A DNA stretch of 64,000 nt from Salinigranum halophilum (GCF_007004735.1 NZ_SSNL01000006.1:496001-560000), one strand, 5' to 3'. Shown: positions 1 to 64,000, numbered from the stretch's first letter. The notes: generated by a model not told the origin, from the letters alone. Program-made: numbers and translations.

Positions 1-1188
1 CAACCCGGTCGCATCGAAATACCGTGGTTTCGACTCGAACTCACCGACCTGGACCTGAAACCAGTTGTGTTCGATTTCAGCAACTGATTGCTGAGTCGGG
101 TTCCGTACCGAGATCTCGAAGACGGCGAACGTCTCATCCACTGTGGAATCTCGACGGGAATCTGCCTCCCCGCCACTGAGAACGACCGAGTCCGTGAGGG
201 TTGGGCTCGAAACAGTCACTGCGGCACCTGATCGGGTAATGAATGAATCACCGAACTGTCTGCTGGTCGGTGGCGCGGTCAACTGTTCTGCTGTGACTGA
301 TTCGAGGTGGAACGTGAACTCCTCACCTGATTTCACCCAAACCTCTTCGGTAATCGTCTTGGTTTCACCAGGCTCGAACTCCTCAACGAGATCCCCCTTG
401 TCCGAAAGCCGGTTCTGACCCACTGAAATCGTGTATCGCTTGTGGAGTAACGCGGGGGTGTAACCGAGGTTTTCGACCGTGATCTGAAGCGCAACGGTTT
501 CTCCGTTGCCGTTGCTCGCGGCCGGTTCGATATCGTGGACATGGAATTTTGGGAGGCTGTCCTGGTCGAGCTGGAACTCCCAGACAGCGATCTTCCCCTC
601 GGATCGACTATCTCGATAGTAGAGCCACTCCCTCGATTTGTTTTCCCCGATCATAAACACGAGCCAGCCAGTCAGTGACTCACCCGGCTTGGCAGGTGGG
701 GGAGTTCGATACACGTCACCAGGCCAGGGAAATTCCACCACCGGGGAGTCGTTATCATGCTCGCCGACGATGTACACCTCATCCCCCCAGGGACTCCCAA
801 GCGTAAACGAGGACGGTTTTGGGCGTGGTGCCAACGAGTCGGTACGGTTCGTCGTTCGAATCTTGATCAGGAGCCACTTGTAGCCGGTTCTGGCTCCGAC
901 AACGGTTCCCTCTTCGAGTCGAAGCGCGTTCGCTTGGCTAATAGACTCAATCTGGATTCCGACTGTGTCTTCCTCGAAGTCGGAGTCATACTCGACGAAC
1001 CTTGCCTTCCATTCGGGTGCGTCAGGTTCAGGATGTGGCAACGGCTGTGAACCTGACTGCCCAGTTGCTCCGATGGCGGTTTCGGTCATCTGATTTGCAG
1101 GAAGTGAGCTATCATTGTCCGAGTTGAGGCCGGTACATCCAGTGGCGCCCAGTAGCGCAGCGGTACTCAGGAACGTTCGTCGATTCAT
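1..1188 (-). CDS. Tat-type lipoprotein, partial (C-terminus beyond window)
   Basis: The reading frame is open from ATG at 1188 to base 1, giving 396 codons with no stop, so the gene continues past the left edge. The N-terminus reads MNRRTFLSTAALLGATGC: a twin-arginine motif (RRTFLS), a short hydrophobic stretch and a lipobox ending in Cys18, so export by Tat and lipid anchoring on the outer membrane face are expected. The mature part begins with a Ser/Asn/Asp-rich linker and then beta-rich sequence with two segments resembling DUF4352-like or NEAT-less Ig-type surface domains (for example WLLIKIRTTNRT and EFEPGETKTITEEVWV). No catalytic motif was seen. Function unknown; probably a surface or substrate-binding-like protein. 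Confidence 0.75.
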   Translation of the reverse strand, partial: MNRRTFLSTAALLGATGCTGLNSDNDSSLPANQMTETAIGATGQSGSQPLPHPEPDAPEWKARFVEYDSDFEEDTVGIQIESISQANALRLEEGTVVGARTGYKWLLIKIRTTNRTDSLAPRPKPSSFTLGSPWGDEVYIVGEHDNDSPVVEFPWPGDVYRTPPPAKPGESLTGWLVFMIGENKSREWLYYRDSRSEGKIAVWEFQLDQDSLPKFHVHDIEPAASNGNGETVALQITVENLGYTPALLHKRYTISVGQNRLSDKGDLVEEFEPGETKTITEEVWVKSGEEFTFHLESVTAEQLTAPPTSRQFGDSFITRSGAAVTVSSPTLTDSVVLSGGEADSRRDSTVDETFAVFEISVRNPTQQSVAEIEHNWFQVQVGEFESKPRYFDATGL

Positions 1189-1215
1189 CGAGCCTGGTTG
1201 GCCTCGGTTTCATAC

Positions 1216-1647
1216 TTAAATGTCAGGGCGAGCGTTACCGACGCCTCTGTCTCTGTTGGTGGATATTGGGATGTAAGGCTCGCCGTCGGAAGTTTGTTCC
1301 ACACGGTCGCGGACACTGAGGGCTCGAAGATCGTCTACTCGGGGGACAATCGCGAGATAGTGGGCCACAACCACCAGGTCCGACTCGACACCAAGGCCGT
1401 GAACTAGGTGCTCTCTGGTTGGCGAACGGGTGGGCAGTTCAGGCACTACCACTCTGAGCACGTGGGCGAGCATGTAGACGGTCGCCCCTTGGTGTTCGCG
1501 CGGGTCGAACGCCAGTGGATTCAGTAACTCGCTGTATATCGCGTCGTCGAACGTTCTGACGCCGTAGACGATGCCGCTCGAATCGATGGTAGACGGCAGT
1601 GCGTCGACTCCCCGACTGAGAACTCTGACGGTGAGAGGACGCCGATT
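1216..1647 (-). pseudogene. Open frame without a start codon, probable gene remnant
   Basis: This frame is open for 143 codons (bounded by TAA at 1648-1650 and ending at 1216) and has haloarchaeal codon use and protein-like composition, for example SELLNPLAFDPREHQGATVY. The only ATG lies 58 codons in, and no GTG or TTG gives a reasonable earlier start, which suggests a 5'-truncated gene. A TATA-like stretch (GATATAAAATC on the minus strand, near 1648) sits just upstream. I do not recognise the family. It could also be a chance open frame. Confidence 0.3.
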
Positions 1648-1809
1648 TTATATCGGTATCAGAACCTTTCGTCCACCTCACTTTTCCTCCATATCTGACC
1701 GCTGCTCGTTGGGCCTGATGCTGGGTTTCTTATTGCCTGGATGGTGGTCGACCTCCGCCGAGACGCTTTTTGTGTCCGTAGTATCCCCATCCATTGAGGG
1801 GTTACCACA

Positions 1810-2097
1810 TCAGTCATCTGTTTGGTCGCCGTGAGCGGCGGTCCACCCTCGATGGAAGACCGCCAGTTGGAGCATCGAGTCGAATGCTTCGCCGCTCGGT
1901 TCGTGAACGAGCATCCGTTCGTTTGGGATGGGAATCACGACGTCGTCGTCGACGAGGGCACTGACCAGCGCATGCGCGAGCTGCTCGTCAATGTCCGCGA
2001 CTGCGCTGCGGGCGGCATCTCGATCCTGTGCGATGAGTTCCGCTTCAAACTGTTCGTGGTCGGCCGCTGTATCGTCGAATGCGTCTGTATCGGGCAT
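1810..2097 (-). CDS. Small acidic haloarchaeal protein, unknown function
   Basis: Encodes 95 residues from ATG 2097 (MPDTDAFDDTAADHEQ); an ATG three codons upstream (2106) is possible. The protein is highly acidic, with Asp/Glu clusters and an alanine-rich helical middle, typical of soluble cytosolic haloarchaeal proteins. No catalytic motif or membrane segment was seen. An inverted repeat (2169-2209) lies about 70-110 bases upstream, and a TATA-like TTTATC sits near 2145-2150, so this gene may be controlled from there. The same inverted repeat recurs upstream of the primase operon near 19.95 kb, which hints at a shared regulator. Confidence 0.55.
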   Translation of the reverse strand: MPDTDAFDDTAADHEQFEAELIAQDRDAARSAVADIDEQLAHALVSALVDDDVVIPIPNERMLVHEPSGEAFDSMLQLAVFHRGWTAAHGDQTDD

Positions 2098-2168
2098 GTG
2101 AATCACGGTGGCGCGCCATTACGCGCCTCGGCCGCTCAGGCGCGGATAAACTGCTTGCTACCCCATGC

Positions 2169-2209
2169 TTAACCAACAATACGAGAAAATACGGTGCTGT
2201 GTTGGTTAA
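2169..2209. repeat. Inverted repeat TTAACCAACA / TGTTGGTTAA, copy 1
   Basis: Two perfect 10-base arms (2169-2178 and 2200-2209) are separated by 21 bases. The arrangement matches copy 2 at 19949-19986, and both copies have ATA immediately after the left AACCAACA. It sits upstream of a minus-strand gene, as copy 2 does. An operator for a dimeric regulator is most likely; a replication or element-end site is possible. Confidence 0.6.
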
Positions 2210-2782
2210 CCTGTGACGGGTTCGAATCGACGACTACCCGTAGCGCAGAACGTCTCCGGGTCGGCATTCGGCGTCTCGTTTCGGTTTGAACGGCTCTGTT
2301 GAAATCCTATCTTCTCGACACATTTCGTGCCAGAATAGCCGTTGGCAGGTGAGTGACTGGTTGGTAGAAAAATCAGCAGCTTCAATGGATAATCATGCGA
2401 CCGTGCTGCATACACCGCGCGAGTAGGTCATAGGGTCAGTGTCGCACGCATAGCCACCGGGAGTGGTGTCGCATCGCAGAACGGGTATCCCCCATCTGCT
2501 CCGAAACGCACCATGTGCTGACGGGAGGAGAGTTCACGCACACGATAGCGAGAATTAGCCGCGCCTTCGCACACGTCATCCTGCTCGGCCCACGTCACCT
2601 CCCTCGATATCGACGGTTTGCCGTCTACGGCAGACCGATGTGGTACTCAAGCGTCCACTTGGACACCGCACGCTTGGGGAAGGCCAACAGTTGCGTGGGG
2701 GAGAGAATTATGTACGTTGTCATTGACAGTTCTGTATGTACGCATCAATAACTATTGTCAGAGACGAGCAGCGGTGGCTCCA
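2210..2782. other. Intergenic, no gene; IS6-like terminal sequence
   Basis: No convincing gene is seen between the inverted repeat and the PPK2 start. GGCTCTGTTGAAATCC at 2292-2307 resembles the terminal inverted repeat of IS6-family elements, and a matching inverted copy lies at 9453-9467, but no transposase lies beside either. Short open frames before 2783 use TTG starts and lack coding character. Confidence 0.35.
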
Positions 2783-3673
2783 ATGACCGAGCACCCGGTG
2801 TTACCGGCCGAGGAGTCCGTGCTGACCACCGTCGACGAGGAGGACCTCTACAAGAAAAGTGGCAAGATCAAGAACAAGCACTACGAGCGGGAGCTCGAGC
2901 GGCTCCAGGAAGAACTCGTCAGGCTCCAGATGTGGGTCAAAGAGCAGGGACTCCGAGTCGTCGTGCTCTTCGATGGTCGAGACGCGGCCGGCAAAGGCGG
3001 AACGATCCACCGAATTACTCGCCGGACGAGTTCCCGGGTGGTGAAAGTCGTCGCGCTCGGCAAACCCACCGAACGCGAGCAGAGTCAGTGGTACTTCCAG
3101 CGGTACGTCGAACGCCTCCCGGCGGCCGGTGAGATGGTGCTGTTCGACCGGAGTTGGTACAACCGTGCGACCGTCGAGCGTGTGATGGACTTCTGTACCG
3201 ACGAGGAGTACCAAGAGTTCCTTCGGTCGGCCCCCGAGTTCGAGCGGATGCTCATGCGCTCGGGGATCATCCTCATCAAGTACTGGTTCTCGGTCAGCGA
3301 TGAGGAACAGGAACGGCGCTTCCAGAAGCGCAGTAATGACCCGAAACGTCGCTGGAAGCTCAGCCCGGTCGACCTCGAAGCCCGAGAGCGGTGGGTCGAG
3401 TATTCGCGGGCGAAAGACGCGATGTTCACCTACACGGATACGAGTAACTCGCCGTGGCACGTGATCAACGCCGATATCAAGAAACACGCCCGGCTCAACT
3501 GTATCAGTCACCTCCTCTCACAGATCGAGTACGAGGACATCATGCCCGGGCCGACCGAGTTGCCGGACCGACAGCAGGATCCCAACTACGACCGCCCAGC
3601 CATCGACGGGCAGGGCTGGGTGCCTGCACTGTATGGGTCAAATCCATCCGCGGCCGACGTCGAACGATCCTGA
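2783..3673 (+). CDS. ppk2: Polyphosphate kinase 2 (PPK2 family)
   Basis: The 296-residue protein catalyses reversible phosphate transfer between polyphosphate and nucleoside phosphates in the cytosol. ATG 2783 (MTEHPVLPAEE) is preferred over upstream TTG/GTG codons because the N-terminus then has normal PPK2 length. A Walker-A-type loop DGRDAAGKGG lies at residues 64-73, a Walker-B Asp in VLFDRSWYNRA at about 122, and the lid and basic region (RRFQKRSNDPKRRWKLS) follow. The length matches one-domain PPK2 enzymes. It stands alone, transcribed from its own promoter region. Preference for GDP or ADP cannot be read from the sequence with certainty. Confidence 0.95.
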   Translation: MTEHPVLPAEESVLTTVDEEDLYKKSGKIKNKHYERELERLQEELVRLQMWVKEQGLRVVVLFDGRDAAGKGGTIHRITRRTSSRVVKVVALGKPTEREQSQWYFQRYVERLPAAGEMVLFDRSWYNRATVERVMDFCTDEEYQEFLRSAPEFERMLMRSGIILIKYWFSVSDEEQERRFQKRSNDPKRRWKLSPVDLEARERWVEYSRAKDAMFTYTDTSNSPWHVINADIKKHARLNCISHLLSQIEYEDIMPGPTELPDRQQDPNYDRPAIDGQGWVPALYGSNPSAADVERS

Positions 3674-3825
3674 CCGCCCAAGTCTCGGATCGTGCGGTTG
3701 CCGCTGGGCACCCTCGCCCGATGCAGGCGAGGTGTGCTCAGGCCAGCCTTTCCTTTCGATGCTCTGTGCCACCTGTTCGACATCGCCAGTGAATAGTTAA
3801 CACTACTCACGTCGTAACAGGTCGT

Positions 3826-4404
3826 ATGAATCTGCCAACGGAGATTGTCAACCCAGAGACCGGTGAGCGGATCATGTTCGACGAGAGCGCCTCGAATAAC
3901 GAGCGGTTGGTCTGGGATGAGGTGAGGCCGGGAAATCTCGAGCCGCCGCCGGTACACTATCACCCCCACACTGAGGAACGATTCGAGGTGACGGAGGGTC
4001 TACTCGTCGTTGAAACCGATGGAGATGTACAGCGGATCGAAGTGGGTGAGGAGGTCGTGATTCCTCCGCGGACCCCACACGTTTCGTATGCTGAGGCAGA
4101 ATCAGCCCGGTTCAGGCGCACCGTGTCGCCCCCCGGGCAGTGGCGAGAGTTTCTGACCGCACGGTTTGCCGCCGTCCACGAGATTGGTGAGTTGTCGGGC
4201 GTCACTGGCCTCCTCCAGACAGTACTCCTGATCCGGACATACCCGGCTGTGGTCGTCCCCGAGCAGCCACCACGGGCTGTCCAGCGTGTCCTGTTCCCCG
4301 TTCTCGCCGTGGTTGCTCAGGGTTTCGGACTGAAGCCCCACCACCAGTATCCACGACCCTCCACGGACGGGGCCGAAGAACGCCGCTCTGATACATCTCA
4401 CTGA
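3826..4404 (+). CDS. Cupin-domain protein
   Basis: The 192-residue protein has an N-terminal cupin barrel. Motif 1 reads HYHPHTEERFEVTEG (about residues 44-58), with three His and one Glu suited to binding one metal, and motif 2 is PRTPHVSY. The C-terminal 70 residues are hydrophobic and resemble the tail of the second cupin in the window (7847-8458), including the Q...VLLIRTYP / VLSQYRSD pattern, so the two are probably paralogues. Single-domain cupins of this kind can be isomerases, dioxygenases or ligand sensors; no specific reaction can be assigned. An isolated gene. Confidence 0.8.
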   Translation: MNLPTEIVNPETGERIMFDESASNNERLVWDEVRPGNLEPPPVHYHPHTEERFEVTEGLLVVETDGDVQRIEVGEEVVIPPRTPHVSYAEAESARFRRTVSPPGQWREFLTARFAAVHEIGELSGVTGLLQTVLLIRTYPAVVVPEQPPRAVQRVLFPVLAVVAQGFGLKPHHQYPRPSTDGAEERRSDTSH

Positions 4405-4478
4405 ACGGTGGTGTACTGGATTCACCCTCTGCGTGTTGTGTGACGATTCTGACAGTGGCTGTGGAGGTTTCTGAGGTT

Positions 4479-4567
4479 GTGCTGAGTACAGGGCGCATAT
4501 CTCGCAGGCAGTTGTCTCCCAATTGCGGGTGGTTGGAGTAATCAGTACAGGGTGCGTATCTCGGAAG
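4479..4567. repeat. Dispersed repeat, two adjacent copies
   Basis: GTGCTGAGTACAGGGCGCAT (from 4479, running into ATCTCGCAG) and AATCAGTACAGGGTGCGTAT (from 4540, running into CTCGGAAG) are two copies about 60 bases apart. Related copies occur at 9402-9430 and 10311-10340. They are intergenic and in the same orientation, like debris of a short non-coding mobile repeat. Confidence 0.5.
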
Positions 4568-4621
4568 GTAGTTAGTGAAAATCATTGATACACGAATTTG
4601 AACGGTGTTCACTGCCAGAAT

Positions 4622-4755
4622 TACGTAGTTGAGCTCCTAGACTTCGAGTGCCGAAATCATATCCGCAGCGTGGAACCCCCGATCAGCGAGGGTTCTGTCA
4701 GTGCCTCGGTAAGCTGTTGAATCGCTTACCAGAGGGTGTCGATGTAGGATTTCCG
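4622..4755 (-). pseudogene. DDE transposase fragment (IS4/ISH-like)
   Basis: On the minus strand one frame reads TLADRGFHAADMISALEV, then a TAG stop (4637-4639), then ELNYV. This matches the conserved region around the second catalytic Asp (ADRGF) of haloarchaeal DDE transposases. Only about 45 codons remain, there is no start, and an internal stop is present, so this is a dead remnant. It lies beside two dispersed repeats. The rest of 4568-4879 shows no gene. Confidence 0.45.
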
Positions 4756-4879
4756 CGGACCGCTACGCTGACAACTGACGCACGTCGACCCCGACGGCTA
4801 CCGCTCGCCCCCCGACAGCCGCGTGAGCGTGATGAGAAGGTGCGGGCCGGTGAGAGCGTACTTGTCGAGTGAGTCGTGT

Positions 4880-5620
4880 CTACACTTCTACTGGGGTCGC
4901 GCCCTCGCGGTATCGGTCGACCGTCGCCCGCGCCCACGCCGACGCGGCCGGCGTCTCGTTCGTTATCAGGCCGGTGATGAGCGCCCCCTCGCGGAGTTCG
5001 ATGGCCATCCGTGCCGGCGAGCCGTCAGTGACGATGACGCCGAACGGGATGGGGTCGCCCGTCTCGTAGAGGGCCGCACGCTCGACCACGTCCGCGAGCG
5101 CATCGGCGTGGTCCCGGCGGAGCGTCTCAACAACGCCCGCCGGTAACACAAGTTCGGCGTCCAGTCCGGCGTCGAGTATCGCCCGGAACCGATCGACATA
5201 GCCCGGCGAGACGACGGGTGCGATGCCACGGACCCGGTCGGCGCCCGCGAGCAGGTCCCAGACGGCTTCGAGGTGCCGCTCGGCGTCGGAGTCGTCGGGC
5301 CGGACGACTGTCGCGCCCACGAGCGCCGCCGGGTCCACTGCGTCCCCCGGCAGGTCCGCGAGCAGGTCTCCGTAGCCGGCCGTATCCGCAAGTGACTCGA
5401 ACCGCGAGAGCGCAGCCACGCCGAACAGCGTCGGGGTGAACCCCCGGTCGGTTCGTTCGACTAGCCCTGCCTCCGCCAACTGTGTGAGGCCCTTGTAGAC
5501 CGTCGACTTCGAGTCCGAGAGCGCGTCGACGAGTTCGTGACGTGGGCGTGGCTTGTCGACGACCGCCCGAAGGATTTCGTGCCGGAGGCCCAGCAACTCA
5601 GTGAGATCCGACCCGTCCAT
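4880..5620 (-). CDS. Winged-helix regulator with FilR1-type domain
   Basis: The 246-residue protein starts at ATG 5620. An N-terminal winged helix-turn-helix (about residues 8-65, including RHELVDALSDSKSTVYKGLT) is followed by an alpha/beta domain resembling the FilR1 / methanogenesis-regulator middle domain (residues about 110-240). Such proteins are ligand-responsive DNA-binding regulators common in haloarchaea. The gene is divergent from the alpha/beta-hydrolase at 5731 across 110 bases, so it may control that gene and itself. A second, diverged member of the family is at 56658-57491. Confidence 0.85.
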   Translation of the reverse strand: MDGSDLTELLGLRHEILRAVVDKPRPRHELVDALSDSKSTVYKGLTQLAEAGLVERTDRGFTPTLFGVAALSRFESLADTAGYGDLLADLPGDAVDPAALVGATVVRPDDSDAERHLEAVWDLLAGADRVRGIAPVVSPGYVDRFRAILDAGLDAELVLPAGVVETLRRDHADALADVVERAALYETGDPIPFGVIVTDGSPARMAIELREGALITGLITNETPAASAWARATVDRYREGATPVEV

Positions 5621-5730
5621 ACCATCCCGTCACGTCACCGGTACATCAGTCCTACCATCGCGAGCCGATTCCGAGCGGCTCGGAATTTCCCGGCCGGTGT
5701 CTTGAGGCCCGTACGACGCCTCCTCCCGGT

Positions 5731-6615
5731 ATGACACGACCGGAGACAGACGGGACGGCCTGGCCAGGCGCGGTGAACGAACGGTCGCGCGTCGACCTGC
5801 CCGGAGGCACTCTTGAGTACGTGGACATCGGGAGCGGGGACCCAGTCCTGTTCGTCCACGGCGCGTTCGTGAACGGCGATCTGTGGCGGAACGTGGCCGG
5901 GCCGCTCGCCGAGTCCCACCGCTGTCTCGTCCCGACGCTCCCACTCGGGGGCCACCGACTGCCGATGGACGCGGACGCCGACCTCACGCCCGCGGGGCTG
6001 GCCGACCTGCTCGCGGCGTTCCTCGGCGCCCTCGAAGTCGACCGGGTGACGCTCGTGGGCAACGACACCGGCGGCGCGATCTGTCAGGTGTTCCTCGCTC
6101 GACACCCCGAACGGGTCGAGCGGCTGGTGCTGGTGAACTGCGATGCGTACGACAACTTCCCGCCGCTGGCGGCCAAGCCGTTCACCATCGGCGCACGGGT
6201 ACCGGGTTTCCTCGGCCTGTTCGCCCGGTCGCTCCGGTCGGCATCGGTCCGACGACTCGCCTTCCGCCTGCTGACGAAACACCCCGTCGAGGACAGCGTC
6301 CTCGCGGGCTACGTCGACGCGCTTACCCGTGAGCCGGGGGTGCGGCGTGACCTCCGGAGGGCGTTGCTCGGCGTCGAACCGCGCTACACCAACGAGGCGG
6401 CCGCGTCGTTCCCCGATTTCGAGCGGCCCGTCCTCGTCGTCTGGGGGACCGACGACCCCATTTTCCCCGTCGCGGACGCCGAGCGACTGGTCACCGAGTT
6501 CCCGAACGCGCAGCTCGAGCGGGTCGCGGATGCGTACGCGTTGGTCCCGGAGGACCAGTCCGAGAGCCTCGTGGAACTGCTCGACACGTTCCTCAGAATG
6601 CGGGTGCCAGCCTGA
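5731..6615 (+). CDS. Alpha/beta-hydrolase fold protein lacking the catalytic His
   Basis: The 294-residue protein has the full alpha/beta-hydrolase layout: oxyanion loop FVHGAF (residues 41-46), nucleophile elbow GNDTGG with Asp112 where Ser hydrolases have Ser, and an acid loop VWGTDDPIFP (238-246). An Asp nucleophile is typical of epoxide hydrolases and haloalkane dehalogenases. However, the segment that normally holds the catalytic His (DAGH-type) reads ADAYALVPEDQ, with Ala270 in place of His. I recall other members with a similar replacement, so this may be a subfamily with altered chemistry rather than a mutation. Divergent from a FilR1-like regulator. Confidence 0.9.
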   Translation: MTRPETDGTAWPGAVNERSRVDLPGGTLEYVDIGSGDPVLFVHGAFVNGDLWRNVAGPLAESHRCLVPTLPLGGHRLPMDADADLTPAGLADLLAAFLGALEVDRVTLVGNDTGGAICQVFLARHPERVERLVLVNCDAYDNFPPLAAKPFTIGARVPGFLGLFARSLRSASVRRLAFRLLTKHPVEDSVLAGYVDALTREPGVRRDLRRALLGVEPRYTNEAAASFPDFERPVLVVWGTDDPIFPVADAERLVTEFPNAQLERVADAYALVPEDQSESLVELLDTFLRMRVPA

Positions 6616-6667
6616 GCGTGGCTGTCGGGCGTGTGGCGACGGAGCAGGTGTTACGACCGCCGAATAA

Positions 6668-6814
6668 TCTCCAGGGCAAATTGAAGTCGCCACCGCCGCA
6701 CTAGAGTCAGGCAAAGCCCTGGAAAAAATCGAGAAGGAGGCCCTAATGCCGGAGATACAGCGCGTAGAAGAACGGTTGGAGAATAATTACTATGTACGCA
6801 GACTGAACAGTTAA
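6668..6814 (+). pseudogene. Short C-terminal gene fragment
   Basis: After TAA at 6665-6667 a 48-codon frame reads QIEVATAALESGKALEKIEK and ends NNYYVRRLNS. It is helical, Lys/Glu-rich and uses more A/T codons than the neighbouring genes, so it may be the tail of a foreign gene. There is no start codon except one late ATG. Family unknown. The rest of 6616-7014 shows nothing. Confidence 0.2.
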
Positions 6815-7014
6815 TTCATGCGTAGCGGCTTGAACTAAACCGTAATCGGGTGATGCTTGCTCTCTATGACTCATCTACTGAGCCGATACTGGGTTCGTCG
6901 GCCCAGGAGCTGTCTCACTTCTGGCCGCTCTCTATTCAGTTGGTCTCGGCCGCAGTAGTGGTCGCCTGGTGTCAGTTCGTGAACGTCAACCGGTCGGTTG
7001 CTGTCGGTCGGTCC

Positions 7015-7584
7015 TCAGTCTGCTTCGACCGCTTCGCCAAGTCGCTCCTCGACGAACACGGCGAACTCGCCGGCGAACGACACGACCGATTCCCAGTCGG
7101 TGAGCTCGGCGTCTCCCGACTCGTCCGTCTCAAATTCCTGGTTCCTCACGATGAATTTCAGCAGCGCCCGCTTGAGAAAGCCGTACTCTGAGAAGCGGAG
7201 CGCGCCGCCAAAGAGGGCGATTCTGTCGGGCTGCCAGTTCGTGGCGTCGATAAACTTGTCGAGATATCCCGTCGCCTCCGCGAGTCCCTCGTCGTTTTTC
7301 GCCCCGGACGCACCAGAGACTTGGAAGAACCCGTTCGGCGTTCTCACCAGTACCTCGCGGTTCGCTTTGACCCACCTCCTGACCGACTTCTGTTGTCTCC
7401 CGTAGTGGACCGACGCGCCGATCAAGACGGCGTCGAACTCGTCGAGATCGAGTTCAGGATCGATCTCCGCGACGTTCACCGTCGTTGCCTCGTGGCCACT
7501 GGCTCTGAATTCCTCCGTGATGCTGTCGGCTATCTTCGCGGTCTGTCCCTCGCCGGTTCCGAACACAGTAAGGATCGTGGCCAT
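7015..7584 (-). CDS. Flavodoxin-domain protein (HemG-like)
   Basis: The 189-residue protein from ATG 7584 (MATILTVFGTGEGQT) has the flavodoxin phosphate-binding loop FGTGEGQTAKIAD at the N-terminus and the second FMN contact region GASVHYGRQ at about residues 66-74. This ATG is preferred over one nine codons upstream because beta-strand 1 then starts directly. The length and the aromatic LFGGALRFSEYGF segment resemble the flavodoxin-like protoporphyrinogen oxidase (HemG) group, but haem genes are absent here, so only an FMN-dependent redox role is safe. Confidence 0.85.
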   Translation of the reverse strand: MATILTVFGTGEGQTAKIADSITEEFRASGHEATTVNVAEIDPELDLDEFDAVLIGASVHYGRQQKSVRRWVKANREVLVRTPNGFFQVSGASGAKNDEGLAEATGYLDKFIDATNWQPDRIALFGGALRFSEYGFLKRALLKFIVRNQEFETDESGDAELTDWESVVSFAGEFAVFVEERLGEAVEAD

Positions 7585-7846
7585 GCATGTAGTAACGTCG
7601 ACAACGGGCAAATACTAGCCGCAGATTCCCATGTATAAACGATACATCACTGAGGCTCTCCGTTGGGCTACTATTCTGATCTTTACGGATCGGAGCTCCA
7701 CAGTGAATCCCATTGCCCACTTCGGCCTCTGCATCTCCTAGGCCGCTACTGGGGGAACGCTCGAAGAGTCGCTACGGGAATAGACTCGACGGGACGAGGG
7801 TCCGTAGGAGGAAGACCACATCCAGCCAGCGAACAGCACGTACGGA

Positions 7847-8458
7847 ATGGTTACGACCGCTGGAGCACTATTGAACCGGATGAGCCGATTTTCGAACGAA
7901 CATCAGTCGATGGTACCAGGTGATCCCTCAGAGAACGATGCAGTCGGATATCCAAGCACAGTCGAGGATCTATCGACGGGAGCACGTATCACGTTCCTCG
8001 AACGCGGTGTCGATGAACAGGGGGCGTACTTGATAATGGAGGGCGTTCTTCCGCCGGGGACCGACAGCGGGCCCGCCCGTCTGCACCCACAGTCGGAGGT
8101 ACGCTCGGAGGTGATGGCGGGTCGGGCCGACGTGACGGTTCGCGGTGACTCCCATGTCCTGCTTCCCGGCGAATCGTTGACCATCGCACCCGGAGAGGCC
8201 CACAGTATCCGAAACCGCGGCGACAACACCCTCGTCGTTCGGACGACGCTCCGCCCGCCCGGCGAGTTCGAAGCCGCAATTCGGGCGCTCTACGAGGCCG
8301 GGGCAGGGGGCCGACCGGATCTATTCGCGGTGTCCGCAGTCCTCTCTCAGTACCGTTCGGACGTGCGTCTCGCAGCCGTTCCGTGGGTGATTCAGCGACC
8401 GCTCTTGCGTGCGCTCGCCGGCATTGCAGCGATGCTCGGTCGAAATCCACTCAGGTAG
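7847..8458 (+). CDS. Cupin-domain protein, second copy
   Basis: The 203-residue protein starts at ATG 7847; ATG 7880 or 7910 are equally possible and would remove a non-conserved N-terminus. The cupin barrel has weakened metal ligands: motif 1 reads RLHPQSEVRSEVMAG, with one His kept, and motif 2 is APGEAHSIRNRG. The C-terminal segment resembles that of the cupin at 3826, suggesting an old duplication. With fewer metal ligands it may bind a small molecule without catalysis. Confidence 0.75.
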   Translation: MVTTAGALLNRMSRFSNEHQSMVPGDPSENDAVGYPSTVEDLSTGARITFLERGVDEQGAYLIMEGVLPPGTDSGPARLHPQSEVRSEVMAGRADVTVRGDSHVLLPGESLTIAPGEAHSIRNRGDNTLVVRTTLRPPGEFEAAIRALYEAGAGGRPDLFAVSAVLSQYRSDVRLAAVPWVIQRPLLRALAGIAAMLGRNPLR

Positions 8459-8630
8459 TCCGCTCCCCTGTCGCGGCCAACTGGGAGTGACACAGTCTCT
8501 GGCCGACCGTCGAGTACGGTGACGAGCGTATCCTGCACCGTCTGCATGGACGAAGGCAGTCTGACTGGCGGATGAGAAACCTTCGACACGGCTATCTTCT
8601 CAGATGGTTATTGTAACATCAGCGATAAAA

Positions 8631-9365
8631 ATGGCATCGTCTACTAACCAAGCAGTCGAACGTATTGAGCGACCGACCGGTGTGAGTCGGTGGAACTACC
8701 TACGTGTAGGAGGTCTGGCCGCGCTCACCGAGGCGGCCATCTACGTGGCCGGTATCGCGTACTTCCTCGTTATCCTCGACTTTGCGACCACCCGCGCGCC
8801 GCTCCAACAGGTCGAACTGTTCGTCGCGAACGAGACGAGTTTGTACGCCATGTACCTGCTCATCTACGTGGTCTTCGGTATCGTACTGGTGGCGCTCGTG
8901 CTGATGCTCCACGAGCGCCTCGCGGCCGGGGCACCGATGCTGATGCGCGCGACAACCGCGTTCGGCCTCATCTGGGCTGGTCTCGTCATCGCAAGCGGGA
9001 TGATTGCCACCCTCGCGACGGGCGTCGTCGTCGATCTCTACAGTACCGACCCGACGCAGGCGACCACGGTCTGGCTGGCAGTTAGTCCGGTCATCGACGG
9101 GTTGGGCGGCGGTAACGAGATTATCGGCGGGCTCTGGACGCTACTCGTGAGCGTCGCCGCGCTGCGAGCGCGGGCGCTCCACCGACTGGTGAACTATCTC
9201 GGGCTCGTGGTCGGAGGTGCAGGAATCCTCTCGGCGATTCCAGCGCTCGCTGAGATCGGCGGTGGCGTCTTCGGGCTTACCCAGATTGTCTGGTTCGTCG
9301 CGCTCGGCGTCCTCCTGTTAGGCGCGGGACGCCGTGAGGCGGCCGCATACCTTCGTGAGGAGTGA
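8631..9365 (+). CDS. DUF4386-like integral membrane protein
   Basis: About 244 residues from ATG 8631 (MASSTNQAVERIERP); ATG 8604 would add nine residues. Six hydrophobic segments are seen (beginning at about AALTEAAIYVAGIAYFLV, YLLIYVVFGIVLVALVL, FGLIWAGLVIASGMIA, and three in the second half). Spacing and the GLGGGNEIIGGLW loop match the DUF4386 family, whose function is unknown. No enzyme motif is apparent. Stands alone on the plus strand. Confidence 0.75.
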   Translation: MASSTNQAVERIERPTGVSRWNYLRVGGLAALTEAAIYVAGIAYFLVILDFATTRAPLQQVELFVANETSLYAMYLLIYVVFGIVLVALVLMLHERLAAGAPMLMRATTAFGLIWAGLVIASGMIATLATGVVVDLYSTDPTQATTVWLAVSPVIDGLGGGNEIIGGLWTLLVSVAALRARALHRLVNYLGLVVGGAGILSAIPALAEIGGGVFGLTQIVWFVALGVLLLGAGRREAAAYLREE

Positions 9366-9401
9366 CTCGACTGATTGTGGTGTGAGACGAACACGGACAG
9401 G

Positions 9402-9467
9402 GTGCTGACTACAGCCTCTGTATCTCGCACACCGATTGTATCAACTGCTGAGGGTTTCAACAGAACC
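9402..9467. repeat. Dispersed repeat with IS6-like terminal sequence
   Basis: GTGCTGACTACAGCCTCTGT (from 9402, continuing ATCTCGCAC) is a copy of the repeat at 4479. It is followed by GGTTTCAACAGAACC (9453-9467), the inverse of an IS6-type terminal repeat. No transposase is present, so this looks like a solo end. Confidence 0.4.
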
Positions 9468-9492
9468 AATGATATGAGTTTTCGGTAGATGA

Positions 9493-10194
9493 CTACAAAC
9501 TACTTCTGAGGAACTTCGACTTGTGGGTGGCTCCGACTTCTATCCCTGAGCTTTCCAACTGATGCTTGACGCCGTCCATGTGCTTGTGTCCCACCACTAA
9601 ACATCCTCTCTTTACCCGGTCGTTACTGTTCAATATCTCCTGTATGTTTTGAGCCATTATATCGTCGCGCTTGGAGAGCGACATTCGTGCAAAGAGCACG
9701 ACTGGTAGAATACTGAAGAATACCCCCATGCCGAGAATAGTACTCCCGGTCACTGGAAGGCCATACACCAAAGGAGTACGGGGCCAGATTGCGGCCCCGG
9801 ATGCGAAGATAGCTATTATGAACATTGTCCATACCCAACTCGCTAACGTAATCAGGAGGCTCACGTCAGCCAGTTGGGGCGCTATTTTCATGTCGACGGG
9901 CTCGATGCTGAGGCCTCTCTTTTGAGCTACCTGCTTGGTGGAGTGACTATCTACAGTATCAAATCGTCTAGTGAGGAGAAGTCCAGGCAACCCCCAAAGG
10001 AGATTCAGACCCCATCCCGCTATGAACATCGCCGGGTTGCGTGACAGCAACTCGGTCCAATCCGAGGCGTCTGCCGCTTCACGGGCCTGCTCGGTGAAGA
10101 ACACCTGAGCACCCCCGGAGAACTCCTCGAGCTCTCGCCTCACTTTACTAGGTCGATCGATGTGGTAAGTCCCAAAAAGGTCGACCTGTTCCAT
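9493..10194 (-). CDS. TraB/TIKI-like membrane protein
   Basis: The 233-residue protein starts at ATG 10194. The N-terminus has FGTYHIDRPSK and the C-terminus SKRDDIMAQNIQEIL followed by CLVVGHKHMDGVKHQL, the two halves of the TraB/PrgY/TIKI active-site pattern (GxxH near one end and GHxH-x-G near the other), which in relatives suggests a metal-dependent protease-like fold. Three or four hydrophobic segments lie between the halves. The gene has somewhat more A/T than its neighbours and is flanked by dispersed repeats on both sides, consistent with recent arrival. Substrate unknown. Confidence 0.7.
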   Translation of the reverse strand: MEQVDLFGTYHIDRPSKVRRELEEFSGGAQVFFTEQAREAADASDWTELLSRNPAMFIAGWGLNLLWGLPGLLLTRRFDTVDSHSTKQVAQKRGLSIEPVDMKIAPQLADVSLLITLASWVWTMFIIAIFASGAAIWPRTPLVYGLPVTGSTILGMGVFFSILPVVLFARMSLSKRDDIMAQNIQEILNSNDRVKRGCLVVGHKHMDGVKHQLESSGIEVGATHKSKFLRSSL

Positions 10195-10310
10195 CGGTAA
10201 TCAATCAGGATATACCACCATAAGAAGGTAATTCCGGGCAGGAGATGACCGATGCATCCTCTGTATGTTGTACGCGGCTTCTGACAGCAACCGGGTAGCT
10301 TTCAGCAGTC

Positions 10311-10340
10311 GTGCTGACTACAGGGCGCGAATGCATCAGC
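10311..10340. repeat. Dispersed repeat, fourth copy
   Basis: GTGCTGACTACAGGGCGCGA followed by ATGCATCAGC matches the core of the copies at 4479, 4540 and 9402. It lies in the 300-base space upstream of the regulator at 10499, which shows no gene. Confidence 0.45.
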
Positions 10341-10498
10341 AAGGAAAAACCGGTCTGGACAGTCGAAATCTGTCGTGAGGCTTATCGTATGGGGCTCTAT
10401 GCCGGGTGAAACTCAGCGGCACATCCAGAGAGGAAACCAACGCTCCGATTCGACATCTGCAACAGCACCACTATGATGACCGATGTCGAGTATCTCGC

Positions 10499-11356
10499 AT
10501 GGACTCTGATGCGGAGGGACTCTCACCCGATGAAGCGTTCTGGCTGTTAGGCGACCAGATGCGGACCGCGATTCTTCGAGCAGTGTGGGAGTCCTCCGAG
10601 GAGACGATCACGTTCTCCGAGATCAGAGAGCAGATTGGAAGTCCCGATAGCGGCAAATTCAATTATCATCTGAACAAACTTGTCGGCCAGTTCCTCTCGA
10701 AGGGTGACGGGGGCTACAGCCTAACTCAGGCTGGCCGCGAAGTCGTACGCGCGGTGATGGCAGGGACGATTACAAACCATGCTGAAATTGAGCCGGTAGC
10801 AATCGATGCCCAGTGTCCGGAGTGTGGTGGCACACTCGTCGTCCGATACGACGAGTACGGTATCATCGAATGCGAGGACTGCGGGGACCTAGTGATGTGG
10901 AACGAGTTCCCGCCGGCTGGCCTCGATACTCGCTCACCGGCGGAGTTCGCGAGCACGTTTGATCGCTGGACTCAGGTCCGATTCGGGCTCGCGATGGACG
11001 GCATCTGTCCGAACTGTGCCTGTGAGATGACGATGGAGATTCTCGACAGTGTCGGGGAGGGTGCGGACGGTATCGCGACCATGCATCGCTGTGAGAACTG
11101 TAAGTACGAGGCACGTGTCCCCCTGTTCGGACACGTCGTCTCTCACCCTGCGACGATCTCGTTCTTCTACGACAGGGGCGTCGACGTGACCGAGATGCCG
11201 TACTGGCGGATGCAATCGCTCGCGCGCGAGTTCAACGAAGAAGTGTCTTCCCAGAGTCCGTGGACAGCGAAAATCACGATGCGATCCGACGGACACACGC
11301 TCGAACTGACCCTTGACGAGAGTATGAATGTCGTTGACGTCGAATTGGTTGATTAG
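10499..11356 (+). CDS. Winged-helix protein with two zinc-ribbon motifs
   Basis: The 285-residue protein from ATG 10499 (MDSDAEGLSPDEAFWLLGD) has an ArsR-like winged helix at residues about 10-85, including the KFNYHLNKLVGQF recognition part. It is followed by a zinc ribbon CPEC...CEDC at about 103-126 and a second Cys pair set CPNC...CENC at about 168-202. The layout is common in haloarchaeal regulators annotated as DUF7347/DUF7351-like. It probably binds DNA in response to a metal, redox state or ligand. An earlier non-ATG start gives a poorly conserved extension and is not preferred. Next on the same strand are an SRPBCC gene and a membrane gene. Confidence 0.8.
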   Translation: MDSDAEGLSPDEAFWLLGDQMRTAILRAVWESSEETITFSEIREQIGSPDSGKFNYHLNKLVGQFLSKGDGGYSLTQAGREVVRAVMAGTITNHAEIEPVAIDAQCPECGGTLVVRYDEYGIIECEDCGDLVMWNEFPPAGLDTRSPAEFASTFDRWTQVRFGLAMDGICPNCACEMTMEILDSVGEGADGIATMHRCENCKYEARVPLFGHVVSHPATISFFYDRGVDVTEMPYWRMQSLAREFNEEVSSQSPWTAKITMRSDGHTLELTLDESMNVVDVELVD

Positions 11357-11448
11357 CGACAAAACGAATCTTCGGTAACGCCCCCTACAGAATTTTCATT
11401 CTGCAATCACTTATTCCCACGAGTACCCTGTATTCGGTCGGAAAATAC

Positions 11449-11967
11449 ATGACAACAATCAGTATGCACAGAACGGTCGATGCCCCACGAACAGTCGTCT
11501 GGGACGTCATCACCGACCATGAACTGTACGGAGAGGTTGCCCCGAATCTCTCGTCGGTATCAGTCGTCGAGGGCAAGGGCGAAGGACTGATTCGTCGCTG
11601 TGTCGATACGGACGGGAACGAGTGGACGGAGTCGTGTACCCACTGGGAAGCGTGCCAATCGTACGCCGTCTCGGTCCACGTCGACAACAGTGTGTTCCAC
11701 AGGCGCCTTTTCACTCGGATGGACGGCGAGTGGCGGGTCTCAGAGGACCGTGACGGTGTCCGAATCACAATCACGTTCGATTTCGAGCCACGGTACGGGC
11801 CGCTCGGTGTATTCATCTCGAAGTACTTCGCGTCCATCGCTCCCGGACTCATCGAGACGATATTCGATGACTGGGAGGACGAAATACGCTCACGATCGTT
11901 GGACGAGGCGGGAAGAGAAACGGACCAAACCCACACTAACAGAGGTGTCAATGCACTCTCTCGATAG
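11449..11967 (+). CDS. SRPBCC-fold lipid/ligand-binding protein
   Basis: The 172-residue protein starts at ATG 11449. It begins with the classic START/SRPBCC opening MHRTVDAPRTVVWDVITDHE and has a Phe/Arg-rich strand region and a long C-terminal helix. Proteins of this family bind hydrophobic ligands or act as cyclases. The next gene overlaps its 3' end by 17 bases, indicating translational coupling with a small membrane protein. Confidence 0.85.
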   Translation: MTTISMHRTVDAPRTVVWDVITDHELYGEVAPNLSSVSVVEGKGEGLIRRCVDTDGNEWTESCTHWEACQSYAVSVHVDNSVFHRRLFTRMDGEWRVSEDRDGVRITITFDFEPRYGPLGVFISKYFASIAPGLIETIFDDWEDEIRSRSLDEAGRETDQTHTNRGVNALSR

Positions 11968-12382
11968 TGGCGCGAGGGCCAGTGCAGCGAGCGTATCGCT
12001 TGACAGAACCACTAGCCGGTGGTTGATCCTCTGGGGACTGAGTGTCTGGTTCGCCGTGGCCATTCTCATCCGTCTCGCTGGTCATATCCTCCTCTCGCCG
12101 ACGAACACACTGCTTCTCACCGCGTTCTTCCTCTCGGTAATCCCACTCATGCTCTCGGTGACGTATCCGGTGTACTGGTGGCTCGAACTCTCGTCCGACG
12201 CACAGAGAGGCGCCGCTGCACTCATGGCACTCCCCGGGATGTTCTTGGACGTCCTCTTGATCCTGTTTGCAGGAACGGTCTTCCCCGCAATGGCGACGGA
12301 AGCGGTGGTACACTTCGGTGCGATCCTTCTGTTCGGGTACGCCATCGTCTTGTTGACGGGATTCGTCCAACTCAGGCGATGA
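11951..12382 (+). CDS. DUF5367-like four-helix membrane protein
   Basis: 143 residues from ATG 11951, preceded by GAGGTG as a likely ribosome site inside the upstream SRPBCC gene. Four hydrophobic segments are seen (ILWGLSVWFAVAILIRLAGH, LLLTAFFLSVIPLMLSV, ALMALPGMFLDVLLILFAG, FGAILLFGYAIVLLTGF). The PGMFLDVLLILF region resembles DUF5367 proteins of unknown function. It starts inside the SRPBCC gene and probably works with it. Confidence 0.75.
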   Translation: MHSLDSGARASAASVSLDRTTSRWLILWGLSVWFAVAILIRLAGHILLSPTNTLLLTAFFLSVIPLMLSVTYPVYWWLELSSDAQRGAAALMALPGMFLDVLLILFAGTVFPAMATEAVVHFGAILLFGYAIVLLTGFVQLRR

Positions 12383-12399
12383 TTGCGACCCCACGACAG

Positions 12400-12951
12400 C
12401 GGTTGGATCGCCGGTTGCGTCCGATTTCCGTCGGGTGGTTGCAGGGGCGGCGGACGTCCGAGACGGCCTCCTCTTGCTGCGTCCGCCAGGATGTCGGCTG
12501 GATCACTGAGCGTTGAGAGTGGGTGAACGATGTTTCTCTCTGGTCCGTCTCGCTCGCCGACGCTGTCGACGGCGATGAACAGTGTCCGCTTCACGCCCGC
12601 CACCCCCGTTGAGGCGAACTCTGCTCTGACGTCTTCGTGGATGCGTTCGACGGGTGCGCGGTCGATCGGTCAGTCGATGCGAGTCGGACTGCTGTCGTGA
12701 GAGACTGTTACTTTGAGGGCTGCCCACCGGCTGTCACTGTCGGCACTGCGTGTTGTCGTGGTGTCCTGTGCTACCCCGATGGTCCGTTCTGAACCCGTCG
12801 TCTGGTGAGCACCTCTCCATTGCTCCCACGAGTGACGACAGACACTTCCGGAAATCACCCACACGACCTCTCCTCCAAATCTGACACCTTCCCGAATCCG
12901 CTCGTCCACGGACAGCCCCCCTCTGCCTAGGTGCCCCACCAGCCGTTGCAT
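12400..12951 (-). pseudogene. Interrupted frame, probable gene remnant
   Basis: One minus-strand frame is open from about 12951 to TGA at 12670-12672, and the same frame continues beyond the stop with haloarchaeal codon use (ERIHEDVRAEFASTGVAGVK and following) to about 12400. This looks like one gene broken by a nonsense mutation. The family is not recognised. A chance open frame cannot be excluded. Confidence 0.25.
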
Positions 12952-13331
12952 ATTGCATATCGACTCTTTCTTTGGACGATTTTGGCGATATGCAAGGCGA
13001 AATGACGTCCTCTCATTGCACTAAAGTCCCGTCGGGCCGATTTGAGGCGGTGAAAATCACCTCGACGAATCCACAAACAAGCTTGTAAGCCAATAATTGC
13101 TCGACGAAGGGGTGAGGAGGCTGAAATCAAGCGTTTTCGAATTTCTGCAGATGTGTCTCTCATCTGTCCGATACACCGTGCTGTCTCTCTCGAATCCCCT
13201 CGAGCCGAGAAACACCCCCGGTCCCCCCGATTTCGGGTGTGTTAGCCGCTGAAAATTGCTCGACGGAGATTCGGAACAATTGGATTCCGTACTGTGATAG
13301 AGTTCTAGAAAATCAAAGATATATCTGAACG
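12952..13331. other. Intergenic, no gene
   Basis: This 380-base stretch upstream of the 3' end of the primase operon is lower in GC than its surroundings and contains a short repeat TGCATATTGCATAT near 12950-12965. Nothing coding was seen. Confidence 0.5.
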
Positions 13332-14858
13332 TCAGAACTGTTCAGTCGTGTCGGTCGAACCCCTGTCGACTTGCTCGTACATCTTATCTGGGAACGGAAG
13401 ACTCCCCCAGATCGAATAGGGACATTGGTCTTGACCGATGCAGTAGCGCTGCAGGTCGTCGTTGTCGCAGTTCATCGGCAGCGGCGTGTCGCCGCCGATC
13501 GTGTTCGAGAATTCGTAGCGGACCTGGTACTCGGTCTCGTGCTCGTCGTACCAGGGCCATCGCGAAAAGAGATCCTTTAGATCCGTAACGATCTCGTCGA
13601 GGCTGCTCTCCCGATACTGTGGCAGCCACATCACCATCCGCGCAAAGTTGTAGAGGTCCTTTCGGACGGGTTTTTTCTCATGCAGTCGGGCCTCCATATT
13701 CGCCATACAGGGGAGTTCGAATACGTCTTCGATGTGCGTCACCTCTATCTGTTCCGAGCTGGTCCCTGATCGCCCGATACAGTACGTGTTGACGCGATCG
13801 TCGCGGTCGATCGTGACTGCCGAATGTGACTCGTGATCGGTGAGGCTCTTCGCAAGACCACTCGGACTCGAGATCCAGTCCGTTACGGAAGATTCCCAGT
13901 CGTCCTGGGCGTCGTACGCGTCGACTGCTCGATAGAGCTCTTTTGCGGTGTGGAACTCTCCTTGCTGGACGACATCATCGCGAGCATCACGGAGAGCTCG
14001 TCGAAGCACGCGGATCAATCGCTCGCCAGGTTCCCAGTTTCGCCAGATTCGCTCGTGATGGCCGGTTTCGACAAAACGGTCGATCTGCTCCGTGATGGCT
14101 GACTCGTTCGTGGTCAGCCACGTCAACTGATCCTCGGAAAGCCCGCCCTCCTGAACGACCAAGAGCTTCTTGAACGCCTCCTTTGCGTAGTCACGATACT
14201 TGCTGTCGAAATCACCGACGGGGACGTACAGATGATTGTTTTTCACTCGCGTCAGTATCTCTCTCGTCTCCCCTCCGTCGTTCGCAGACTCGGCTGCTGC
14301 CCGAACGAGACAGTTCCGTGATGCCGAAGCCATTGGAATTTCGAGGTACAACCCATCCCCGAACTCTGCCAGCTCCGTGATGCCCGTGCAGACTCGACCC
14401 GGATGTGGCCCATCCTCACTTGGCTGTTTGCTGTACAGCACCTCCGCGATATCCTGTTGAAGCGACCACTCACCGTACGAGCTGATGAGTGACGCGAGAT
14501 TGTTGACGTACAATTCACGGATGTCGTAGAGTACCTGGATATTTCGTGGTGAGGTGTGCTCGAATTTCGGGTGTGCTTTCACGCAGACCGCACTCAGTGT
14601 CGCGAGCACTGCAAGCGTCCCTGGCTCATCGACGAACGGTTCCTCGGCCGCGTCGGAGCGTACTTGCTCTTTGAGCGCAGCCTTCCCGAACCGCTCGATA
14701 TCGTTCACGAGAGCAGTGGGTTGGCCCTCGCCGTCGACGATGTAGCGATTGTAGCCCCGCGTAAACAGCTGGTTGATGTGTGATTCCCTGTATTCTGTGG
14801 GGAGCGCTGCAATCCGATATGCGACGTCCTCGTCGTCACGGGCGTTACGCGATTTCAT
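13332..14858 (-). CDS. PriL-like primase large-subunit protein with Fe-S domain
   Basis: The 508-residue protein is last in a coupled operon; its ATG at 14858 overlaps the stop of the PriS-like gene (ATGA). The C-terminal third looks like the PriL Fe-S domain: LPCMANMEARLHEKKPVRKD, then an LF...D.....TEYQVRYEF stretch, then MNCDNDDLQRYCIGQDQC. The four candidate cluster ligands are Cys384, Cys464, Cys473 and Cys479. The N-terminal 350 residues are mostly helical and not recognisable. In cellular primase the large subunit helps initiate synthesis and hands over the primer; here it would partner the adjacent PriS-like protein. It is much longer than chromosomal archaeal PriL (about 350 residues). 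The match was recognised by eye and should be tested by profile search. Confidence 0.7.
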   Translation of the reverse strand: MKSRNARDDEDVAYRIAALPTEYRESHINQLFTRGYNRYIVDGEGQPTALVNDIERFGKAALKEQVRSDAAEEPFVDEPGTLAVLATLSAVCVKAHPKFEHTSPRNIQVLYDIRELYVNNLASLISSYGEWSLQQDIAEVLYSKQPSEDGPHPGRVCTGITELAEFGDGLYLEIPMASASRNCLVRAAAESANDGGETREILTRVKNNHLYVPVGDFDSKYRDYAKEAFKKLLVVQEGGLSEDQLTWLTTNESAITEQIDRFVETGHHERIWRNWEPGERLIRVLRRALRDARDDVVQQGEFHTAKELYRAVDAYDAQDDWESSVTDWISSPSGLAKSLTDHESHSAVTIDRDDRVNTYCIGRSGTSSEQIEVTHIEDVFELPCMANMEARLHEKKPVRKDLYNFARMVMWLPQYRESSLDEIVTDLKDLFSRWPWYDEHETEYQVRYEFSNTIGGDTPLPMNCDNDDLQRYCIGQDQCPYSIWGSLPFPDKMYEQVDRGSTDTTEQF

Positions 14859-15739
14859 CCCGAGATTACCTCCGGCGTCGCTGACCGAACGTCGAATTCC
14901 GGACTTTCGATGGGTTGGACGATGCGACAGACGTCGGCGTGGAGTGAGTAGGGAAGGCGGGCGACACGCCGGCGGTCAGCCGTCACGACCGGGTCAATCG
15001 GGATGTCATACGTCTTGAGGAGAAGGTCGTTCAGCACCTCACGGCTCTGTTCGTCGTATCGGTGCGCAGGGTCAGTATCGAGGAGGTAGACGTGGACGCC
15101 CTGCCCACTGTAGACGACCATTGTCTCCTCGGCGTTGAACTCCTCGGTGAAGATGTCGCGGACCTCAAACCCGTACTCGATAGCACGGTTGACGTCCTCG
15201 AAGGCATACGGATACCCCGTTGGGGCCGAGTCGATAATTCCTGAAGCCTCGAGGAGCGTCCCCTTTGTCTGATTGTCTCCAGCCTCCGAGACGTCACCTG
15301 CTGCGCGTTCCCAAGCGATCTCTTTGGCGTCGATGTCGACAAGAAGGATCCACGGCCGATCCCAGTGATCTAGCGCATAATAGACGGCATCGGGACGCGG
15401 GTCTGGTTGCTCCAGCACCGCCGGATCAGCGAGGGCGAACGGGCTCCATCCGAGGGGATCGTTTCGAGCAGGGTGCCGAATGAACTCCAGAACGTCTTCG
15501 AACGTACTGAACTCTGCAGTCGCCCGGTTTCCAGATGCATCTGTTTGCCAGGTACCGCGTCGGATGAAGTTCTTGTCAGGGGCGTTTTCTGTGCGAACCG
15601 GATGTGGGTCTCGAAAAGAGAGTGCGTACTCCTTCGGCCCGTCCGCCGTGATGAACTCAGGGAGGCGGTCGACGTAGCGAGGGAATTCTTCGGCGTAGTA
15701 GGTGTAGAGTTCCTCACGGGTTGCCTGTCGCCACGTCAT
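14855..15739 (-). CDS. PriS-like archaeo-eukaryotic primase catalytic subunit
   Basis: The 294-residue protein begins at ATG 15739, overlapping the ATPase stop by four bases. All three AEP motifs are in order: WILLVDIDAKE (metal-binding Asp135 and Asp137), VVYSGQGVHVYLLD (the SGxGxH motif, residues 211-216), and DPVVTADRRRVARLPYSLH (249-267), which matches the third Asp and the R-x-P-x-SLH of PriS. It should make RNA or DNA primers with the PriL-like protein downstream. It is shorter than chromosomal PriS and lacks an obvious zinc knuckle. The neighbours imply a role in replicating or repairing an element rather than the chromosome. Confidence 0.85.
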   Translation of the reverse strand: MTWRQATREELYTYYAEEFPRYVDRLPEFITADGPKEYALSFRDPHPVRTENAPDKNFIRRGTWQTDASGNRATAEFSTFEDVLEFIRHPARNDPLGWSPFALADPAVLEQPDPRPDAVYYALDHWDRPWILLVDIDAKEIAWERAAGDVSEAGDNQTKGTLLEASGIIDSAPTGYPYAFEDVNRAIEYGFEVRDIFTEEFNAEETMVVYSGQGVHVYLLDTDPAHRYDEQSREVLNDLLLKTYDIPIDPVVTADRRRVARLPYSLHADVCRIVQPIESPEFDVRSATPEVISG

Positions 15740-18700
15740 TGGTTGACCTCATGGTCGAGGTTTTTGAACCCACGAACAGTGGTCATGCCCGCTGCATCGA
15801 AGTCTTCGACAGCGTCCCTGATCGCCGAAAACGAGCGTGCGTCACGCCCGCTGACGCTCTCGTCGATCCGGTCCCCCTCAGCAAGTCGATCGAGCACTTC
15901 GAGCGCTGTCTCGCGATTGTTGAACGCCCAGATCGCATCGGCGTCCACCGCGGCGAGTTTGTCGAAGTCGTCAATCGATGCATGGCTGTTGTTACTCGGG
16001 AGTTCAACCTCGCCGACCCACACGAGTTCACCATCAGCATCGAGGCCCGCAACGTCGAACACCGTCTCCTCATTGTACTCGTAGTATGGCTCGACCTGTT
16101 CGACGCTGTCGAGGGAGTTTATCCACTGTTCGAGTAGCTTCACACCGACCTTATGGGGTGTCTTCTCTCCGATGTCTCCCTGACCAGGACCGACCTTGAG
16201 TCGCTGACCGAGCAAGTCACGCCCTGCCGGGAGAACGGTGTAGTATTTCCGACCGCACGCTTGGCACTCCTCCACCAGGTCTTGCTCTACGAGTCGTTGG
16301 ACGTCCAGATCATCGAAGTCGTTCTCGAACGAACTCATTGAATCAATGAGTCTATGATCTGGTGCGTCGCCGTTCATCACGTCGAGAACGCGGATCAGGA
16401 ACCGGATGTCGTCGTGAGTGAGGCCACGCCGCCGGAGTTCCTCATCTGCGACAGGTACACCACCGTCTCGTACTGGCGACGGCCCGCGCTCATCGACAGG
16501 TGACCCTTCTTCACCGACTGGTTCATCCGTATCAGTTGCTCCGGAATCGCGATACGGTGAGTTGGTGTCTGTGTCCTCTTCATCCTCATCTTCATCGACC
16601 GTTGAATCGCTGGTTGCCTCTCCGATGAACGACGATTGTGTCGGGTCTGTGGCTGTCGACCGTTCGTCGTTCGGTCTACTTCCCCAGCCCTCACCTCCCA
16701 CACTCTCCGATTCACCGGTATCCTCTGCAAGCCCGTATTGGACCTGTGTTCGTTCCGTCAGTTGTGGGAGGACATCGGCCTCGAACTGCGCTTCTTGTTC
16801 AACAGAGAGCGGGTCATCACTCTCTGGATGTCCGGGTGCAATTGGGAGCGACTTCAGAGAAAACGGGGCTGGACCCGTCTCCCCGAACAACGGACTCGGG
16901 AGCTGAACAATCCACTCTCCGTTGGGGAGCGTGTTGATCCGATTCCGGAGGTCGGTCGGGCTCAGGTCTTCGTGAGCGAGTGACTCTATGAGATCACGAT
17001 CGATCGAGATGTTCCCGATGATTTTGGTCTTAATATTGTTGAGCAGTTCGTTGTAGGCTCGCTCACTCCGCTCTCGAACCTGACCGGGGAACTGCATCAT
17101 CAGCCCCATGCTCAGCCCGAACGACCGCCCCTGCGGAAGCAACTGTTTTGAGACGAGCTTCGTTGACGCAATGGGCGCCGCCTCTTCGATGATGAGATTG
17201 GTGGTCTTGTCGTAGTCGGTGATGCCATCGCGACGACGAATCTGTACGGCGTCCCAGAGGTTGCTCAATAACAGGAGCGTGATCGCTCGTTGTGCCTCCG
17301 GTCGGAGGTCTCCGATGTCGAACAATATCGTGACGTCCCTGCTCAGGAAGTCAGCAAAGTCAAATCGATTCCCAAGGTACTCGCCGTCACTCCCCGCGTC
17401 GCGTTGTTCCGGAACATGGTTGAAGAGTTGTCGAAGGTGGGTGTCCTCCATGAGTTTGTCAAGGCGATTTCCAACGGCATTCATCGACGTCTCGAACTGG
17501 TGGTCGTCCTTCGCTAAGTGTCGTGTCAGCGACTCCTCGACGTTCTGGTTGGCTGCCGAGATGGGTGGGATGATACTGTCTCGCTGCATCTGTAGTGCCG
17601 CCTCGAAGAGGTCATTGAGGCCGAAGGCGTCACTTCCGTACTCTTTGTCGAACAGCGCCTTGATCAGGTAACCGATGATCTCGTTGGCCACGAACGCCTG
17701 TTCGTACGTATCGCGCCCCATGACCATCCGAAGGATGTCGTGGAAGTGGTCGACCTTATCCTGAATCGCATCCTCACGGGGCCGTCCGCGTGCAATCGCA
17801 GGGCGGATGTCGAAAAACGAAACGGCCGGAAGGATTTCTGGAACGCGGAAGTAGTAGACATCGTCCACACTGCCGAATAGCTTGAAGTGAGCCCGAAGGT
17901 AGTTCACACACATCCCATCGCCCTTCGGGTCGAATGTAATCACGGGACCACTGGTTGTCGCTCGAAGTGAGAGGGTATCGTTGGTATTCGATGTGGACTT
18001 TCCGCTGCCAGTCGATGCGAATCGCGCGTAATGCATCGTCAACAGCCTCGGTGGGATTCGGACCGGGTCCCGATGGCAAGTCCTGTTCTCATCGAGGGCG
18101 TACCCGATTGCCATTCCTGTCTGGAACTGCTGAAGTAGGTCCGGGTTTGGCAGCGGAAGTGGACGCCGACTCTGTTGTTCAGCACGCGTCCCTCGGATGC
18201 CGTCTGCCGAGAGTTCCTTCGCAGACGGAACGAGGAGGAACTGAGCGAGTTCAGCTCCATCGAGGACGAAATCCGGGCGGGTCTTTCCTCGGCCAGTCAC
18301 GACTTGTCGCTCCAGCACTCTGCTGAGGGCTGTCCGGGCAGCCTTCTCTCTCGTTTTCTCACGAAATCTTCCCGCTCGAAGCCGCTCTCCGCTCACTTGA
18401 TAGAAGGGGCCACTCACCGAGTCGAAGACATGACAGAGTGCGTCCATCCGGTTCGCGAGGTGATCACGAGCTGATTCTGCAGTCGGGACACCTACCGCCC
18501 GGATATTGACGCTGAACGATCGCGTAGAATTCTTCTGTTCGATTGCGTCGATACGTTTGGCGACGGACTCACTGAGACGCTCCTTTGAGGATGATTCTCG
18601 TTCTAGTCCTCCATCGAGTAGCGTCCCCACGAACTGCTGAAAGACGGTGTCTCGTCCGTCAAGCAATTCTGCAACCCTGAGGTCGGCCTCCGACTGCCAG

Positions 18701-19530
18701 ACGGTCCGTGGTTGGAAGACCACCTGAAACGCAATGGGGGACGTCGCCTGTGTCACGTGGTCGATGAGTGACGCGAGTGCCCGTCCGTTTCTCTCATCAA
18801 CCGTCGATTCGTCACCTGAACTCTCACTCGTAATGTGGGGTAATGACGTCATCCAGTCTCTCGATCGGGTGGCCGAAGCAGACCAGTGTACGCCCACTGG
18901 TGAGACTGCATCGAGACTCGGGCGTGCGAGTATCGTCCCGTCGAACGTCTCGGTCGGCTTCGTGAGTGGGATCTCTGACGCTCCACTCGAGGCGTCACTG
19001 GGTGGGGCGAGTTTGAGTACCGTCTCTCCAGCCTGAACGGAGTGGTCGAACGCAGAGTTGCTCCCTGCGTTCTCAATCGAATCGGCTGCGTCCGATTGGT
19101 CTGGCTGTGAATCCGTCGTGTCGACCGTGGTTCGTTCACTCGCTCCGAACTCGTACCGGAGGTTTCCTGCAGTATACTGTTCGATAAAGTCCGGCCGTGT
19201 GAATTCGACTGGCTGAATAAGCCGTGAGGCGACATCGAACTCGACACGTGAAATCTCGAACGTCGATGGATAGATCGAACGCAGTCGTTTCTCGAGCGTA
19301 TCGAGATGCCCATCCACACCGTAATAGAATTCGACAGGCTCGTCTGCTCCCTCACTCAACGTAAGGAACTCGAACTGCGTCGGCGCTGGAGTCCAGAAGG
19401 GATTCAACCGCTCGATTGTCCCACCCGAATTAGTTGTCTGGAGTGTATGTAGACTTTCGAGCAATCGCTGAACGTGTTCTGTGCTAATACGCTCAGACGT
19501 GGGCCGAACGCGGACGTATTCACGCCTCAT
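15736..19530 (-). CDS. HerA/VirD4-like ATPase with zinc and nuclease-like tail
   Basis: The 1264-residue protein starts at ATG 19530, which overlaps the preceding stop (ATGA); a longer 25-residue extension is rejected for that reason. After about 480 residues of alpha/beta sequence comes Walker A ASTGSGKST (506-513), then ITFDPKGDG (531-539, the VirD4/HerA-type post-loop), VTILFDIGD (733-741) and a Walker-B-like LIIEEAAPIAS (779-789). An acidic linker (about 940-1020) leads to a helical, winged-helix-like part, a Cys pair CQACGRKYY (1089-1097) and a C-terminal domain with ETVFDVAGLDADG followed by WVGEVEL (1155-1176), which resembles a PD-(D/E)XK active site (D...ExE/K). Such ATPases pump or translocate DNA. 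Operon with the primase pair. Confidence 0.85.
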   Translation of the reverse strand: MRREYVRVRPTSERISTEHVQRLLESLHTLQTTNSGGTIERLNPFWTPAPTQFEFLTLSEGADEPVEFYYGVDGHLDTLEKRLRSIYPSTFEISRVEFDVASRLIQPVEFTRPDFIEQYTAGNLRYEFGASERTTVDTTDSQPDQSDAADSIENAGSNSAFDHSVQAGETVLKLAPPSDASSGASEIPLTKPTETFDGTILARPSLDAVSPVGVHWSASATRSRDWMTSLPHITSESSGDESTVDERNGRALASLIDHVTQATSPIAFQVVFQPRTVWQSEADLRVAELLDGRDTVFQQFVGTLLDGGLERESSSKERLSESVAKRIDAIEQKNSTRSFSVNIRAVGVPTAESARDHLANRMDALCHVFDSVSGPFYQVSGERLRAGRFREKTREKAARTALSRVLERQVVTGRGKTRPDFVLDGAELAQFLLVPSAKELSADGIRGTRAEQQSRRPLPLPNPDLLQQFQTGMAIGYALDENRTCHRDPVRIPPRLLTMHYARFASTGSGKSTSNTNDTLSLRATTSGPVITFDPKGDGMCVNYLRAHFKLFGSVDDVYYFRVPEILPAVSFFDIRPAIARGRPREDAIQDKVDHFHDILRMVMGRDTYEQAFVANEIIGYLIKALFDKEYGSDAFGLNDLFEAALQMQRDSIIPPISAANQNVEESLTRHLAKDDHQFETSMNAVGNRLDKLMEDTHLRQLFNHVPEQRDAGSDGEYLGNRFDFADFLSRDVTILFDIGDLRPEAQRAITLLLLSNLWDAVQIRRRDGITDYDKTTNLIIEEAAPIASTKLVSKQLLPQGRSFGLSMGLMMQFPGQVRERSERAYNELLNNIKTKIIGNISIDRDLIESLAHEDLSPTDLRNRINTLPNGEWIVQLPSPLFGETGPAPFSLKSLPIAPGHPESDDPLSVEQEAQFEADVLPQLTERTQVQYGLAEDTGESESVGGEGWGSRPNDERSTATDPTQSSFIGEATSDSTVDEDEDEEDTDTNSPYRDSGATDTDEPVGEEGSPVDERGPSPVRDGGVPVADEELRRRGLTHDDIRFLIRVLDVMNGDAPDHRLIDSMSSFENDFDDLDVQRLVEQDLVEECQACGRKYYTVLPAGRDLLGQRLKVGPGQGDIGEKTPHKVGVKLLEQWINSLDSVEQVEPYYEYNEETVFDVAGLDADGELVWVGEVELPSNNSHASIDDFDKLAAVDADAIWAFNNRETALEVLDRLAEGDRIDESVSGRDARSFSAIRDAVEDFDAAGMTTVRGFKNLDHEVNQ

Positions 19531-19823
19531 TCCATCCCCCGAACTAGTCTGTCGTCTCGGTGACGGCCTCGGCACGGACCGGTGACCTCCTCGCGCCCGA
19601 ACCACCCAGTGCGATCTTGACTCGTGTCCCAGATCGGCCCACCTCTGATCACGTCACACCTGAGACACTGCCAGAGTGACTCACTAGTATCAAACTCCAA
19701 GCCACGACTGAACTTCGTGAACTGATGCTCCGTGACGCTCGCACACTCGTGACAGGGAAGCGGGGTCAATGGGCCATCCACTACAACTTCATTTCTCGGC
19801 CACCATCGATTTCGATATTTCAT
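19527..19823 (-). CDS. Small zinc-ribbon protein, first gene of primase operon
   Basis: 98 residues from ATG 19823 (MKYRNRWWPRN); a GTG at 19892 would add 23 residues. A TATA-like TTTAAGTA at 19855-19862 supports the ATG start. Two Cys pairs, CHEC (24-27) and CLRC (53-56), form a likely four-Cys zinc ribbon, and the C-terminus is rich in Arg. Its stop overlaps the ATPase start by four bases. A DNA-binding or adaptor role for the operon is likely, but no family was recognised. Confidence 0.6.
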   Translation of the reverse strand: MKYRNRWWPRNEVVVDGPLTPLPCHECASVTEHQFTKFSRGLEFDTSESLWQCLRCDVIRGGPIWDTSQDRTGWFGREEVTGPCRGRHRDDRLVRGME

Positions 19824-19948
19824 ACCGGTTCGAGGACCGTTGGCTTCGGAATCGTACTTAAACTTCAGCAGGACACTCACTTGAGAGGGCACGTACTCAG
19901 TATTTGATACTCGATTACTGCAGCTGTCGAGGATTCCGTGTTAGAACG

Positions 19949-19986
19949 TAACCAACAATAGCAGAGGACCGAGTCTTTGTTGGTTA
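19949..19986. repeat. Inverted repeat TAACCAACAA / TTGTTGGTTA, copy 2
   Basis: Two 10-base arms (19949-19958 and 19977-19986) are separated by 18 bases. Copy 1 is at 2169-2209. This copy lies between the divergent primase operon and the nuclease-like gene at 20138, so it could be a shared operator or a replication site of the element. Confidence 0.6.
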
Positions 19987-20137
19987 AGACAGTGCACCAC
20001 ACCGATTCAAGGCGAGCACATGCAGTGAAATGTACAATCAACCTCCTAGCTGATTCGGCGTTCCGAATTGGTTACCAAATTAAACATTCGTCATACGCAG
20101 ACACACTTATTCATCTCTGCGAACTCGGTCTTCGGAC

Positions 20138-20497
20138 ATGGGTCTCAGCGAAGAGCAAGTATTCGAAATATTAACTAACGAGTTAGAGAGCCGCGGCTTC
20201 CGATTCTTTGTCGATTGCCGATACGACTCTATTCTCCAGAAATACGAACGCCATTCAATCGTCATCGCGAATAGTGTTCCTGATATTCTCGGGATTGCCC
20301 CGGATGACTCTGTTGTTGGTTTTGAGGTCAAAGGGGACGATGACATCACGAAGGGAACCGCACAGGCTTCATCACTCCGTGCAGGAACGAATGTGTCCTT
20401 CCTCGCTGCAGATGCGTCCGAACTCTCACGATACAAAAGCCAAATACGCTCGTCAACACTCGGTTCGATAGGGGTCTCTGAGGCAGGGATTGAGTAG
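20138..20497 (+). CDS. PD-(D/E)XK nuclease-like protein, possibly truncated
   Basis: The 119-residue product carries a clear nuclease-fold core: SVPDILGIAPDDSVVGFEVK supplies PD (48-49) and E63-V-K65, followed by a Gln-containing helix KGTAQASSL. A TATA-like box near 20100-20110 suggests a short-leader transcript. The gene ends at TAG 20495-20497, but the same frame continues with coding-like sequence (WEEPNEIENKSSLQDVRAQL) to a TAG about 32 codons later, so a longer original protein may have been cut by a nonsense mutation. It is divergent from the primase operon across an inverted repeat. Its role could be DNA processing for the element or defence. Confidence 0.65.
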   Translation: MGLSEEQVFEILTNELESRGFRFFVDCRYDSILQKYERHSIVIANSVPDILGIAPDDSVVGFEVKGDDDITKGTAQASSLRAGTNVSFLAADASELSRYKSQIRSSTLGSIGVSEAGIE

Positions 20498-20579
20498 TGG
20501 GAGGAACCCAATGAGATCGAAAACAAATCCTCGCTTCAGGATGTTCGCGCTCAACTCACAGATGAGACCGCCACCGTGC

Positions 20580-20918
20580 CATAGGTCGGCACCGACACTA
20601 CGGGCGCTTGTGGCGCACGAGCCCGCGTTATGACTAAAATCGCTCGTTTCAGCAGATGTAGCGTCTAGGTTGACTTGGAATTCATCGAGCAGGCATCACT
20701 GCGTCTGATGGGGCTCGGTATCCGACTTCACCTCACTAAATTATCGCTCTCGAATATAGTTCAATATTCATAGATGTTCGGTGAAAAACGTAGTTGAAAG
20801 GTCGTTCCCAATAGGGCACAGAAAGTGGATTATCAGGCCCCAGATGGTGTGTGCCCGAATTGTGTTGCGCTTGGTGGGACGGTGATTCGAGTCGTCGACA
20901 AACAATATTGACTGTGTG
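20580..20918. other. Intergenic, no gene
   Basis: Beyond the presumed end of the extended nuclease frame this AT-richer stretch contains no gene I can support. A short CP..C-like phrase near 20848 (CPNCVALGG) may be a scrap of a zinc-binding protein. Confidence 0.35.
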
Positions 20919-21345
20919 CTACAGTCGGTTCAAATAAATAAAGGCAGGCTTACCCCATATCCGGCTTTCCGCAAGGGGGTGGCCGCGTAAATAAGAATTT
21001 TCTCTCGGAGACTTCGTGAAGGTAATAAAGCACGAGGCGGCAACGCGACCGACCAAGCATGCGTCGATGCAGAACACGGCGTCATTCGTAATGACGCTCG
21101 GCGAGAGCGACGCCACGGCGTTGAACGACCCGTGAAGCAGTGTTGCGGCGAGCACTGAGTGCGCGCTGACGGTCGGGTAGGTACACAGCGGGGAGGCGGC
21201 GACCGTCCAGCCAGTCATCACGATAATCCTAGTGAACGGCGCGTTGGAGAAGTTGTGCCACTGGACAACGAGCGGGGTATACCAGATGCCCCGGACAGTG
21301 CCCGTCAGGATCGACAGTCGCCAGAATCCGAGCGGTGAGAGCGGT
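20919..21345 (-). pseudogene. CPBP-family intramembrane protease fragment
   Basis: The minus-strand frame reads LGFWRLSILTGTVRGIWYTP, continues with membrane-like sequence, and includes TLLHGSFNAV (the HxxxN motif of CPBP/CAAX-like proteases). The N-terminal EExxxR motif and first helices are missing, because the frame runs directly into the P-type ATPase fragment at 21379. The tail after FITFTK is unrelated to the family. I read this as a 5'-truncated remnant of an Abi/CPBP metalloprotease gene. Confidence 0.55.
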
Positions 21346-21378
21346 GAGTCGCAGACAGATGTACAGTCCGTCTCAACG

Positions 21379-21717
21379 TCACGAATAGCCCAACAGCCGC
21401 AGCCCGTTCAGCGAAACGACGACCGTCGATCCCTCGTGACCGATCACTGCACGGGGAAGAGGGATGCCACGGAGCAGTATCGTTCCGATCATGAGCGCAA
21501 TCGTCCCGAAAGCGATGGCGAGATTGATCGTGAGCCTTCGGCGGGTCCGTCGTCCCAACCCGAGGACGTTCGGAATCTTGCTGAGGTCGTCTCCAATCAA
21601 CACGACATCGGCAGTTTCAACGCGCTGTTGGGAGGTCGAGTAATCGAGGCCATGGTTCAGATTTCGTCCACGACACGATAGCGATTTAGCATGATGCTCG
21701 TCGAGTAGGAACTCCAC
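21379..21717 (-). pseudogene. Heavy-metal P-type ATPase, C-terminal fragment
   Basis: The segment VETADVVLIGDDLSKIPNVL to the stop, with AVIGHEGSTVVVSLNGLRLL near the end, is the extreme C-terminus of P1B ATPases (Zn/Cd/Pb or Cu exporters): the last cytosolic stretch and the two final membrane helices. The P-loop, actuator and phosphorylation (DKTGT) regions are absent, so it cannot work. The first 30 residues do not belong to the family. It adjoins the CPBP fragment. Confidence 0.6.
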
Positions 21718-21798
21718 CGTGAACTGTACTTACTGAGGTGGACGCGAGGTGGCACCCTCTGGGAGAAAAATTAACCGACGTTCGGGAGAGTACCCTGC

Positions 21799-21975
21799 AT
21801 GGACCGCCGACGCAACCTCTACGTCGCTGCGTTTGTCGGGGCGTCGTTGTCGTATATTTTCAACGTCCTCGCGTTTACAGGCACGTTTGATCTATTCCGC
21901 TGGTTCGTGTTTGCCGTCGTCTTTCTCGGGTTCACGTATGGGTTCGAGGCGTTCATCGGGTGGCAGACTGGATAG
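21799..21975 (+). CDS. 58-residue membrane protein, unknown
   Basis: ATG 21799 to TAG 21975 encodes MDRRRNLYVAAFVGASLSYI and continues with a second hydrophobic helix (WFVFAVVFLGFTYGFEAF). The positive N-terminus followed by two membrane segments suggests a real small inner-membrane protein. Haloarchaea carry many such small conserved membrane proteins. It is surrounded by gene fragments, so it may be one of few survivors here. Confidence 0.55.
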   Translation: MDRRRNLYVAAFVGASLSYIFNVLAFTGTFDLFRWFVFAVVFLGFTYGFEAFIGWQTG

Positions 21976-22022
21976 GGGGCGTATCACCCCCGTTTGTTCA
22001 CCCGGAGAGATACGTCTCGTTC

Positions 22023-22293
22023 TCACTGCGGGCTCCGGGCAGGCTCGAACCCCTGGAGGCCGAAGGACGTGATGAGAACCGCTCCGAGGCCGACGGGGCA
22101 GCCCGCGGCTGAGTTCGTGGCGCCGGAGGGAGAGGTCGTTGACGAGGTCGTCGAGCACGGGGACCCGTGCTGAAGCCAAGACTGCGAGCACGGCGGTTCC
22201 TGGCCCCATCGCGACCAGCACGATCCGACTGAACACGTCGGTCGACCAGTCGAGCGGGGTTGCGTTAGCTACGAAGTAGTGAGTACGCACCAC
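22023..22293 (-). pseudogene. Membrane protein broken by a frameshift (candidate)
   Basis: From ATG/GTG near 22293 one frame gives a membrane-like N-terminus (SRIVLVAMGPGTAVLAVLAS, then ARVPVLDDLVNDLSLRRHELS). At about 22130 the protein-like character moves to another frame, which reads GATNSAAGCPVGLGAVLITS and ends in a stop at 22023. A single frameshift would join the two. Family unknown. Confidence 0.3.
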
Positions 22294-22344
22294 ACAGAGG
22301 AGCGTAGTGGTCGGTCGTCACGACAGCGCTCGGCGTCACGTGAG

Positions 22345-23997
22345 CTATCGACGGAGCCACCACCACCCCCCGCCGAGGACGAGGACGAGCACGAGTATTC
22401 CCGCCCCGAGAAGGGCTGTATTCCCCGGTCCACTCCGCTCGGTGACAGTAGCCGATACGACGTACGGTCCGTCGCGTATCCTGTCACCATCGGGTTCGCG
22501 AGCCGTCACCGTCGCCTCGATGGCGGTGGTTGTCGGGACCGCGTCTTCGGAGACCGTCACCTCGAAGAACAGCGTGGCCGACTCACCGGGCGCTAACTCC
22601 GCAACGTAGGCGGTGGGAGACTCGCTCGTGAACGGGTCGGTCGCGTTAATGTGGACCCGAACCTCCCGGTACCGGGCGGACTCGCGGTTCGTGAGGCGGA
22701 CGGTGAGTCGGTTGTCGGTATCGACTTCGAACGTCGCGTTCACTGGGGTCAGCGAGAAGCGGTCGCGCTGGGGGGCAACCTCAATCGGCGTCTCGAGCGG
22801 GTCGCTTCGACGGAGCTGACCGCGCTGGTTCCGGTGGTGGACGGTCAGTTCGGCCTGGTGCGTCGTCGCTGCGGCGGATTCGGACACACGTACGTCGAAC
22901 GAAAACGACGCCCGTCCGCCCGGTTCGATATCTGAGACGGCGACGCGAGTCGGCTGTGGGACCAGTTCGGGTGCCCCTGTCGAGAGCACCACGACAGGGT
23001 TTCTGACCGTCGTCTCGCCCGTGTTGACGACGGTTCCGGACAGGGTTCCGGTGCGTCCAACGCGGAGGTTCGACTGCACGTTTTCGAGTTCGAACGACTG
23101 TTCCGGTATGGGGCGGACGCCGAACGTGAGCGGGCGTGCCGTTTGCTCGACACCATCCGTGTCCTCGTACTGGACGCTTGCTCGGAAGGCGAGTGACTCG
23201 ACATCGACGTTCTCGTCGACGGCGGCAGTGAACGTGGCCGAACGTGTCTCGCCGGGCCGCCACGTCCCGAGATACACTGCTGTGGTCGACGGCCCTTGCC
23301 CTGGTGAGCCCGTAGCCTGTTCCTCACCGTTGGTGGTAATCCGAGCGTTCGCTGACGACGAGGACAGCGAGACGCGGGCGTCACGGGCCGTCTCTGTCCC
23401 GACGTTCTCGAAGGTGACTGTGACACGCCCGGTATCACCCACCTGAAGGTCCGACTGCGTTCCCACAACGACGAACCGTGGTCGGGAATCGACGCGGACC
23501 GTGACTTCGTCCGTGATCGTCCGCGTTCCGTCAGCATAGCTGATGTCGTCGCCGTCGTACGAAATCAGCCGCGTGTACGAGTACGTGACCTCGACCGGAA
23601 CCTCGTACGACCCCGGCGACACGGACTCTGGAACCGTGACGGTGACCGGTGGGAGGTTCGTCTTTCCTGGTGGAACGTCTCCCACTGTAACCGAGTCCGG
23701 ACGGATATCGAACGGCAGATTGCTGTCGTCGATATCGACCGTCACGGCCCGTGCCGTCGTGACACGCTGTTCGTAGCGCTCCGGTCCGGCCTGCCGGAGG
23801 TCAGGGTCGTTCAACACCTCCAGTGTGAGCGACTGCTCGCCACCGGGCGTGAACTCGGGCGTCGACGTTGTCACGGAGAGCTGAGGCCATCCGAGGACCT
23901 GCCCCTCACCCGCCGTCTGGGCGATAGCGACTGGGGCGACGATACTCGACACGACGAGGACTGCGACGACCGCAACGAGGCGTTTGTGTAGGTTCAT
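22345..23997 (-). CDS. Secreted NEW3/COG1361-type surface protein
   Basis: The 550-residue protein from ATG 23997 (MNLHKRLVAVVAVLVVSSIV) has a Sec signal peptide, four or five Ig-like repeats of the NEW3/COG1361 type (for example GDTGRVTVTFENVGTETARD, RTGTLSGTVVNTGETTVRNP), and a C-terminal membrane anchor (TALLGAGILVLVLVLGGG followed by WWWLRR). This layout fits an extracellular, membrane-anchored protein. It is followed on the same strand by an ABC-2 transporter (permease and ATPase upstream of it in transcription order), a frequent pairing in haloarchaea, where the surface protein may sense or assist the transporter. Confidence 0.8.
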   Translation of the reverse strand: MNLHKRLVAVVAVLVVSSIVAPVAIAQTAGEGQVLGWPQLSVTTSTPEFTPGGEQSLTLEVLNDPDLRQAGPERYEQRVTTARAVTVDIDDSNLPFDIRPDSVTVGDVPPGKTNLPPVTVTVPESVSPGSYEVPVEVTYSYTRLISYDGDDISYADGTRTITDEVTVRVDSRPRFVVVGTQSDLQVGDTGRVTVTFENVGTETARDARVSLSSSSANARITTNGEEQATGSPGQGPSTTAVYLGTWRPGETRSATFTAAVDENVDVESLAFRASVQYEDTDGVEQTARPLTFGVRPIPEQSFELENVQSNLRVGRTGTLSGTVVNTGETTVRNPVVVLSTGAPELVPQPTRVAVSDIEPGGRASFSFDVRVSESAAATTHQAELTVHHRNQRGQLRRSDPLETPIEVAPQRDRFSLTPVNATFEVDTDNRLTVRLTNRESARYREVRVHINATDPFTSESPTAYVAELAPGESATLFFEVTVSEDAVPTTTAIEATVTAREPDGDRIRDGPYVVSATVTERSGPGNTALLGAGILVLVLVLGGGWWWLRR

Positions 23998-24181
23998 GAG
24001 TTCGATGGTGGTCGACCTGGGTGCGACGGTTCGACGGTCCAATACTGTGACGAGGGTGGCTGCTGCTCAGAGGACTGACAGGGAAGTGCTGGTGCCCCTC
24101 GTCGCTCCGCGCTCGGTTGGGACGCTCTGCGGTCGAGTGTCCGGCGCGTGGCCGAGCGACAGTCCGTCTCACCCAGCGACA

Positions 24182-24970
24182 TCAGACGTCCCTCCGTTGG
24201 AAGACACCTAACGCCGCGATGACGAGGACAGCAGCCGCGATGAGGAGTACGATCGCACCACCGAGGTCGAGCGTCTCGTTCAGCAGAATCTCGGTGGGGT
24301 CGAAGTACCGGGTCGGGCTGAGCGTTCCCAGCCACTCGAAGTCGGTGTCGACAGTGACCGTATCGAGCATGAACAGGAGGAACACGATGGCGATACCGCT
24401 CCGCTGGGCGACGTCGCCGCGGTCGAAGAGGACCGACAACACGAGCCCGATTCCCGAGCACGCAAGCAGGTACGGAATCGACAGCAGATGAACCAAGAGC
24501 AGGTACCACGGGTCGATGACGTAGTCGATGGCCATGGAGGCGGCGAACACGAACACCGGAATGACCGTGTTGAGCGTGACGAGGGGGACTAACAGCGACA
24601 GGAACTTCTCGACTGCCAACCGTGTTCGCGAGACGGGGGTCGCGAGGACGAGATACAGCCGTCCGCTCTCGACGTCGTTCGCCAGCAGGCCGCCAGCAGC
24701 GTACGTGAAGTACAACCCGAGGAGCAACACCCAGAGGAACTGGTACAGTTCCGTCGAGAGGAAGCCCTCGATACTCGCGTAGGATTCGGCCCCGAACCCT
24801 TCGCGGAAGGCCTGTGGGAGGCTCTCGAGGAGCGCGTCGATCTCGGCCGTCGATTCGGCGAAAGAGGGGTAGATGTAGATAATCAGCCCGATGAACGCCG
24901 CCAACAACACCGTGAGCGCTGCCGTCCCTTTGAGCCGTTGGCGGGACTCGTACCGCATCGTCTCAAGCAT
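24182..24970 (-). CDS. ABC-2 type transporter permease
   Basis: 262 residues from ATG 24970 (MLETMRYESRQRLKG), which overlaps the ATPase stop by 8 bases; ATGs at 24979 and 24991 are alternatives. Six membrane segments are seen, with the ABC-2 signature in the LYFTYAAGGLLANDVESGRL region (permissive loop after helix 2). Works with the ATPase at 24963. Substrate unknown; relatives export drugs, lipids or nitrosopeptide-like molecules, or take part in surface biogenesis. Confidence 0.85.
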   Translation of the reverse strand: MLETMRYESRQRLKGTAALTVLLAAFIGLIIYIYPSFAESTAEIDALLESLPQAFREGFGAESYASIEGFLSTELYQFLWVLLLGLYFTYAAGGLLANDVESGRLYLVLATPVSRTRLAVEKFLSLLVPLVTLNTVIPVFVFAASMAIDYVIDPWYLLLVHLLSIPYLLACSGIGLVLSVLFDRGDVAQRSGIAIVFLLFMLDTVTVDTDFEWLGTLSPTRYFDPTEILLNETLDLGGAIVLLIAAAVLVIAALGVFQRRDV

Positions 24971-25898
24971 CGTCGGCATCCCTCTGCTCACCGGTGGATT
25001 CCGTCTCCCCCGTGTCTCTACTCACGTCGCCGTAGAAGTGCATGAATACCTCTTCGATGGGCGGTTCGTCGATTTCCAGGTCGACGACATCGTGCTCGCC
25101 TAGCGCCCTCAGGAGGTCGTTGTACTCGCCCGTGAACGTGAACTGTGCCTCTCGACCGACGCGTTCGAAGGAGACGACACCGTCGAGTGCGAGGTCCGAT
25201 TCGCGGAGCGGTTCGGCAGTGTGCAACTGGACCCGCTTCCCTCCACGCTCCAGTAGTGTGTCGACGTCTTCGACGGTGACGAGACGCCCCTGGCGGATGA
25301 TGCCGACGCGGTCACAGACCCGTCGGACTTCACCGAGGATGTGCGAGGAGAAGAACACAGTCTTGCCAGCGTCGCGCTCCTCACGGAGGAACGTGTTGAA
25401 CACCTCCTGTTTGAGCGGGTCGAGCCCCGACGTCGGCTCGTCCATGATGAGGAGGTCGGGGTCGTGCATGAACGCCTGGACGAGGCCGAGCATCTGCTTG
25501 TTCCCGGTCGAGTACTCCCTGATCTGTTTCTCGAGTGGGGGGGTGAACAACTCGAGCAACTCCTCGCGGCGACTGTCTCCCTTGAGCGCGGCCTGGTAGT
25601 CGAGGAACTCCTCGCCAGTGACGTTACGGTCGAACGCGGGTTCACCGGGGAGGAATCCGATTCGCCGTTTCGCCGCCCGCAGTTCCACCGGGTTACTGAT
25701 GTCGTGTCCGAGTAGCGTCGCTGACCCCGCGGTCGGGGACTGAAATCCCAGAAGGGTTCGAATCGTCGTGCTCTTGCCAGCGCCGTTCGGCCCGAGATAT
25801 CCAAACACCTCACCAGTCTCGACAGAGAAGCTGAGGTCGTCGTTGGCGAGGAATCCGTCGTACGCCTTACTCAGACCGGAGACCTCGATCGCGGTCAT
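24963..25898 (-). CDS. ABC transporter ATP-binding protein
   Basis: 311 residues from ATG 25898 (MTAIEVSGLSKAYDGFLAND). Walker A is GPNGAGKST, the signature is the variant YSTGNKQMLG in place of LSGGQ, and Walker B with D-loop is LLIMDEPTSGLDP; the H-loop is SSHIL. The C-terminal 90 residues form a regulatory tail common to ABC-2 exporters. Partner of the permease that overlaps its stop codon. Confidence 0.93.
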   Translation of the reverse strand: MTAIEVSGLSKAYDGFLANDDLSFSVETGEVFGYLGPNGAGKSTTIRTLLGFQSPTAGSATLLGHDISNPVELRAAKRRIGFLPGEPAFDRNVTGEEFLDYQAALKGDSRREELLELFTPPLEKQIREYSTGNKQMLGLVQAFMHDPDLLIMDEPTSGLDPLKQEVFNTFLREERDAGKTVFFSSHILGEVRRVCDRVGIIRQGRLVTVEDVDTLLERGGKRVQLHTAEPLRESDLALDGVVSFERVGREAQFTFTGEYNDLLRALGEHDVVDLEIDEPPIEEVFMHFYGDVSRDTGETESTGEQRDADDA

Positions 25899-26367
25899 GA
25901 TGGGTGGAGGAGTGGTGATTGGTTCACGGGGCACACCGTCCTGAACGAGTACACAGGATACAAATGTCAGATATAAATATGTGCCGACCCGAGAAGTTCA
26001 GAAGCGAGAAGGGCCCCTCGAAAGCAGGTTGTTCGTCGATGTGACGCCGGCTTCGAGCCTCGATTCAACGAGCAAGGCCGTCAGGGAGGTGCGGATTCCA
26101 TTCGTCCACGTAGTTCGTTCTCAGGCGGTTTGACCTCTGTCCACAGCGACGACTATCAGACCGACCGGGGAACCGTCAGCCGTAGTTTCCTGTATACGGG
26201 AGGTGAGTCAACACGCTTGTCGAGCGATCAAACGAGCGCCTCGCTGTTCTTTTTTTGCGTTCTCGAATCCACAGCGTTCGGTCCGGCAGACGAAACATTC
26301 ATGACTGCTGTATCTAACTCTGAATACCGTTCTCTGCTAACAGCGGTATAACGCTCTCTCACAACTG
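25899..26367. other. Intergenic, divergent promoter region
   Basis: The stretch separates the divergent ABC transporter and MMPL genes and should hold promoters for both; an AT-rich TATAAATA-like element lies at about 25970-25980. A T-tract near 26250-26257 could stop antisense transcription. No gene is supported. Confidence 0.45.
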
Positions 26368-28863
26368 ATGGATTTCCAGTGGCTCATCGACCGTTTTGAT
26401 TCGGCGATTGTGGCGCGGCCAAAAACAGTTATTCTCCTGTTTTTGCTCCTGACCGTCGGGTTCGCGACCGGGTTTGGGTCGATCACGAGCGAAAGTGGTC
26501 AAGGGCAGTTTATCGAGGACCTCCCCTCGTTCCAGGCTGTCGAAGACATCAACGAGGAGTTCGGTCCATCGTTCCAAGCGGAGACAACGAGTACGACGAT
26601 TGTCCAAGAGTCGACTAACGTGCTCTCGAAGCCTGCGTTACTCGATATGTTGAAGACGCGTGAGCGGATTCTCGCCTCTCCCTCACTCCGTGCGGAGTCG
26701 GTTTCGACGCCCGCTGAAACGGTCGCGACAACACTTGACCCTGCTGCTACGACCCCGGAAGCACAACATCGAGCAGTCGAACGGGCAACGGCCACTGAAA
26801 TCGCGGTGGCAGTGCGGGAGGCTGCAGACGACCCCGGCTTCACGAACAGTCTGAGCGACGATTTCAACAGGGAGTCGGCCTCGGCTTCAGCGAGTCAGGG
26901 TAGCGTTACGCACCGTGCTGGCCCAGGCGCAGGGGAATCCGGTGGACCCGGTGGTGGCTCAGAGTTCCCGCCCAACCGCGTCGAGCGAATCAACGCTCTT
27001 GCACAAGACGAAGCCAGCAACATCTGGGTTCAGGGCACGCCGCCAGACACGACTGGAACGACGACTGCGCTCGTGTTACCGGCAGCGCTCGTACTCATTG
27101 TACTGTTCCTCGTGGTCGCGTATCGTGACCCCATCGATATCGGTATCGGGCTTCTCGCAATCCTGATGACCCTCATCTGGACGTTCGGGTTCATCGGTCT
27201 GGCTGGTATTCCCTTTGCGGTGTTGCTGATTGCCGTCCCCCCGATTCTGATCGCGATCGGTATCGACTTCGGAATCCACTCGATCAACCGCTACCGCGAA
27301 GAGCGTGTCCGTGGGTTGAACATCGACGACTCGATGTCTCGAACAACGAACCAGATGACAGTTGCGTTCGCGATTGTCGCAGGCACGTCGGCGGTCGGCT
27401 TCCTCTCGAACGTCGTCAGTGCGTTCCCACCCACACGAGATTTCGGACTCGTCGCCGCTGCGGGAATCGCGTTCACCTTCCTGATTTTCGGACTCTTTGT
27501 TCCAGCGGTGAAAGTCTCCGTCGACCGCGCCCGCCAGCGGTATCCGATTCCGACGTTAGCAACGACCCCGTTGGGCTCGGAGTCGTCGCCGCTGGGTCGG
27601 CTACTATCGGTTGGAGTCGGCGTTGCAAAACGTGGTCCCGTCGTCTTTCTCGTCCTCATGACGCTCGTCACGGTCGGTGGTGGCGTGTACGCGACCGGTG
27701 TCGACACGGGGTTTAGCCCGGACGACTTCCAGCCAGCCGAGGAGACGCCGGAGTACCTCCAGCTGCTTCCAGAACCAATCCGGCCACCCGAGCGGTTCGA
27801 GTACGTCCGTATCAACAACTATCTCGACCGCAACTTCGAGCAGGACGACCAGGTGTTGATGTACGTCGAGGGGCCGATGACGCGGGAGACAGCACTCGAA
27901 GACATCCATCGAGCGAGCCAGTCCCCCCCTGAGACGTTTCGCGCGACCGAGCGCCAAGCCGACAGTCGAAGTATCGTCACGGTGATTCAGTCTCGAGCCG
28001 AGCGTGACCCCGAGTTCCGCGCACTCGTCGAACGCAACGACCGCAACGACAACGGGATTCCCGACGACAACCTGCCGGTCATCTATGATGCCCTGGCCGA
28101 CTCACCGAACAGCGATATCGACACCTTCCTCGCTGCTGACCGCCGGAGTGCACAGGTAATCTACACTGTCGACGGCGAGGCCGACGATGAGGTGGTGACC
28201 GACGACGCGTACAGTGTCGCAGCGTCATATCGGGCGTCGGCCCAGCCGACCGGCAGTGTCGTGATCTTCGACGAGGCGATCTCGCTCGTTCTCGAGTCGG
28301 TAATCGCCTCGCTCATCCTGACACTTATCGGGTCGAGTGCATTCTTGCTCGTGGCATACTGGACCATCGAGGGACGACCCTCGCTGGGCGTGGTCAACGT
28401 CGTCCCAATCCTCGTGACGATTGTCGCGGTGGTCGCTTCGATGCGTGCGCTTGACATCGCGTTCAACGCAATCAACGGAACCATCCTCGCAATCGCGGTC
28501 GGGATCGGCATCGATTACGCGGTCCACGTCGTCCATCGCTTTGCCGACGAGTACCACGAACGTCCGTTGTATCCTGCCCTCACACGGACCGTCGTCGGCA
28601 CCGGAGGCGCACTCACCGGCAGCATGTTGACGACCGTCTTCGGCATCGGTGTGTTAGCCCTGGCACTGAATCCTGCCCTCGGCGTGTTCGGCGTTCTCAT
28701 CTCGCTGAGCGTGCTGTACGCGTATCTGTCGTCGGTGTTCCTTCTGCCATCACTCCTTGTCATCTGGGAGCGCCTCGCGACCGACACGTCCACTGCAGTC
28801 CCGCTCGTCGACACCGCGACCGACCTCATCGCTGACCGGCGCCACCCATCGAAGGAAGACTGA
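26368..28863 (+). CDS. MMPL/RND-superfamily transporter (HAE3-like)
   Basis: The 831-residue protein has a two-fold repeat: N-terminal helix (residues about 20-38), a large extracellular domain with a Gly/Ser/Pro-rich insert (about 170-205), five helices with the GIDFGIHSINRYREER motif, and the same again in the second half (GIGIDYAVHVVHRFADEY). The GxxxD pattern in the fourth helix of each half is the proton pathway of RND exporters. This is the archaeal HAE3/hopanoid-type group, which exports lipids or hydrophobic compounds. Single gene, not linked to a membrane fusion protein. Confidence 0.92.
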   Translation: MDFQWLIDRFDSAIVARPKTVILLFLLLTVGFATGFGSITSESGQGQFIEDLPSFQAVEDINEEFGPSFQAETTSTTIVQESTNVLSKPALLDMLKTRERILASPSLRAESVSTPAETVATTLDPAATTPEAQHRAVERATATEIAVAVREAADDPGFTNSLSDDFNRESASASASQGSVTHRAGPGAGESGGPGGGSEFPPNRVERINALAQDEASNIWVQGTPPDTTGTTTALVLPAALVLIVLFLVVAYRDPIDIGIGLLAILMTLIWTFGFIGLAGIPFAVLLIAVPPILIAIGIDFGIHSINRYREERVRGLNIDDSMSRTTNQMTVAFAIVAGTSAVGFLSNVVSAFPPTRDFGLVAAAGIAFTFLIFGLFVPAVKVSVDRARQRYPIPTLATTPLGSESSPLGRLLSVGVGVAKRGPVVFLVLMTLVTVGGGVYATGVDTGFSPDDFQPAEETPEYLQLLPEPIRPPERFEYVRINNYLDRNFEQDDQVLMYVEGPMTRETALEDIHRASQSPPETFRATERQADSRSIVTVIQSRAERDPEFRALVERNDRNDNGIPDDNLPVIYDALADSPNSDIDTFLAADRRSAQVIYTVDGEADDEVVTDDAYSVAASYRASAQPTGSVVIFDEAISLVLESVIASLILTLIGSSAFLLVAYWTIEGRPSLGVVNVVPILVTIVAVVASMRALDIAFNAINGTILAIAVGIGIDYAVHVVHRFADEYHERPLYPALTRTVVGTGGALTGSMLTTVFGIGVLALALNPALGVFGVLISLSVLYAYLSSVFLLPSLLVIWERLATDTSTAVPLVDTATDLIADRRHPSKED

Positions 28864-29071
28864 GTGGGACGTGGACAGAATCCGGTGGGCCCCATTCTTC
28901 ATCGCTCGGCTGGGACTCCAGCGTGCGTTGTGCCTCCAGCAACGTGCCCTTCCACGTGAACCCGTAGTGGTCTTTCGTCTGCTTCAACGACTCGTACTGC
29001 TTCTCGAGTGGTTCACGAAGACACGTCGGAACATCCGGTGTTGGTGATCTCTTCGAGAGGTCGTCGCCCAT
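28826..29071 (-). CDS. Small conserved haloarchaeal protein
   Basis: 81 residues from ATG 29071 (MGDDLSKRSPTPDVPTCLRE); an ATG three codons earlier is possible. The sequence PLEKQYESLKQTKDHYGFTW continues KGTLLEAQRTL and looks like a conserved soluble haloarchaeal family, although I cannot name it. Its 3' end overlaps the end of the convergent MMPL gene by 38 bases. Confidence 0.55.
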   Translation of the reverse strand: MGDDLSKRSPTPDVPTCLREPLEKQYESLKQTKDHYGFTWKGTLLEAQRTLESQPSDEEWGPPDSVHVPLSLPSMGGAGQR

Positions 29072-29251
29072 TACCCACATAGTCCCATTCGACACCGATC
29101 TGTGGGGTAACCGTTCGGGGGCGTGACAGCCACCCCCCGGCATCGAAGTGTAACACACCGAATCGCTGGTACCGACCTCGCAGTAGCGGCCATCGACGGA
29201 CGCGTCGGCCTCGGCCGGGGACTTATCACGGCGGCACCCACCAGCACTGAC

Positions 29252-30469
29252 ATGACGGATGCGAGTTTCGGTATCGGCGTCGTCGGTGCCGGATTCATCA
29301 GTCGCGAGGCGCACCTTCCGAGCGTCGACTACCTCCCCGATGCACACGTCGCTGCGATTCAGAACCGAACGCGAGAGACCGCGGCCGAACTCGCGACGGA
29401 CTGCCGCGCGGCCGGACGGGGTGAGCCGACGGTCTATGGAGAGGGAGAAGTCGCCGCCCTGGTCGCCGACCCCGACGTCGATGGGGTCTGGGTGACGACG
29501 CCGAACTTCGTCCGCGTCGACACCGTCGACACCGTCGTCGACGTCGTCGCCGACGGGGCGTCGCTTCAGGGCATCGCAATCGAGAAACCCATCGCCAGAA
29601 CGCTGCAGGAGGCAAAACACATCGTCGAGCGAGTCGAATCGATCGACCTCCCTACTGCCTATCTCGAGAACTGGGTGCACGAACCTGACATCAAGAAACT
29701 CCGCACCCTCCTCTGGGAACGGGGCCGCGACGCGGGCCGGCCGTATCTCGCGCGGGCACGGGCTGAACACGGCGGTCCTCACTCGGGATGGTTCTGGGAC
29801 GGACGGCGTCAGGGCGGCGGTGCGCTCACGGACATGCTCTGTCACTCGCTCGCCGGAAACGACTACCTGCTTCGTGACCCGAACTCGGAGACCCCGCTCC
29901 AGCCGGACACCGTCTCTGCCGATACGGCCACGCTCAAGTGGGCCCGCGAGGCGTACGCCAACGAGTTGCAGGACAGCTACGGCGTGGACTACCACTCGAA
30001 CCCTTCGGAGGATTACGCCCGAGTGACCGTCCACTACGAGGACGACAGGGGCAACCCGGTCGTCTCGGAGGCGACCGGGTCCTGGTGTTACGTCGGCTCC
30101 GGCGTGAGCCGTCGAATCGAACTACTCGGCCCGGAGTACTCGGGGCAGGTCCAGTCCGACGACGAGTCGTCGAGCGTCTTCTTTTCGGACGACGTGGCCG
30201 GCGGGGGCGGCTGGGCAGAGAAACAGACCGCGACCAGCGGACGGATGCCCATCGCGGCGGCGACCGTCGTCACCGGCGGGTTCGTCGCCGAGAACCGTGA
30301 TGCGGTCGCCGCCTTCCGCGCCAGCGAGCACGCCACGCTTGACCTCTCCGATGGCGAGCGCATCCTCAGGCTCTGTATGGCGGCGTACAAGGCGGCAGAG
30401 GACAACGGGAGCGTCGACCCGACGAACCCTTCACTGGAGACGTACACGCCGCCACCGGCACGGGAGTGA
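29252..30469 (+). CDS. Gfo/Idh/MocA-family oxidoreductase
   Basis: 405 residues from ATG 29252 (MTDASFGIGVVGAGFISREA). The Rossmann start GIGVVGAGFISR binds NAD(P), and IEKPIAR (about residues 110-116) carries the EKP motif whose Lys is catalytic in this family. The C-terminal beta-sheet domain is longer than usual. A TATA-like ACTTATCA sits about 27 bases before the ATG. It is highly similar to the gene at 31668 (shared LLWERGRDAGRPYLARA-type segments), so the two are tandem paralogues flanking the divergent third oxidoreductase. Expected to oxidise or reduce a sugar or polyol. Confidence 0.9.
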   Translation: MTDASFGIGVVGAGFISREAHLPSVDYLPDAHVAAIQNRTRETAAELATDCRAAGRGEPTVYGEGEVAALVADPDVDGVWVTTPNFVRVDTVDTVVDVVADGASLQGIAIEKPIARTLQEAKHIVERVESIDLPTAYLENWVHEPDIKKLRTLLWERGRDAGRPYLARARAEHGGPHSGWFWDGRRQGGGALTDMLCHSLAGNDYLLRDPNSETPLQPDTVSADTATLKWAREAYANELQDSYGVDYHSNPSEDYARVTVHYEDDRGNPVVSEATGSWCYVGSGVSRRIELLGPEYSGQVQSDDESSSVFFSDDVAGGGGWAEKQTATSGRMPIAAATVVTGGFVAENRDAVAAFRASEHATLDLSDGERILRLCMAAYKAAEDNGSVDPTNPSLETYTPPPARE

Positions 30470-30475
30470 CGCGGA

Positions 30476-31507
30476 TTAGTCGACGAGTTCGAGCGTCGTG
30501 CCCGCTCGCGCACTCCGTCGAGCGGTTTCGACGATGCGATGGGCCTCCCGACAGAACCCTGCGTTCGCTGGCCCTTCAGGCTCAACGCCGTTCTCCAAGC
30601 AGTAGATCAGGTAATATGCGAGGTTCCGGTATCGCTCCGGCAGGTCGTCCGCCTCGACGGTGTAGCCGTCGGGGTGGTCGACAGTCGTGACGCGAACCGG
30701 AGCAGCGCGCTCACGCGTGCTGATGCTTCCCTTCTCGCCGACGAGTTCGTACCCTTTCGCTGGCTGTGGCTCCGTCTCCCACGGGTTCGTCAACATCCGC
30801 CACGTGGTCTGCAGCGTCGATATTCCCCCTTCGTACCGGCATATCGTCGAACTCTGGACGTCTACTTCCTGTTCCGGGGGTACGTACGTCTCGGCCGTCA
30901 CCGACTCGGGGAGGTCACCGTCTCGGTACCACGTGCTGAACGTCGCGCCGTACCCGAGGTAGTCGAGGAGGGAGCCACCACCCGCGTCGACGTCGTAGAA
31001 CCAACTCCCGTCAGGTGGTGCGCCGGCGTTACCGCCGTAGTACTGTACCTCGGTAATCGGGCCGATGGTGCCCTCCTCGACGAGGCGTTTGACGGTGTGT
31101 TTTACCGGATGCCAAAGTACCGGCCAGTTGATAACGAGGTGTCTGTCTGCGGGCATCGCGTCGAGCATCCGGTCGGCATCTGCGAGTGACCCCGCCATCG
31201 GTTTCTCGATGACGACGTGGACGTCGTGGGGTGCGGCGCGTTCGACGAACGCTGCGTGGTTGGCATTGTGCGGCCCCGCGATGACGACGTCGGGTGCCGT
31301 CTTCGACAACATCCGTTCGACGTCGTCGAAGCGGTCTTTCTCACTGAGTTCGCAGTCGGTCATCGCCTGTTCGAGCGACCCCGTCGACGTTTCCGGTGTC
31401 TCGTCACAGACGCCGACGAGCTCCGCGTCGGGGTGGTCGTGAACCCATTGCAGGTTCGTGTTCATGTGCATCTGGTCGAAGTTCGCACCCGCGAAGCGCC
31501 ACGTCAT
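30476..31507 (-). CDS. Gfo/Idh/MocA-family oxidoreductase, second type
   Basis: 343 residues from ATG 31507. The N-terminus (MTWRFAGANFDQMHMNTNLQ) lacks the canonical GxGxxG but keeps the fold position, and VVIEKPMAG supplies the EKP motif. The C-terminal domain shows GGGSLLDYLGYGATFSTWY, typical of the family. It is only distantly related to the two paralogues around it and is encoded on the opposite strand. Likely acts on a different intermediate of the same pathway. Confidence 0.9.
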   Translation of the reverse strand: MTWRFAGANFDQMHMNTNLQWVHDHPDAELVGVCDETPETSTGSLEQAMTDCELSEKDRFDDVERMLSKTAPDVVIAGPHNANHAAFVERAAPHDVHVVIEKPMAGSLADADRMLDAMPADRHLVINWPVLWHPVKHTVKRLVEEGTIGPITEVQYYGGNAGAPPDGSWFYDVDAGGGSLLDYLGYGATFSTWYRDGDLPESVTAETYVPPEQEVDVQSSTICRYEGGISTLQTTWRMLTNPWETEPQPAKGYELVGEKGSISTRERAAPVRVTTVDHPDGYTVEADDLPERYRNLAYYLIYCLENGVEPEGPANAGFCREAHRIVETARRSARAGTTLELVD

Positions 31508-31667
31508 GGACGACGTATCCAGTCACCGCTGTTTCAACGTTTCCCAGCAGAAGGTGTCGGAGAGTCACCGAAACGGGTCGCTGGAGTCCACCACGTTCGC
31601 TGTTCTCGAGGCGAGTGAGTGTCCGTCCGGGGCAAGTATTTTGTCAGAATATACAAATGATCTGGGC

Positions 31668-32906
31668 ATGACGACCGAGCGACTGGGAGTTGGGTTCGTC
31701 GGTGCTGGATTCATCACACGGGAGTTCCACGCCCCCTCGTTGGCGCGCATCCGAGGGGCCGATGCGGCGGGGGTGATGAACCCGACGCTCAGCAAGGCCG
31801 AAGACGTCGCCGCTTCGCTCGAAGACGCTGGATGTGGTGACCCGATGGCGACGAGCGACCTGCGGGAACTGGTGACCGACCCCGACGTCGACGCACTGTG
31901 GGTGACCAGTCCGAACCACACGCGCGTCGAGACGGTCCGGACTGTCGTCGACGAGATCGAGCAGGGGGACGCCAACCTCACCGGCATCGCCATCGAGAAA
32001 CCACTCGCTCGCAACGTTGAGGAAGCGAAGACGATCGTGGACCTGGTCGAACCGACAGACCTGGCACACGCCTATCTGGAGAATCAAGTGTACATGCCCG
32101 GTGTCGAACGGATGAAGGAGTTGTTGTGGGAGCGCGCCCCCGCGGCCGGCCGGCCGTATCTCGCCCGCGCCGCCGAGGAACACGCCGGACCGCACAGTTC
32201 GTGGTTCTGGGACGGCCGACGGCAGGGTGGTGGCGTCCTCAACGACATGATGTGTCACTCGCACAAAGTGAACCATCACCTCCTCTCCTCGCCGGAAGAC
32301 CCAGACCTGACGCCGAAGGCAGTCGCTTGTGACCTCTCGACGCTCAAGTGGACGCGCGACGAGTACGCCGACGAACTCGCGGAGGCGCACGGCGTCGACT
32401 ACCGTGACGAACCGGCGGAGGACTACGCCCGCGCGACGATCTACTACGAGACGCCTGCGGGGGACATCGTCGTGGGGGAAGCGACGAACTCGTGGTGTTT
32501 CGTCGGCACCGGCCTCCGCATCAGCGTCGAACTGCTCGGCCCGGAGTACTCCGGGCGGGTCGACACCCTCGACTCGGGGACGGACGTCTTCTTCTCGGGC
32601 GACGCCACCGAGAGCGCCGGCTACGCCGTCGAGAAACAACAGGCGACCGAGGGTGGGATGGACGTCCTTGCCGACGAGAGCAACACCTACGGCTACGTCG
32701 CACAGAACCGCCACGTCGTCGACGCCTTCCGTGACGGAGAGCACGCTCGGGAGGACCTATCCGACGGCCTCGAGGTGGTGGAACTCTGTATGGCGTCGTA
32801 CCTCGCCGCAGAGCGTGGCGAGCGTGTCGCGTTCGCGGACGCTGACCTCGAAGAATACGTGCCGGAACCTGCCCGTGGCGCGTTCGACCCCGAACCGCTG
32901 GGATGA
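31668..32906 (+). CDS. Gfo/Idh/MocA-family oxidoreductase, tandem paralogue
   Basis: 412 residues from ATG 31668 (MTTERLGVGFVGAGFITREF); upstream in-frame codons are non-ATG and not conserved. It has GVGFVGAGFITR and AIEKPLAR motifs and the segment GRPYLARAAEEHAGPHSSWF that closely matches the gene at 29252. The two probably arose by duplication, with the divergent gene at 30476 left between them. Downstream after 85 bases is the SelA-like gene, probably under a separate promoter (TATA-like GTATTTGTA at 32961-32969). Confidence 0.9.
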   Translation: MTTERLGVGFVGAGFITREFHAPSLARIRGADAAGVMNPTLSKAEDVAASLEDAGCGDPMATSDLRELVTDPDVDALWVTSPNHTRVETVRTVVDEIEQGDANLTGIAIEKPLARNVEEAKTIVDLVEPTDLAHAYLENQVYMPGVERMKELLWERAPAAGRPYLARAAEEHAGPHSSWFWDGRRQGGGVLNDMMCHSHKVNHHLLSSPEDPDLTPKAVACDLSTLKWTRDEYADELAEAHGVDYRDEPAEDYARATIYYETPAGDIVVGEATNSWCFVGTGLRISVELLGPEYSGRVDTLDSGTDVFFSGDATESAGYAVEKQQATEGGMDVLADESNTYGYVAQNRHVVDAFRDGEHAREDLSDGLEVVELCMASYLAAERGERVAFADADLEEYVPEPARGAFDPEPLG

Positions 32907-32991
32907 GCTCCGACCGGCATGCCACGGAGCGTACCGAACTGATTGGGGCAACCGCCGTGCGTATTTGTAGCCGGACCTCGGATGGTCGGAC

Positions 32992-34206
32992 ATGAACACC
33001 GACAGCGTCTACGACGAGCTCGGGGTATCCCCCGTCGTCAACGCGACGGGGACGAAGACACGAATCGGCGGCAGTCGCATCCGCCCGGACGCACTGGAGG
33101 CGATGAACCGCGCGGCCGAGGAGTTCGTTCGTCTCTCAGACCTCCAAGCACGGGCTAGCGAGCGAATCGCGGAGGTAACCGGGGCGGAGGCGGGCTACGT
33201 CACCTCAGGTGCGGCGAGTGCGCTCACGCTCGGTGCAGCGGCGTGTATCGCCGGAGACGACCTCGGACGGATGGCACGGCTTCCGGCGACGGACACGCCC
33301 GCCGAAATCGTTGTCCCGCGGACACACCGAACGGGCTACGACCACGCTCTCCGGGCCAGCGGAGCGACCATCGTCGACGTCGGGATGAACGACCGATATC
33401 TCGGAACCGGGTCGCACAACACCGAACCCTGGGAGATCGCCGACGCCATCACCGAACACACGGTGGCGGTCGCCTATATGGCAAAAGAGTACACTGAGCC
33501 GCCGCTGTCGACGGTCACGGCCATCGCACACGAACACGAGGTGCCCGTCATCGTCGACGCCGCAGCAGAACTCCCTCCGACGAGCAACTTCGAGCGGTTC
33601 GTCAACGAGGGGGCTGACCTCGTCGCGTTCAGTGGCGGAAAGGCCATTCGTGGGCCGCAGACGACTGGTATCCTCGCGGGCCGACGTGACCTGATCCGGT
33701 CGGTCGCAGCCCAACATCTCGACATGCACGCCGCTGCGGACGTCTACACGCCGCCGTCCGACCTGGTCGACGTCGACCGTCTCGGTGGGGTTCCACGACA
33801 GGGTATCGGCCGCCCGATGAAGGTTGGCAAGGAAGAACTCGTGGGGTTGCTCGTGGCACTCGACCGGTTCATCGAAGAGGACCACGGCGCCCTGCGCGAG
33901 GAGTGGCACAAGCGCTCGAAGCGACTCGCCGACGCGTTGGACCGCGTACCGGGCGTCTCGACAGAGATCAGTGCGGCCGAGGAGGTGGCCGTGGCACCGG
34001 AAGTCGTCGTCACCGTCGCCCCCGACGTCGCCGTCACTGACGCCACGACAGTTGTCGGTGACCTCCGGCAGGAGAACCCGCGGGTGTTCGTCGGCGCCGA
34101 CAGCCTCCCCGAGGCGTTCACGGTGAATCCCATGTGTCTCGACGAGGAGGAGACGACGTACGTCCTCGAGCGACTGCGGGCCCATCTCGGCGGGAACGGG
34201 AACTGA
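32992..34206 (+). CDS. SelA-like PLP-dependent enzyme (DgaE-like)
   Basis: 404 residues from ATG 32992. Fold-type I PLP protein of the SelA/COG1921 group: PLP-binding Lys217 sits in AFSGGKAIRGPQTTGIL and the upstream Asp189 in PVIVDAAAELPP. True SelA works on seryl-tRNA, but this short form lacks the tRNA-binding N-domain. Relatives act as D-glucosaminate-6-phosphate ammonia-lyase (DgaE) or as amino-acid/amino-sugar lyases. The sugar genes around it support an ammonia-lyase role on a 2-amino-sugar acid; this is an inference. Confidence 0.85.
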   Translation: MNTDSVYDELGVSPVVNATGTKTRIGGSRIRPDALEAMNRAAEEFVRLSDLQARASERIAEVTGAEAGYVTSGAASALTLGAAACIAGDDLGRMARLPATDTPAEIVVPRTHRTGYDHALRASGATIVDVGMNDRYLGTGSHNTEPWEIADAITEHTVAVAYMAKEYTEPPLSTVTAIAHEHEVPVIVDAAAELPPTSNFERFVNEGADLVAFSGGKAIRGPQTTGILAGRRDLIRSVAAQHLDMHAAADVYTPPSDLVDVDRLGGVPRQGIGRPMKVGKEELVGLLVALDRFIEEDHGALREEWHKRSKRLADALDRVPGVSTEISAAEEVAVAPEVVVTVAPDVAVTDATTVVGDLRQENPRVFVGADSLPEAFTVNPMCLDEEETTYVLERLRAHLGGNGN

Positions 34207-34250
34207 CCGGAGCCACCGACGCCGACATCGACCCTCGATAGACGAGTGGG

Positions 34251-35336
34251 TCAAGGCGTCCCGAATTCGACGACCGTCTTGATGGACCTCGTGTCGTCCG
34301 CGAGGGCATCGGTGACAGCCTCCGGGGGGTAGACGCCGGTGACGAGCGACTCACAGAACCAGTCGGGGAGGGCGGCGAGAGACTCCTTGGCCGCCTCGAA
34401 GTGGCGGCGGTTCGAGTTGACGCTCCCGACGAGCGCTCTGTTATGGAGGACCATCTCGCGGTGGAGTCTCCCGCCGTCGACTTCGAAGGTCCAGTCGTCC
34501 GGGATGCCGAGCAGTGCGCCGACGCCGTTCGGGGCGAGCGCGTCAAGCAAGTCGAACGGATGTTTTGCGTGACCTGTCGCCTCGTAGACGAAGTCGACCG
34601 ACTCATGCGTCTCGGCCATCTCCCTGACGGGCGTTTCGCGAGAGTCGACGTACGTCGCCCCCAACCGCTCGATGATGTCGACCGTCGGGTCGGGACGGTC
34701 ACGCCGCCCGAGACAGTAGGTGCGCTCGAACGGTTCGTAGCGGCCATGGTCCTGCTGAAGCATCGCCAGCGTGAGCAGGCCGAGCGAGCCGTTGCCGAGG
34801 ACGAACGCCGTCTTTGGGTGCCAGTCGAACGCCGACCGGGCGGCGAAGGCGTGTTCGACCGCTTTCTCCGTGTTGCTCATCGGTTCGACGAGGAAGCCGT
34901 ACGCCGCATAGCTGTCCGGAACGGGAACGAGGTGGTCGACGGGGCTCGTGAAGTAGTCGCTCATGTAGCCGTGCGCGCCGACGATTCCACGCTCGACGTA
35001 ATCGCCATCGGGGGCCATGTCGGGTTCGCCGCGTTCGAAGTAGTCGTTCGTCCGCGTCTCCGGAGGCTGACGGCGGACCGTCGGAACGACGAGCTGTCCT
35101 TCGTCGAGCGCCGTCCCGTTGGCCTGCTCGACCACCCCGACGGCCTCGTGCCCGAGTATCTGATACGCCGACCCCGGCGGATAGCCGCCGTGGCTCCCTT
35201 CGATCACCTCGTGGTCGGTGCCGTCGATACCGACGCGGAGCGTTCGGACGAGCACTTCGCCGTCGTCTGGTGTGGGGGCTGGAACGTCCATCACGGTCGG
35301 CTCGGCGTCACCGCGACGAATCACGACCGCGTTCAT
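34251..35336 (-). CDS. Glucose 1-dehydrogenase-like MDR enzyme
   Basis: 361 residues from ATG 35336 (MNAVVIRRGDAEPTVMDVPA), which overlaps the RidA stop (ATGA). The zinc site matches halophilic glucose dehydrogenases: Asp38 (GIDGTD), His63 (LGHEAVG) and Glu151 (FLVEPMSNTEK). The cofactor site is VLGNGSLGLL. Family enzymes oxidise D-glucose or other aldoses with NADP+ to the lactone, the first step of the haloarchaeal semi-phosphorylative route. With the amino-sugar-type neighbours the substrate could be an amino sugar. Confidence 0.85.
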   Translation of the reverse strand: MNAVVIRRGDAEPTVMDVPAPTPDDGEVLVRTLRVGIDGTDHEVIEGSHGGYPPGSAYQILGHEAVGVVEQANGTALDEGQLVVPTVRRQPPETRTNDYFERGEPDMAPDGDYVERGIVGAHGYMSDYFTSPVDHLVPVPDSYAAYGFLVEPMSNTEKAVEHAFAARSAFDWHPKTAFVLGNGSLGLLTLAMLQQDHGRYEPFERTYCLGRRDRPDPTVDIIERLGATYVDSRETPVREMAETHESVDFVYEATGHAKHPFDLLDALAPNGVGALLGIPDDWTFEVDGGRLHREMVLHNRALVGSVNSNRRHFEAAKESLAALPDWFCESLVTGVYPPEAVTDALADDTRSIKTVVEFGTP

Positions 35337-35716
35337 CGGTTGGCCGCCGTGGCGATGGCCTCGACCTCGACGTCGATGTCCACCGGAAGGCGAACGATTT
35401 CGACGGCGCTTCGGGCCGGATACGGCTCCGAGAGGTACTTTCCGTACAGCTCGTTGAGGGCGTCGTAGTCGTCCATATCGCGGACGAAGACGGTGGTTTT
35501 CACCGCGTCGTCGAGCGAACAACCGGCCGCTTGGAGGATGGCGTCGACGTTCGCTAGCGTCAGCGCGGTCTGTGCGGCGACGTCACCCTCGATACGCTCG
35601 CCGGATGCGGGATCGATAGGGCCTTGCCCCGAGACGTAGATTCGGTTGCCGTCCTCGATGGCCTGTGAGAACGATCCGATACTCTGTGGCGCGTTCTCGG
35701 TGTGTCTCTCTCTCAT
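35333..35716 (-). CDS. RidA-family enamine/imine deaminase
   Basis: 127 residues from ATG 35716 (MRERHTENAPQS). It has the RidA/YjgF layout: IYVSGQGPIDPASGE, ANVDAILQAAG, and KTTVFVRDMDDYDALNELY, ending VEIVRLPVDIDVEVEAIA with a Glu near the end. RidA removes reactive enamines made by PLP enzymes such as ammonia-lyases; this fits the SelA-like gene nearby. Coupled to the dehydrogenase downstream and 160 bases from the ABC genes upstream. Confidence 0.88.
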   Translation of the reverse strand: MRERHTENAPQSIGSFSQAIEDGNRIYVSGQGPIDPASGERIEGDVAAQTALTLANVDAILQAAGCSLDDAVKTTVFVRDMDDYDALNELYGKYLSEPYPARSAVEIVRLPVDIDVEVEAIATAANR

Positions 35717-35875
35717 TCGTCGGCGCTCACGCACTGGTGACCAGCGACCGGCGACGCCTCGTTCGAGGGGAGTCGATTTCGTGTGAGCATCTGGGGCCGA
35801 TATTCTCGACGGGGCCGTATAACGTTCCGGCCCTCGGACAGTCGAGGGTGGGAACGTCACTCGACGGTGTCGTCG

Positions 35876-36934
35876 TCAGTCGTCCTCCGTCTCGTAGGGT
35901 TCGCCGACTGCGGCGGGGACGCGGGTGTACCCCACGAGCGTCAGGACGACGAGGACTGCCACGTATGGGAACAGCCCAGTGATGCTGCCCGGCAGCGAGA
36001 TGCCGACGGTCTGCAGTTGAATCTGGAGCATGTCCATCGCGCCGAACAGAAGCGACGCGAGGAACGCCCCGATTGGGTTGTAGTTCCCGAAGAGGTACGC
36101 GACGATGGCAATCCAGCCTCGACCGTCGACCATCGTCGCCCCCGTTCCGGTGAAGCCGCTCCCGATGCCGATGGAGAGCACCGCCCCACCGAGACCGGCC
36201 ATGACGCCGGAAAAAACCACGGTGGCGTACCGGACGCGGTTCACGTCGACGCCGGCCGTGTCGAGTGCCTCCGGGTTCTCGCCGGCGGCCTGAACCCAGT
36301 AGCCGTACCGCGTGCGGTAGAGGACGACCCACGCCACGATGGCCACGGCAAGAGTGAATAAGACGAGGGGGGAGGCGTCGAAGATGAGGCGACCGAGGAC
36401 CGGCACTTCGGCGAGCACCGGGACGGTCACGCTGTTGATGTTCGGTAGCGTCGGACTGGAGACGCCGCCCCAGATGACCGTCGCGGTGAACGGCCCGAAC
36501 CCCAACCCGATGAACCAGACGGCGAGGCCGACGACGATCTGATCGGCCTTGTATCGAATCGTCAAGAGGGCAAAGATGTACGTGAGAATCCCACAGACGA
36601 CCATCGCGGCGAGGACGCCGACCCAGAGGTCGGCCTGTGAGACCGAGGTATCACCGGCGATGAACCACGACACCGCGGCGGCCGTCAGCGCGCCGAATAT
36701 CATGAACCCCTCGAGCCCGATGTTGAACACCCCGCTCTTCTCGGCGAAGAGGCCGCCGATGGCGGCCAGCGCGATGGGCGTCGCCGCCTGGAGCGACCGC
36801 TGGAGCGTCCCCACGGTCAGGAGTTCCGCACCGGGAAGGTCCAAGCCCGCAGCGGCCACCACCAGGACACCGACGAGTATCGCCCCGGTGCCGATTTTCA
36901 CGGGGTTGTCCGTCACGTACTCTGCGACGGTCAT
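35876..36934 (-). CDS. BMP-type ABC transporter permease (second)
   Basis: 352 residues from ATG 36934, overlapping the first permease stop by four bases. Nine or so membrane helices and the segment FAEKSGVFNIGLEGFM are typical of COG1079 permeases (YufQ/NupQ-type) of importers for nucleosides or sugars. It forms a heterodimer with the permease at 36931. Last gene of the importer set. Confidence 0.9.
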   Translation of the reverse strand: MTVAEYVTDNPVKIGTGAILVGVLVVAAAGLDLPGAELLTVGTLQRSLQAATPIALAAIGGLFAEKSGVFNIGLEGFMIFGALTAAAVSWFIAGDTSVSQADLWVGVLAAMVVCGILTYIFALLTIRYKADQIVVGLAVWFIGLGFGPFTATVIWGGVSSPTLPNINSVTVPVLAEVPVLGRLIFDASPLVLFTLAVAIVAWVVLYRTRYGYWVQAAGENPEALDTAGVDVNRVRYATVVFSGVMAGLGGAVLSIGIGSGFTGTGATMVDGRGWIAIVAYLFGNYNPIGAFLASLLFGAMDMLQIQLQTVGISLPGSITGLFPYVAVLVVLTLVGYTRVPAAVGEPYETEDD

Positions 36935-38061
36935 TCGTCATCCCCCCCGAGTCCGACGCGTCGAGCGCTCATGCGGAACAGTTCGGGTGCGGCGACGAAC
37001 AGCACGATGAGGCCGATGACGCCGTCGACGAGTTCCGCCGGGACGTCGAGCGTGAACCCGATATACTGCCCTCCGGCGTCCAACGCGCCGAACAGGATTC
37101 CTGCCGGAATCACACCGAGTGGGTTGTTCGCGGCGAGCAGACTCACGGCGATTGCGTCGAATCCGAACGTGGGGAACGTGCTGGGGTCGCTGTAGTAGCC
37201 GAGAATCATGATGGCGAAGATCGCGCCGGCGAGGCCCGCAACCATCCCGGAGAAGGTCATCGTGGTGATAATCGTCCGGTTTGAGTTGACGCCAGAGTAA
37301 TCCGCCGCACGCTGTTGGTAGCCGCTCGTCACGAGGTCGTACCCGAACCGCGTCCGGGCCATGACGACGTAGACGCCGACGGCAGTGAGAAGGGCGACTC
37401 CGAGGCCGATGACGGAGAACGACCCGCTTCCGAAGACGAATCCGGGCAGGCCGATGTAGGAGGGGAACGACTCGGTGTTGGGCGCGGAAGTCCCTGCGGG
37501 ACGGAGGTACGCGTCGATGAGGAAGTAGACGACGCCGGAGGCGATGAAGTTCAACATGATGGTCGTGATGACCTCGTTCGCGTCCGCGTACGCCTTCATC
37601 AGTCCGGGCAGTGTCGCGTACGCGCCGCCGACAGCGATAGCAATCAACGTCCCGAGGATCATCAAGAGGACGCCCCCGCCTGCTCCACCCGGGAGGACGG
37701 GTGCGAGAAAGATAATCGTCAGCGCCGTAGCGAAGCCGCCGACGACGAACTGGCCTTGGACGCCGATATTGAAGACACCGGCTCTAAACGCAACGGCGAC
37801 CGCAACGCCCGTCAGGATGAGCATCGTCGACTGACGGAGGGTGAAGGCGACGTTCGAGAGGTTTCCGACCGCACCGTAGACCAACGACGAGACGAACGCG
37901 ACGGCATCATAGCCGGTGGCTGCGACGATGACCGATCCGATAAGCAGTGCGAGCGTCGTTGATAGGAGCGCGATGGCGAACCGCTCGAACACGGTCGCGT
38001 CGAGCATCCGGTCCGCGAGTCGGTCGAGCACCGCTCTCAGTCGCGAGGGCTCCGCGCTCAC
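36931..38061 (-). CDS. BMP-type ABC transporter permease (first)
   Basis: 376 residues from GTG 38061; the GTG overlaps the ATPase stop (GTGA), which decides the start. COG4603-type permease with RAGVFNIGVQGQFVVGG and about nine membrane helices. Works with the permease at 35876 and the double ATPase. Confidence 0.9.
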   Translation of the reverse strand: MSAEPSRLRAVLDRLADRMLDATVFERFAIALLSTTLALLIGSVIVAATGYDAVAFVSSLVYGAVGNLSNVAFTLRQSTMLILTGVAVAVAFRAGVFNIGVQGQFVVGGFATALTIIFLAPVLPGGAGGGVLLMILGTLIAIAVGGAYATLPGLMKAYADANEVITTIMLNFIASGVVYFLIDAYLRPAGTSAPNTESFPSYIGLPGFVFGSGSFSVIGLGVALLTAVGVYVVMARTRFGYDLVTSGYQQRAADYSGVNSNRTIITTMTFSGMVAGLAGAIFAIMILGYYSDPSTFPTFGFDAIAVSLLAANNPLGVIPAGILFGALDAGGQYIGFTLDVPAELVDGVIGLIVLFVAAPELFRMSARRVGLGGDDE

Positions 38062-39626
38062 GACTGAATCCCCGACTCTACCTCGCCGTCGGTCGTCTCG
38101 CGCCGTTTCTGCCCAGCCATCATCAGCCCGATCTCCTCTTCGGTCACCTCGTCGGGGTCGACGATATCGACGAACCGCCCCTCGGAGATGACTGCCAGTC
38201 TGTCTGAGAGCTTCTGGACCTCGTCGAGTTTCGACGAGACGAGTAGGATTGCCAAGCCGGCGTCACGCATCTCGAGGAGGCGGTTGTGGATGAACTCGAT
38301 GGAGCCGATGTCGACGCCACGCGTCGGATGGGAGGCGACGACGAGGTCCGGATGATGTTCGAGTTCACGGCCGACGACGAACTTCTGCTGGTTGCCCCCC
38401 GAGAGCGAGTGTGCCTCCGCGTCCAAGTTCGGAGGCTGCACGTCGTACTCTGAGATGACCTCCTTCGCGTGGTCGCGGACCGCTTCCCAGTCGATGAACC
38501 CCCCGTTGACGAACGGTTCGATGGTCTGGTTACCGAGTAAGGCGTTTCGGACGAGACTGTACTCCTGGACGAGCCCGCGCTCTTGCCGGTCTTCGGGGAC
38601 GTACGCGATGCCCGCTTCGATACGCTTCCGACGGCTCATCCGCGTGATGTCTTCCCCGTCGAATGTGACTCGTCCCGACTCGACCGGTCGGAGGCCGGTG
38701 ATCGCTTCGACGAGTTCCGACTGGCCGTTGCCGTCGACGCCGGCGATACCGAACACCTCGCCGGACCGGACGGTCAGGTCGATGCCGTCGGCCTGTGTGA
38801 TATCGCGGTCGTCTCGCACGTGGACGTCGTCGACATCAAGGACGACATCTCCCGGCGTGCTCGTCCGTTCTTCGACATCGAAGAGGACGTCACGACCGAC
38901 CATCATGCGTGCGAGTTCTTGTTCGGTCGTGGCCCCGCCGTCGACTGTCCCGACGGCCTTCCCGTCACGGAGGACGGTGATGTCGTCGGCGACGGCCATC
39001 GCCTCCTCGAGTTTGTGCGTGATGAAGATGAGCGAGCGCCCGCTGTCGGTCAACGCCTCCATCACGCCGAACAGTTCTTCGACCTCTTGTGGTGTCAGAA
39101 CCGCCGTTGGCTCGTCAAGGATGAGCGTATCGGCCCCGCGGTAGAGGCTCTTGACGATCTCGACCCGCTGTTGAATCCCGACGCCGAGGTCCTCGATGCG
39201 TTCGTCCAGAACGCGGTCGACATCGAAGCCGTAGGTCGAACAGACCTCTTCGATGGTCGACCGGGCATCGCCCTCGTCCACGAGTCCCTTCGCGGTGGGT
39301 TCGTGTCCGAGGATGATGTTCTGGATGACGGTCATCGTATCCACGAGTTGGAAGTGCTGGTGAATCATCCCGACCCCTGCGTCGATGGCGTCGCGTGGCG
39401 AGTCGAACGTCTCTTCTGTGCCGTCTATCCTGATTCGCCCGTCGTCGGGGGTGTACAGCCCATAGAGGATGCTCATCAACGTCGTCTTACCCGCACCGTT
39501 CTCACCGACGAGGGCGTGGACCGTCCCGTGGTCGACGGTCAGGTCGACGCCGTCGTTCGCGAGGACGTCGCCGAACCGCTTGGTGATGCCTTCGAGTTCG
39601 ACAGCGGGCACTGTTGGAGAACCCAT
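38058..39626 (-). CDS. ABC importer ATPase with two nucleotide domains
   Basis: 522 residues from ATG 39626 (MGSPTVPAVELEGITKRFGD); a longer non-ATG start is rejected. Two ABC domains in tandem: Walker A GENGAGKTT, Walker B LILDEPTAVLTP in the first; the second has a degenerate Walker A GVDGNGQSE and signature LSGGNQQK. This matches COG3845 (YufO/NupO, RbsA-like). Energises import with the two permeases and the BMP lipoprotein. Confidence 0.93.
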   Translation of the reverse strand: MGSPTVPAVELEGITKRFGDVLANDGVDLTVDHGTVHALVGENGAGKTTLMSILYGLYTPDDGRIRIDGTEETFDSPRDAIDAGVGMIHQHFQLVDTMTVIQNIILGHEPTAKGLVDEGDARSTIEEVCSTYGFDVDRVLDERIEDLGVGIQQRVEIVKSLYRGADTLILDEPTAVLTPQEVEELFGVMEALTDSGRSLIFITHKLEEAMAVADDITVLRDGKAVGTVDGGATTEQELARMMVGRDVLFDVEERTSTPGDVVLDVDDVHVRDDRDITQADGIDLTVRSGEVFGIAGVDGNGQSELVEAITGLRPVESGRVTFDGEDITRMSRRKRIEAGIAYVPEDRQERGLVQEYSLVRNALLGNQTIEPFVNGGFIDWEAVRDHAKEVISEYDVQPPNLDAEAHSLSGGNQQKFVVGRELEHHPDLVVASHPTRGVDIGSIEFIHNRLLEMRDAGLAILLVSSKLDEVQKLSDRLAVISEGRFVDIVDPDEVTEEEIGLMMAGQKRRETTDGEVESGIQS

Positions 39627-39682
39627 TACTGTGTGTCCTTGTGGTCGTCTAACATATATCGTCGGAACAGGCGGCGTTCCCG

Positions 39683-40936
39683 TCAGTTCTGACAACCGGC
39701 GGCCGTACAGGGCACCGTGATGTCGCCGTCGACGATGGCCTGCTTCGATTCTTCGAGGTTCTGTGTGACAGCGTCGGGGAGTTTTGGACCGATGGCGTTG
39801 CCCAGAACGACGGCAACGGCGTCTTGATCCAATCCGAGGACGTTCCGCCCGTTGACTTCCTCCCAGTTGTCGTTCACGACTCCTTCGGCGACGAGGTATG
39901 TCCCTTCGTTGATGTACTTGACCGCCGAGCCCATGATGACGTCCTCGTAGTCAGGGAGCGTCACGGACTGGTCGGCGTCGACGCCGATGGCGAACCGGTT
40001 TGCCTCCTGGGCGGCCTGGAAGACGCCCTGTCCGGCGGCGGCAGCCGCCTGATAGACGATGTCGGCGCCGGCGTCGTACTGTGATGCGGCGATGTTGGCT
40101 GCGGTCTGCGTGTCGGTGTAGTTCCCGATGTAACCGACGCGGACTTCGATGTCCTCGTTGACCCAGTGGACACCTTCGACGTAGGCCCGCTCGAACGCGT
40201 TGATGAGCGCCCCGTCGACGCCGCCCACGAAGCCGACTGTCGTCCCGTCGGGGTCGAGCGAGTTCCCCTCGTGGGAGAGTTCGCGGTCTGCCATCGTCCC
40301 GGCGAGGACGCCCGCCTGGAAAGACATCTGGTGGTTCGCCCAGATGTAGCCGCCGACGTTCGGCTGGTCGATGTGGTCGTTGATGAGCATCCAGTTCTGG
40401 TCCGGATACTCCTCGGCGTTCGTCTGCAGCGCCTGTGTGTGCTGGTAGCCGACCAACACGATGAGGTCGTAGTCGGGATTCTGACTTTCCGCGAGTCGTG
40501 ACTGGACCGTCCCGTAGTTCGACTGGTTCGTCTCTTCGACCTGCTGGAGTTCGATGTTGTACTCGTCCGCGGCGTTCTGGAGCCCCTCGTACGCGAGGTC
40601 GTTGAACGCCCGGTCACCGAATCCGGCCGAACTGGAGACGATAGCAATGTTGTTCGAGCCGCTCCCGCCACTGCTGTCACCGCTACTTGACCCGCCACCG
40701 TCGCCGCTGCCGCCGCTGTCGTCCGACCCACCGTCTCCGCCGTCATCGCTCCCACCGTCACCACTTCCGCCGCCACCGCTCCCGCCGCCACCGCTTCCGG
40801 CACAGCCCGCAACGCCACCGAGGAGTGCCGTCGCGGCACCGGTCCGGAGGATGTTTCGACGGCTGAACGTGTCCGCCGTCACTGCGCGCCTGGACGCGGA
40901 TTCGGACTGCTCGTCTGGGGTCTTCTCTGACGCCAT
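39683..40936 (-). CDS. BMP-family substrate-binding lipoprotein
   Basis: 417 residues from ATG 40936. An N-terminal Tat motif (SRRNILRTG) and lipobox VAGCAG are followed by a long Gly/Ser/Asp linker (about residues 46-95), then a BMP/PBP1-like binding protein with NNIAIVSSSAGFGDRAFNDL. This family (PnrA/Med/BmpA) binds nucleosides or, in archaea, several sugars. The low-complexity linker tethers the domain above the membrane. First gene of the importer operon, with a TATA-like box 24-30 bases upstream. Confidence 0.92.
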   Translation of the reverse strand: MASEKTPDEQSESASRRAVTADTFSRRNILRTGAATALLGGVAGCAGSGGGGSGGGGSGDGGSDDGGDGGSDDSGGSGDGGGSSSGDSSGGSGSNNIAIVSSSAGFGDRAFNDLAYEGLQNAADEYNIELQQVEETNQSNYGTVQSRLAESQNPDYDLIVLVGYQHTQALQTNAEEYPDQNWMLINDHIDQPNVGGYIWANHQMSFQAGVLAGTMADRELSHEGNSLDPDGTTVGFVGGVDGALINAFERAYVEGVHWVNEDIEVRVGYIGNYTDTQTAANIAASQYDAGADIVYQAAAAAGQGVFQAAQEANRFAIGVDADQSVTLPDYEDVIMGSAVKYINEGTYLVAEGVVNDNWEEVNGRNVLGLDQDAVAVVLGNAIGPKLPDAVTQNLEESKQAIVDGDITVPCTAAGCQN

Positions 40937-40959
40937 ACGTTCATCTATCTAGTGGGATG

Positions 40960-40966
40960 TATAAAT
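40960..40966 (-). promoter_or_regulatory. TATA-like box for the BMP importer operon
   Basis: On the minus strand CCCTTATCATTTATACATCC places TTTATAC 24-30 bases before the BMP lipoprotein ATG, the distance expected for a leaderless haloarchaeal transcript. Confidence 0.5.
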
Positions 40967-41084
40967 GATAAGGGTCTTTTATGACTTTTGCGTAATAAAC
41001 TACCCTCACGACGGGGGCTCATCCCACCTCGCAAGCCGACAGTCGCGTGAGACGCGAGTGAACTGTGTCGGCTACGCGAGTGTG

Positions 41085-41480
41085 TCCCGATTACGGAGTT
41101 CCGAGGAGAAAGCCCCGCTGTTTACGACGGGGATGAATCCGACAACAGGGACGCTGCCACACAGTTTTATCGAGCCTGACAGCATACTGTGAAGTAAGCA
41201 CATCGGACGAAAATTGGAGTTGGATTGGGGTCTCATTCATCAAAAAGCAACCCTGCGTCGGATGTTCTACTCGACCAGTGTGGTTGAGTCGGGCCGATGG
41301 CACGGCCTGTGCGGTGCAAGCGGATACCCAAGCAGACCACGCCTCCATTGGGAGACCCGACGCACTACGCACAAACCACAGCCGACACTCCCGTAGTCTC
41401 GGTCAGGGTGCCTTCGGTGACGCACGAACGAAGTGCTGTCCCACGAGGGAATCCTCGCCCTTCAGGGCGGGGAGAATGTC
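41085..41480. mobile_element. Remnant(s) of IS200/IS605-type (TnpB) elements
   Basis: Two sequences resemble the right ends seen downstream of haloarchaeal tnpB genes. The first, GAGAAAGCCCCGCTGTTTAC running to GACGGGGATGAATCCGAC (about 41104-41142), and the second, GAATCCTCGCCCTTCAGGGC then GGGGAGAATGTCAAG (about 41445-41482), both form a GC hairpin; the second has an 8-pair stem with TTCA loop. Between them, codons ACAVQADTQADHASIG (about 41307-41360) resemble a TnpB C-terminus. No full transposase or guide-RNA scaffold can be defined. Confidence 0.45.
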
Positions 41481-41563
41481 AAGAACGGCACCGTACCTGA
41501 CGTGTCTCCTCGTCGGTTCACTGGGATGACAACGCATTTCATGTACTGTCGAGATAACAGGTC

Positions 41564-42388
41564 GTGGTTGAGACACGCTCACTGCTGGTCGTCGGGCCCC
41601 ACCCCGACGACTGTTCGATCAAAACGGGCGGGACGGCGGCGAAGTACGTCGAGGCGGGCCACGAGGTGACGTTCCTCTCGATGACCGACGGGAGTGCGGG
41701 CCACCACGAGATGGATCGCTTCTCTCTCGCCGCTCGGCGAAAGCGTGAGACGGAGGCAGTCGCCGAGACGCTCGGTATCGATTACGAGGTGTTCGACATC
41801 CCCGATGGGGGCCTCACTCCCTCGTTGGAGAACCGGCGACGGCTCATCCGGTTCATCAGGGGCGTCGATCCCGATCTCGTTCTCGGCCCGCGGATGAACG
41901 ACTACCACCCCGACCACCGCTACTGCGCCCAACTTCTGCAGGACGCCGCGTATATGCTCATCGTCCCGAACGTCTGCCCAGAGACGCCGCCAGTCGAAAC
42001 ACCCCCCGTGTTCGGCTACGTCGCCGACCACTTCCAGAAGCCGATGCCGTTCGACCCCGACGCCGTCCTTGACGTGACCGACGTCGAGGAGCGGAAACTC
42101 GACGCACTTCACTGTCACGAGTCGCAGATGTACGAGTGGCTCCCGTACACGTTCGACGAACTCGATGCCGTCCCCGAGGGGGACGACGCGCGACGGGCGT
42201 GGCTTGCGGGCGATGGCCTCTCTCACCTCACTGAACACACGGAGATGAACGTCGCAGACCGCTTCCGAGGTGAACTGCGCGCGCGCTACGACGATGCGAG
42301 TGCCGTCACCCACGCCGAAGCCATCGAGATCTCGGAGTACGGCGCACCGCTCACGGACGAGCGTCGTGAGGAACTGTTCTTCTTCTAA
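41564..42388 (+). CDS. PIG-L family deacetylase
   Basis: 274 residues from GTG 41564; no in-frame ATG is near, and the family start sequence follows at once. VVGPHPDD (residues 9-16) and MNDYHPDHR (111-119) carry the zinc ligands (His13, Asp16, His115-type) and the catalytic Asp15 of PIG-L/LmbE enzymes, which remove N-acetyl groups from GlcNAc-type sugars. Position between the importer and the PfkB kinase suggests a role in processing an acetylated amino sugar. Codon use is normal for the region. Confidence 0.88.
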   Translation: MVETRSLLVVGPHPDDCSIKTGGTAAKYVEAGHEVTFLSMTDGSAGHHEMDRFSLAARRKRETEAVAETLGIDYEVFDIPDGGLTPSLENRRRLIRFIRGVDPDLVLGPRMNDYHPDHRYCAQLLQDAAYMLIVPNVCPETPPVETPPVFGYVADHFQKPMPFDPDAVLDVTDVEERKLDALHCHESQMYEWLPYTFDELDAVPEGDDARRAWLAGDGLSHLTEHTEMNVADRFRGELRARYDDASAVTHAEAIEISEYGAPLTDERREELFFF

Positions 42389-42760
42389 GAGCGCGCGCAC
42401 GGCTCTCGACGTGACCTGTCCCTCAGCGCCCAAGCGTCCCTTACGCGCGACCGGCGCGTCGGGGGTCGACTCACGGGGTGTGCTCGACTGCAGTTCGACA
42501 GGTGTCTCCCTGCATCGGCCACGTTCCGAGTCCCAGTGCCGGGACGCCACACCGTCAGCGGTGACGTGTTCGATATGCTCCACCAATGGGCTGGTGCGAG
42601 AAGAGACTATGCAAGCGACGGTTCACACCCGCCGGATTTCGCTTCGAGTACCCCCCCGTTCTCGACTCGCTTCGATGGCCGGGAGCGTGAGAGTCGGCAC
42701 GTGTGCTTTAGACCGGAATCTACTGTAGGTTCAAGACGCTCGGTCGTCTGAGTAAGCGTA
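42389..42760. other. Intergenic, no gene
   Basis: Between the deacetylase and PfkB kinase I find no gene. The sequence just before 42761 has no clear ribosome site, so the kinase may have its own leaderless promoter. Confidence 0.45.
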
Positions 42761-43687
42761 ATGCCGTCGAGAGATGTCGTCGCGGTCGGGAGTGCCGTCA
42801 TCGATCACCTCTATACACTCTCGAACTTACCGGAACCCGACGGCGGTGCGTTCGTCCGCGACCACACGACCGACGTGGGTGGAGTGGCCGCGAACGTCGC
42901 AGCTGGACTCGCGGAACTCGGGGACGAAACAGGCGTGATATCACGCGTTGGCGCCGATACCGCTGCTGAGATAACAGACGACTTACGAACACGCGGTATC
43001 GATTGTAGCCGGATTCGCTCTGGCTCCGAAGAGTCGTCGTACACGTTAATCCTCCGGGGCCAGGGTGGAGAACGGATGATCATCGCAGGCGGGCAGAGCG
43101 TTCCGAACCTTCGACTCAACGACCACGATATCACGTACGCCAGTGACGCCGAAGTGGTCTTCACCAGTGCCTACGCCCCCGATGCGGCGGTTTCGAAGCT
43201 CGTGAACGCGCGTGAACGTGGTGAGGTTTCGACGCTCGTCTTCGACCTCGCTGGGCCGCTCTCGGAACTCGAAGGCCGGGGAACCGCCCCATCGACCATC
43301 GATCAACTGCTCTCTGCCGTTGATCTCTTTGTGGTCGGTGAGGTCGCTGCACGATCGTACTTTGGCGGTGTCGAGGACGCCGTCGCCGCTCTGGCCCGAC
43401 GAGCCGTCCCTCGAGCCGCTGTCACGCAGGGCGAGACCGGGGCATTGTTAATCGACGGGGACACAGTGACCGAGGTCCCTGCCTTCGACGTGAATACTGC
43501 AGATACGACTGGCGCTGGCGACGTCTTCACAGCGGGGCTGATTCACACCTGGCTGCTCGATACCGATTCGGTGCGAGAAGCAGGACGGTTTGCCGCCGCT
43601 GCTGCAGCACTCAGTTGTACGGCGGACCATGCCCGTGGTCGACTCCCGACTGATGCCGATGTGCGAGAGTTCCTCGCGAATCACTGA
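42761..43687 (+). CDS. PfkB-family sugar kinase
   Basis: 308 residues from ATG 42761 (MPSRDVVAVGSAVIDHLYTL). The PfkB signatures are present: GGVAANVAAGLAELG (glycine-rich, substrate side) and NTADTTGAGDVFTAGL near the C-terminus, whose Asp in GAGD is the catalytic base. Family members phosphorylate ribose, fructose, KDG or nucleosides. In haloarchaea, KDG kinases belong here, which would fit the proposed amino-sugar-acid pathway, but the substrate is not readable. Confidence 0.9.
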   Translation: MPSRDVVAVGSAVIDHLYTLSNLPEPDGGAFVRDHTTDVGGVAANVAAGLAELGDETGVISRVGADTAAEITDDLRTRGIDCSRIRSGSEESSYTLILRGQGGERMIIAGGQSVPNLRLNDHDITYASDAEVVFTSAYAPDAAVSKLVNARERGEVSTLVFDLAGPLSELEGRGTAPSTIDQLLSAVDLFVVGEVAARSYFGGVEDAVAALARRAVPRAAVTQGETGALLIDGDTVTEVPAFDVNTADTTGAGDVFTAGLIHTWLLDTDSVREAGRFAAAAAALSCTADHARGRLPTDADVREFLANH

Positions 43688-43823
43688 GGACGGGCCCGAC
43701 AAGGACGTTTGCTGGTGATTCATCGGTGAGATTGGTCGTCTGAGCCTTGCGTCTAAGCACAGCTCCGGCGATTGCTCCGTCGGCAATCCAAAGTCGTCGA
43801 ATCCGGATTCAGGCGTCACACAG

Positions 43824-44024
43824 TTATCGCTCGATTATGACTCTCCCGAAGTTCTCACGCGCGCCTCTGAGGTCAGTCTCACCTGCTGAGAATACTTCAC
43901 CGGCGAAGACATCGTAGATACAGAGACTGGACGCGACCAGAGTCGGTCGTTCATCGACGGACTCGACAACGTCTTCGACACCGTCGAGGTAATCGATGAT
44001 ACTCGACGAATCGAGCAAGGTCAC
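43824..44024 (-). pseudogene. VapC-like PIN toxin, truncated
   Basis: From GTG 44024 the sequence MTLLDSSSIIDYLDGVEDVV has the PIN-domain start with the first catalytic Asp5 and a downstream acidic VFAGEVFS. It stops after 66 residues, about half the length of VapC, so the C-terminal catalytic Asp residues are lost. The GTG overlaps the TGA of the VapB frame (GTGA), as in intact vapBC pairs. Confidence 0.65.
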
Positions 44025-44227
44025 CGCTGGAAGCTCTCTCGGGAACGCTCGGTAGCTTCGCGCGCCTTTTCGGGTTTGCCATTGTCAGTTCCTTTCTACG
44101 CGCCAGCCTTCATTCTTGACCCCTCGTTCGCCAGTCGGTCGAGGAACTCAGCCCAACTCTCCTCTTCACGCTTCAGCCTCGCCAGCTTCTCCTTCGTCTC
44201 CTCGGAGACGCGAATTGACGTGCTCAT
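44021..44227 (-). pseudogene. VapB-like antitoxin with in-frame amber stop
   Basis: ATG 44227 starts MSTSIRVSEETKEKLARLKR, an AbrB-less, ribbon-helix-helix VapB type. TAG at 44096-44098 cuts the protein after 43 residues, but the same frame resumes (KARE ATERSRESFQR) to TGA at 44021-44023, overlapping VapC. The C-terminal toxin-neutralising part is therefore separated by a stop. Both genes of the pair are broken. Confidence 0.65.
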
Positions 44228-44474
44228 GTGCATACATTGTGTATGCAGTCCGAAGTGGTTTGAGAGAACCGCCACTGTTGACTTGTGGCAATGATTTCAG
44301 GGTCAAGATTGCTGTACACTTCCTCTGTACCGGTCACGCCACTCCCGACAGAGACTGAGTCGTTGTCGGAGACGCTGATGTATAAGAGGGCGCGTCTCGG
44401 TCAGAGAAGGCGCTCGCACTCGCGGTCGTCGTATCGAGATTCACAAGCAGGCACATCGATCGAGCGCTTGGAGA

Positions 44475-44759
44475 CTACGGCTCGGACGACGCGCCGACCC
44501 CGTCGGCGATCGCTTGGAGTTCGGCCTTCCGGAAGGTGGAGCCGTCTGCTGTCTCTCGCGACTCCGCGATACCGACCTGTGCCCGGATTTGTCGGCGCAT
44601 CCGCGCTGTTGACGGACGCCCCGCTTCGTCGACACTGGTCCCGAGTGCCTCACAGATCGCCTGCAGCTCCTCCTTCGTGAACGATGCCTCGAACTCCCGT
44701 TCGAAGCGGCCCGTCGCCGCTCGAATCGCGTTCCGAACTTCGTGAACAGTAAGGCTCAC
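44475..44759 (-). CDS. Small conserved haloarchaeal protein
   Basis: 94 residues from GTG 44759 (MSLTVHEVRNAIRAATGRFE). It has two similar halves: FTKEELQAICEALGTSVD and FRKAELQAIADGVGASSE, an internal repeat of a short helical motif, which suggests a symmetric small protein. No family name recognised. Standalone. Confidence 0.55.
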   Translation of the reverse strand: MSLTVHEVRNAIRAATGRFEREFEASFTKEELQAICEALGTSVDEAGRPSTARMRRQIRAQVGIAESRETADGSTFRKAELQAIADGVGASSEP

Positions 44760-45095
44760 GACTCTTTACTCTCCTGTAACCTCCGTCAAAGTTCCTACTC
44801 GGGAGGAATGAGACGTTTCAGCGGATGGCAGTGGATGCGAACGCTACTTATTGCTGGGCTTGTTTTCGACGTTCAGCAGACTGTTCCTGAGCGAGTTGTG
44901 AGCACGAGAGCGAACGTCTCGACACTGGTCTTAGGTGAACACCGTGGCCGTCGGACAGCGCGTAAGAAGAAACAGCGCCGAAAGTCCCTCGACGACGTCT
45001 AACCAGTTGTCGTCTCTCTTGGTTCATATAGACCATCTGTCATATGTGGATGAACGTCGATATATTGACCGCATTCACCCCAAACAGAGAGACCT
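44760..45095. other. Intergenic; one weak short frame
   Basis: A 64-codon frame at 44808-45002 (+) follows GGAGG very closely and ends in a Lys/Arg-rich tail, but composition is not convincing. Otherwise no gene. This space lies between two minus-strand genes. Confidence 0.3.
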
Positions 45096-45665
45096 TCACC
45101 CAGCTCGATTGATCGCGGTGAACGTCTCTCGCATCTCGGCGAAGTTCTCTTCCGAGACCATGAGTTCCTCACGGAGTGTCTCGCTTCGCCGTTGCATCCG
45201 GAGGTACTCGGTGGACTCCGCGAGCTGTTCAGATGTCTGCTCAGCCTCGAGTACGGCCAGTTTCGCCGCGAGGCTGAAAAAGGCCGTGAGTGGGTCATCG
45301 TACGACGCAGCCTCCAGTTGCTGGTCGACCGCTGCGAAGAGGTCCTCTTTGTCGATTGGTTTACAGAGGTAATCGTCGAAGGGCATGTCGACGATACCGA
45401 ATCCGGGGTCGACTGCCGTCACCATGATGATACGGCAGTCGTACCCGTCGTCTCGGAGGTCACGCAACACGTGATCACCCGAATACGGCATCCGACGGTC
45501 CAACAACACCACGTCTACCGCGTCGTCCATCTCCGCGAGCGCTTCTTCACCACCGTACGCTGTTCTGACGTCTCCGTAACGCGTTCGTAACCGGAGCGCG
45601 TACGCATCGGCGACTTCGCGTTCGTCATCGACGACGAGAATCGTTCCCGCTCTCTCCTGTGCCAT
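45096..45665 (-). CDS. HalX-domain response regulator
   Basis: 189 residues from ATG 45665 (MAQERAGTILVVDDEREVAD). The receiver domain has acidic pair DDE near the start, phospho-acceptor Asp in VVLLDRRMPYSG (about residue 55) and the conserved Lys in DYLCKPID. The C-terminal HalX helical region follows (about 125-185, with Glu/Gln-rich coiled character). Haloarchaeal HalX proteins have no recognised DNA-binding domain and probably act by protein contacts. It is divergent from the histidine kinase at 45851, its likely partner. Confidence 0.9.
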   Translation of the reverse strand: MAQERAGTILVVDDEREVADAYALRLRTRYGDVRTAYGGEEALAEMDDAVDVVLLDRRMPYSGDHVLRDLRDDGYDCRIIMVTAVDPGFGIVDMPFDDYLCKPIDKEDLFAAVDQQLEAASYDDPLTAFFSLAAKLAVLEAEQTSEQLAESTEYLRMQRRSETLREELMVSEENFAEMRETFTAINRAG

Positions 45666-45850
45666 AGTATCACGCGCCAATGAGATTGGTCACTGAAGCT
45701 GTTATACTTTAGTGTAAAGCTCCGACAGAACGGAGGCATTCTCCAGTCAATTTCTCCTGAGTTCAGTTCCAAGCGTCCGCCTCGAGTCCGTGTGGTTTCT
45801 GCGTTCGTTTGAGTGTGTATTGTTATCACGTCTCTTGACAAGGTTCATGT

Positions 45851-47659
45851 ATGCGGCTCAGGCGCAAGTTCGCGATCGTCTTCATCCTGGTGACACTCAC
45901 ACTGAGTCTCTCGGTTTCCACCGCTGTGGATCTGTATCGACGCGATGCCGTCGAGGAGTCTCGCGTGGCCGTCAACGAGACGGCGACCCATACAGCAGAC
46001 CAGATCGACGCATCGATTCGCGAGCGACAGGATTACTTGGGCCTCGTCGCATCCCGGCCCGATGCACACCAGTTCGACCGGAGTCGTCAGTTACTCGATG
46101 CGCTCGTTTTGAACTCACGGTTCTACGCCGCCCAGGTCGTCGCCGCAAACGGGACCGTCATCGCCTTTCGCGGAGACATCACGGCCCAGCAGCGGCGAGC
46201 CGTCCTCGACTCGAACCGAAGCGCCGAACCCTACGTCGAGGCTGCGCTCCACGGTCACTCGTTCGTGGGAGAGGGCGAGGCTGTCGACGACACGGACAGA
46301 CACGTCCTCGTGTTCAGCACGCCAATCTTCGAGGATGGGGAGATAACAGGCGTCCTCGCAGGGGCGGTCTATCTCGACACACAGACCGCCTTTGACGCAC
46401 TTCCACCCCTGGAGACGAGCAGACAGACCGTTCGAGTCGTCGGGAACGGGATGGAACTCTACGAGGGTGACCAGGAGTTCACCGCGTCGATTGAAGCCTC
46501 CGCGACTGTTGACGCGACGGGGTGGACGGTCACCGTCGTCCGCGACCGGTCGAGACTCGATGCCCGGCTCCATCGCCTGGAGCTGTTTCAAGCCGGGCAG
46601 CTGGGAGTCGTACTCCTAGTGATGGCCGGATTCGGCTACTGGCAGTACGTCGCGAGTCTCCGCCAGACGGAGCGTCTTCTCGGGGGCTTCGATGACCTCG
46701 GGTCCGGTGACTACGATCGAACCGTCTCGCTCGACGGTGGCACCGAGTGGGAGCAGATCAGCGACGGGTTCAACGACTTGGCGGCGACGCTTCGAGCGCG
46801 AGAGGCGGCGCTTCGTCGGCGAACACAGCGACTGGAAGTCATGTACCGCGTCTTGCGGCACAACCTCCGGAATCAACTGACGGTTCTCTTGACCTACGCC
46901 GACGTCATCGCTGAGCGGACCAACGACGACGAAATCCGCAGGGCGGCTCAGTCTATCGGCGACGCAGGGCAGTCGCTCACGCACCTCAGCGAACGAGCCC
47001 GTCAGATCGAGACTGCTCTCGCGGACGAGCAGACACCCTCGCAGATGGAGGTGAGCGAAATCGTCTCCGACGTTGTCGCCGACCTCCGCGAGACGTATCC
47101 CGCGGTGGAAATCGAAACCTCTCTCGCCGAGGACCAGTGGGCACGCGCGCTCCCTTCGCTCCGGATGGCGATCGAGAGCCTCTGTGAGAACGCTTGCCAG
47201 CACAACGACGCCGAGGCACCTCACGTCGAGGTGACGGTCTCCACCGTCGACGGGACCAGTGAGGCCGGAACGAGTACAGATGAACTGACTCGAACCGGGA
47301 CGGTGGGTCACAGCGTCCAGCGCGCTAAGCGGGACAGTACGGAGGCCGGTGCGACTGTGTGGACGGATGGCGTCGTCGACAGCGACACCGACCGCTGGGT
47401 ACGCGTCGTGATTGCCGACAACGGCCCCGGTCTCCCCGAACAGGACCGGACTGCCATCACCGAGGGACGCGAGACGGAGCTCGAACACGCGAGCGGCCTC
47501 GGTCTCTGGTTGGCCCACTGGCTCGTCGACCGTTCGGGCGGTCTCCTCCGGTTCCACGACGCATCCCCCCAGGGGACAGTCGTCGAACTGCTCCTGCCAC
47601 GGGCCGCGTCGACGACACCGACAGGCGAACCGGACGGGGAGTCGGGAAAAGAACGGTAG
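45851..47659 (+). CDS. Membrane sensor histidine kinase
   Basis: 602 residues from ATG 45851. Transmembrane 1 (residues about 7-25), an extracellular Cache-like sensor (about 30-245), transmembrane 2 (about 250-268), HAMP-like linker, then H-box YRVLRHNLRNQLTVLL with His337, N-box SLCENACQHND and G-boxes ADNGPGLP and GLGLWLAHW. An insert before the G-box (about 468-510) is unusual. Signals from outside the cell, probably to the HalX regulator transcribed divergently. Confidence 0.9.
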   Translation: MRLRRKFAIVFILVTLTLSLSVSTAVDLYRRDAVEESRVAVNETATHTADQIDASIRERQDYLGLVASRPDAHQFDRSRQLLDALVLNSRFYAAQVVAANGTVIAFRGDITAQQRRAVLDSNRSAEPYVEAALHGHSFVGEGEAVDDTDRHVLVFSTPIFEDGEITGVLAGAVYLDTQTAFDALPPLETSRQTVRVVGNGMELYEGDQEFTASIEASATVDATGWTVTVVRDRSRLDARLHRLELFQAGQLGVVLLVMAGFGYWQYVASLRQTERLLGGFDDLGSGDYDRTVSLDGGTEWEQISDGFNDLAATLRAREAALRRRTQRLEVMYRVLRHNLRNQLTVLLTYADVIAERTNDDEIRRAAQSIGDAGQSLTHLSERARQIETALADEQTPSQMEVSEIVSDVVADLRETYPAVEIETSLAEDQWARALPSLRMAIESLCENACQHNDAEAPHVEVTVSTVDGTSEAGTSTDELTRTGTVGHSVQRAKRDSTEAGATVWTDGVVDSDTDRWVRVVIADNGPGLPEQDRTAITEGRETELEHASGLGLWLAHWLVDRSGGLLRFHDASPQGTVVELLLPRAASTTPTGEPDGESGKER

Positions 47660-47744
47660 CCGGCCGAACCAGGCCGCCCAGGCGGTCCTCATCACTGGTG
47701 GCCAAGCGCCCACTGAGCCGGGACATCGACTGGGCCGGACTGGA

Positions 47745-49154
47745 CTACCGGTGACGACGGCTGAACGCGACGGACAGGGCCACGACGAGCAGTGCGACAG
47801 CCGACGTGCCGAATCCGAGTCCAGGAGCGGACTCACCGCTCGTTGCCTGACTGGCCTCCGGAGGGCCCGTCGACACGTTGGCCGTCGTCTCGAGTGGAGG
47901 GATGTCCGTGCGACCGGTCGTTGATGCATCCGTCGGTGCGGTGTCTCCGGACTCGACCGTGACGTTCCCGACGAACCGCTCGTTGACGGACACCTGATAG
48001 ACTCCTGGTTCGTCGAAGGAGCGCTCGAAGGTGGCCTGTCGAGTGCCGTTCGGGGCGATCGACAGCTCCGTGCGGTCCACCATCCTCTCTTCGAGGAACA
48101 GTTTCACCGTATACGTGCCATCCGCACCTCCATCGTTCCGCACGCGGACCAGGACCTCGGTTCCCTGCTGTGTGCTGATGCGCGTGACGGTCACGAGCGC
48201 GTCGGTGATACGGAACTTCGCCTGGTTTACACCCGTCGTGAAGTCAGAAAGTCCCGGTGCCCTCGCCTCGAAGAAGTAGTGGGTCGCACCCGCTTCGACG
48301 AACTGTGTCGGGAGTTCGACCCACCCGCTCTCCTCGTGACGGTACAGCACGACGTCTTCTGGTCCGGTCTCGTTCCCGGCCAATCGGTCTTTCCGAACAC
48401 GGATTCTGAACGTGACGTCACTGACCTGCTCGTTCGGAATACTGTGATCGACGTGGACGTATCCTGCGGGCTCTGTTCCGTCACCGAGGGCGAACGCAGG
48501 GACGTCGCCGAACCGACTGACGTTCGTCGCGATGCTGAGAGTGACCGACCCGGTGCGTTCAGGCGTGAACGAGACCGCGTCGACGGCGACGACATCGTCA
48601 CGCGTCAACGGCCACGAGATATTGAGCGACTGCGTCGTGTTCGCCTCGGCGTCCGTGAGCGTGGCGTTCACCAGTGTCTTCCGCTCCAGCACCCTCGAGG
48701 GCGAGACGTCGGCGTCCGTCTGCGTGTTCGTGAGCCAGACGTTCCGTTGCGGTTCGTCCGGGTCGTTGCTCAGGACGTGGAGCGTCGCGAACTGCGGACG
48801 CGCCGTCGCGGCGTCGAACGTTACAGTCACGTTCTGTCGGTCACCCGGTCCGAGCGTCAGCGCGCCGTCGAACGCCCGCTCGAAGGACGCCCGGTCGGGT
48901 CCGACGATGGCGACTGCACCGACTGTCAGTGGGGCGTCTCCCACGTTTCGTATCGAGAAAGTTTGAGCCTCCGACTCGCCAGTCGCGTTCGTGAAGTAGA
49001 GCGCCTCGGGGAGGACCGCGATATCCGGTTTCGCGTCGACCTGCCGCGAGACAGGACGCGTGGGCTGGACTGCCACCCCGACGGCAACGGTCGAGAGAAG
49101 GACTGCCATCACGAGGAACACCCGCACTGTCCGCCCAGCGGCACCTGGTCTCAT
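47745..49154 (-). CDS. Secreted PGF-pre-PGF-type surface protein
   Basis: 469 residues from ATG 49154. Signal peptide (VRVFLVMAVLLSTVAVGVAV), an Ig-like choice-of-anchor-D-type domain (FSIRNVGDAPLTVGAVAIVG), then a region with WVELPTQFVEAGATHYFFEA and RAPGLSDFTTG that matches the PGF-pre-PGF domain, another Ig-like domain, a Thr/Ser-rich linker and a C-terminal hydrophobic anchor with Arg tail. An extracellular or S-layer-associated protein. Convergent with the kinase at 45851. Confidence 0.8.
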   Translation of the reverse strand: MRPGAAGRTVRVFLVMAVLLSTVAVGVAVQPTRPVSRQVDAKPDIAVLPEALYFTNATGESEAQTFSIRNVGDAPLTVGAVAIVGPDRASFERAFDGALTLGPGDRQNVTVTFDAATARPQFATLHVLSNDPDEPQRNVWLTNTQTDADVSPSRVLERKTLVNATLTDAEANTTQSLNISWPLTRDDVVAVDAVSFTPERTGSVTLSIATNVSRFGDVPAFALGDGTEPAGYVHVDHSIPNEQVSDVTFRIRVRKDRLAGNETGPEDVVLYRHEESGWVELPTQFVEAGATHYFFEARAPGLSDFTTGVNQAKFRITDALVTVTRISTQQGTEVLVRVRNDGGADGTYTVKLFLEERMVDRTELSIAPNGTRQATFERSFDEPGVYQVSVNERFVGNVTVESGDTAPTDASTTGRTDIPPLETTANVSTGPPEASQATSGESAPGLGFGTSAVALLVVALSVAFSRRHR

Positions 49155-49233
49155 ACTCGTCTCCGTTCCTCACTGTATGCTAACACACACCAAATAGCTT
49201 GTCGAAAACCGTGGTAATATCTCCGAATCGGTT

Positions 49234-49671
49234 CTAGTACGGGTCCATGTCCTGCGGGAGTCCGTCCGGACGCCGCGGTAGCGCATAGGGGTCCATATCC
49301 TGCATTCGGAACTGCGAAGCTGCGCCGGTGGCGTCCGTCACGCCACGCAGGTCGGCGATTCGGACGTCCCAGTGCCCCGCGCGACTCGTCACAGTATCGA
49401 TCGGGGACGCGACGGAGATGTTGTCGATCGGGAACGCAGTCTGGAAGGCGTCGTTGCCGTTCCCATCGACCGAGACGAGTGGGGCACCTGCCGTCGCAGT
49501 CACGTTGTCTATCGGAAACGCGAGCGCGGCTGTGTGCTCTCCACTCACTCCATCCTCGTGGACCGTCGCGGGTGCAAGTCCCATGCTGCCGACCGCACCA
49601 CTCGTGAGAACGATGCAGGCCAGCAGCAGTTTGACGGCGATTCCATCGGCGATGTGGGTGTCTTTCATCAT
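49234..49671 (-). CDS. Short secreted protein with FPIDN and DGNGND motifs
   Basis: 145 residues from ATG 49671 (MMKDTHIADGIAVKLLLACI); one codon later is equally possible. A signal peptide (LLLACIVLTSGAVGSMGLA) precedes a mature part with AFPIDNVT, VDGNGNDAFQ, AFPIDNIS and a repeated QDMDPY near the end. The same FPIDNVT and DGxGND motifs occur in the secreted protein at 52928, suggesting a small family. Function unknown. Confidence 0.55.
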   Translation of the reverse strand: MMKDTHIADGIAVKLLLACIVLTSGAVGSMGLAPATVHEDGVSGEHTAALAFPIDNVTATAGAPLVSVDGNGNDAFQTAFPIDNISVASPIDTVTSRAGHWDVRIADLRGVTDATGAASQFRMQDMDPYALPRRPDGLPQDMDPY

Positions 49672-49846
49672 CACACGTATTGCTCGGACGGAGACGCCGA
49701 TGAGCATAGATGCTCAGTACTGAGGACGTTTCGCTTCTCAGGACGCGTACTATCTAGAGTAGAGCCGCCACTGCAGGGCTTGGATACGTCGCTGGTGCCG
49801 AAGGCTCATCCGAATCTTGACTACTGGTACCATCCAACACGATACT

Positions 49847-51469
49847 ATGGACGACGCCCTGGAGTACGTGACTGACGGCGTGCTCGTCGTCGATGAGGGG
49901 TGGCACGTCACTCGGGCGAACGCCGTCGCGGCGGCCAGCCTCCATCACGACGTCTCGGAACTGACCGGCCTCGATGTCCGCGATGTCTTTCCCCGGTCGG
50001 TCGACTCGCGGTTCCACGAGGCCGTCGCGGATGCGGACGCAGAGCCGATTGCGACCGACTTCGAGGACTATTTCCCCGACATCGGGAAGTGGTTCGAGGT
50101 TCGGACGGTCCCCGTGGATGGCGGGATGATAGTCGTCTTCCACGATATCACTGGTCGCAAAAACCTCGAAGACTCGATTACCGACCGCGAGGCGGAGTTA
50201 GACCGTCTCACGCGCATCAACGCGACCATTCAGGAGATAATCCGTGAACTGGTCGGCGCGACGACTCGTGAGGAAATCGAACGGACCGTCTGTGAACGGC
50301 TTGCGGCGAGCGACCTCTACGAGTTCACGTGGATCGGAGAGCGCGACCTGCTGACCGACCGTCTCATCCACCGGAGTGCGGCCGGCGAGTACGAGGGCGT
50401 CGTCGAGTTGCTCGTCGACGAGAGCGGAACGTCCGACGGGCCGGAGTCCCTGGAACAAGCCGTCACACGAACCGGTGAGACGCGACTCGTTCGACAGCTC
50501 GTCGAGGACGAGTCAGTGCCCGAGTCGGTACGGCGCGTCGCGTTCGCCCGCGGACTGCAGTCTGCCATCGCGGTCCCCGTTCGATACGGTACGACCACCT
50601 ACGGCGTCCTCGGCGTGTACGCGGCTCGCGCGAACGCCTTCACCGAGCGTGAGCGCAAGAGCCTGGCGACGTTGGGCGTCGCAACGGGGTTCGTTATCAA
50701 CGCCGCTCGACAGCGCAATCTCCTCCTGTCGGATACGGTGGTCGAACTCACGTTCCGCCTGACCGATTCTGCGGACGTGCTGCTGGCGGCATCGTCTCGA
50801 CTAGCCTGCTCGCTCGCGGTCGAAGGCATCGTCCCGCTCTCCGAAGGCGCGTTGCGCTGTTTCGTCGGCGTCGAGGGCACGCCACCCGGACACCTCCTCG
50901 AGGCGGTGAGAGACTCGACTGGGATCGTCGACGCCCGCGTCGTCCACGAAACGACGGCAGACGAAGCGACCGATGGTGGACTGCTCGAACTCACTATCAC
51001 CGAGGAGTCACCACTCTTGTCCCTGGTGGAGTACGGCGCAACCGTCCGGACGGCGACGTACACTGAGGGCGTCGGACGGGTCGTCGCGGAACTCGCCCCT
51101 GACGAGGACGTCCGCGCAGTGGTCGAAGCCGTCGGTGAGCGATTTCCCGACTCGAATCTCCTCGCGAAGCGGGAACGAGAGCGGGACGTCGAGACGGCTC
51201 AGGAGTTCCGAAGCTCGCTCTACGAGCGACTCACCGACCGCCAGCAAACGGCACTGAGGGTGGCGTATCACGGCGGCTACTTCAAATCACCACGTGACAG
51301 CACGGCCGAGGAACTCGCCGACGGACTCGGTATCTCCTCGCCCACGCTCCACTACCACCTCCGGGCCGCCCAGTGGAAGCTGGTCGACGCATTCATCACC
51401 GATGACCCGGGCCGACCACTTCGCGACGAGCGTGACGGGTGGCACGGGGGTCAGGGGGTCGACCGATGA
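49847..51469 (+). CDS. Bat-like regulator: PAS, GAF, BAT and HTH
   Basis: 540 residues from ATG 49847 (MDDALEYVTDGVLVVDEGWH). A PAS domain (about 1-110), a GAF domain (about 125-290), a bacterio-opsin-activator BAT domain (about 300-460) and a C-terminal HTH_10 (LTDRQQTALRVAYHGGYFKS and ELADGLGISSPTLHYHLRAA). This order is typical of haloarchaeal light/oxygen/redox-type regulators. Its stop overlaps the next kinase start by four bases (ATGA), so the two are a unit. Confidence 0.9.
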   Translation: MDDALEYVTDGVLVVDEGWHVTRANAVAAASLHHDVSELTGLDVRDVFPRSVDSRFHEAVADADAEPIATDFEDYFPDIGKWFEVRTVPVDGGMIVVFHDITGRKNLEDSITDREAELDRLTRINATIQEIIRELVGATTREEIERTVCERLAASDLYEFTWIGERDLLTDRLIHRSAAGEYEGVVELLVDESGTSDGPESLEQAVTRTGETRLVRQLVEDESVPESVRRVAFARGLQSAIAVPVRYGTTTYGVLGVYAARANAFTERERKSLATLGVATGFVINAARQRNLLLSDTVVELTFRLTDSADVLLAASSRLACSLAVEGIVPLSEGALRCFVGVEGTPPGHLLEAVRDSTGIVDARVVHETTADEATDGGLLELTITEESPLLSLVEYGATVRTATYTEGVGRVVAELAPDEDVRAVVEAVGERFPDSNLLAKRERERDVETAQEFRSSLYERLTDRQQTALRVAYHGGYFKSPRDSTAEELADGLGISSPTLHYHLRAAQWKLVDAFITDDPGRPLRDERDGWHGGQGVDR

Positions 51470-52572
51470 CAGCGCCCCCGGGTACCGGGCCGAACCGTGA
51501 ATCCACGGAGAGTCTCTTCGACACGTTGCCCGACCCCGTTCTGTCGTACGGGTCCGAGCGGTCAGGTGGGCCGGATTCGAGTCCAGATGCGCTCGTCCTT
51601 CGCATGGTCAATCCCGCCTTCGCATCGACGTTCGACGTCGACCGCGACTGGGTCGGCACTCCGCTCGAGCGCGTCACCGTTGCTGGTCGAATCGTGTCCG
51701 ACACAGGTGACGACGCTGACGCCAACGACATCAGCCCGCATGACACGACAACCGTGAGAAGAATCCTCGATGCCATCCGTGGAACAGCCAACTCGACGGT
51801 CCGATTCGCACAGCATCACTCGGATGACAGACGTCAGTTTCACGTCCGAGCGGTCGACACAGGGGATGACGACACTGACGGCTATCTCCACTTCACTACA
51901 GTCTCAGAACTCGAACGACGAGCGCTCGAACTGGTGGCGAGGGTCGACCGCCTCGAACGAACCTTGGACGTCGTGACCCACGACATCATGAGCCCCATCG
52001 AAGTGGCTCGAATCCGCCTCGAAGCAGCACAGGAGACCAGCGAGGCGGTCCACTTCCAGAAAGTCGCGGGCGCACTCGATCGTATCGAACAACTAGTCAG
52101 TGATGTCCATTCGGTCAGTGCAGGGGGTATCGACCCGACCGACACGGTTGCGCTGGGGGACGTCGCCGAGTCCGCGTGGGAGACAGTCGACACGGCCGAG
52201 GCCACGCTCGTTATTTCACCAGATGCACCGACTATCCGAGCCGATACCGACCGTCTCCGCCAGATGTTGGAGAACCTCTTTCGCAACGCCGTCGAGCATG
52301 CGGGGCCTGATGTGACCGTGACTGTCGACCCGATTCCGGATGGGTTCGCGGTCGTCGACGACGGTCCGGGAATCCCGTCGGAAGTCGGCGACAATGTGTT
52401 CAGGTTTGGCGTGACGACTACGCCGGAGAGTCGAGGGCTCGGACTCGCCATCGTCGATCGGATCGCACGGGAACATGGCTGGCGGGTGTCGGTCGTCTCA
52501 CCCGACTCTACATCGACCGACTCGAATACGGGTGCCAGATTCGAGTTTACGGGTGTCTCGATTCTCACGTGA
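51466..52572 (+). CDS. Soluble sensor histidine kinase
   Basis: 368 residues from ATG 51466, overlapping the Bat-like gene stop. A PAS-like N-terminus (about 15-150), H-box LDVVTHDIMSPIEVAR, N-box LENLFRNAVEHAG and G-boxes DDGPGIP and GLGLAIVDR. No membrane segment, so it is cytosolic. Probably acts with the coupled Bat-like protein. Confidence 0.88.
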   Translation: MTAPPGTGPNRESTESLFDTLPDPVLSYGSERSGGPDSSPDALVLRMVNPAFASTFDVDRDWVGTPLERVTVAGRIVSDTGDDADANDISPHDTTTVRRILDAIRGTANSTVRFAQHHSDDRRQFHVRAVDTGDDDTDGYLHFTTVSELERRALELVARVDRLERTLDVVTHDIMSPIEVARIRLEAAQETSEAVHFQKVAGALDRIEQLVSDVHSVSAGGIDPTDTVALGDVAESAWETVDTAEATLVISPDAPTIRADTDRLRQMLENLFRNAVEHAGPDVTVTVDPIPDGFAVVDDGPGIPSEVGDNVFRFGVTTTPESRGLGLAIVDRIAREHGWRVSVVSPDSTSTDSNTGARFEFTGVSILT

Positions 52573-52927
52573 CCGACTGATGACGACCCGGTGAACGATT
52601 CACCTGACGGTGATGGTGCGAGTCGAAACAGCTCCGAGCCCCATTCACCGTCGGTGCTGGCGCGGACGAGACCACACCTGTGAGTGACGGCTCTCGAGAA
52701 ACTCACTCCCGTATTCAGCTTTCTCACGACGAGTGACCTCTTCCCGCGCCGACAGTCTCGGCTCTGCGCTCGATTCTGTATCAGTCACTGGGTTCGCTTG
52801 GGAAGTGAGACCCCGCTTCAGGCCGAACCGCTCAATTCAGTCTACGTATCTAGAGACGGCCTCCGGCGGCGCGGTTCAATACTGAGCATCCGACTTCATC
52901 GAATACCGTCTCTTCCCTCCAACTGTG
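52573..52927. other. Intergenic, no gene
   Basis: Between the kinase and the secreted protein at 52928 no gene is supported. It should hold the secreted gene's promoter, but no convincing TATA box was found. Confidence 0.4.
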
Positions 52928-53248
52928 ATGAACGCACTGACCCACATCACGATTGGACGCACTGCCACCAGACTACTCCTCGTCGCGGTCCTGTTGACCG
53001 CCGCGGTCGCTGGAACCAGCGGGATGGCCGCAGCCGAACCGATGGATGGCAAGGGGAACGACCCGTTCCCCCCGATGTTAGCCTCACTTGACGGAAAGGG
53101 GAACGATGTTTACCCTCCGCCGTCCCGGAACTCACTCGACTGGACGGGAGGAGATGCGGCGATCTCCGCGTTCCCAATCGACAACGTCACCGTCTTCACC
53201 GCGACGTACGTGGGGCGGGGCGGTGGCTCCGGCAAACCCAGCTTCTAA
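52928..53248 (+). CDS. Short secreted protein with DGKGND repeats and FPIDNVT
   Basis: 106 residues from ATG 52928 (MNALTHITIGRTATRLLLVA). A signal peptide is followed by MDGKGNDPFPPMLASLDGKG, NDVYPP, then AFPIDNVTVFTATYVG and a Gly-rich end. The DGxGND and AFPIDN motifs match the protein at 49234-49671 across the kinase/Bat pair. A surface role in the same pathway is plausible; no enzyme motif. Confidence 0.55.
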   Translation: MNALTHITIGRTATRLLLVAVLLTAAVAGTSGMAAAEPMDGKGNDPFPPMLASLDGKGNDVYPPPSRNSLDWTGGDAAISAFPIDNVTVFTATYVGRGGGSGKPSF

Positions 53249-54166
53249 CAGCCAGCCTAGGGGCGATTCCGGTTCCCCGACGTCACGCCCGCGTTCGAGG
53301 TGTACAGCCAGTCAGAACGGCTGTCTTGACGTGAGTTCCGGTAGCTTCCGAGTGAGGGTCACTCGGCTGAGCCCACAGATCACGAATCGATGAGAACACT
53401 CAGAGCCCACGAGTCGCGCGGTCCACTCAGTGTGTGAAAAGGAGGGCCCATCTTTGGTGGGGGGGAGAGAGGGGGGAAGGGGGAACCAAAGTAGGCCCGT
53501 CTCACCGATACGGTTCCACGCACCTCAATGTTATCAAATCCAACCACACTCTCGTGGAACAGAAAGCATTTTTGACTGTCGTGTCTACGAATATGTGGTT
53601 CCAGACAACTGAGAGGGGTGTCTGGAACTCCGGCGCGGCGACTTTCCGAGCGTCGGTGGGGAGCGGGGGGAAGAAAGCGTCCCACACTGCAGCCATCCCG
53701 ATGCCGACCCGTTTTGTCTAGTATCTGGCACAAGATTGAGGACCGAGCCCTCCGTGAGTAAACTGGGGGGATTACCCCCCGGACCGCAGTGTGGGTCGAA
53801 TCCCGTGCTGGCGGCACCGCTGTCAGCGTGGTGTCGCCGCTCCGTCCCACGCTGTTCAGTCGCGACGACGCAAACGACGTGTTCTGTGTGCCAACCGGAC
53901 GACCTTCGACGAGTCGATACCGTGTCGCTCGCCCCACGGCCGGACGCTCGATGAGCTAACCTGGGTGAGACTCCGGAGATCGCCCGCTCACGAAGCTCCT
54001 GACGAGCGTGGGCGTTCGTCGTGTGAACCGAACATGAGTCTCAACAGAACGGTGACCGAATCTTCTTCGGCCAGTACGCTTGTTCCGGCTTCGGGGCATC
54101 AAAAGCGCAGTCGAAGCATGACCGAGATTCGTCAGGCTTTTTTCCACTCCGCGTACCATTGGTTAT
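53249..54166. other. Long intergenic region, no gene
   Basis: This 900-base space holds no gene I can support. A G-rich tract lies at about 53456-53483 (GGTGGGGGGGAGAGAGGGGG), and local composition is unlike coding DNA. It may be a recombination scar. Confidence 0.45.
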
Positions 54167-54559
54167 ATGGTCCCGCTCGAAGTATCCGCGGTCCCCCTCC
54201 AGAGCAGTGATCTCGGTGGTATCGCACTCCTCTTACTCCAGCTGTTGCTTATCCTGATTCACATTGCGGGGATGTGGGCGGTATTCGAAAAGGCTGGTCA
54301 CGCGGGGTGGAAGGCGGTCATACCAATATACAACTTATACGTCATGCTTCAGATCGGGGGGAATGCCTGGTGGTGGCTGGTACTTATATTCATCCCGATC
54401 GTAAACATCTACGCGCTGTACAAGATCCACGCTGGAGTGGCCCGGTTCTTCGGGCGAGGGATTGGCTTCGGGCTTGGGCTCACGTTCCTCGGATTGGTCT
54501 TCTTCCCACTCTTAGGCTTCGGTGAGTATCGGCCTCGCCGGTCCGGTGGACTAGTGTAG
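54167..54559 (+). CDS. DUF5684-like small membrane protein
   Basis: 130 residues from ATG 54167. Three or four helices with the conserved patch AGWKAVIPIYNLYVMLQIGG followed by AWWWLVLIFIPIVNIYAL, typical of DUF5684 proteins. The function of that family is unknown; it often lies near signal-peptidase-like or secretion genes. Standalone. Confidence 0.7.
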   Translation: MVPLEVSAVPLQSSDLGGIALLLLQLLLILIHIAGMWAVFEKAGHAGWKAVIPIYNLYVMLQIGGNAWWWLVLIFIPIVNIYALYKIHAGVARFFGRGIGFGLGLTFLGLVFFPLLGFGEYRPRRSGGLV

Positions 54560-54807
54560 CGCGAGCACACTGAAATCGGTCTTTCGACCGAACGTCAGCC
54601 ATCGTGAATACAGCAGTTCGACTCCGTTCCGACCCGGTGCAGAGCGTCAGCTCCGTCGGATGCCCAAAGAGCGAAATCGGATAGAGAGACACTCATCGAC
54701 GGGTCTTGTTCACTCGATAGAGCCACCGACGACGACTTCAGCGGTGTCCAAACAAGGTTCGATTGTTCCACCACACATATCTGTCACTGAGAGAGAGAGC
54801 GCAACCA

Positions 54808-56226
54808 ATGCCCTCCATCCGGGACGGCGACGCCCTACAGACAGCACTCGGCTTGCTCCCCGTTCTCGCTGCCAACATCCTCCCGCTCGTGGGGGTGGTG
54901 TGGTTCGGCTGGGACCCCGAGACACTCGTCACCGTCTACGCCCTCGAACTGCTGGTCCTGCTGCCGCTCGCGGGAGTGAAAGCGCTATTCGCCGGCAAAC
55001 CGCCTGCGTCCGACCGGGAGAGCGGCGTCTTCAGCGTCTCCGAGAGCGATCTCGTCGATAAACGCGGAAGGGTCACCGTCCACGACCGTCTGCCACCGAT
55101 CTATCCGCGGAACGTCCCGTTCGCCGCCGCAGTCGTCGTCGGTGGCGTGTGGGTTGGCTTCTTCGTCCTCGTCCCTGTCTCGGAAGTCGCCGCGGTCCTC
55201 GATGTGCTCGGCCGCCCGGAGGTACTGCTCAGCGTCGTCGCGCTGGTCGTCGGGCAGGTCGTCGAGACCGCCCACACCTACGTCCGGAGCGGGCAGTATG
55301 CGGAGCTCTCTCCGTACGCCGTCGTCGAGATTCCCGCCCGTCAGGGGTTCTTTCTCGCCTGCTTCCTGTTCGTCGTCATAGTTGGGGGAGCGACGTCCGT
55401 GCTTGTCGCGTTCGTGGTCGTGAAGGTGCTCTTCGAGTGGTCGGGACTCCGCGCGGAACGCGGTGGGGGTGGACGGTTCTCTGGGTGGCTCTCCGGCCCC
55501 GACAGTGACACGACCGTCGACTCAGTCGACGTCCCCGTGGGGCAACCGTCGGCCACGGTCGACGTCGACGGGCGTTCGGTCGCGGCGGCCGCGATCTGGC
55601 GGGCGGTCACCACGACGGGACCGTTCTACGTCGTGTTGGCCGCGTTCGTCTGGCTCGGCGTGCCCGCATTCCTCGGCGACGGTACGCCCTCGCCGACGCT
55701 CTGGGTCGCGAGCGGTCTCACCGGCCTCGTCCTGTTGGGCCTCATGCTCGCAGGCGACATCGTGGAGGCTATTCTGCTGAACAGATGGACGACGTACCAT
55801 CGAATCGGTGACTACCTCGTCGCCCACGATCGCCTGACCGACGAACCACAGTGGACGACGCCGGTCAACGAACTCCGTGACGCCGCTGTCGTCGAGACAC
55901 GACCCTCCGACCGGTACTTCGGGACGCGAACAGTCATCGTGACAGCCGGCTGGGGCGACGAAAAGACCGAACGTACGCTGGGACCAGTTGATACCCCGGA
56001 GGCGTTCGTCGAGACGTTCGATATCCCGCTTCAGTCGACCGACTGCTCGCCGCTCGATCGGCGGTTCGTCGGTGCTGCGGTCGGATCGGTCGCCCTCATC
56101 ACCGTCGGTAGCGTCGTCGTGGCCGCCACGCCGCTCGGCCCGTCCGTCCCGTGGGTGTTCCTCCCCGTGTATCTTCCGTTCCTCGGTGTCGTCCCGATGA
56201 GGCTCTGGAAACTCGCACACCCGTGA
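54808..56226 (+). CDS. DUF6498-like membrane protein
   Basis: 472 residues from ATG 54808 (MPSIRDGDALQTALGLLPVL). About ten membrane helices with a soluble segment in the middle (about 215-255) and another (about 340-420) with NRWTTYHRIGDYLVAHD. The pattern resembles haloarchaeal DUF6498 proteins. Function unknown. Confidence 0.75.
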   Translation: MPSIRDGDALQTALGLLPVLAANILPLVGVVWFGWDPETLVTVYALELLVLLPLAGVKALFAGKPPASDRESGVFSVSESDLVDKRGRVTVHDRLPPIYPRNVPFAAAVVVGGVWVGFFVLVPVSEVAAVLDVLGRPEVLLSVVALVVGQVVETAHTYVRSGQYAELSPYAVVEIPARQGFFLACFLFVVIVGGATSVLVAFVVVKVLFEWSGLRAERGGGGRFSGWLSGPDSDTTVDSVDVPVGQPSATVDVDGRSVAAAAIWRAVTTTGPFYVVLAAFVWLGVPAFLGDGTPSPTLWVASGLTGLVLLGLMLAGDIVEAILLNRWTTYHRIGDYLVAHDRLTDEPQWTTPVNELRDAAVVETRPSDRYFGTRTVIVTAGWGDEKTERTLGPVDTPEAFVETFDIPLQSTDCSPLDRRFVGAAVGSVALITVGSVVVAATPLGPSVPWVFLPVYLPFLGVVPMRLWKLAHP

Positions 56227-56657
56227 CCGACTCGGGCTCTGTATGCAGCATACTATTGAAAACCCATCAACAACGAATGATTTCGACAGAGTCGCTGATG
56301 TACCTCACAGCGCCGTTCGGAGGAGTTCTCGCGGAGAGTGGCTCGATCAGAAGGTCTACAGTCAGGGCTGTGCTCGAGGAGTGCTGGAGTGACGCTGCCC
56401 GCATCGACGAACAGCCTCCCGACACTACAGTCGGTCTCGACGCGTAGGTCGTGGGCGTCACGGAACACGTCCCTTCGTCGTGTAGACAGGTCTCGTGGTT
56501 ATGTCAGCGTCGCCAGAGATCCCACATCTCACACAAAAAGACAACTAAATGATATATACCAATCATTAAGTCAATAAATTGGCATTGTAGAACGTAATGG
56601 TGGACGATTGGCCCCGCTAAACCGGTAATCACGACAAACTCGATTGGGTGACAATAC
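56227..56657. other. Intergenic, no gene
   Basis: No gene is supported. The last 130 bases (56520-56657) are AT-rich with several TATA-like boxes and probably hold the promoter of the regulator at 56658. Confidence 0.45.
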
Positions 56658-57491
56658 ATGAATTCAGTCTGCCAGTTCGTCACAGCATCGTCGATCAGAG
56701 AAGACATCGTACGACTGCTCGCCAAACAACAGCAGCCGACATCGAAACTAATCGAGAAGCTCGACGCCTGCCGCTCCGGCGTCTACAAAGAGCTGTCTAA
56801 CCTCAGACAACGGGGTGCGTTGACAGAAGGTGAAGACGGGTGGCAACTGACCGCATGCGGACAGCTTGTAACGGACACCATCGCGCGCCGCCAAGCGACC
56901 GAGGAGTTCATTGGTCGGGACATCGAGTACTGGCAACACCACGACCTCGAACTGCTACCCGATCGGTTCCGCCGCCGGTTACCCTGCATCGGCGAGTACG
57001 AGGTCGTCCGTGGTGAAATGCCGGCGGTCGACAGACACATCTCGGAGTTCGTCTCTCGGATAGAGGCGAGTGAGGGTCCGGACGTTCTGACCCCGATCTT
57101 CGTTCGGGGACTCAATGACACTATCCCGGACAGTCCAGACACCCGGGTGCTCGTTACGAGCGAGGTTCGCGACCGGCTCCTTGGGACCGAGTCCAAACGG
57201 AAGCAGGCGTTCCTGAAAGCCCAGGTCAGAGTTGTCCAGGCTGAGTTCGGCCTGGGACGTACTGCCGAATCGCTGTGTCTCGTCTTTCCGACTCGGGCAG
57301 ATGGGGAGTGGCAAGCGACGCTCATCTCGGAGACGGACGCGGCGGCTCAGTGGGGCGAGGAACTCTTCGAGTCGCTGTGGGTTAATGCCGAACCTGTCAA
57401 CAGTCCCGAAGAGGGTTCATTCAAGCCGACTGGACGACACGGCATGGTTGGGCCGCCCGGATCCCATCCTGATTCACGGTCACCATACTAA
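56658..57491 (+). CDS. Winged-helix regulator, FilR1-like, second copy
   Basis: 277 residues from ATG 56658. N-terminal winged helix (SSIREDIVRLLAKQQQPTSK and CRSGVYKELSNLRQRGAL), then the FilR1-type ligand domain with PIFVRGLNDTIPDSPDTRVL and TLISETDAAAQWGEELFES. It is longer than the copy at 4880 by a Pro/Ser/Gly-rich tail of about 25 residues. Its target is unknown; the membrane gene downstream is convergent. Confidence 0.8.
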   Translation: MNSVCQFVTASSIREDIVRLLAKQQQPTSKLIEKLDACRSGVYKELSNLRQRGALTEGEDGWQLTACGQLVTDTIARRQATEEFIGRDIEYWQHHDLELLPDRFRRRLPCIGEYEVVRGEMPAVDRHISEFVSRIEASEGPDVLTPIFVRGLNDTIPDSPDTRVLVTSEVRDRLLGTESKRKQAFLKAQVRVVQAEFGLGRTAESLCLVFPTRADGEWQATLISETDAAAQWGEELFESLWVNAEPVNSPEEGSFKPTGRHGMVGPPGSHPDSRSPY

Positions 57492-57620
57492 ACGAGCGGC
57501 TTCGTTCGAGCCCACCCGGAAACAATCAATAGAGAGTGTGACGCGTCCCGTCTGGCGCATGGTTCGGGACCGTCACCTCGGGCGTGTGGTGGTGGCCGAC
57601 CGACGCTCCAACACGCCGAA

Positions 57621-58751
57621 TTAGGCGGTCCCTGGAATCCAGACGCCGGTCGGAACGATTCCCACGATATGAAGGAAACCCAACATAACCGTCCAGACGA
57701 CGATCGAGATCGCAGGCGGGTCGAAGTGAGTCCGACCGTGAGCATAGAAGATCCGCTGGCCCAGTTCACCGATCAGCGCGGCCAGCACACCAAAGAGGCC
57801 GGCGGCGATCAGAGCAAGTCCGGCGGAGAGCCCGGCCATGGCGGAGTCACCCGACGCCGTCAGGGCGAGGAAGACAGTCCCGCCGGCCAGCGTCATATGG
57901 TGAGTCGCGGGAATCTTCTCTACCCCGAGGTTCAGGAACAACAGCGATGCGGCACTGATCCCGAATCCAAGGAAGGGATTGCCGGTCCGGAACGCGACGT
58001 AGCCGGACGCGAGACCGGCCACGAGTCCGATCGCGGCGACCTGATGCCACTTGTACATATGTCCCAGCCAAGGTTCAGTGGCCAACCACTCGGCTTTTGG
58101 GACACCGCCGTTCTCCACGAGTCCACCGTCGGCGACCATTTCACCGTCGTCGGGGGCCCCGCCTACCCTCTCTCCGCGCTCGAACGGGCTCATGTCGAGG
58201 ATGCTTCCGCCATGGACGGTCCCGACGAGGTCGTAGCCGAACGCCAGCCGGTGGACGACCGCGCTCGCACAGATGGCAAGCGGGATCGGGTCAACCGGGA
58301 TCAGCAGCTGCCGAAAGAGTTGCTCGACCGCGATGCCGAAAAGCCCGAAGACGCCACCGACCGCCAGTACGTCGACCCTGCATCCAAGCGCGCTCGCGAT
58401 GTCCTTGCCATTGTGGTAGCCGTTTTCTGCCCCGATATACCCTTTTTTGCCCGCGTAGGCAGCCGCAGCCGCACCCCCTGCGAAGGAGACGTGCGGCCCG
58501 AACACGTGGCCGAAGCCGATACCGACCAGTCCGACTGAGTCACCGCCCGGCACCCCGACGACGCTCGCCGCAGCGCCAGCGATGACGAGGAAACCGGTGA
58601 ACGCGAAGGCCGGTAGTGCACCGATGGCCGCCCCGAACGCGCCGCCAGCGAACGCGCCGAGCCATATCGGGAGGTTGCCTAGCGTGTCCACGACAGCGTC
58701 GAGCGACCCGCCGAACGCACCTTGCAGAACTACCTCGGCAGTCACGTTCAT
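57621..58751 (-). CDS. Haloarchaeal multi-pass membrane protein (DUF7973-like)
   Basis: 376 residues from ATG 58751 (MNVTAEVVLQGAFGGSLDAV); ATG 58763 is possible. About ten Gly/Ala-rich helices and a conserved HVFGPHVSFAGGAAAAAYAG segment, plus GAENGYHNGKDI, fit a haloarchaeal membrane family (DUF7973-like). No transporter motif is clear. AT-rich sequence upstream (58900-59000) likely contains its promoter. Confidence 0.7.
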   Translation of the reverse strand: MNVTAEVVLQGAFGGSLDAVVDTLGNLPIWLGAFAGGAFGAAIGALPAFAFTGFLVIAGAAASVVGVPGGDSVGLVGIGFGHVFGPHVSFAGGAAAAAYAGKKGYIGAENGYHNGKDIASALGCRVDVLAVGGVFGLFGIAVEQLFRQLLIPVDPIPLAICASAVVHRLAFGYDLVGTVHGGSILDMSPFERGERVGGAPDDGEMVADGGLVENGGVPKAEWLATEPWLGHMYKWHQVAAIGLVAGLASGYVAFRTGNPFLGFGISAASLLFLNLGVEKIPATHHMTLAGGTVFLALTASGDSAMAGLSAGLALIAAGLFGVLAALIGELGQRIFYAHGRTHFDPPAISIVVWTVMLGFLHIVGIVPTGVWIPGTA

Positions 58752-58763
58752 AGGCATACCCAC

Positions 58764-59438
58764 TCATCTCCCGGCGTCATCGACAGTGGTCTACCCGCAG
58801 CGTTCGAGGGCCGCATCAGAAGCGTCTTACGGTGTCTTCCGTTCAATTGCACGGTACCTCCTTTTGTCACTCGTTTGTAATTACGAGGCACGGCGATACT
58901 GTCCACTGGATTATATATAAATTTGTTGTTAATTATGAGTGGACATGTAGAACGTAGTTCGACTGACTTCGACCGTGGACAACAATCTATTTTATATAGA
59001 TTATGATATTTGTAGCCGACTCGCGCTGTCTATCCAGCAGCATCGATTCAAATTACTCAGAGTCAATCAGTAACGGCGTGACCGATAGAGAGGGTGCAGT
59101 CGGGTGTCTTCGCCAGCTACTCGAACTCTGTCAGTAACGGTTTGACCGAGACAGAGGATGTGTGTGACAACTGGTCTGAGGTCGCCGCAGCACTCGCGCC
59201 CGTCTGTTACCTCGGCCTCTCACACCCAGTGCACTGGTCGATACGTCCGGTCCGCGTTCACGCTCCGGAGCATGGTTTGGCCCACTTTTGTCCCGATGTG
59301 GCTTTTGTCCACGATGTCACAACTTCACTGCACACCCGTGTTCGTGCGAATCTCGTGTACAGATCGTGCAGAGCCGACTGTCGATGAGACTCGCTGGATC
59401 GCCAGCAGCCTCAGCCAGGATGTGGGGTCGCCGCACGG
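58764..59438. other. Intergenic; AT-rich promoter region and a repeat pair
   Basis: The 58905-59000 part is very AT-rich (TTATATATAAATTTG). TCAGTAACGGCGTGACCGAT (59067) and TCAGTAACGGTTTGACCGAG (59131) are two imperfect 30-base copies 64 bases apart. No gene is supported. Confidence 0.4.
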
Positions 59439-59918
59439 TCACTGTCGACCGATAGCGCGCCCCGATCGGTCCTGAATCCCGAGTGTCCACACGTTCGGAT
59501 TCTCTTGGAGTTCGTACTCGGCGAGGAGCTTAGATTGGTACGCGTTGTCGATCATCGCTTCGCGTGCCTTGTCCCATTCTCCGGGGGTGATTCGATCGAG
59601 TGGGCCGGCGACGATCACACTCCGCCAAGAGCCGTCGGTGCTGATATCGGAGGTCGTGAAACTCGCTACTTCGGACTGTTCCGCGTACGTCTCCTTCCGG
59701 AGCTCGGTGGTCGAGCCGAGAAACACGAAGTACAAGTTGTCATCCCCGTCGTACCCGAACGACAGCGGCACGCCGTACGGCACACCGTCGGCGCTCATCG
59801 ACAGGACACCGACGCCTGCCTCTGTCAACAGTTCGTCGATCCCAGACTCGTCTAATTCCCTCCCCAACAGGGGTCTGTAGTTTGAATTCATACGTTCGAC
59901 GTGCTCACGTTTGTTCAT
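59439..59918 (-). CDS. PPOX/FMN-binding split-barrel protein
   Basis: 159 residues from ATG 59918; ATG 59891 (MNSNYRPLLGRELDESG) is an alternative. Split-barrel fold of the pyridoxamine-phosphate oxidase-like family: VGVLSMSADGVPYGVPLSFG, then LYFVFLGSTTELRKETYAEQ and SWRSVIVAGPLDRI. Usually binds FMN or F420. No partner gene nearby suggests a substrate. Confidence 0.85.
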   Translation of the reverse strand: MNKREHVERMNSNYRPLLGRELDESGIDELLTEAGVGVLSMSADGVPYGVPLSFGYDGDDNLYFVFLGSTTELRKETYAEQSEVASFTTSDISTDGSWRSVIVAGPLDRITPGEWDKAREAMIDNAYQSKLLAEYELQENPNVWTLGIQDRSGRAIGRQ

Positions 59919-60477
59919 AAACACCGTACACAATTCCCACTCTTTCGGAATGCGACCCTCTCTCGCCGAACGCGGAGTGCGCGAACCAGGGACGTGTAAC
60001 GCTCGACGAACCGAACTCCCGCACCGTGTTGGCACCACCTCGGGTTGTGCACGAGACACGGGTTATACTAGCGTTTGAAACAGGGCACCCACTTCATCAT
60101 TGCTGCGCATGATAGATCTACTGGGAAGGCAAAAGCGATGCGATTGGCTGTGAGGAGTCTCGAACACTATTGTATGTTTACCGCATGCTCGTCAAACCCT
60201 TTCCCATCGTGGATGTATGATTCCATCCAGCAAACCGATACCGGAGGGGGTATCGAACCGGAGTCGAAGCGACGAGGTCCACGGGCGATCTCGTCAGCGA
60301 GTTACTAATCAGCACCCATACCACGTACTCAACGAGACGTTCCGACCGACGAACCGAGAGCGGTGTTCTGACCTAGTCCGTGAGTGCGGTGACCCCAACG
60401 AGCCCGCGGTCATCTCCCGAAACTCGCTTGCGGTCGAGGGTATGAGTTATTAGTTGCACTACACATTCTTCATATTA
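59919..60477. other. Intergenic, no gene
   Basis: No gene is supported here. An AT-rich stretch at 60430-60475 (TTATTAGTTGCACTACACAT) may be the promoter of the ligase-family gene. Confidence 0.4.
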
Positions 60478-62001
60478 ATGAGTGATAATCAATTGGACCG
60501 ACTCATGGAATCACGGGGAATCGACTTCGAGGAGTTCGAGCGGCAAGTGCGCGAAGAGGGAGACCTCGTCGTCGAGCACCTCAAGGAGGGGACGTTCGAC
60601 AACCCACAGACGACCATCGGATTGGAGTACGAATTTTACGCCGTCGATGAAGACGACGGAAGTATCCGGCGTGTTCACCGGTCGTTGATGGAGTTTCTCG
60701 GCTTCGAGAAGGAACTGGGATTACACAACACCGAGCTCACCACCGGCGTCCAGCCGTGTAACGAAGCGGGCCTCAACGCGATGCGGAAGGAAGTCGAGGC
60801 GAAACTAGTGGCCACCGAGGAGTGGGCCACTACGAGAGGAATCCAGCTCGTCAGCGACGGAATGTGGGTGATCGGCCCCACCGACCATTCGACACTGACA
60901 TACCTCTCGGAGGCGACTCACGAGGAAGGGCTCACGCTGGCGATAAACGTCAGCAACGCCGTCCGGTATCACGGCTTTGCGAGTAGTAAGCGGACGATCG
61001 GCGGTCGGATCGACGTTCCCGGCGTCACCATTGAAGCCGATAATCCCGGACCGGTGAGTCTGACGACGTCGATTCAACCCCACTTCCAGGTCGAGCGAGC
61101 AGCCGATCTCCCACTCTATTTCAACCACGCGCTTCGGATCGCCGGTCCGATGCTGGCGCTCGGGGTGAATTCGCCGCTGTTCCCCCCGGAGCTGTACGGC
61201 GATCCGGACCGCAAGACTGTCCTCGAAGACGGCTGGGCTGAGAACCGAATCCCGGTCTACGAGGGTATGATGAATCCGGCCGACGGGCCAGAAAAAGTCC
61301 GGTTCCCGACCGACATCGACCACCCCAGAGACGCAGTCGACCGAATCGTCGAGGACCGTGTGCTCGTCCCGGCAGCGATCGCGGCGGGCGAACGATTCGA
61401 CGACTCGTTCGTTCACTTCCGACACAAACACGGCAGTTTCTGGCGCTGGGTTAGACCCGTGTTCGACGGGGCGTCACGGGCGGCAGCCAACGTCAGGATC
61501 GAGTTCAGGCCGCTCCCAGCCCAGCCGACCCTCCGAGACACCATGGCGTTTCTCGCCGCCTTTGCCGGGGTGATGACAGCCTTCTCGTCCACTGAGCACC
61601 CGGTCACCGACCTCTCGTGGGACCAGGCCCGAGAGAACTTCTACGCGGCTGCCCGAGACGGGATGGAGGCGGACATGACGTGGATTACTGCCGACGATCA
61701 GACCACGAACGACATCGGCCGGTGTCTCGACGACCTCCTAAACACGGCTCTCGACGGGCTAGAGGCGTGTGGACTCCCGCAGGAGCGAGCCGCGGATTGG
61801 ATCGAACCACTACGGGACCGGGCGCGTCGGCGACGGACCCCAGCCGCCTGGAAGCGGTCGCTGGTCGCCACACGACTGGACGAGGGTCTCTCGCTCGCCG
61901 ACGCGATACACGACGCACAGCGCGAGTATCTCGCCTACCAGCGCGAGACGTTCATGGACGGGTGTTTTTCGGATTGGCCAGATACCCCAGGTCGCCGCTG
62001 A
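60478..62001 (+). CDS. Glutamate-cysteine ligase (GCS2) family enzyme
   Basis: 507 residues from ATG 60478 (MSDNQLDRLMESRGIDFEEF). GCS2-type ATP-dependent carboxylate-amine ligase fold: TIGLEYEFYAVDED, HNTELTTGVQP, SDGMWVIGPTD and VRIEFRPLPAQPTLRDTMAF (metal and ATP site residues). Haloarchaea make gamma-glutamylcysteine as their main thiol; the enzyme could make that or join Glu to another amine. It is longer than the usual haloarchaeal GshA (about 360 residues), so the substrate may differ. Confidence 0.85.
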   Translation: MSDNQLDRLMESRGIDFEEFERQVREEGDLVVEHLKEGTFDNPQTTIGLEYEFYAVDEDDGSIRRVHRSLMEFLGFEKELGLHNTELTTGVQPCNEAGLNAMRKEVEAKLVATEEWATTRGIQLVSDGMWVIGPTDHSTLTYLSEATHEEGLTLAINVSNAVRYHGFASSKRTIGGRIDVPGVTIEADNPGPVSLTTSIQPHFQVERAADLPLYFNHALRIAGPMLALGVNSPLFPPELYGDPDRKTVLEDGWAENRIPVYEGMMNPADGPEKVRFPTDIDHPRDAVDRIVEDRVLVPAAIAAGERFDDSFVHFRHKHGSFWRWVRPVFDGASRAAANVRIEFRPLPAQPTLRDTMAFLAAFAGVMTAFSSTEHPVTDLSWDQARENFYAAARDGMEADMTWITADDQTTNDIGRCLDDLLNTALDGLEACGLPQERAADWIEPLRDRARRRRTPAAWKRSLVATRLDEGLSLADAIHDAQREYLAYQRETFMDGCFSDWPDTPGRR

Positions 62002-62160
62002 GCTACACAGCCGAGGGGTGTCTTCCGATTGACTCACCAGCACTGTCGGGCGACATCTTCGAGCCTTCACCCTTCCCAGAATTACGGAGGACAAGTGTGT
62101 TGCAACGACTCTGGCTAGTCGAAACAAGTTGAGGGGCGACCTGGTCGTAGCGAGGAGAGC

Positions 62161-62473
62161 TCATGCAACTCGCAGACACGACGGAGTCGAACGTGACGAC
62201 GCTGCCGATCGAGACTTTCTCGAACCTCCAGACTGGGGCGACCATCTGGCGGTTGTTCCCTCGGATCCCGTGACGGCCGGGCTCGTGGACTCCCCCGCCA
62301 CTGGCTTCGAGCTGAAAATGTGTCGTCCCCAGATCGAGGTCATCATCGTCTTCGTGCCAGCCCAGACTCACGGCATCATCTCGACATCGATGCCTGCAAC
62401 GACGGTTCGCGGCCGAAGCTGAGAGGCCTCGTGTCGAACGTTGGTGGTTCCGTTCAAGCAGTTGTTCACGCAA
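62161..62473 (-). pseudogene. Decayed copy of the 63449 protein
   Basis: The minus strand reads GWHEDDDDLDLGTTHFQLE near 62306-62362, close to GWHQDEDHTDLGAAHFQYQ in the gene at 63449-63889. Downstream the frame loses similarity, and upstream the N-terminal half does not align, so this is a frameshifted remnant in opposite orientation, about 1 kb away. Confidence 0.4.
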
Positions 62474-62790
62474 GAGTTCATGCAGCTATACACCGAGTTT
62501 GAGTCGTTCGGAACGTTGCTTGAAACCAGTTAATGGTGAGATAATTCGTCGAAGTCACACTGATTCTCCCAATGATGTCCTTAGCGGCCACCGGAAGAGA
62601 GAAATCAATATGCAAATCCCATCTAAAGCTGTTCGATCCTCCTACCTTCCGAATCAAATACCGAGGCTACCGCTACTGGAACTCTTCGACAAGAGGAGCA
62701 ACCGTCTTCAGTCGTTCGTTGAGGAAGGGGGCTTAGCGCCTACTTTCAGCTAAAATCGATGTCCTCATGATCGGTAGATTGGACGCCTCA
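62474..62790. other. Intergenic, possible gene scrap
   Basis: A frame near 62618-62754 reads LFDPPTFRIKYRGYRYWNSS, which looks protein-like but has no start or family. Otherwise nothing is seen. Confidence 0.25.
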
Positions 62791-62838
62791 CGTAACGATT
62801 CGGCTCTCGTTGGACATCCCGTTACGAACCCGGCTCTC
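62791..62838. promoter_or_regulatory. Direct repeats, candidate operator
   Basis: CGTAACGATTCGGCTCTC (62791-62808) and CGTTACGAACCCGGCTCTC (62820-62838) are near-identical and 29 bases apart. They lie about 100 bases before the winged-helix gene at 62934; a TATA-like TCTATATAAT (62878-62887) is between. Possible autoregulation site. Confidence 0.45.
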
Positions 62839-62933
62839 CTCAGAAATGTCGATCAGTCCACCCTGAGCGGACCAGAGTCTATATAATCCGAATCACCTCA
62901 AATTATTTCTATACAGACACTGTAGACGTCGTC

Positions 62934-63452
62934 ATGAGCGACGAACCGGCTCGATCCTGGACTGACAGTCTGTCGGCGGCCGAGCGCGTCGAAGCAGTCG
63001 CGCTCACCGTCAGTGAGCCCCGAACGGCTAACTGGATCGCCTCGGAGGCAGAGGTCGCCCACGAGACAGCGACGAAGTACCTCAAACGACTCACAGACGA
63101 CGGCAAACTGAGCTCGGAGGAACGCGGCCAGCAGACGACGTACGAGCCCGACCTCGTCGGTCAATACCTCATCGAGATGCGCGAACTCTACGAAGGACAC
63201 TCCCCGGACGAACTCGCCGCGAGTCTCGAAGACATGAACGAGCAAATCCGAACGTGGAAGACCGAGTACGACGTCGAAACCCCCAACGAACTCCGTGCAA
63301 GCCTCGTGCGGACAGAAGACGCCACAGACGAACGCGAGCGTCGACAAGCAGCCCGCAAGTGGGATCACCTCGAAACGCGTCGTCGTCTCGTCGAGGATGC
63401 ACTCCGGCTCTACGACCGGTTCCCCGGTGAGCGGCACTCGACATCCGCATGA
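62934..63452 (+). CDS. Winged-helix protein (DUF7342-like), module partner 1
   Basis: 172 residues from ATG 62934 (MSDEPARSWTDSLSAAERVE). The N-terminal winged helix (residues about 20-70, TANWIASEAEVAHETATKYL) precedes a long helical, probably coiled, tail rich in Glu and Arg. Haloarchaeal DUF7342-like proteins are often paired with a second small gene; here the ATG of that gene overlaps the stop (ATGA). Probably an antitoxin-like regulator of the pair. Confidence 0.8.
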   Translation: MSDEPARSWTDSLSAAERVEAVALTVSEPRTANWIASEAEVAHETATKYLKRLTDDGKLSSEERGQQTTYEPDLVGQYLIEMRELYEGHSPDELAASLEDMNEQIRTWKTEYDVETPNELRASLVRTEDATDERERRQAARKWDHLETRRRLVEDALRLYDRFPGERHSTSA

Positions 63453-63889
63453 ACCGGGGATCAGAAAACCCGGCCATCTATCGGACACTCAAGGACGTAC
63501 TCGAGCGGCAAGCGGAGGTTGTCTCTGTCTGGTTCGAGCCAGACGCGATCCAGAAACGATACCTCGCGGCCGAGATCGAGCCACAGCGTGTCGTGCCACC
63601 GACCGGGCCCGAGTCACCACAACTCGAGGTCCACTGGAAACTCACTCCGCCCCACGACGAGTTCAGGATCGACTACGCCGACCCGAATGTGGGGTTCCAC
63701 TGCGGCTGGCACCAAGACGAGGACCACACGGACCTCGGCGCGGCGCACTTCCAGTACCAGACAGCTTGGATGGAGACCCCACACTACGAAGGGGTCGTGT
63801 TCGAAGCAGCGTCTCCTCCGAAGCTCCTCTGGGAGTGCTGTGGCGAACTCTTCGAGGATGTAGTTCCCAACTATACCACAGAGCGCTGA
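63449..63889 (+). CDS. Unknown partner protein of the winged-helix module
   Basis: 146 residues from ATG 63449. Central motif GWHQDEDHTDLGAAHFQYQ is rich in His and acidic residues, resembling a metal site, and RIDYADPNVGFHCGWHQDED suggests a compact alpha/beta fold. Translationally coupled to the winged-helix gene. A decayed homologue in opposite orientation lies at 62161-62473, so the family has been mobile or duplicated. Could be the effector or toxin of a two-gene module; unproven. Confidence 0.75.
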   Translation: MNRGSENPAIYRTLKDVLERQAEVVSVWFEPDAIQKRYLAAEIEPQRVVPPTGPESPQLEVHWKLTPPHDEFRIDYADPNVGFHCGWHQDEDHTDLGAAHFQYQTAWMETPHYEGVVFEAASPPKLLWECCGELFEDVVPNYTTER

Positions 63890-64000
63890 GTCCTTTCTCG
63901 AGACGGATGTTCACAGCCCCCCTCCCGAGGTGGGGACTCTTTGGGTAACACACGCTGACCACGCCCTATGTGTCGCTCTCGGGGTGTCCCGGTGTACCTG

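Follow-up and report, generated by a model that had tools for sequence, protein, structure and literature searches.

Three consecutive genes on the minus strand of a 4.2-Mb haloarchaeal genome, encoding an ATPase (D4), a PriS-like primase (S) and a PriL-like subunit (L), probably represent the coupling-ATPase/primase module of a T4SS-bearing family of haloarchaeal plasmids, in which the primase would prime the second strand of transferred single-stranded DNA (a reading to which we assign a probability of roughly 0.6). It draws on the conserved gene order, the T4SS genes upstream in relatives, distance correlations, plasmid records, a host PriS/PriL pair encoded separately, ssDNA-binding-like and exonuclease VII genes on the same plasmids, purifying selection and the existence of transfer-linked primases in bacteria.

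Organization of the locus

In the window, the whole stretch of 64,000 nucleotides analyzed here, D4 (15736-19530), S (14855-15739) and L (13332-14858) follow one another on the minus strand and encode proteins of 1264, 294 and 508 aa. Stops and starts overlap by four bases at three junctions read in the DNA (GGAATGAGG, CCAATGACG and GGGATGAAA), counting that of a 98-aa zinc-ribbon ORF (19527-19823, minus strand). The earlier note had described four coupled genes with a fixed stoichiometry. The coupling holds for D4, S and L, whose ATGA overlaps are accompanied by purifying selection on all three frames (dN/dS versus relatives of 0.163, 0.128 and 0.094, respectively), while a fixed stoichiometry is not implied by gene overlaps. 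The zinc-ribbon ORF was dropped as an operon member and probably does not belong to the unit, since no counterpart stands upstream of D4 among ~60 relatives, its codon composition (GC1-3 0.58/0.52/0.60) is unlike that of D4, S and L, and it is weakly similar to the C-terminus of ~310-aa proteins encoded elsewhere.

The GC content is 0.54-0.59 at 10-22 kb of the window and 0.59-0.66 immediately outside, as would fit the insertion of a segment. Some 11 kb from L, a 98-aa ORF (1810-2106, minus strand) is homologous to x2, a small gene of the plasmids (58% over 87%), and is a sign of more plasmid-derived sequence nearby. Just upstream of the module, a 119-aa ORF without a match in Pfam (20138-20497, plus strand) contains a textbook PD-(D/E)XK-like stretch (PDILGIAPDDSVVGFEVKG).

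The primase-like subunits S and L

Judged by its sequence, S is an archaeo-eukaryotic primase (AEP) of the PriS type. The three motifs that the earlier note had read in this gene are present beyond chance: DxD, SGxGxH and RxPxSLH occur in order (DIDAK at residue 135, SGQGVH at 211 and RLPYSLH at 261), with motif residues invariant in 22/22 relatives. S matches TIGR00335 (E 3e-8) and PriS crystal structures in the PDB (P. horikoshii 1v33; 1g71; E 2.4e-10), all motifs being aligned in the latter case. Its scores lie under the curated PriS cut-offs (33 bits versus 143.5 for TIGR00335; 26.3 versus 26.8 for Pfam DNA_primase_S), and the wide gap to the NCBIfam value points to a separate branch, S being a relative rather than an orthologue of chromosomal PriS.

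L belongs to NCBIfam NF038197 (prim_adj_arch, ‘primase-associated protein’; 838 bits), a family named by primase adjacency only, whose name carries neither the kinship with PriL nor the link to a T4SS. The case that L is a divergent PriL with a candidate Fe-S region (Cys 384, 464, 473 and 479; 13422-13709, minus strand) is convincing when invariant cysteines, profile matches and predicted fold are taken together, the fold alone being middling. The four cysteines, which the earlier note had likened to those of the PriL Fe-S domain, are all invariant in 67/67 homologues, and PriL profiles do touch this region. NF002589 matches weakly at residues 421-479 (14 bits versus a curated cut-off of 339), and a divergent L member matches Pfam DNA_primase_lrg (PF04104) with E 2.3e-4 (20.6 bits, under the cut-off of 22.4). 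Conversely, in 24 genomes from other orders, the L profile matches a single PriL-size ORF per genome, with E values from 3e-5 to 9e-4 and nearly always over the Fe-S part; all seven ORFs retrieved are PriL.

The AlphaFold model of L (pLDDT 79, with low values around the cysteines) finds its best fold matches in PriL/p58. Primase large subunits occupy each of the 15 best rows, 1zt2_B aligns over 176 residues (Z 8.5, rmsd 4.2) and p58 matches span residues 11-488; the Z values are middling and the best Foldseek E is 0.037. The PriL assignment is built on the reverse profile matches, the cysteines and the fold, and not on two further comparisons: the L profile matched no primase among PDB sequences, and profile-profile alignment with haloarchaeal PriL is weak (prob 3%, E 0.013, one pair), though PC-M and the stretch around the last three cysteines do align. 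A winged-helix-like insert (residues ~277-363; 13770-14030, minus strand) separates the PriL-N-like and Fe-S parts and resembles Fur/Zur/MarR winged helices (Z 5.2-6.1).

The pair thus described shares with chromosomal archaeal PriS/PriL the AEP motifs of S and the four-Cys region of L; the N-terminal fold predicted for L resembles that of PriL at a middling score. It differs in the shortness of S (294 aa), in the insert of L and in belonging to a T4SS operon instead of being the host's pair, which is encoded elsewhere in the genome. AEP and PriL-related parts are also found together on the mobile elements that encode PolpTN2 and PrimPol-PV1 (PMC5862659), where the PriL/PriCT part is fused into a single protein, unlike the separate L.

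The ATPase D4

The Walker A and B motifs of DNA-pumping ATPases noted earlier in the second gene are present (ASTGSGKST and NLIIEEA), and D4 is likely, from its motor and gene context, to be a T4SS coupling protein of the FtsK/HerA superfamily. Its motor domain (residues ~457-924; 16759-18162, minus strand) is about equally close in fold to DndH-C (Z 14.7), the T4CC DotL (14.6), VirB4 (13.3) and TrwB (13.3), and somewhat less close to HerA (11.8), so that fold does not settle whether D4 is a VirD4 rather than a HerA; by sequence, D4 is nearest to HerA (T. kodakarensis HerA, E 7e-8). Classical VirD4 carries an N-terminal membrane anchor. In D4 no transmembrane segment or N-terminal anchor was found (peak 19-residue hydropathy 0.88; median 1.08 over 56 relatives).

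Two domains follow the motor. A winged-helix-like domain (residues ~1028-1110; 16201-16449, minus strand) is weakly similar to MarR/TubR/BpsR winged helices (Z 5.4-6.8). The C-terminal PD-(D/E)XK-like domain (residues ~1113-1261; 15748-16194, minus strand) contains H1126, D1159, E1174 and E1176, which do not vary across two alignments (23 and 36 proteins) down to ~25% identity; its fold gives weak rows to YaeQ and Can2 (Z 5.5-6.6) and nothing credible was found in Pfam. A nuclease-like activity of this tail is putative and uncertain, because the usual lysine of ExK is replaced by glutamate.

D4 shares with VirD4/TrwB and with the archaeal HerA-NurA/Ced-Ted systems (PMC9905601) an FtsK/HerA-type motor whose gene neighbors VirB4 and VirB6-like ones. 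Compared with these, D4 is distinguished by the missing anchor, an extra N-terminal region, the winged helix, the PD-(D/E)XK-like tail and the attached primase genes. The adjacency to VirB4 is true of the relatives, VirB4 not being next to D4 in the window.

Conserved T4SS context and spread

The earlier note had treated the unit as standing alone; in relatives it is preceded by T4SS partners, which lay outside the window. Their operon reads pilin-like, VirB6/TrbL_3, VirB3-like, VirB4, D4, S, L, so that D4-S-L forms its end, and annotated plasmids display a fuller order (small gene, pilin-like, Ig-like, lipoprotein-like, VirB6, VirB3-like, VirB4, D4, S, L). The VirB6 gene matches TrbL_3 (E 3e-137) and VirB4 matches CagE_TrbE_VirB. 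In three loci (L180, L182 and L190), VirB3-like and VirB4 parts are fused in a single ORF of 1047-1341 aa.

Neither of the two outcomes that the earlier note had named as refuting was observed: PriL profiles reach the Cys region, as described above, and the order D4-S-L is conserved in dozens of genomes across Halobacteria. Among 75 named loci, 64 contain a full-length L, with S adjacent in 60 of the 64 and D4 in 59 of those 60; VirB4 is directly upstream of D4 in 52/54 loci with room for it. Pairwise distances correlate strongly within the module (D4-S 0.96, D4-L 0.95, S-L 0.98) and between its members and VirB4 (0.86-0.90), and poorly between S or L and VirB6 (0.33-0.38; VirB6-L 0.33). The primase is thus tied to the motor and not to the channel. 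Of the earlier proposal of a replication or transfer module of an integrated element, the transfer side is supported, since haloarchaeal plasmids carry these three genes as the conserved last part of a T4SS operon.

NF038197 occurs in 103/391 haloarchaeal genomes, about a quarter, and D4-S-L is mostly located on plasmids of ~100 kb. The family is present in 90 plasmid records, all typed non-mobilizable. A viral origin of the module was considered and rejected, no match being found in phage records (0) or IMG/VR contigs. The relaxase profiles PF03432 and PF08751 are absent from three whole plasmids (positive controls matched); for the relaxase profile PF13814, the search had no matching positive control. 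According to published accounts (PMC9905601, PMC12857230), archaeal conjugative plasmids have yielded no relaxase.

Other genes recur on the same plasmids. One of them, ~10 kb downstream of L (L034 31276-32142), encodes a domain resembling OB-fold ssDNA-binding proteins (Ssb-like_OB, E 6e-4). In several plasmids, the T4SS operon is immediately preceded by the exonuclease VII genes xseA/xseB (L034 6160-7397; L216 40894-42131). Two adjacent genes downstream of the module (L034 34121-36924) encode proteins of 462 and 472 aa, the latter presumably resembling a short prokaryotic Argonaute. Isolated copies of L are also observed: some in Halococcus/Halosimplex lack S and D4, and on pNRC100 of Halobacterium NRC-1 (L033 13300-16524) an intact L has the transposase ISH8C directly upstream; the 31-kb stretch contains neither S nor D4.

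A conserved element downstream of L

A conserved non-coding element (12916-13011, minus strand) lies downstream of L and matches relatives by BLAST with 74.7% over 170 nt (E 2.6e-14). It contains a perfect 10-bp inverted repeat, TTGCATATCG/CGATATGCAA (12953-12995), around TCCAAAGAAAG. Repeats upstream of it on the same strand (13028-13265), read in the DNA and kept in relatives, are CGTCGAGCAATTTTCAG (13265-13249), CGTCGAGCAATTA (13106-13094), CGTCGAGG (13067-13060) and CGGCCCGACGGG (13039-13028). Where no insertion intervenes, the element is found ~355-420 nt past the L stop, with CGTCGAG repeats followed by an inverted repeat around an invariant TCCAAAG-AAG. Folding as single-stranded DNA gives z -3.6 in the window and -5.3 and -4.1 in two relatives, and is poor in other clades. 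A single hairpin common to all clades was rejected: the consensus structure comprises 4 pairs only, so that the inverted repeats are clade-specific.

The element was detected in 92/391 genomes, 81 of which also contain L (lists compared by eye). The window copy scores 75 bits versus ~90-104 in most relatives. Because this copy was in the training set of the covariance model of the element, the score that the model gives it is not independent; the BLAST match is. Solo copies exist on replicons without L, some near Cdc6 and two near a 322-aa protein with the D4 tail domain. These 322-aa proteins (L223 10667-11635; L228 13614-14582) share the C-terminal D..ExE domain of D4 (E 3e-8), and their replicons have a solo element and no T4SS or L within the stretch read. 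Six copies are present on one 418-kb plasmid (G265:C2), at least two of them preceding sets of the genes x1-x2-x3. Since the genes that follow begin roughly 100-190 nt past the element and run in the same direction, a leader or promoter role is possible. From its conservation, inverted repeats and location, it is a candidate oriT, priming site or leader.

The window copy and its own genome

In the window, D4-S-L has no adjacent T4SS. The same genome contains on another contig (C4; L206 7670-14487) a matching T4SS cluster, open from pilin-like to VirB4 and ending without D4-S-L. A VapC/antitoxin-like gene pair stands directly after its VirB4 on the opposite strand, and a second, divergent VirB6-VirB3x-VirB4 cluster without D4-S-L is found near a Cdc6-like gene (C5:378000-397900; L207 6459-14687). 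The same split occurs in another genome (G318), where a single contig holds D4-S-L and, ~91 kb away, a VirB4 gene interrupted by a stop.

This situation invites the reading that D4-S-L in the window has been domesticated and is decaying, a remnant without present function, which would be compatible with either role of the family. The missing T4SS, the loss of x1-x3 save for the x2 homologue, and the lower score of the element would all fit. However, the three frames are open with dN/dS of 0.09-0.16, and the T4SS cluster lacking D4-S-L in the same genome is open as well, so that the module may still act in trans; decay is a tenable but minority explanation of this copy.

Proposed mechanism and alternative roles

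In the transfer model, D4 would dock the plasmid to the VirB4/VirB6 channel and drive DNA through it. The S-L heterodimer, as a second PriS/PriL-type primase beside that of the host, would prime the single-stranded DNA entering the recipient (or the displaced donor strand), and the nuclease-like tail of D4 together with the hairpin element may take the part of relaxase and oriT. That the T4SS motor is almost always encoded with its own two-part primase suggests that haloarchaea pass DNA as a single strand, copied on arrival. Against transfer stand the anchorless D4 with its sequence proximity to HerA, the window copy without T4SS and the solo copies of L.

Primases encoded with conjugation or mobilization systems are known from bacteria, with examples such as RP4 TraC1, ColIb-P9 Sog and the MobA-linked primase of R1162 (PMC7213743; PMC12857230), and TraC1 and Sog travel into the recipient (PMC7213743). 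TraC1 and Sog are TOPRIM and not AEP enzymes, whereas D4-S-L comprises a two-subunit PriS/PriL-type primase beside a coupling ATPase.

The S-L pair could alternatively serve as the replication primase of the plasmid, its position behind D4 reflecting shared transcription only. Such a role is possible because the plasmid also carries Cdc6 and PolB; ParA is encoded on these plasmids as well, archaeal plasmids often replicate with AEP primases (PMC5862659) and solo elements are often near a Cdc6 gene. Yet it is D4 and not Cdc6 to which S-L is tied in 59/60 loci, down to ~30% identity, and on pJ7-1 the Cdc6 and PolB genes are ~40 kb or more from S-L. Moreover, the host has its own PriS/PriL pair, essential in Halobacterium (PMC1906834). 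A replicative function is the main rival of the transfer model, though a rather unlikely one.

A bolder form of the transfer model has a single operon replacing the relaxosome: the winged helix and PD-(D/E)XK-like tail of D4 would recognize and nick a conserved hairpin oriT located just past the operon, D4 would pump the single strand, and the PriS/PriL-type primase, possibly co-transferred, would start the recipient strand. We consider this scheme speculative and rather unlikely; if it were true, the solo elements would be mobilizable hitch-hikers.

A DNA defence or repair system, the other option of the earlier note, combining a HerA-like translocase, a nuclease-like tail and a primase, recalls the weak PADLOC mad8 match (E 9.7e-7, among the four proteins of that note), the fold likeness to both DndH and the HerA proteins of SIR2/DUF4297 systems and the T. 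kodakarensis HerA match, but such superfamily-wide FtsK/HerA matches are expected of any coupling protein and the conserved neighbors are T4SS and not defence genes, which makes it very unlikely as the main reading.

Significance for plasmid transfer in haloarchaea

The authors of the H. volcanii genome paper noted a region that may be devoted to DNA secretion by VirB4/D4, with no link to primases. No description of a haloarchaeal T4SS with an attached PriS/PriL-type pair was found in the literature, coverage of subscription papers being limited; the proteins themselves are not unknown, since they are annotated by name in databases.

According to Kazlauskas et al. (PMC5862659), PriL is nearly exclusive to chromosomal primases; the D4-S-L family shows that a PriL-like subunit, encoded separately, also occurs on mobile elements, from which PriL was said to be nearly absent. 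On the reading of D4-S-L as a transfer module, a primase locked to a transfer motor across a whole archaeal class argues for single-stranded transfer. For the question of how archaea move plasmids, the module provides defined genes and a candidate cis site, together with carriers in culture such as Haloferax alexandrinus.
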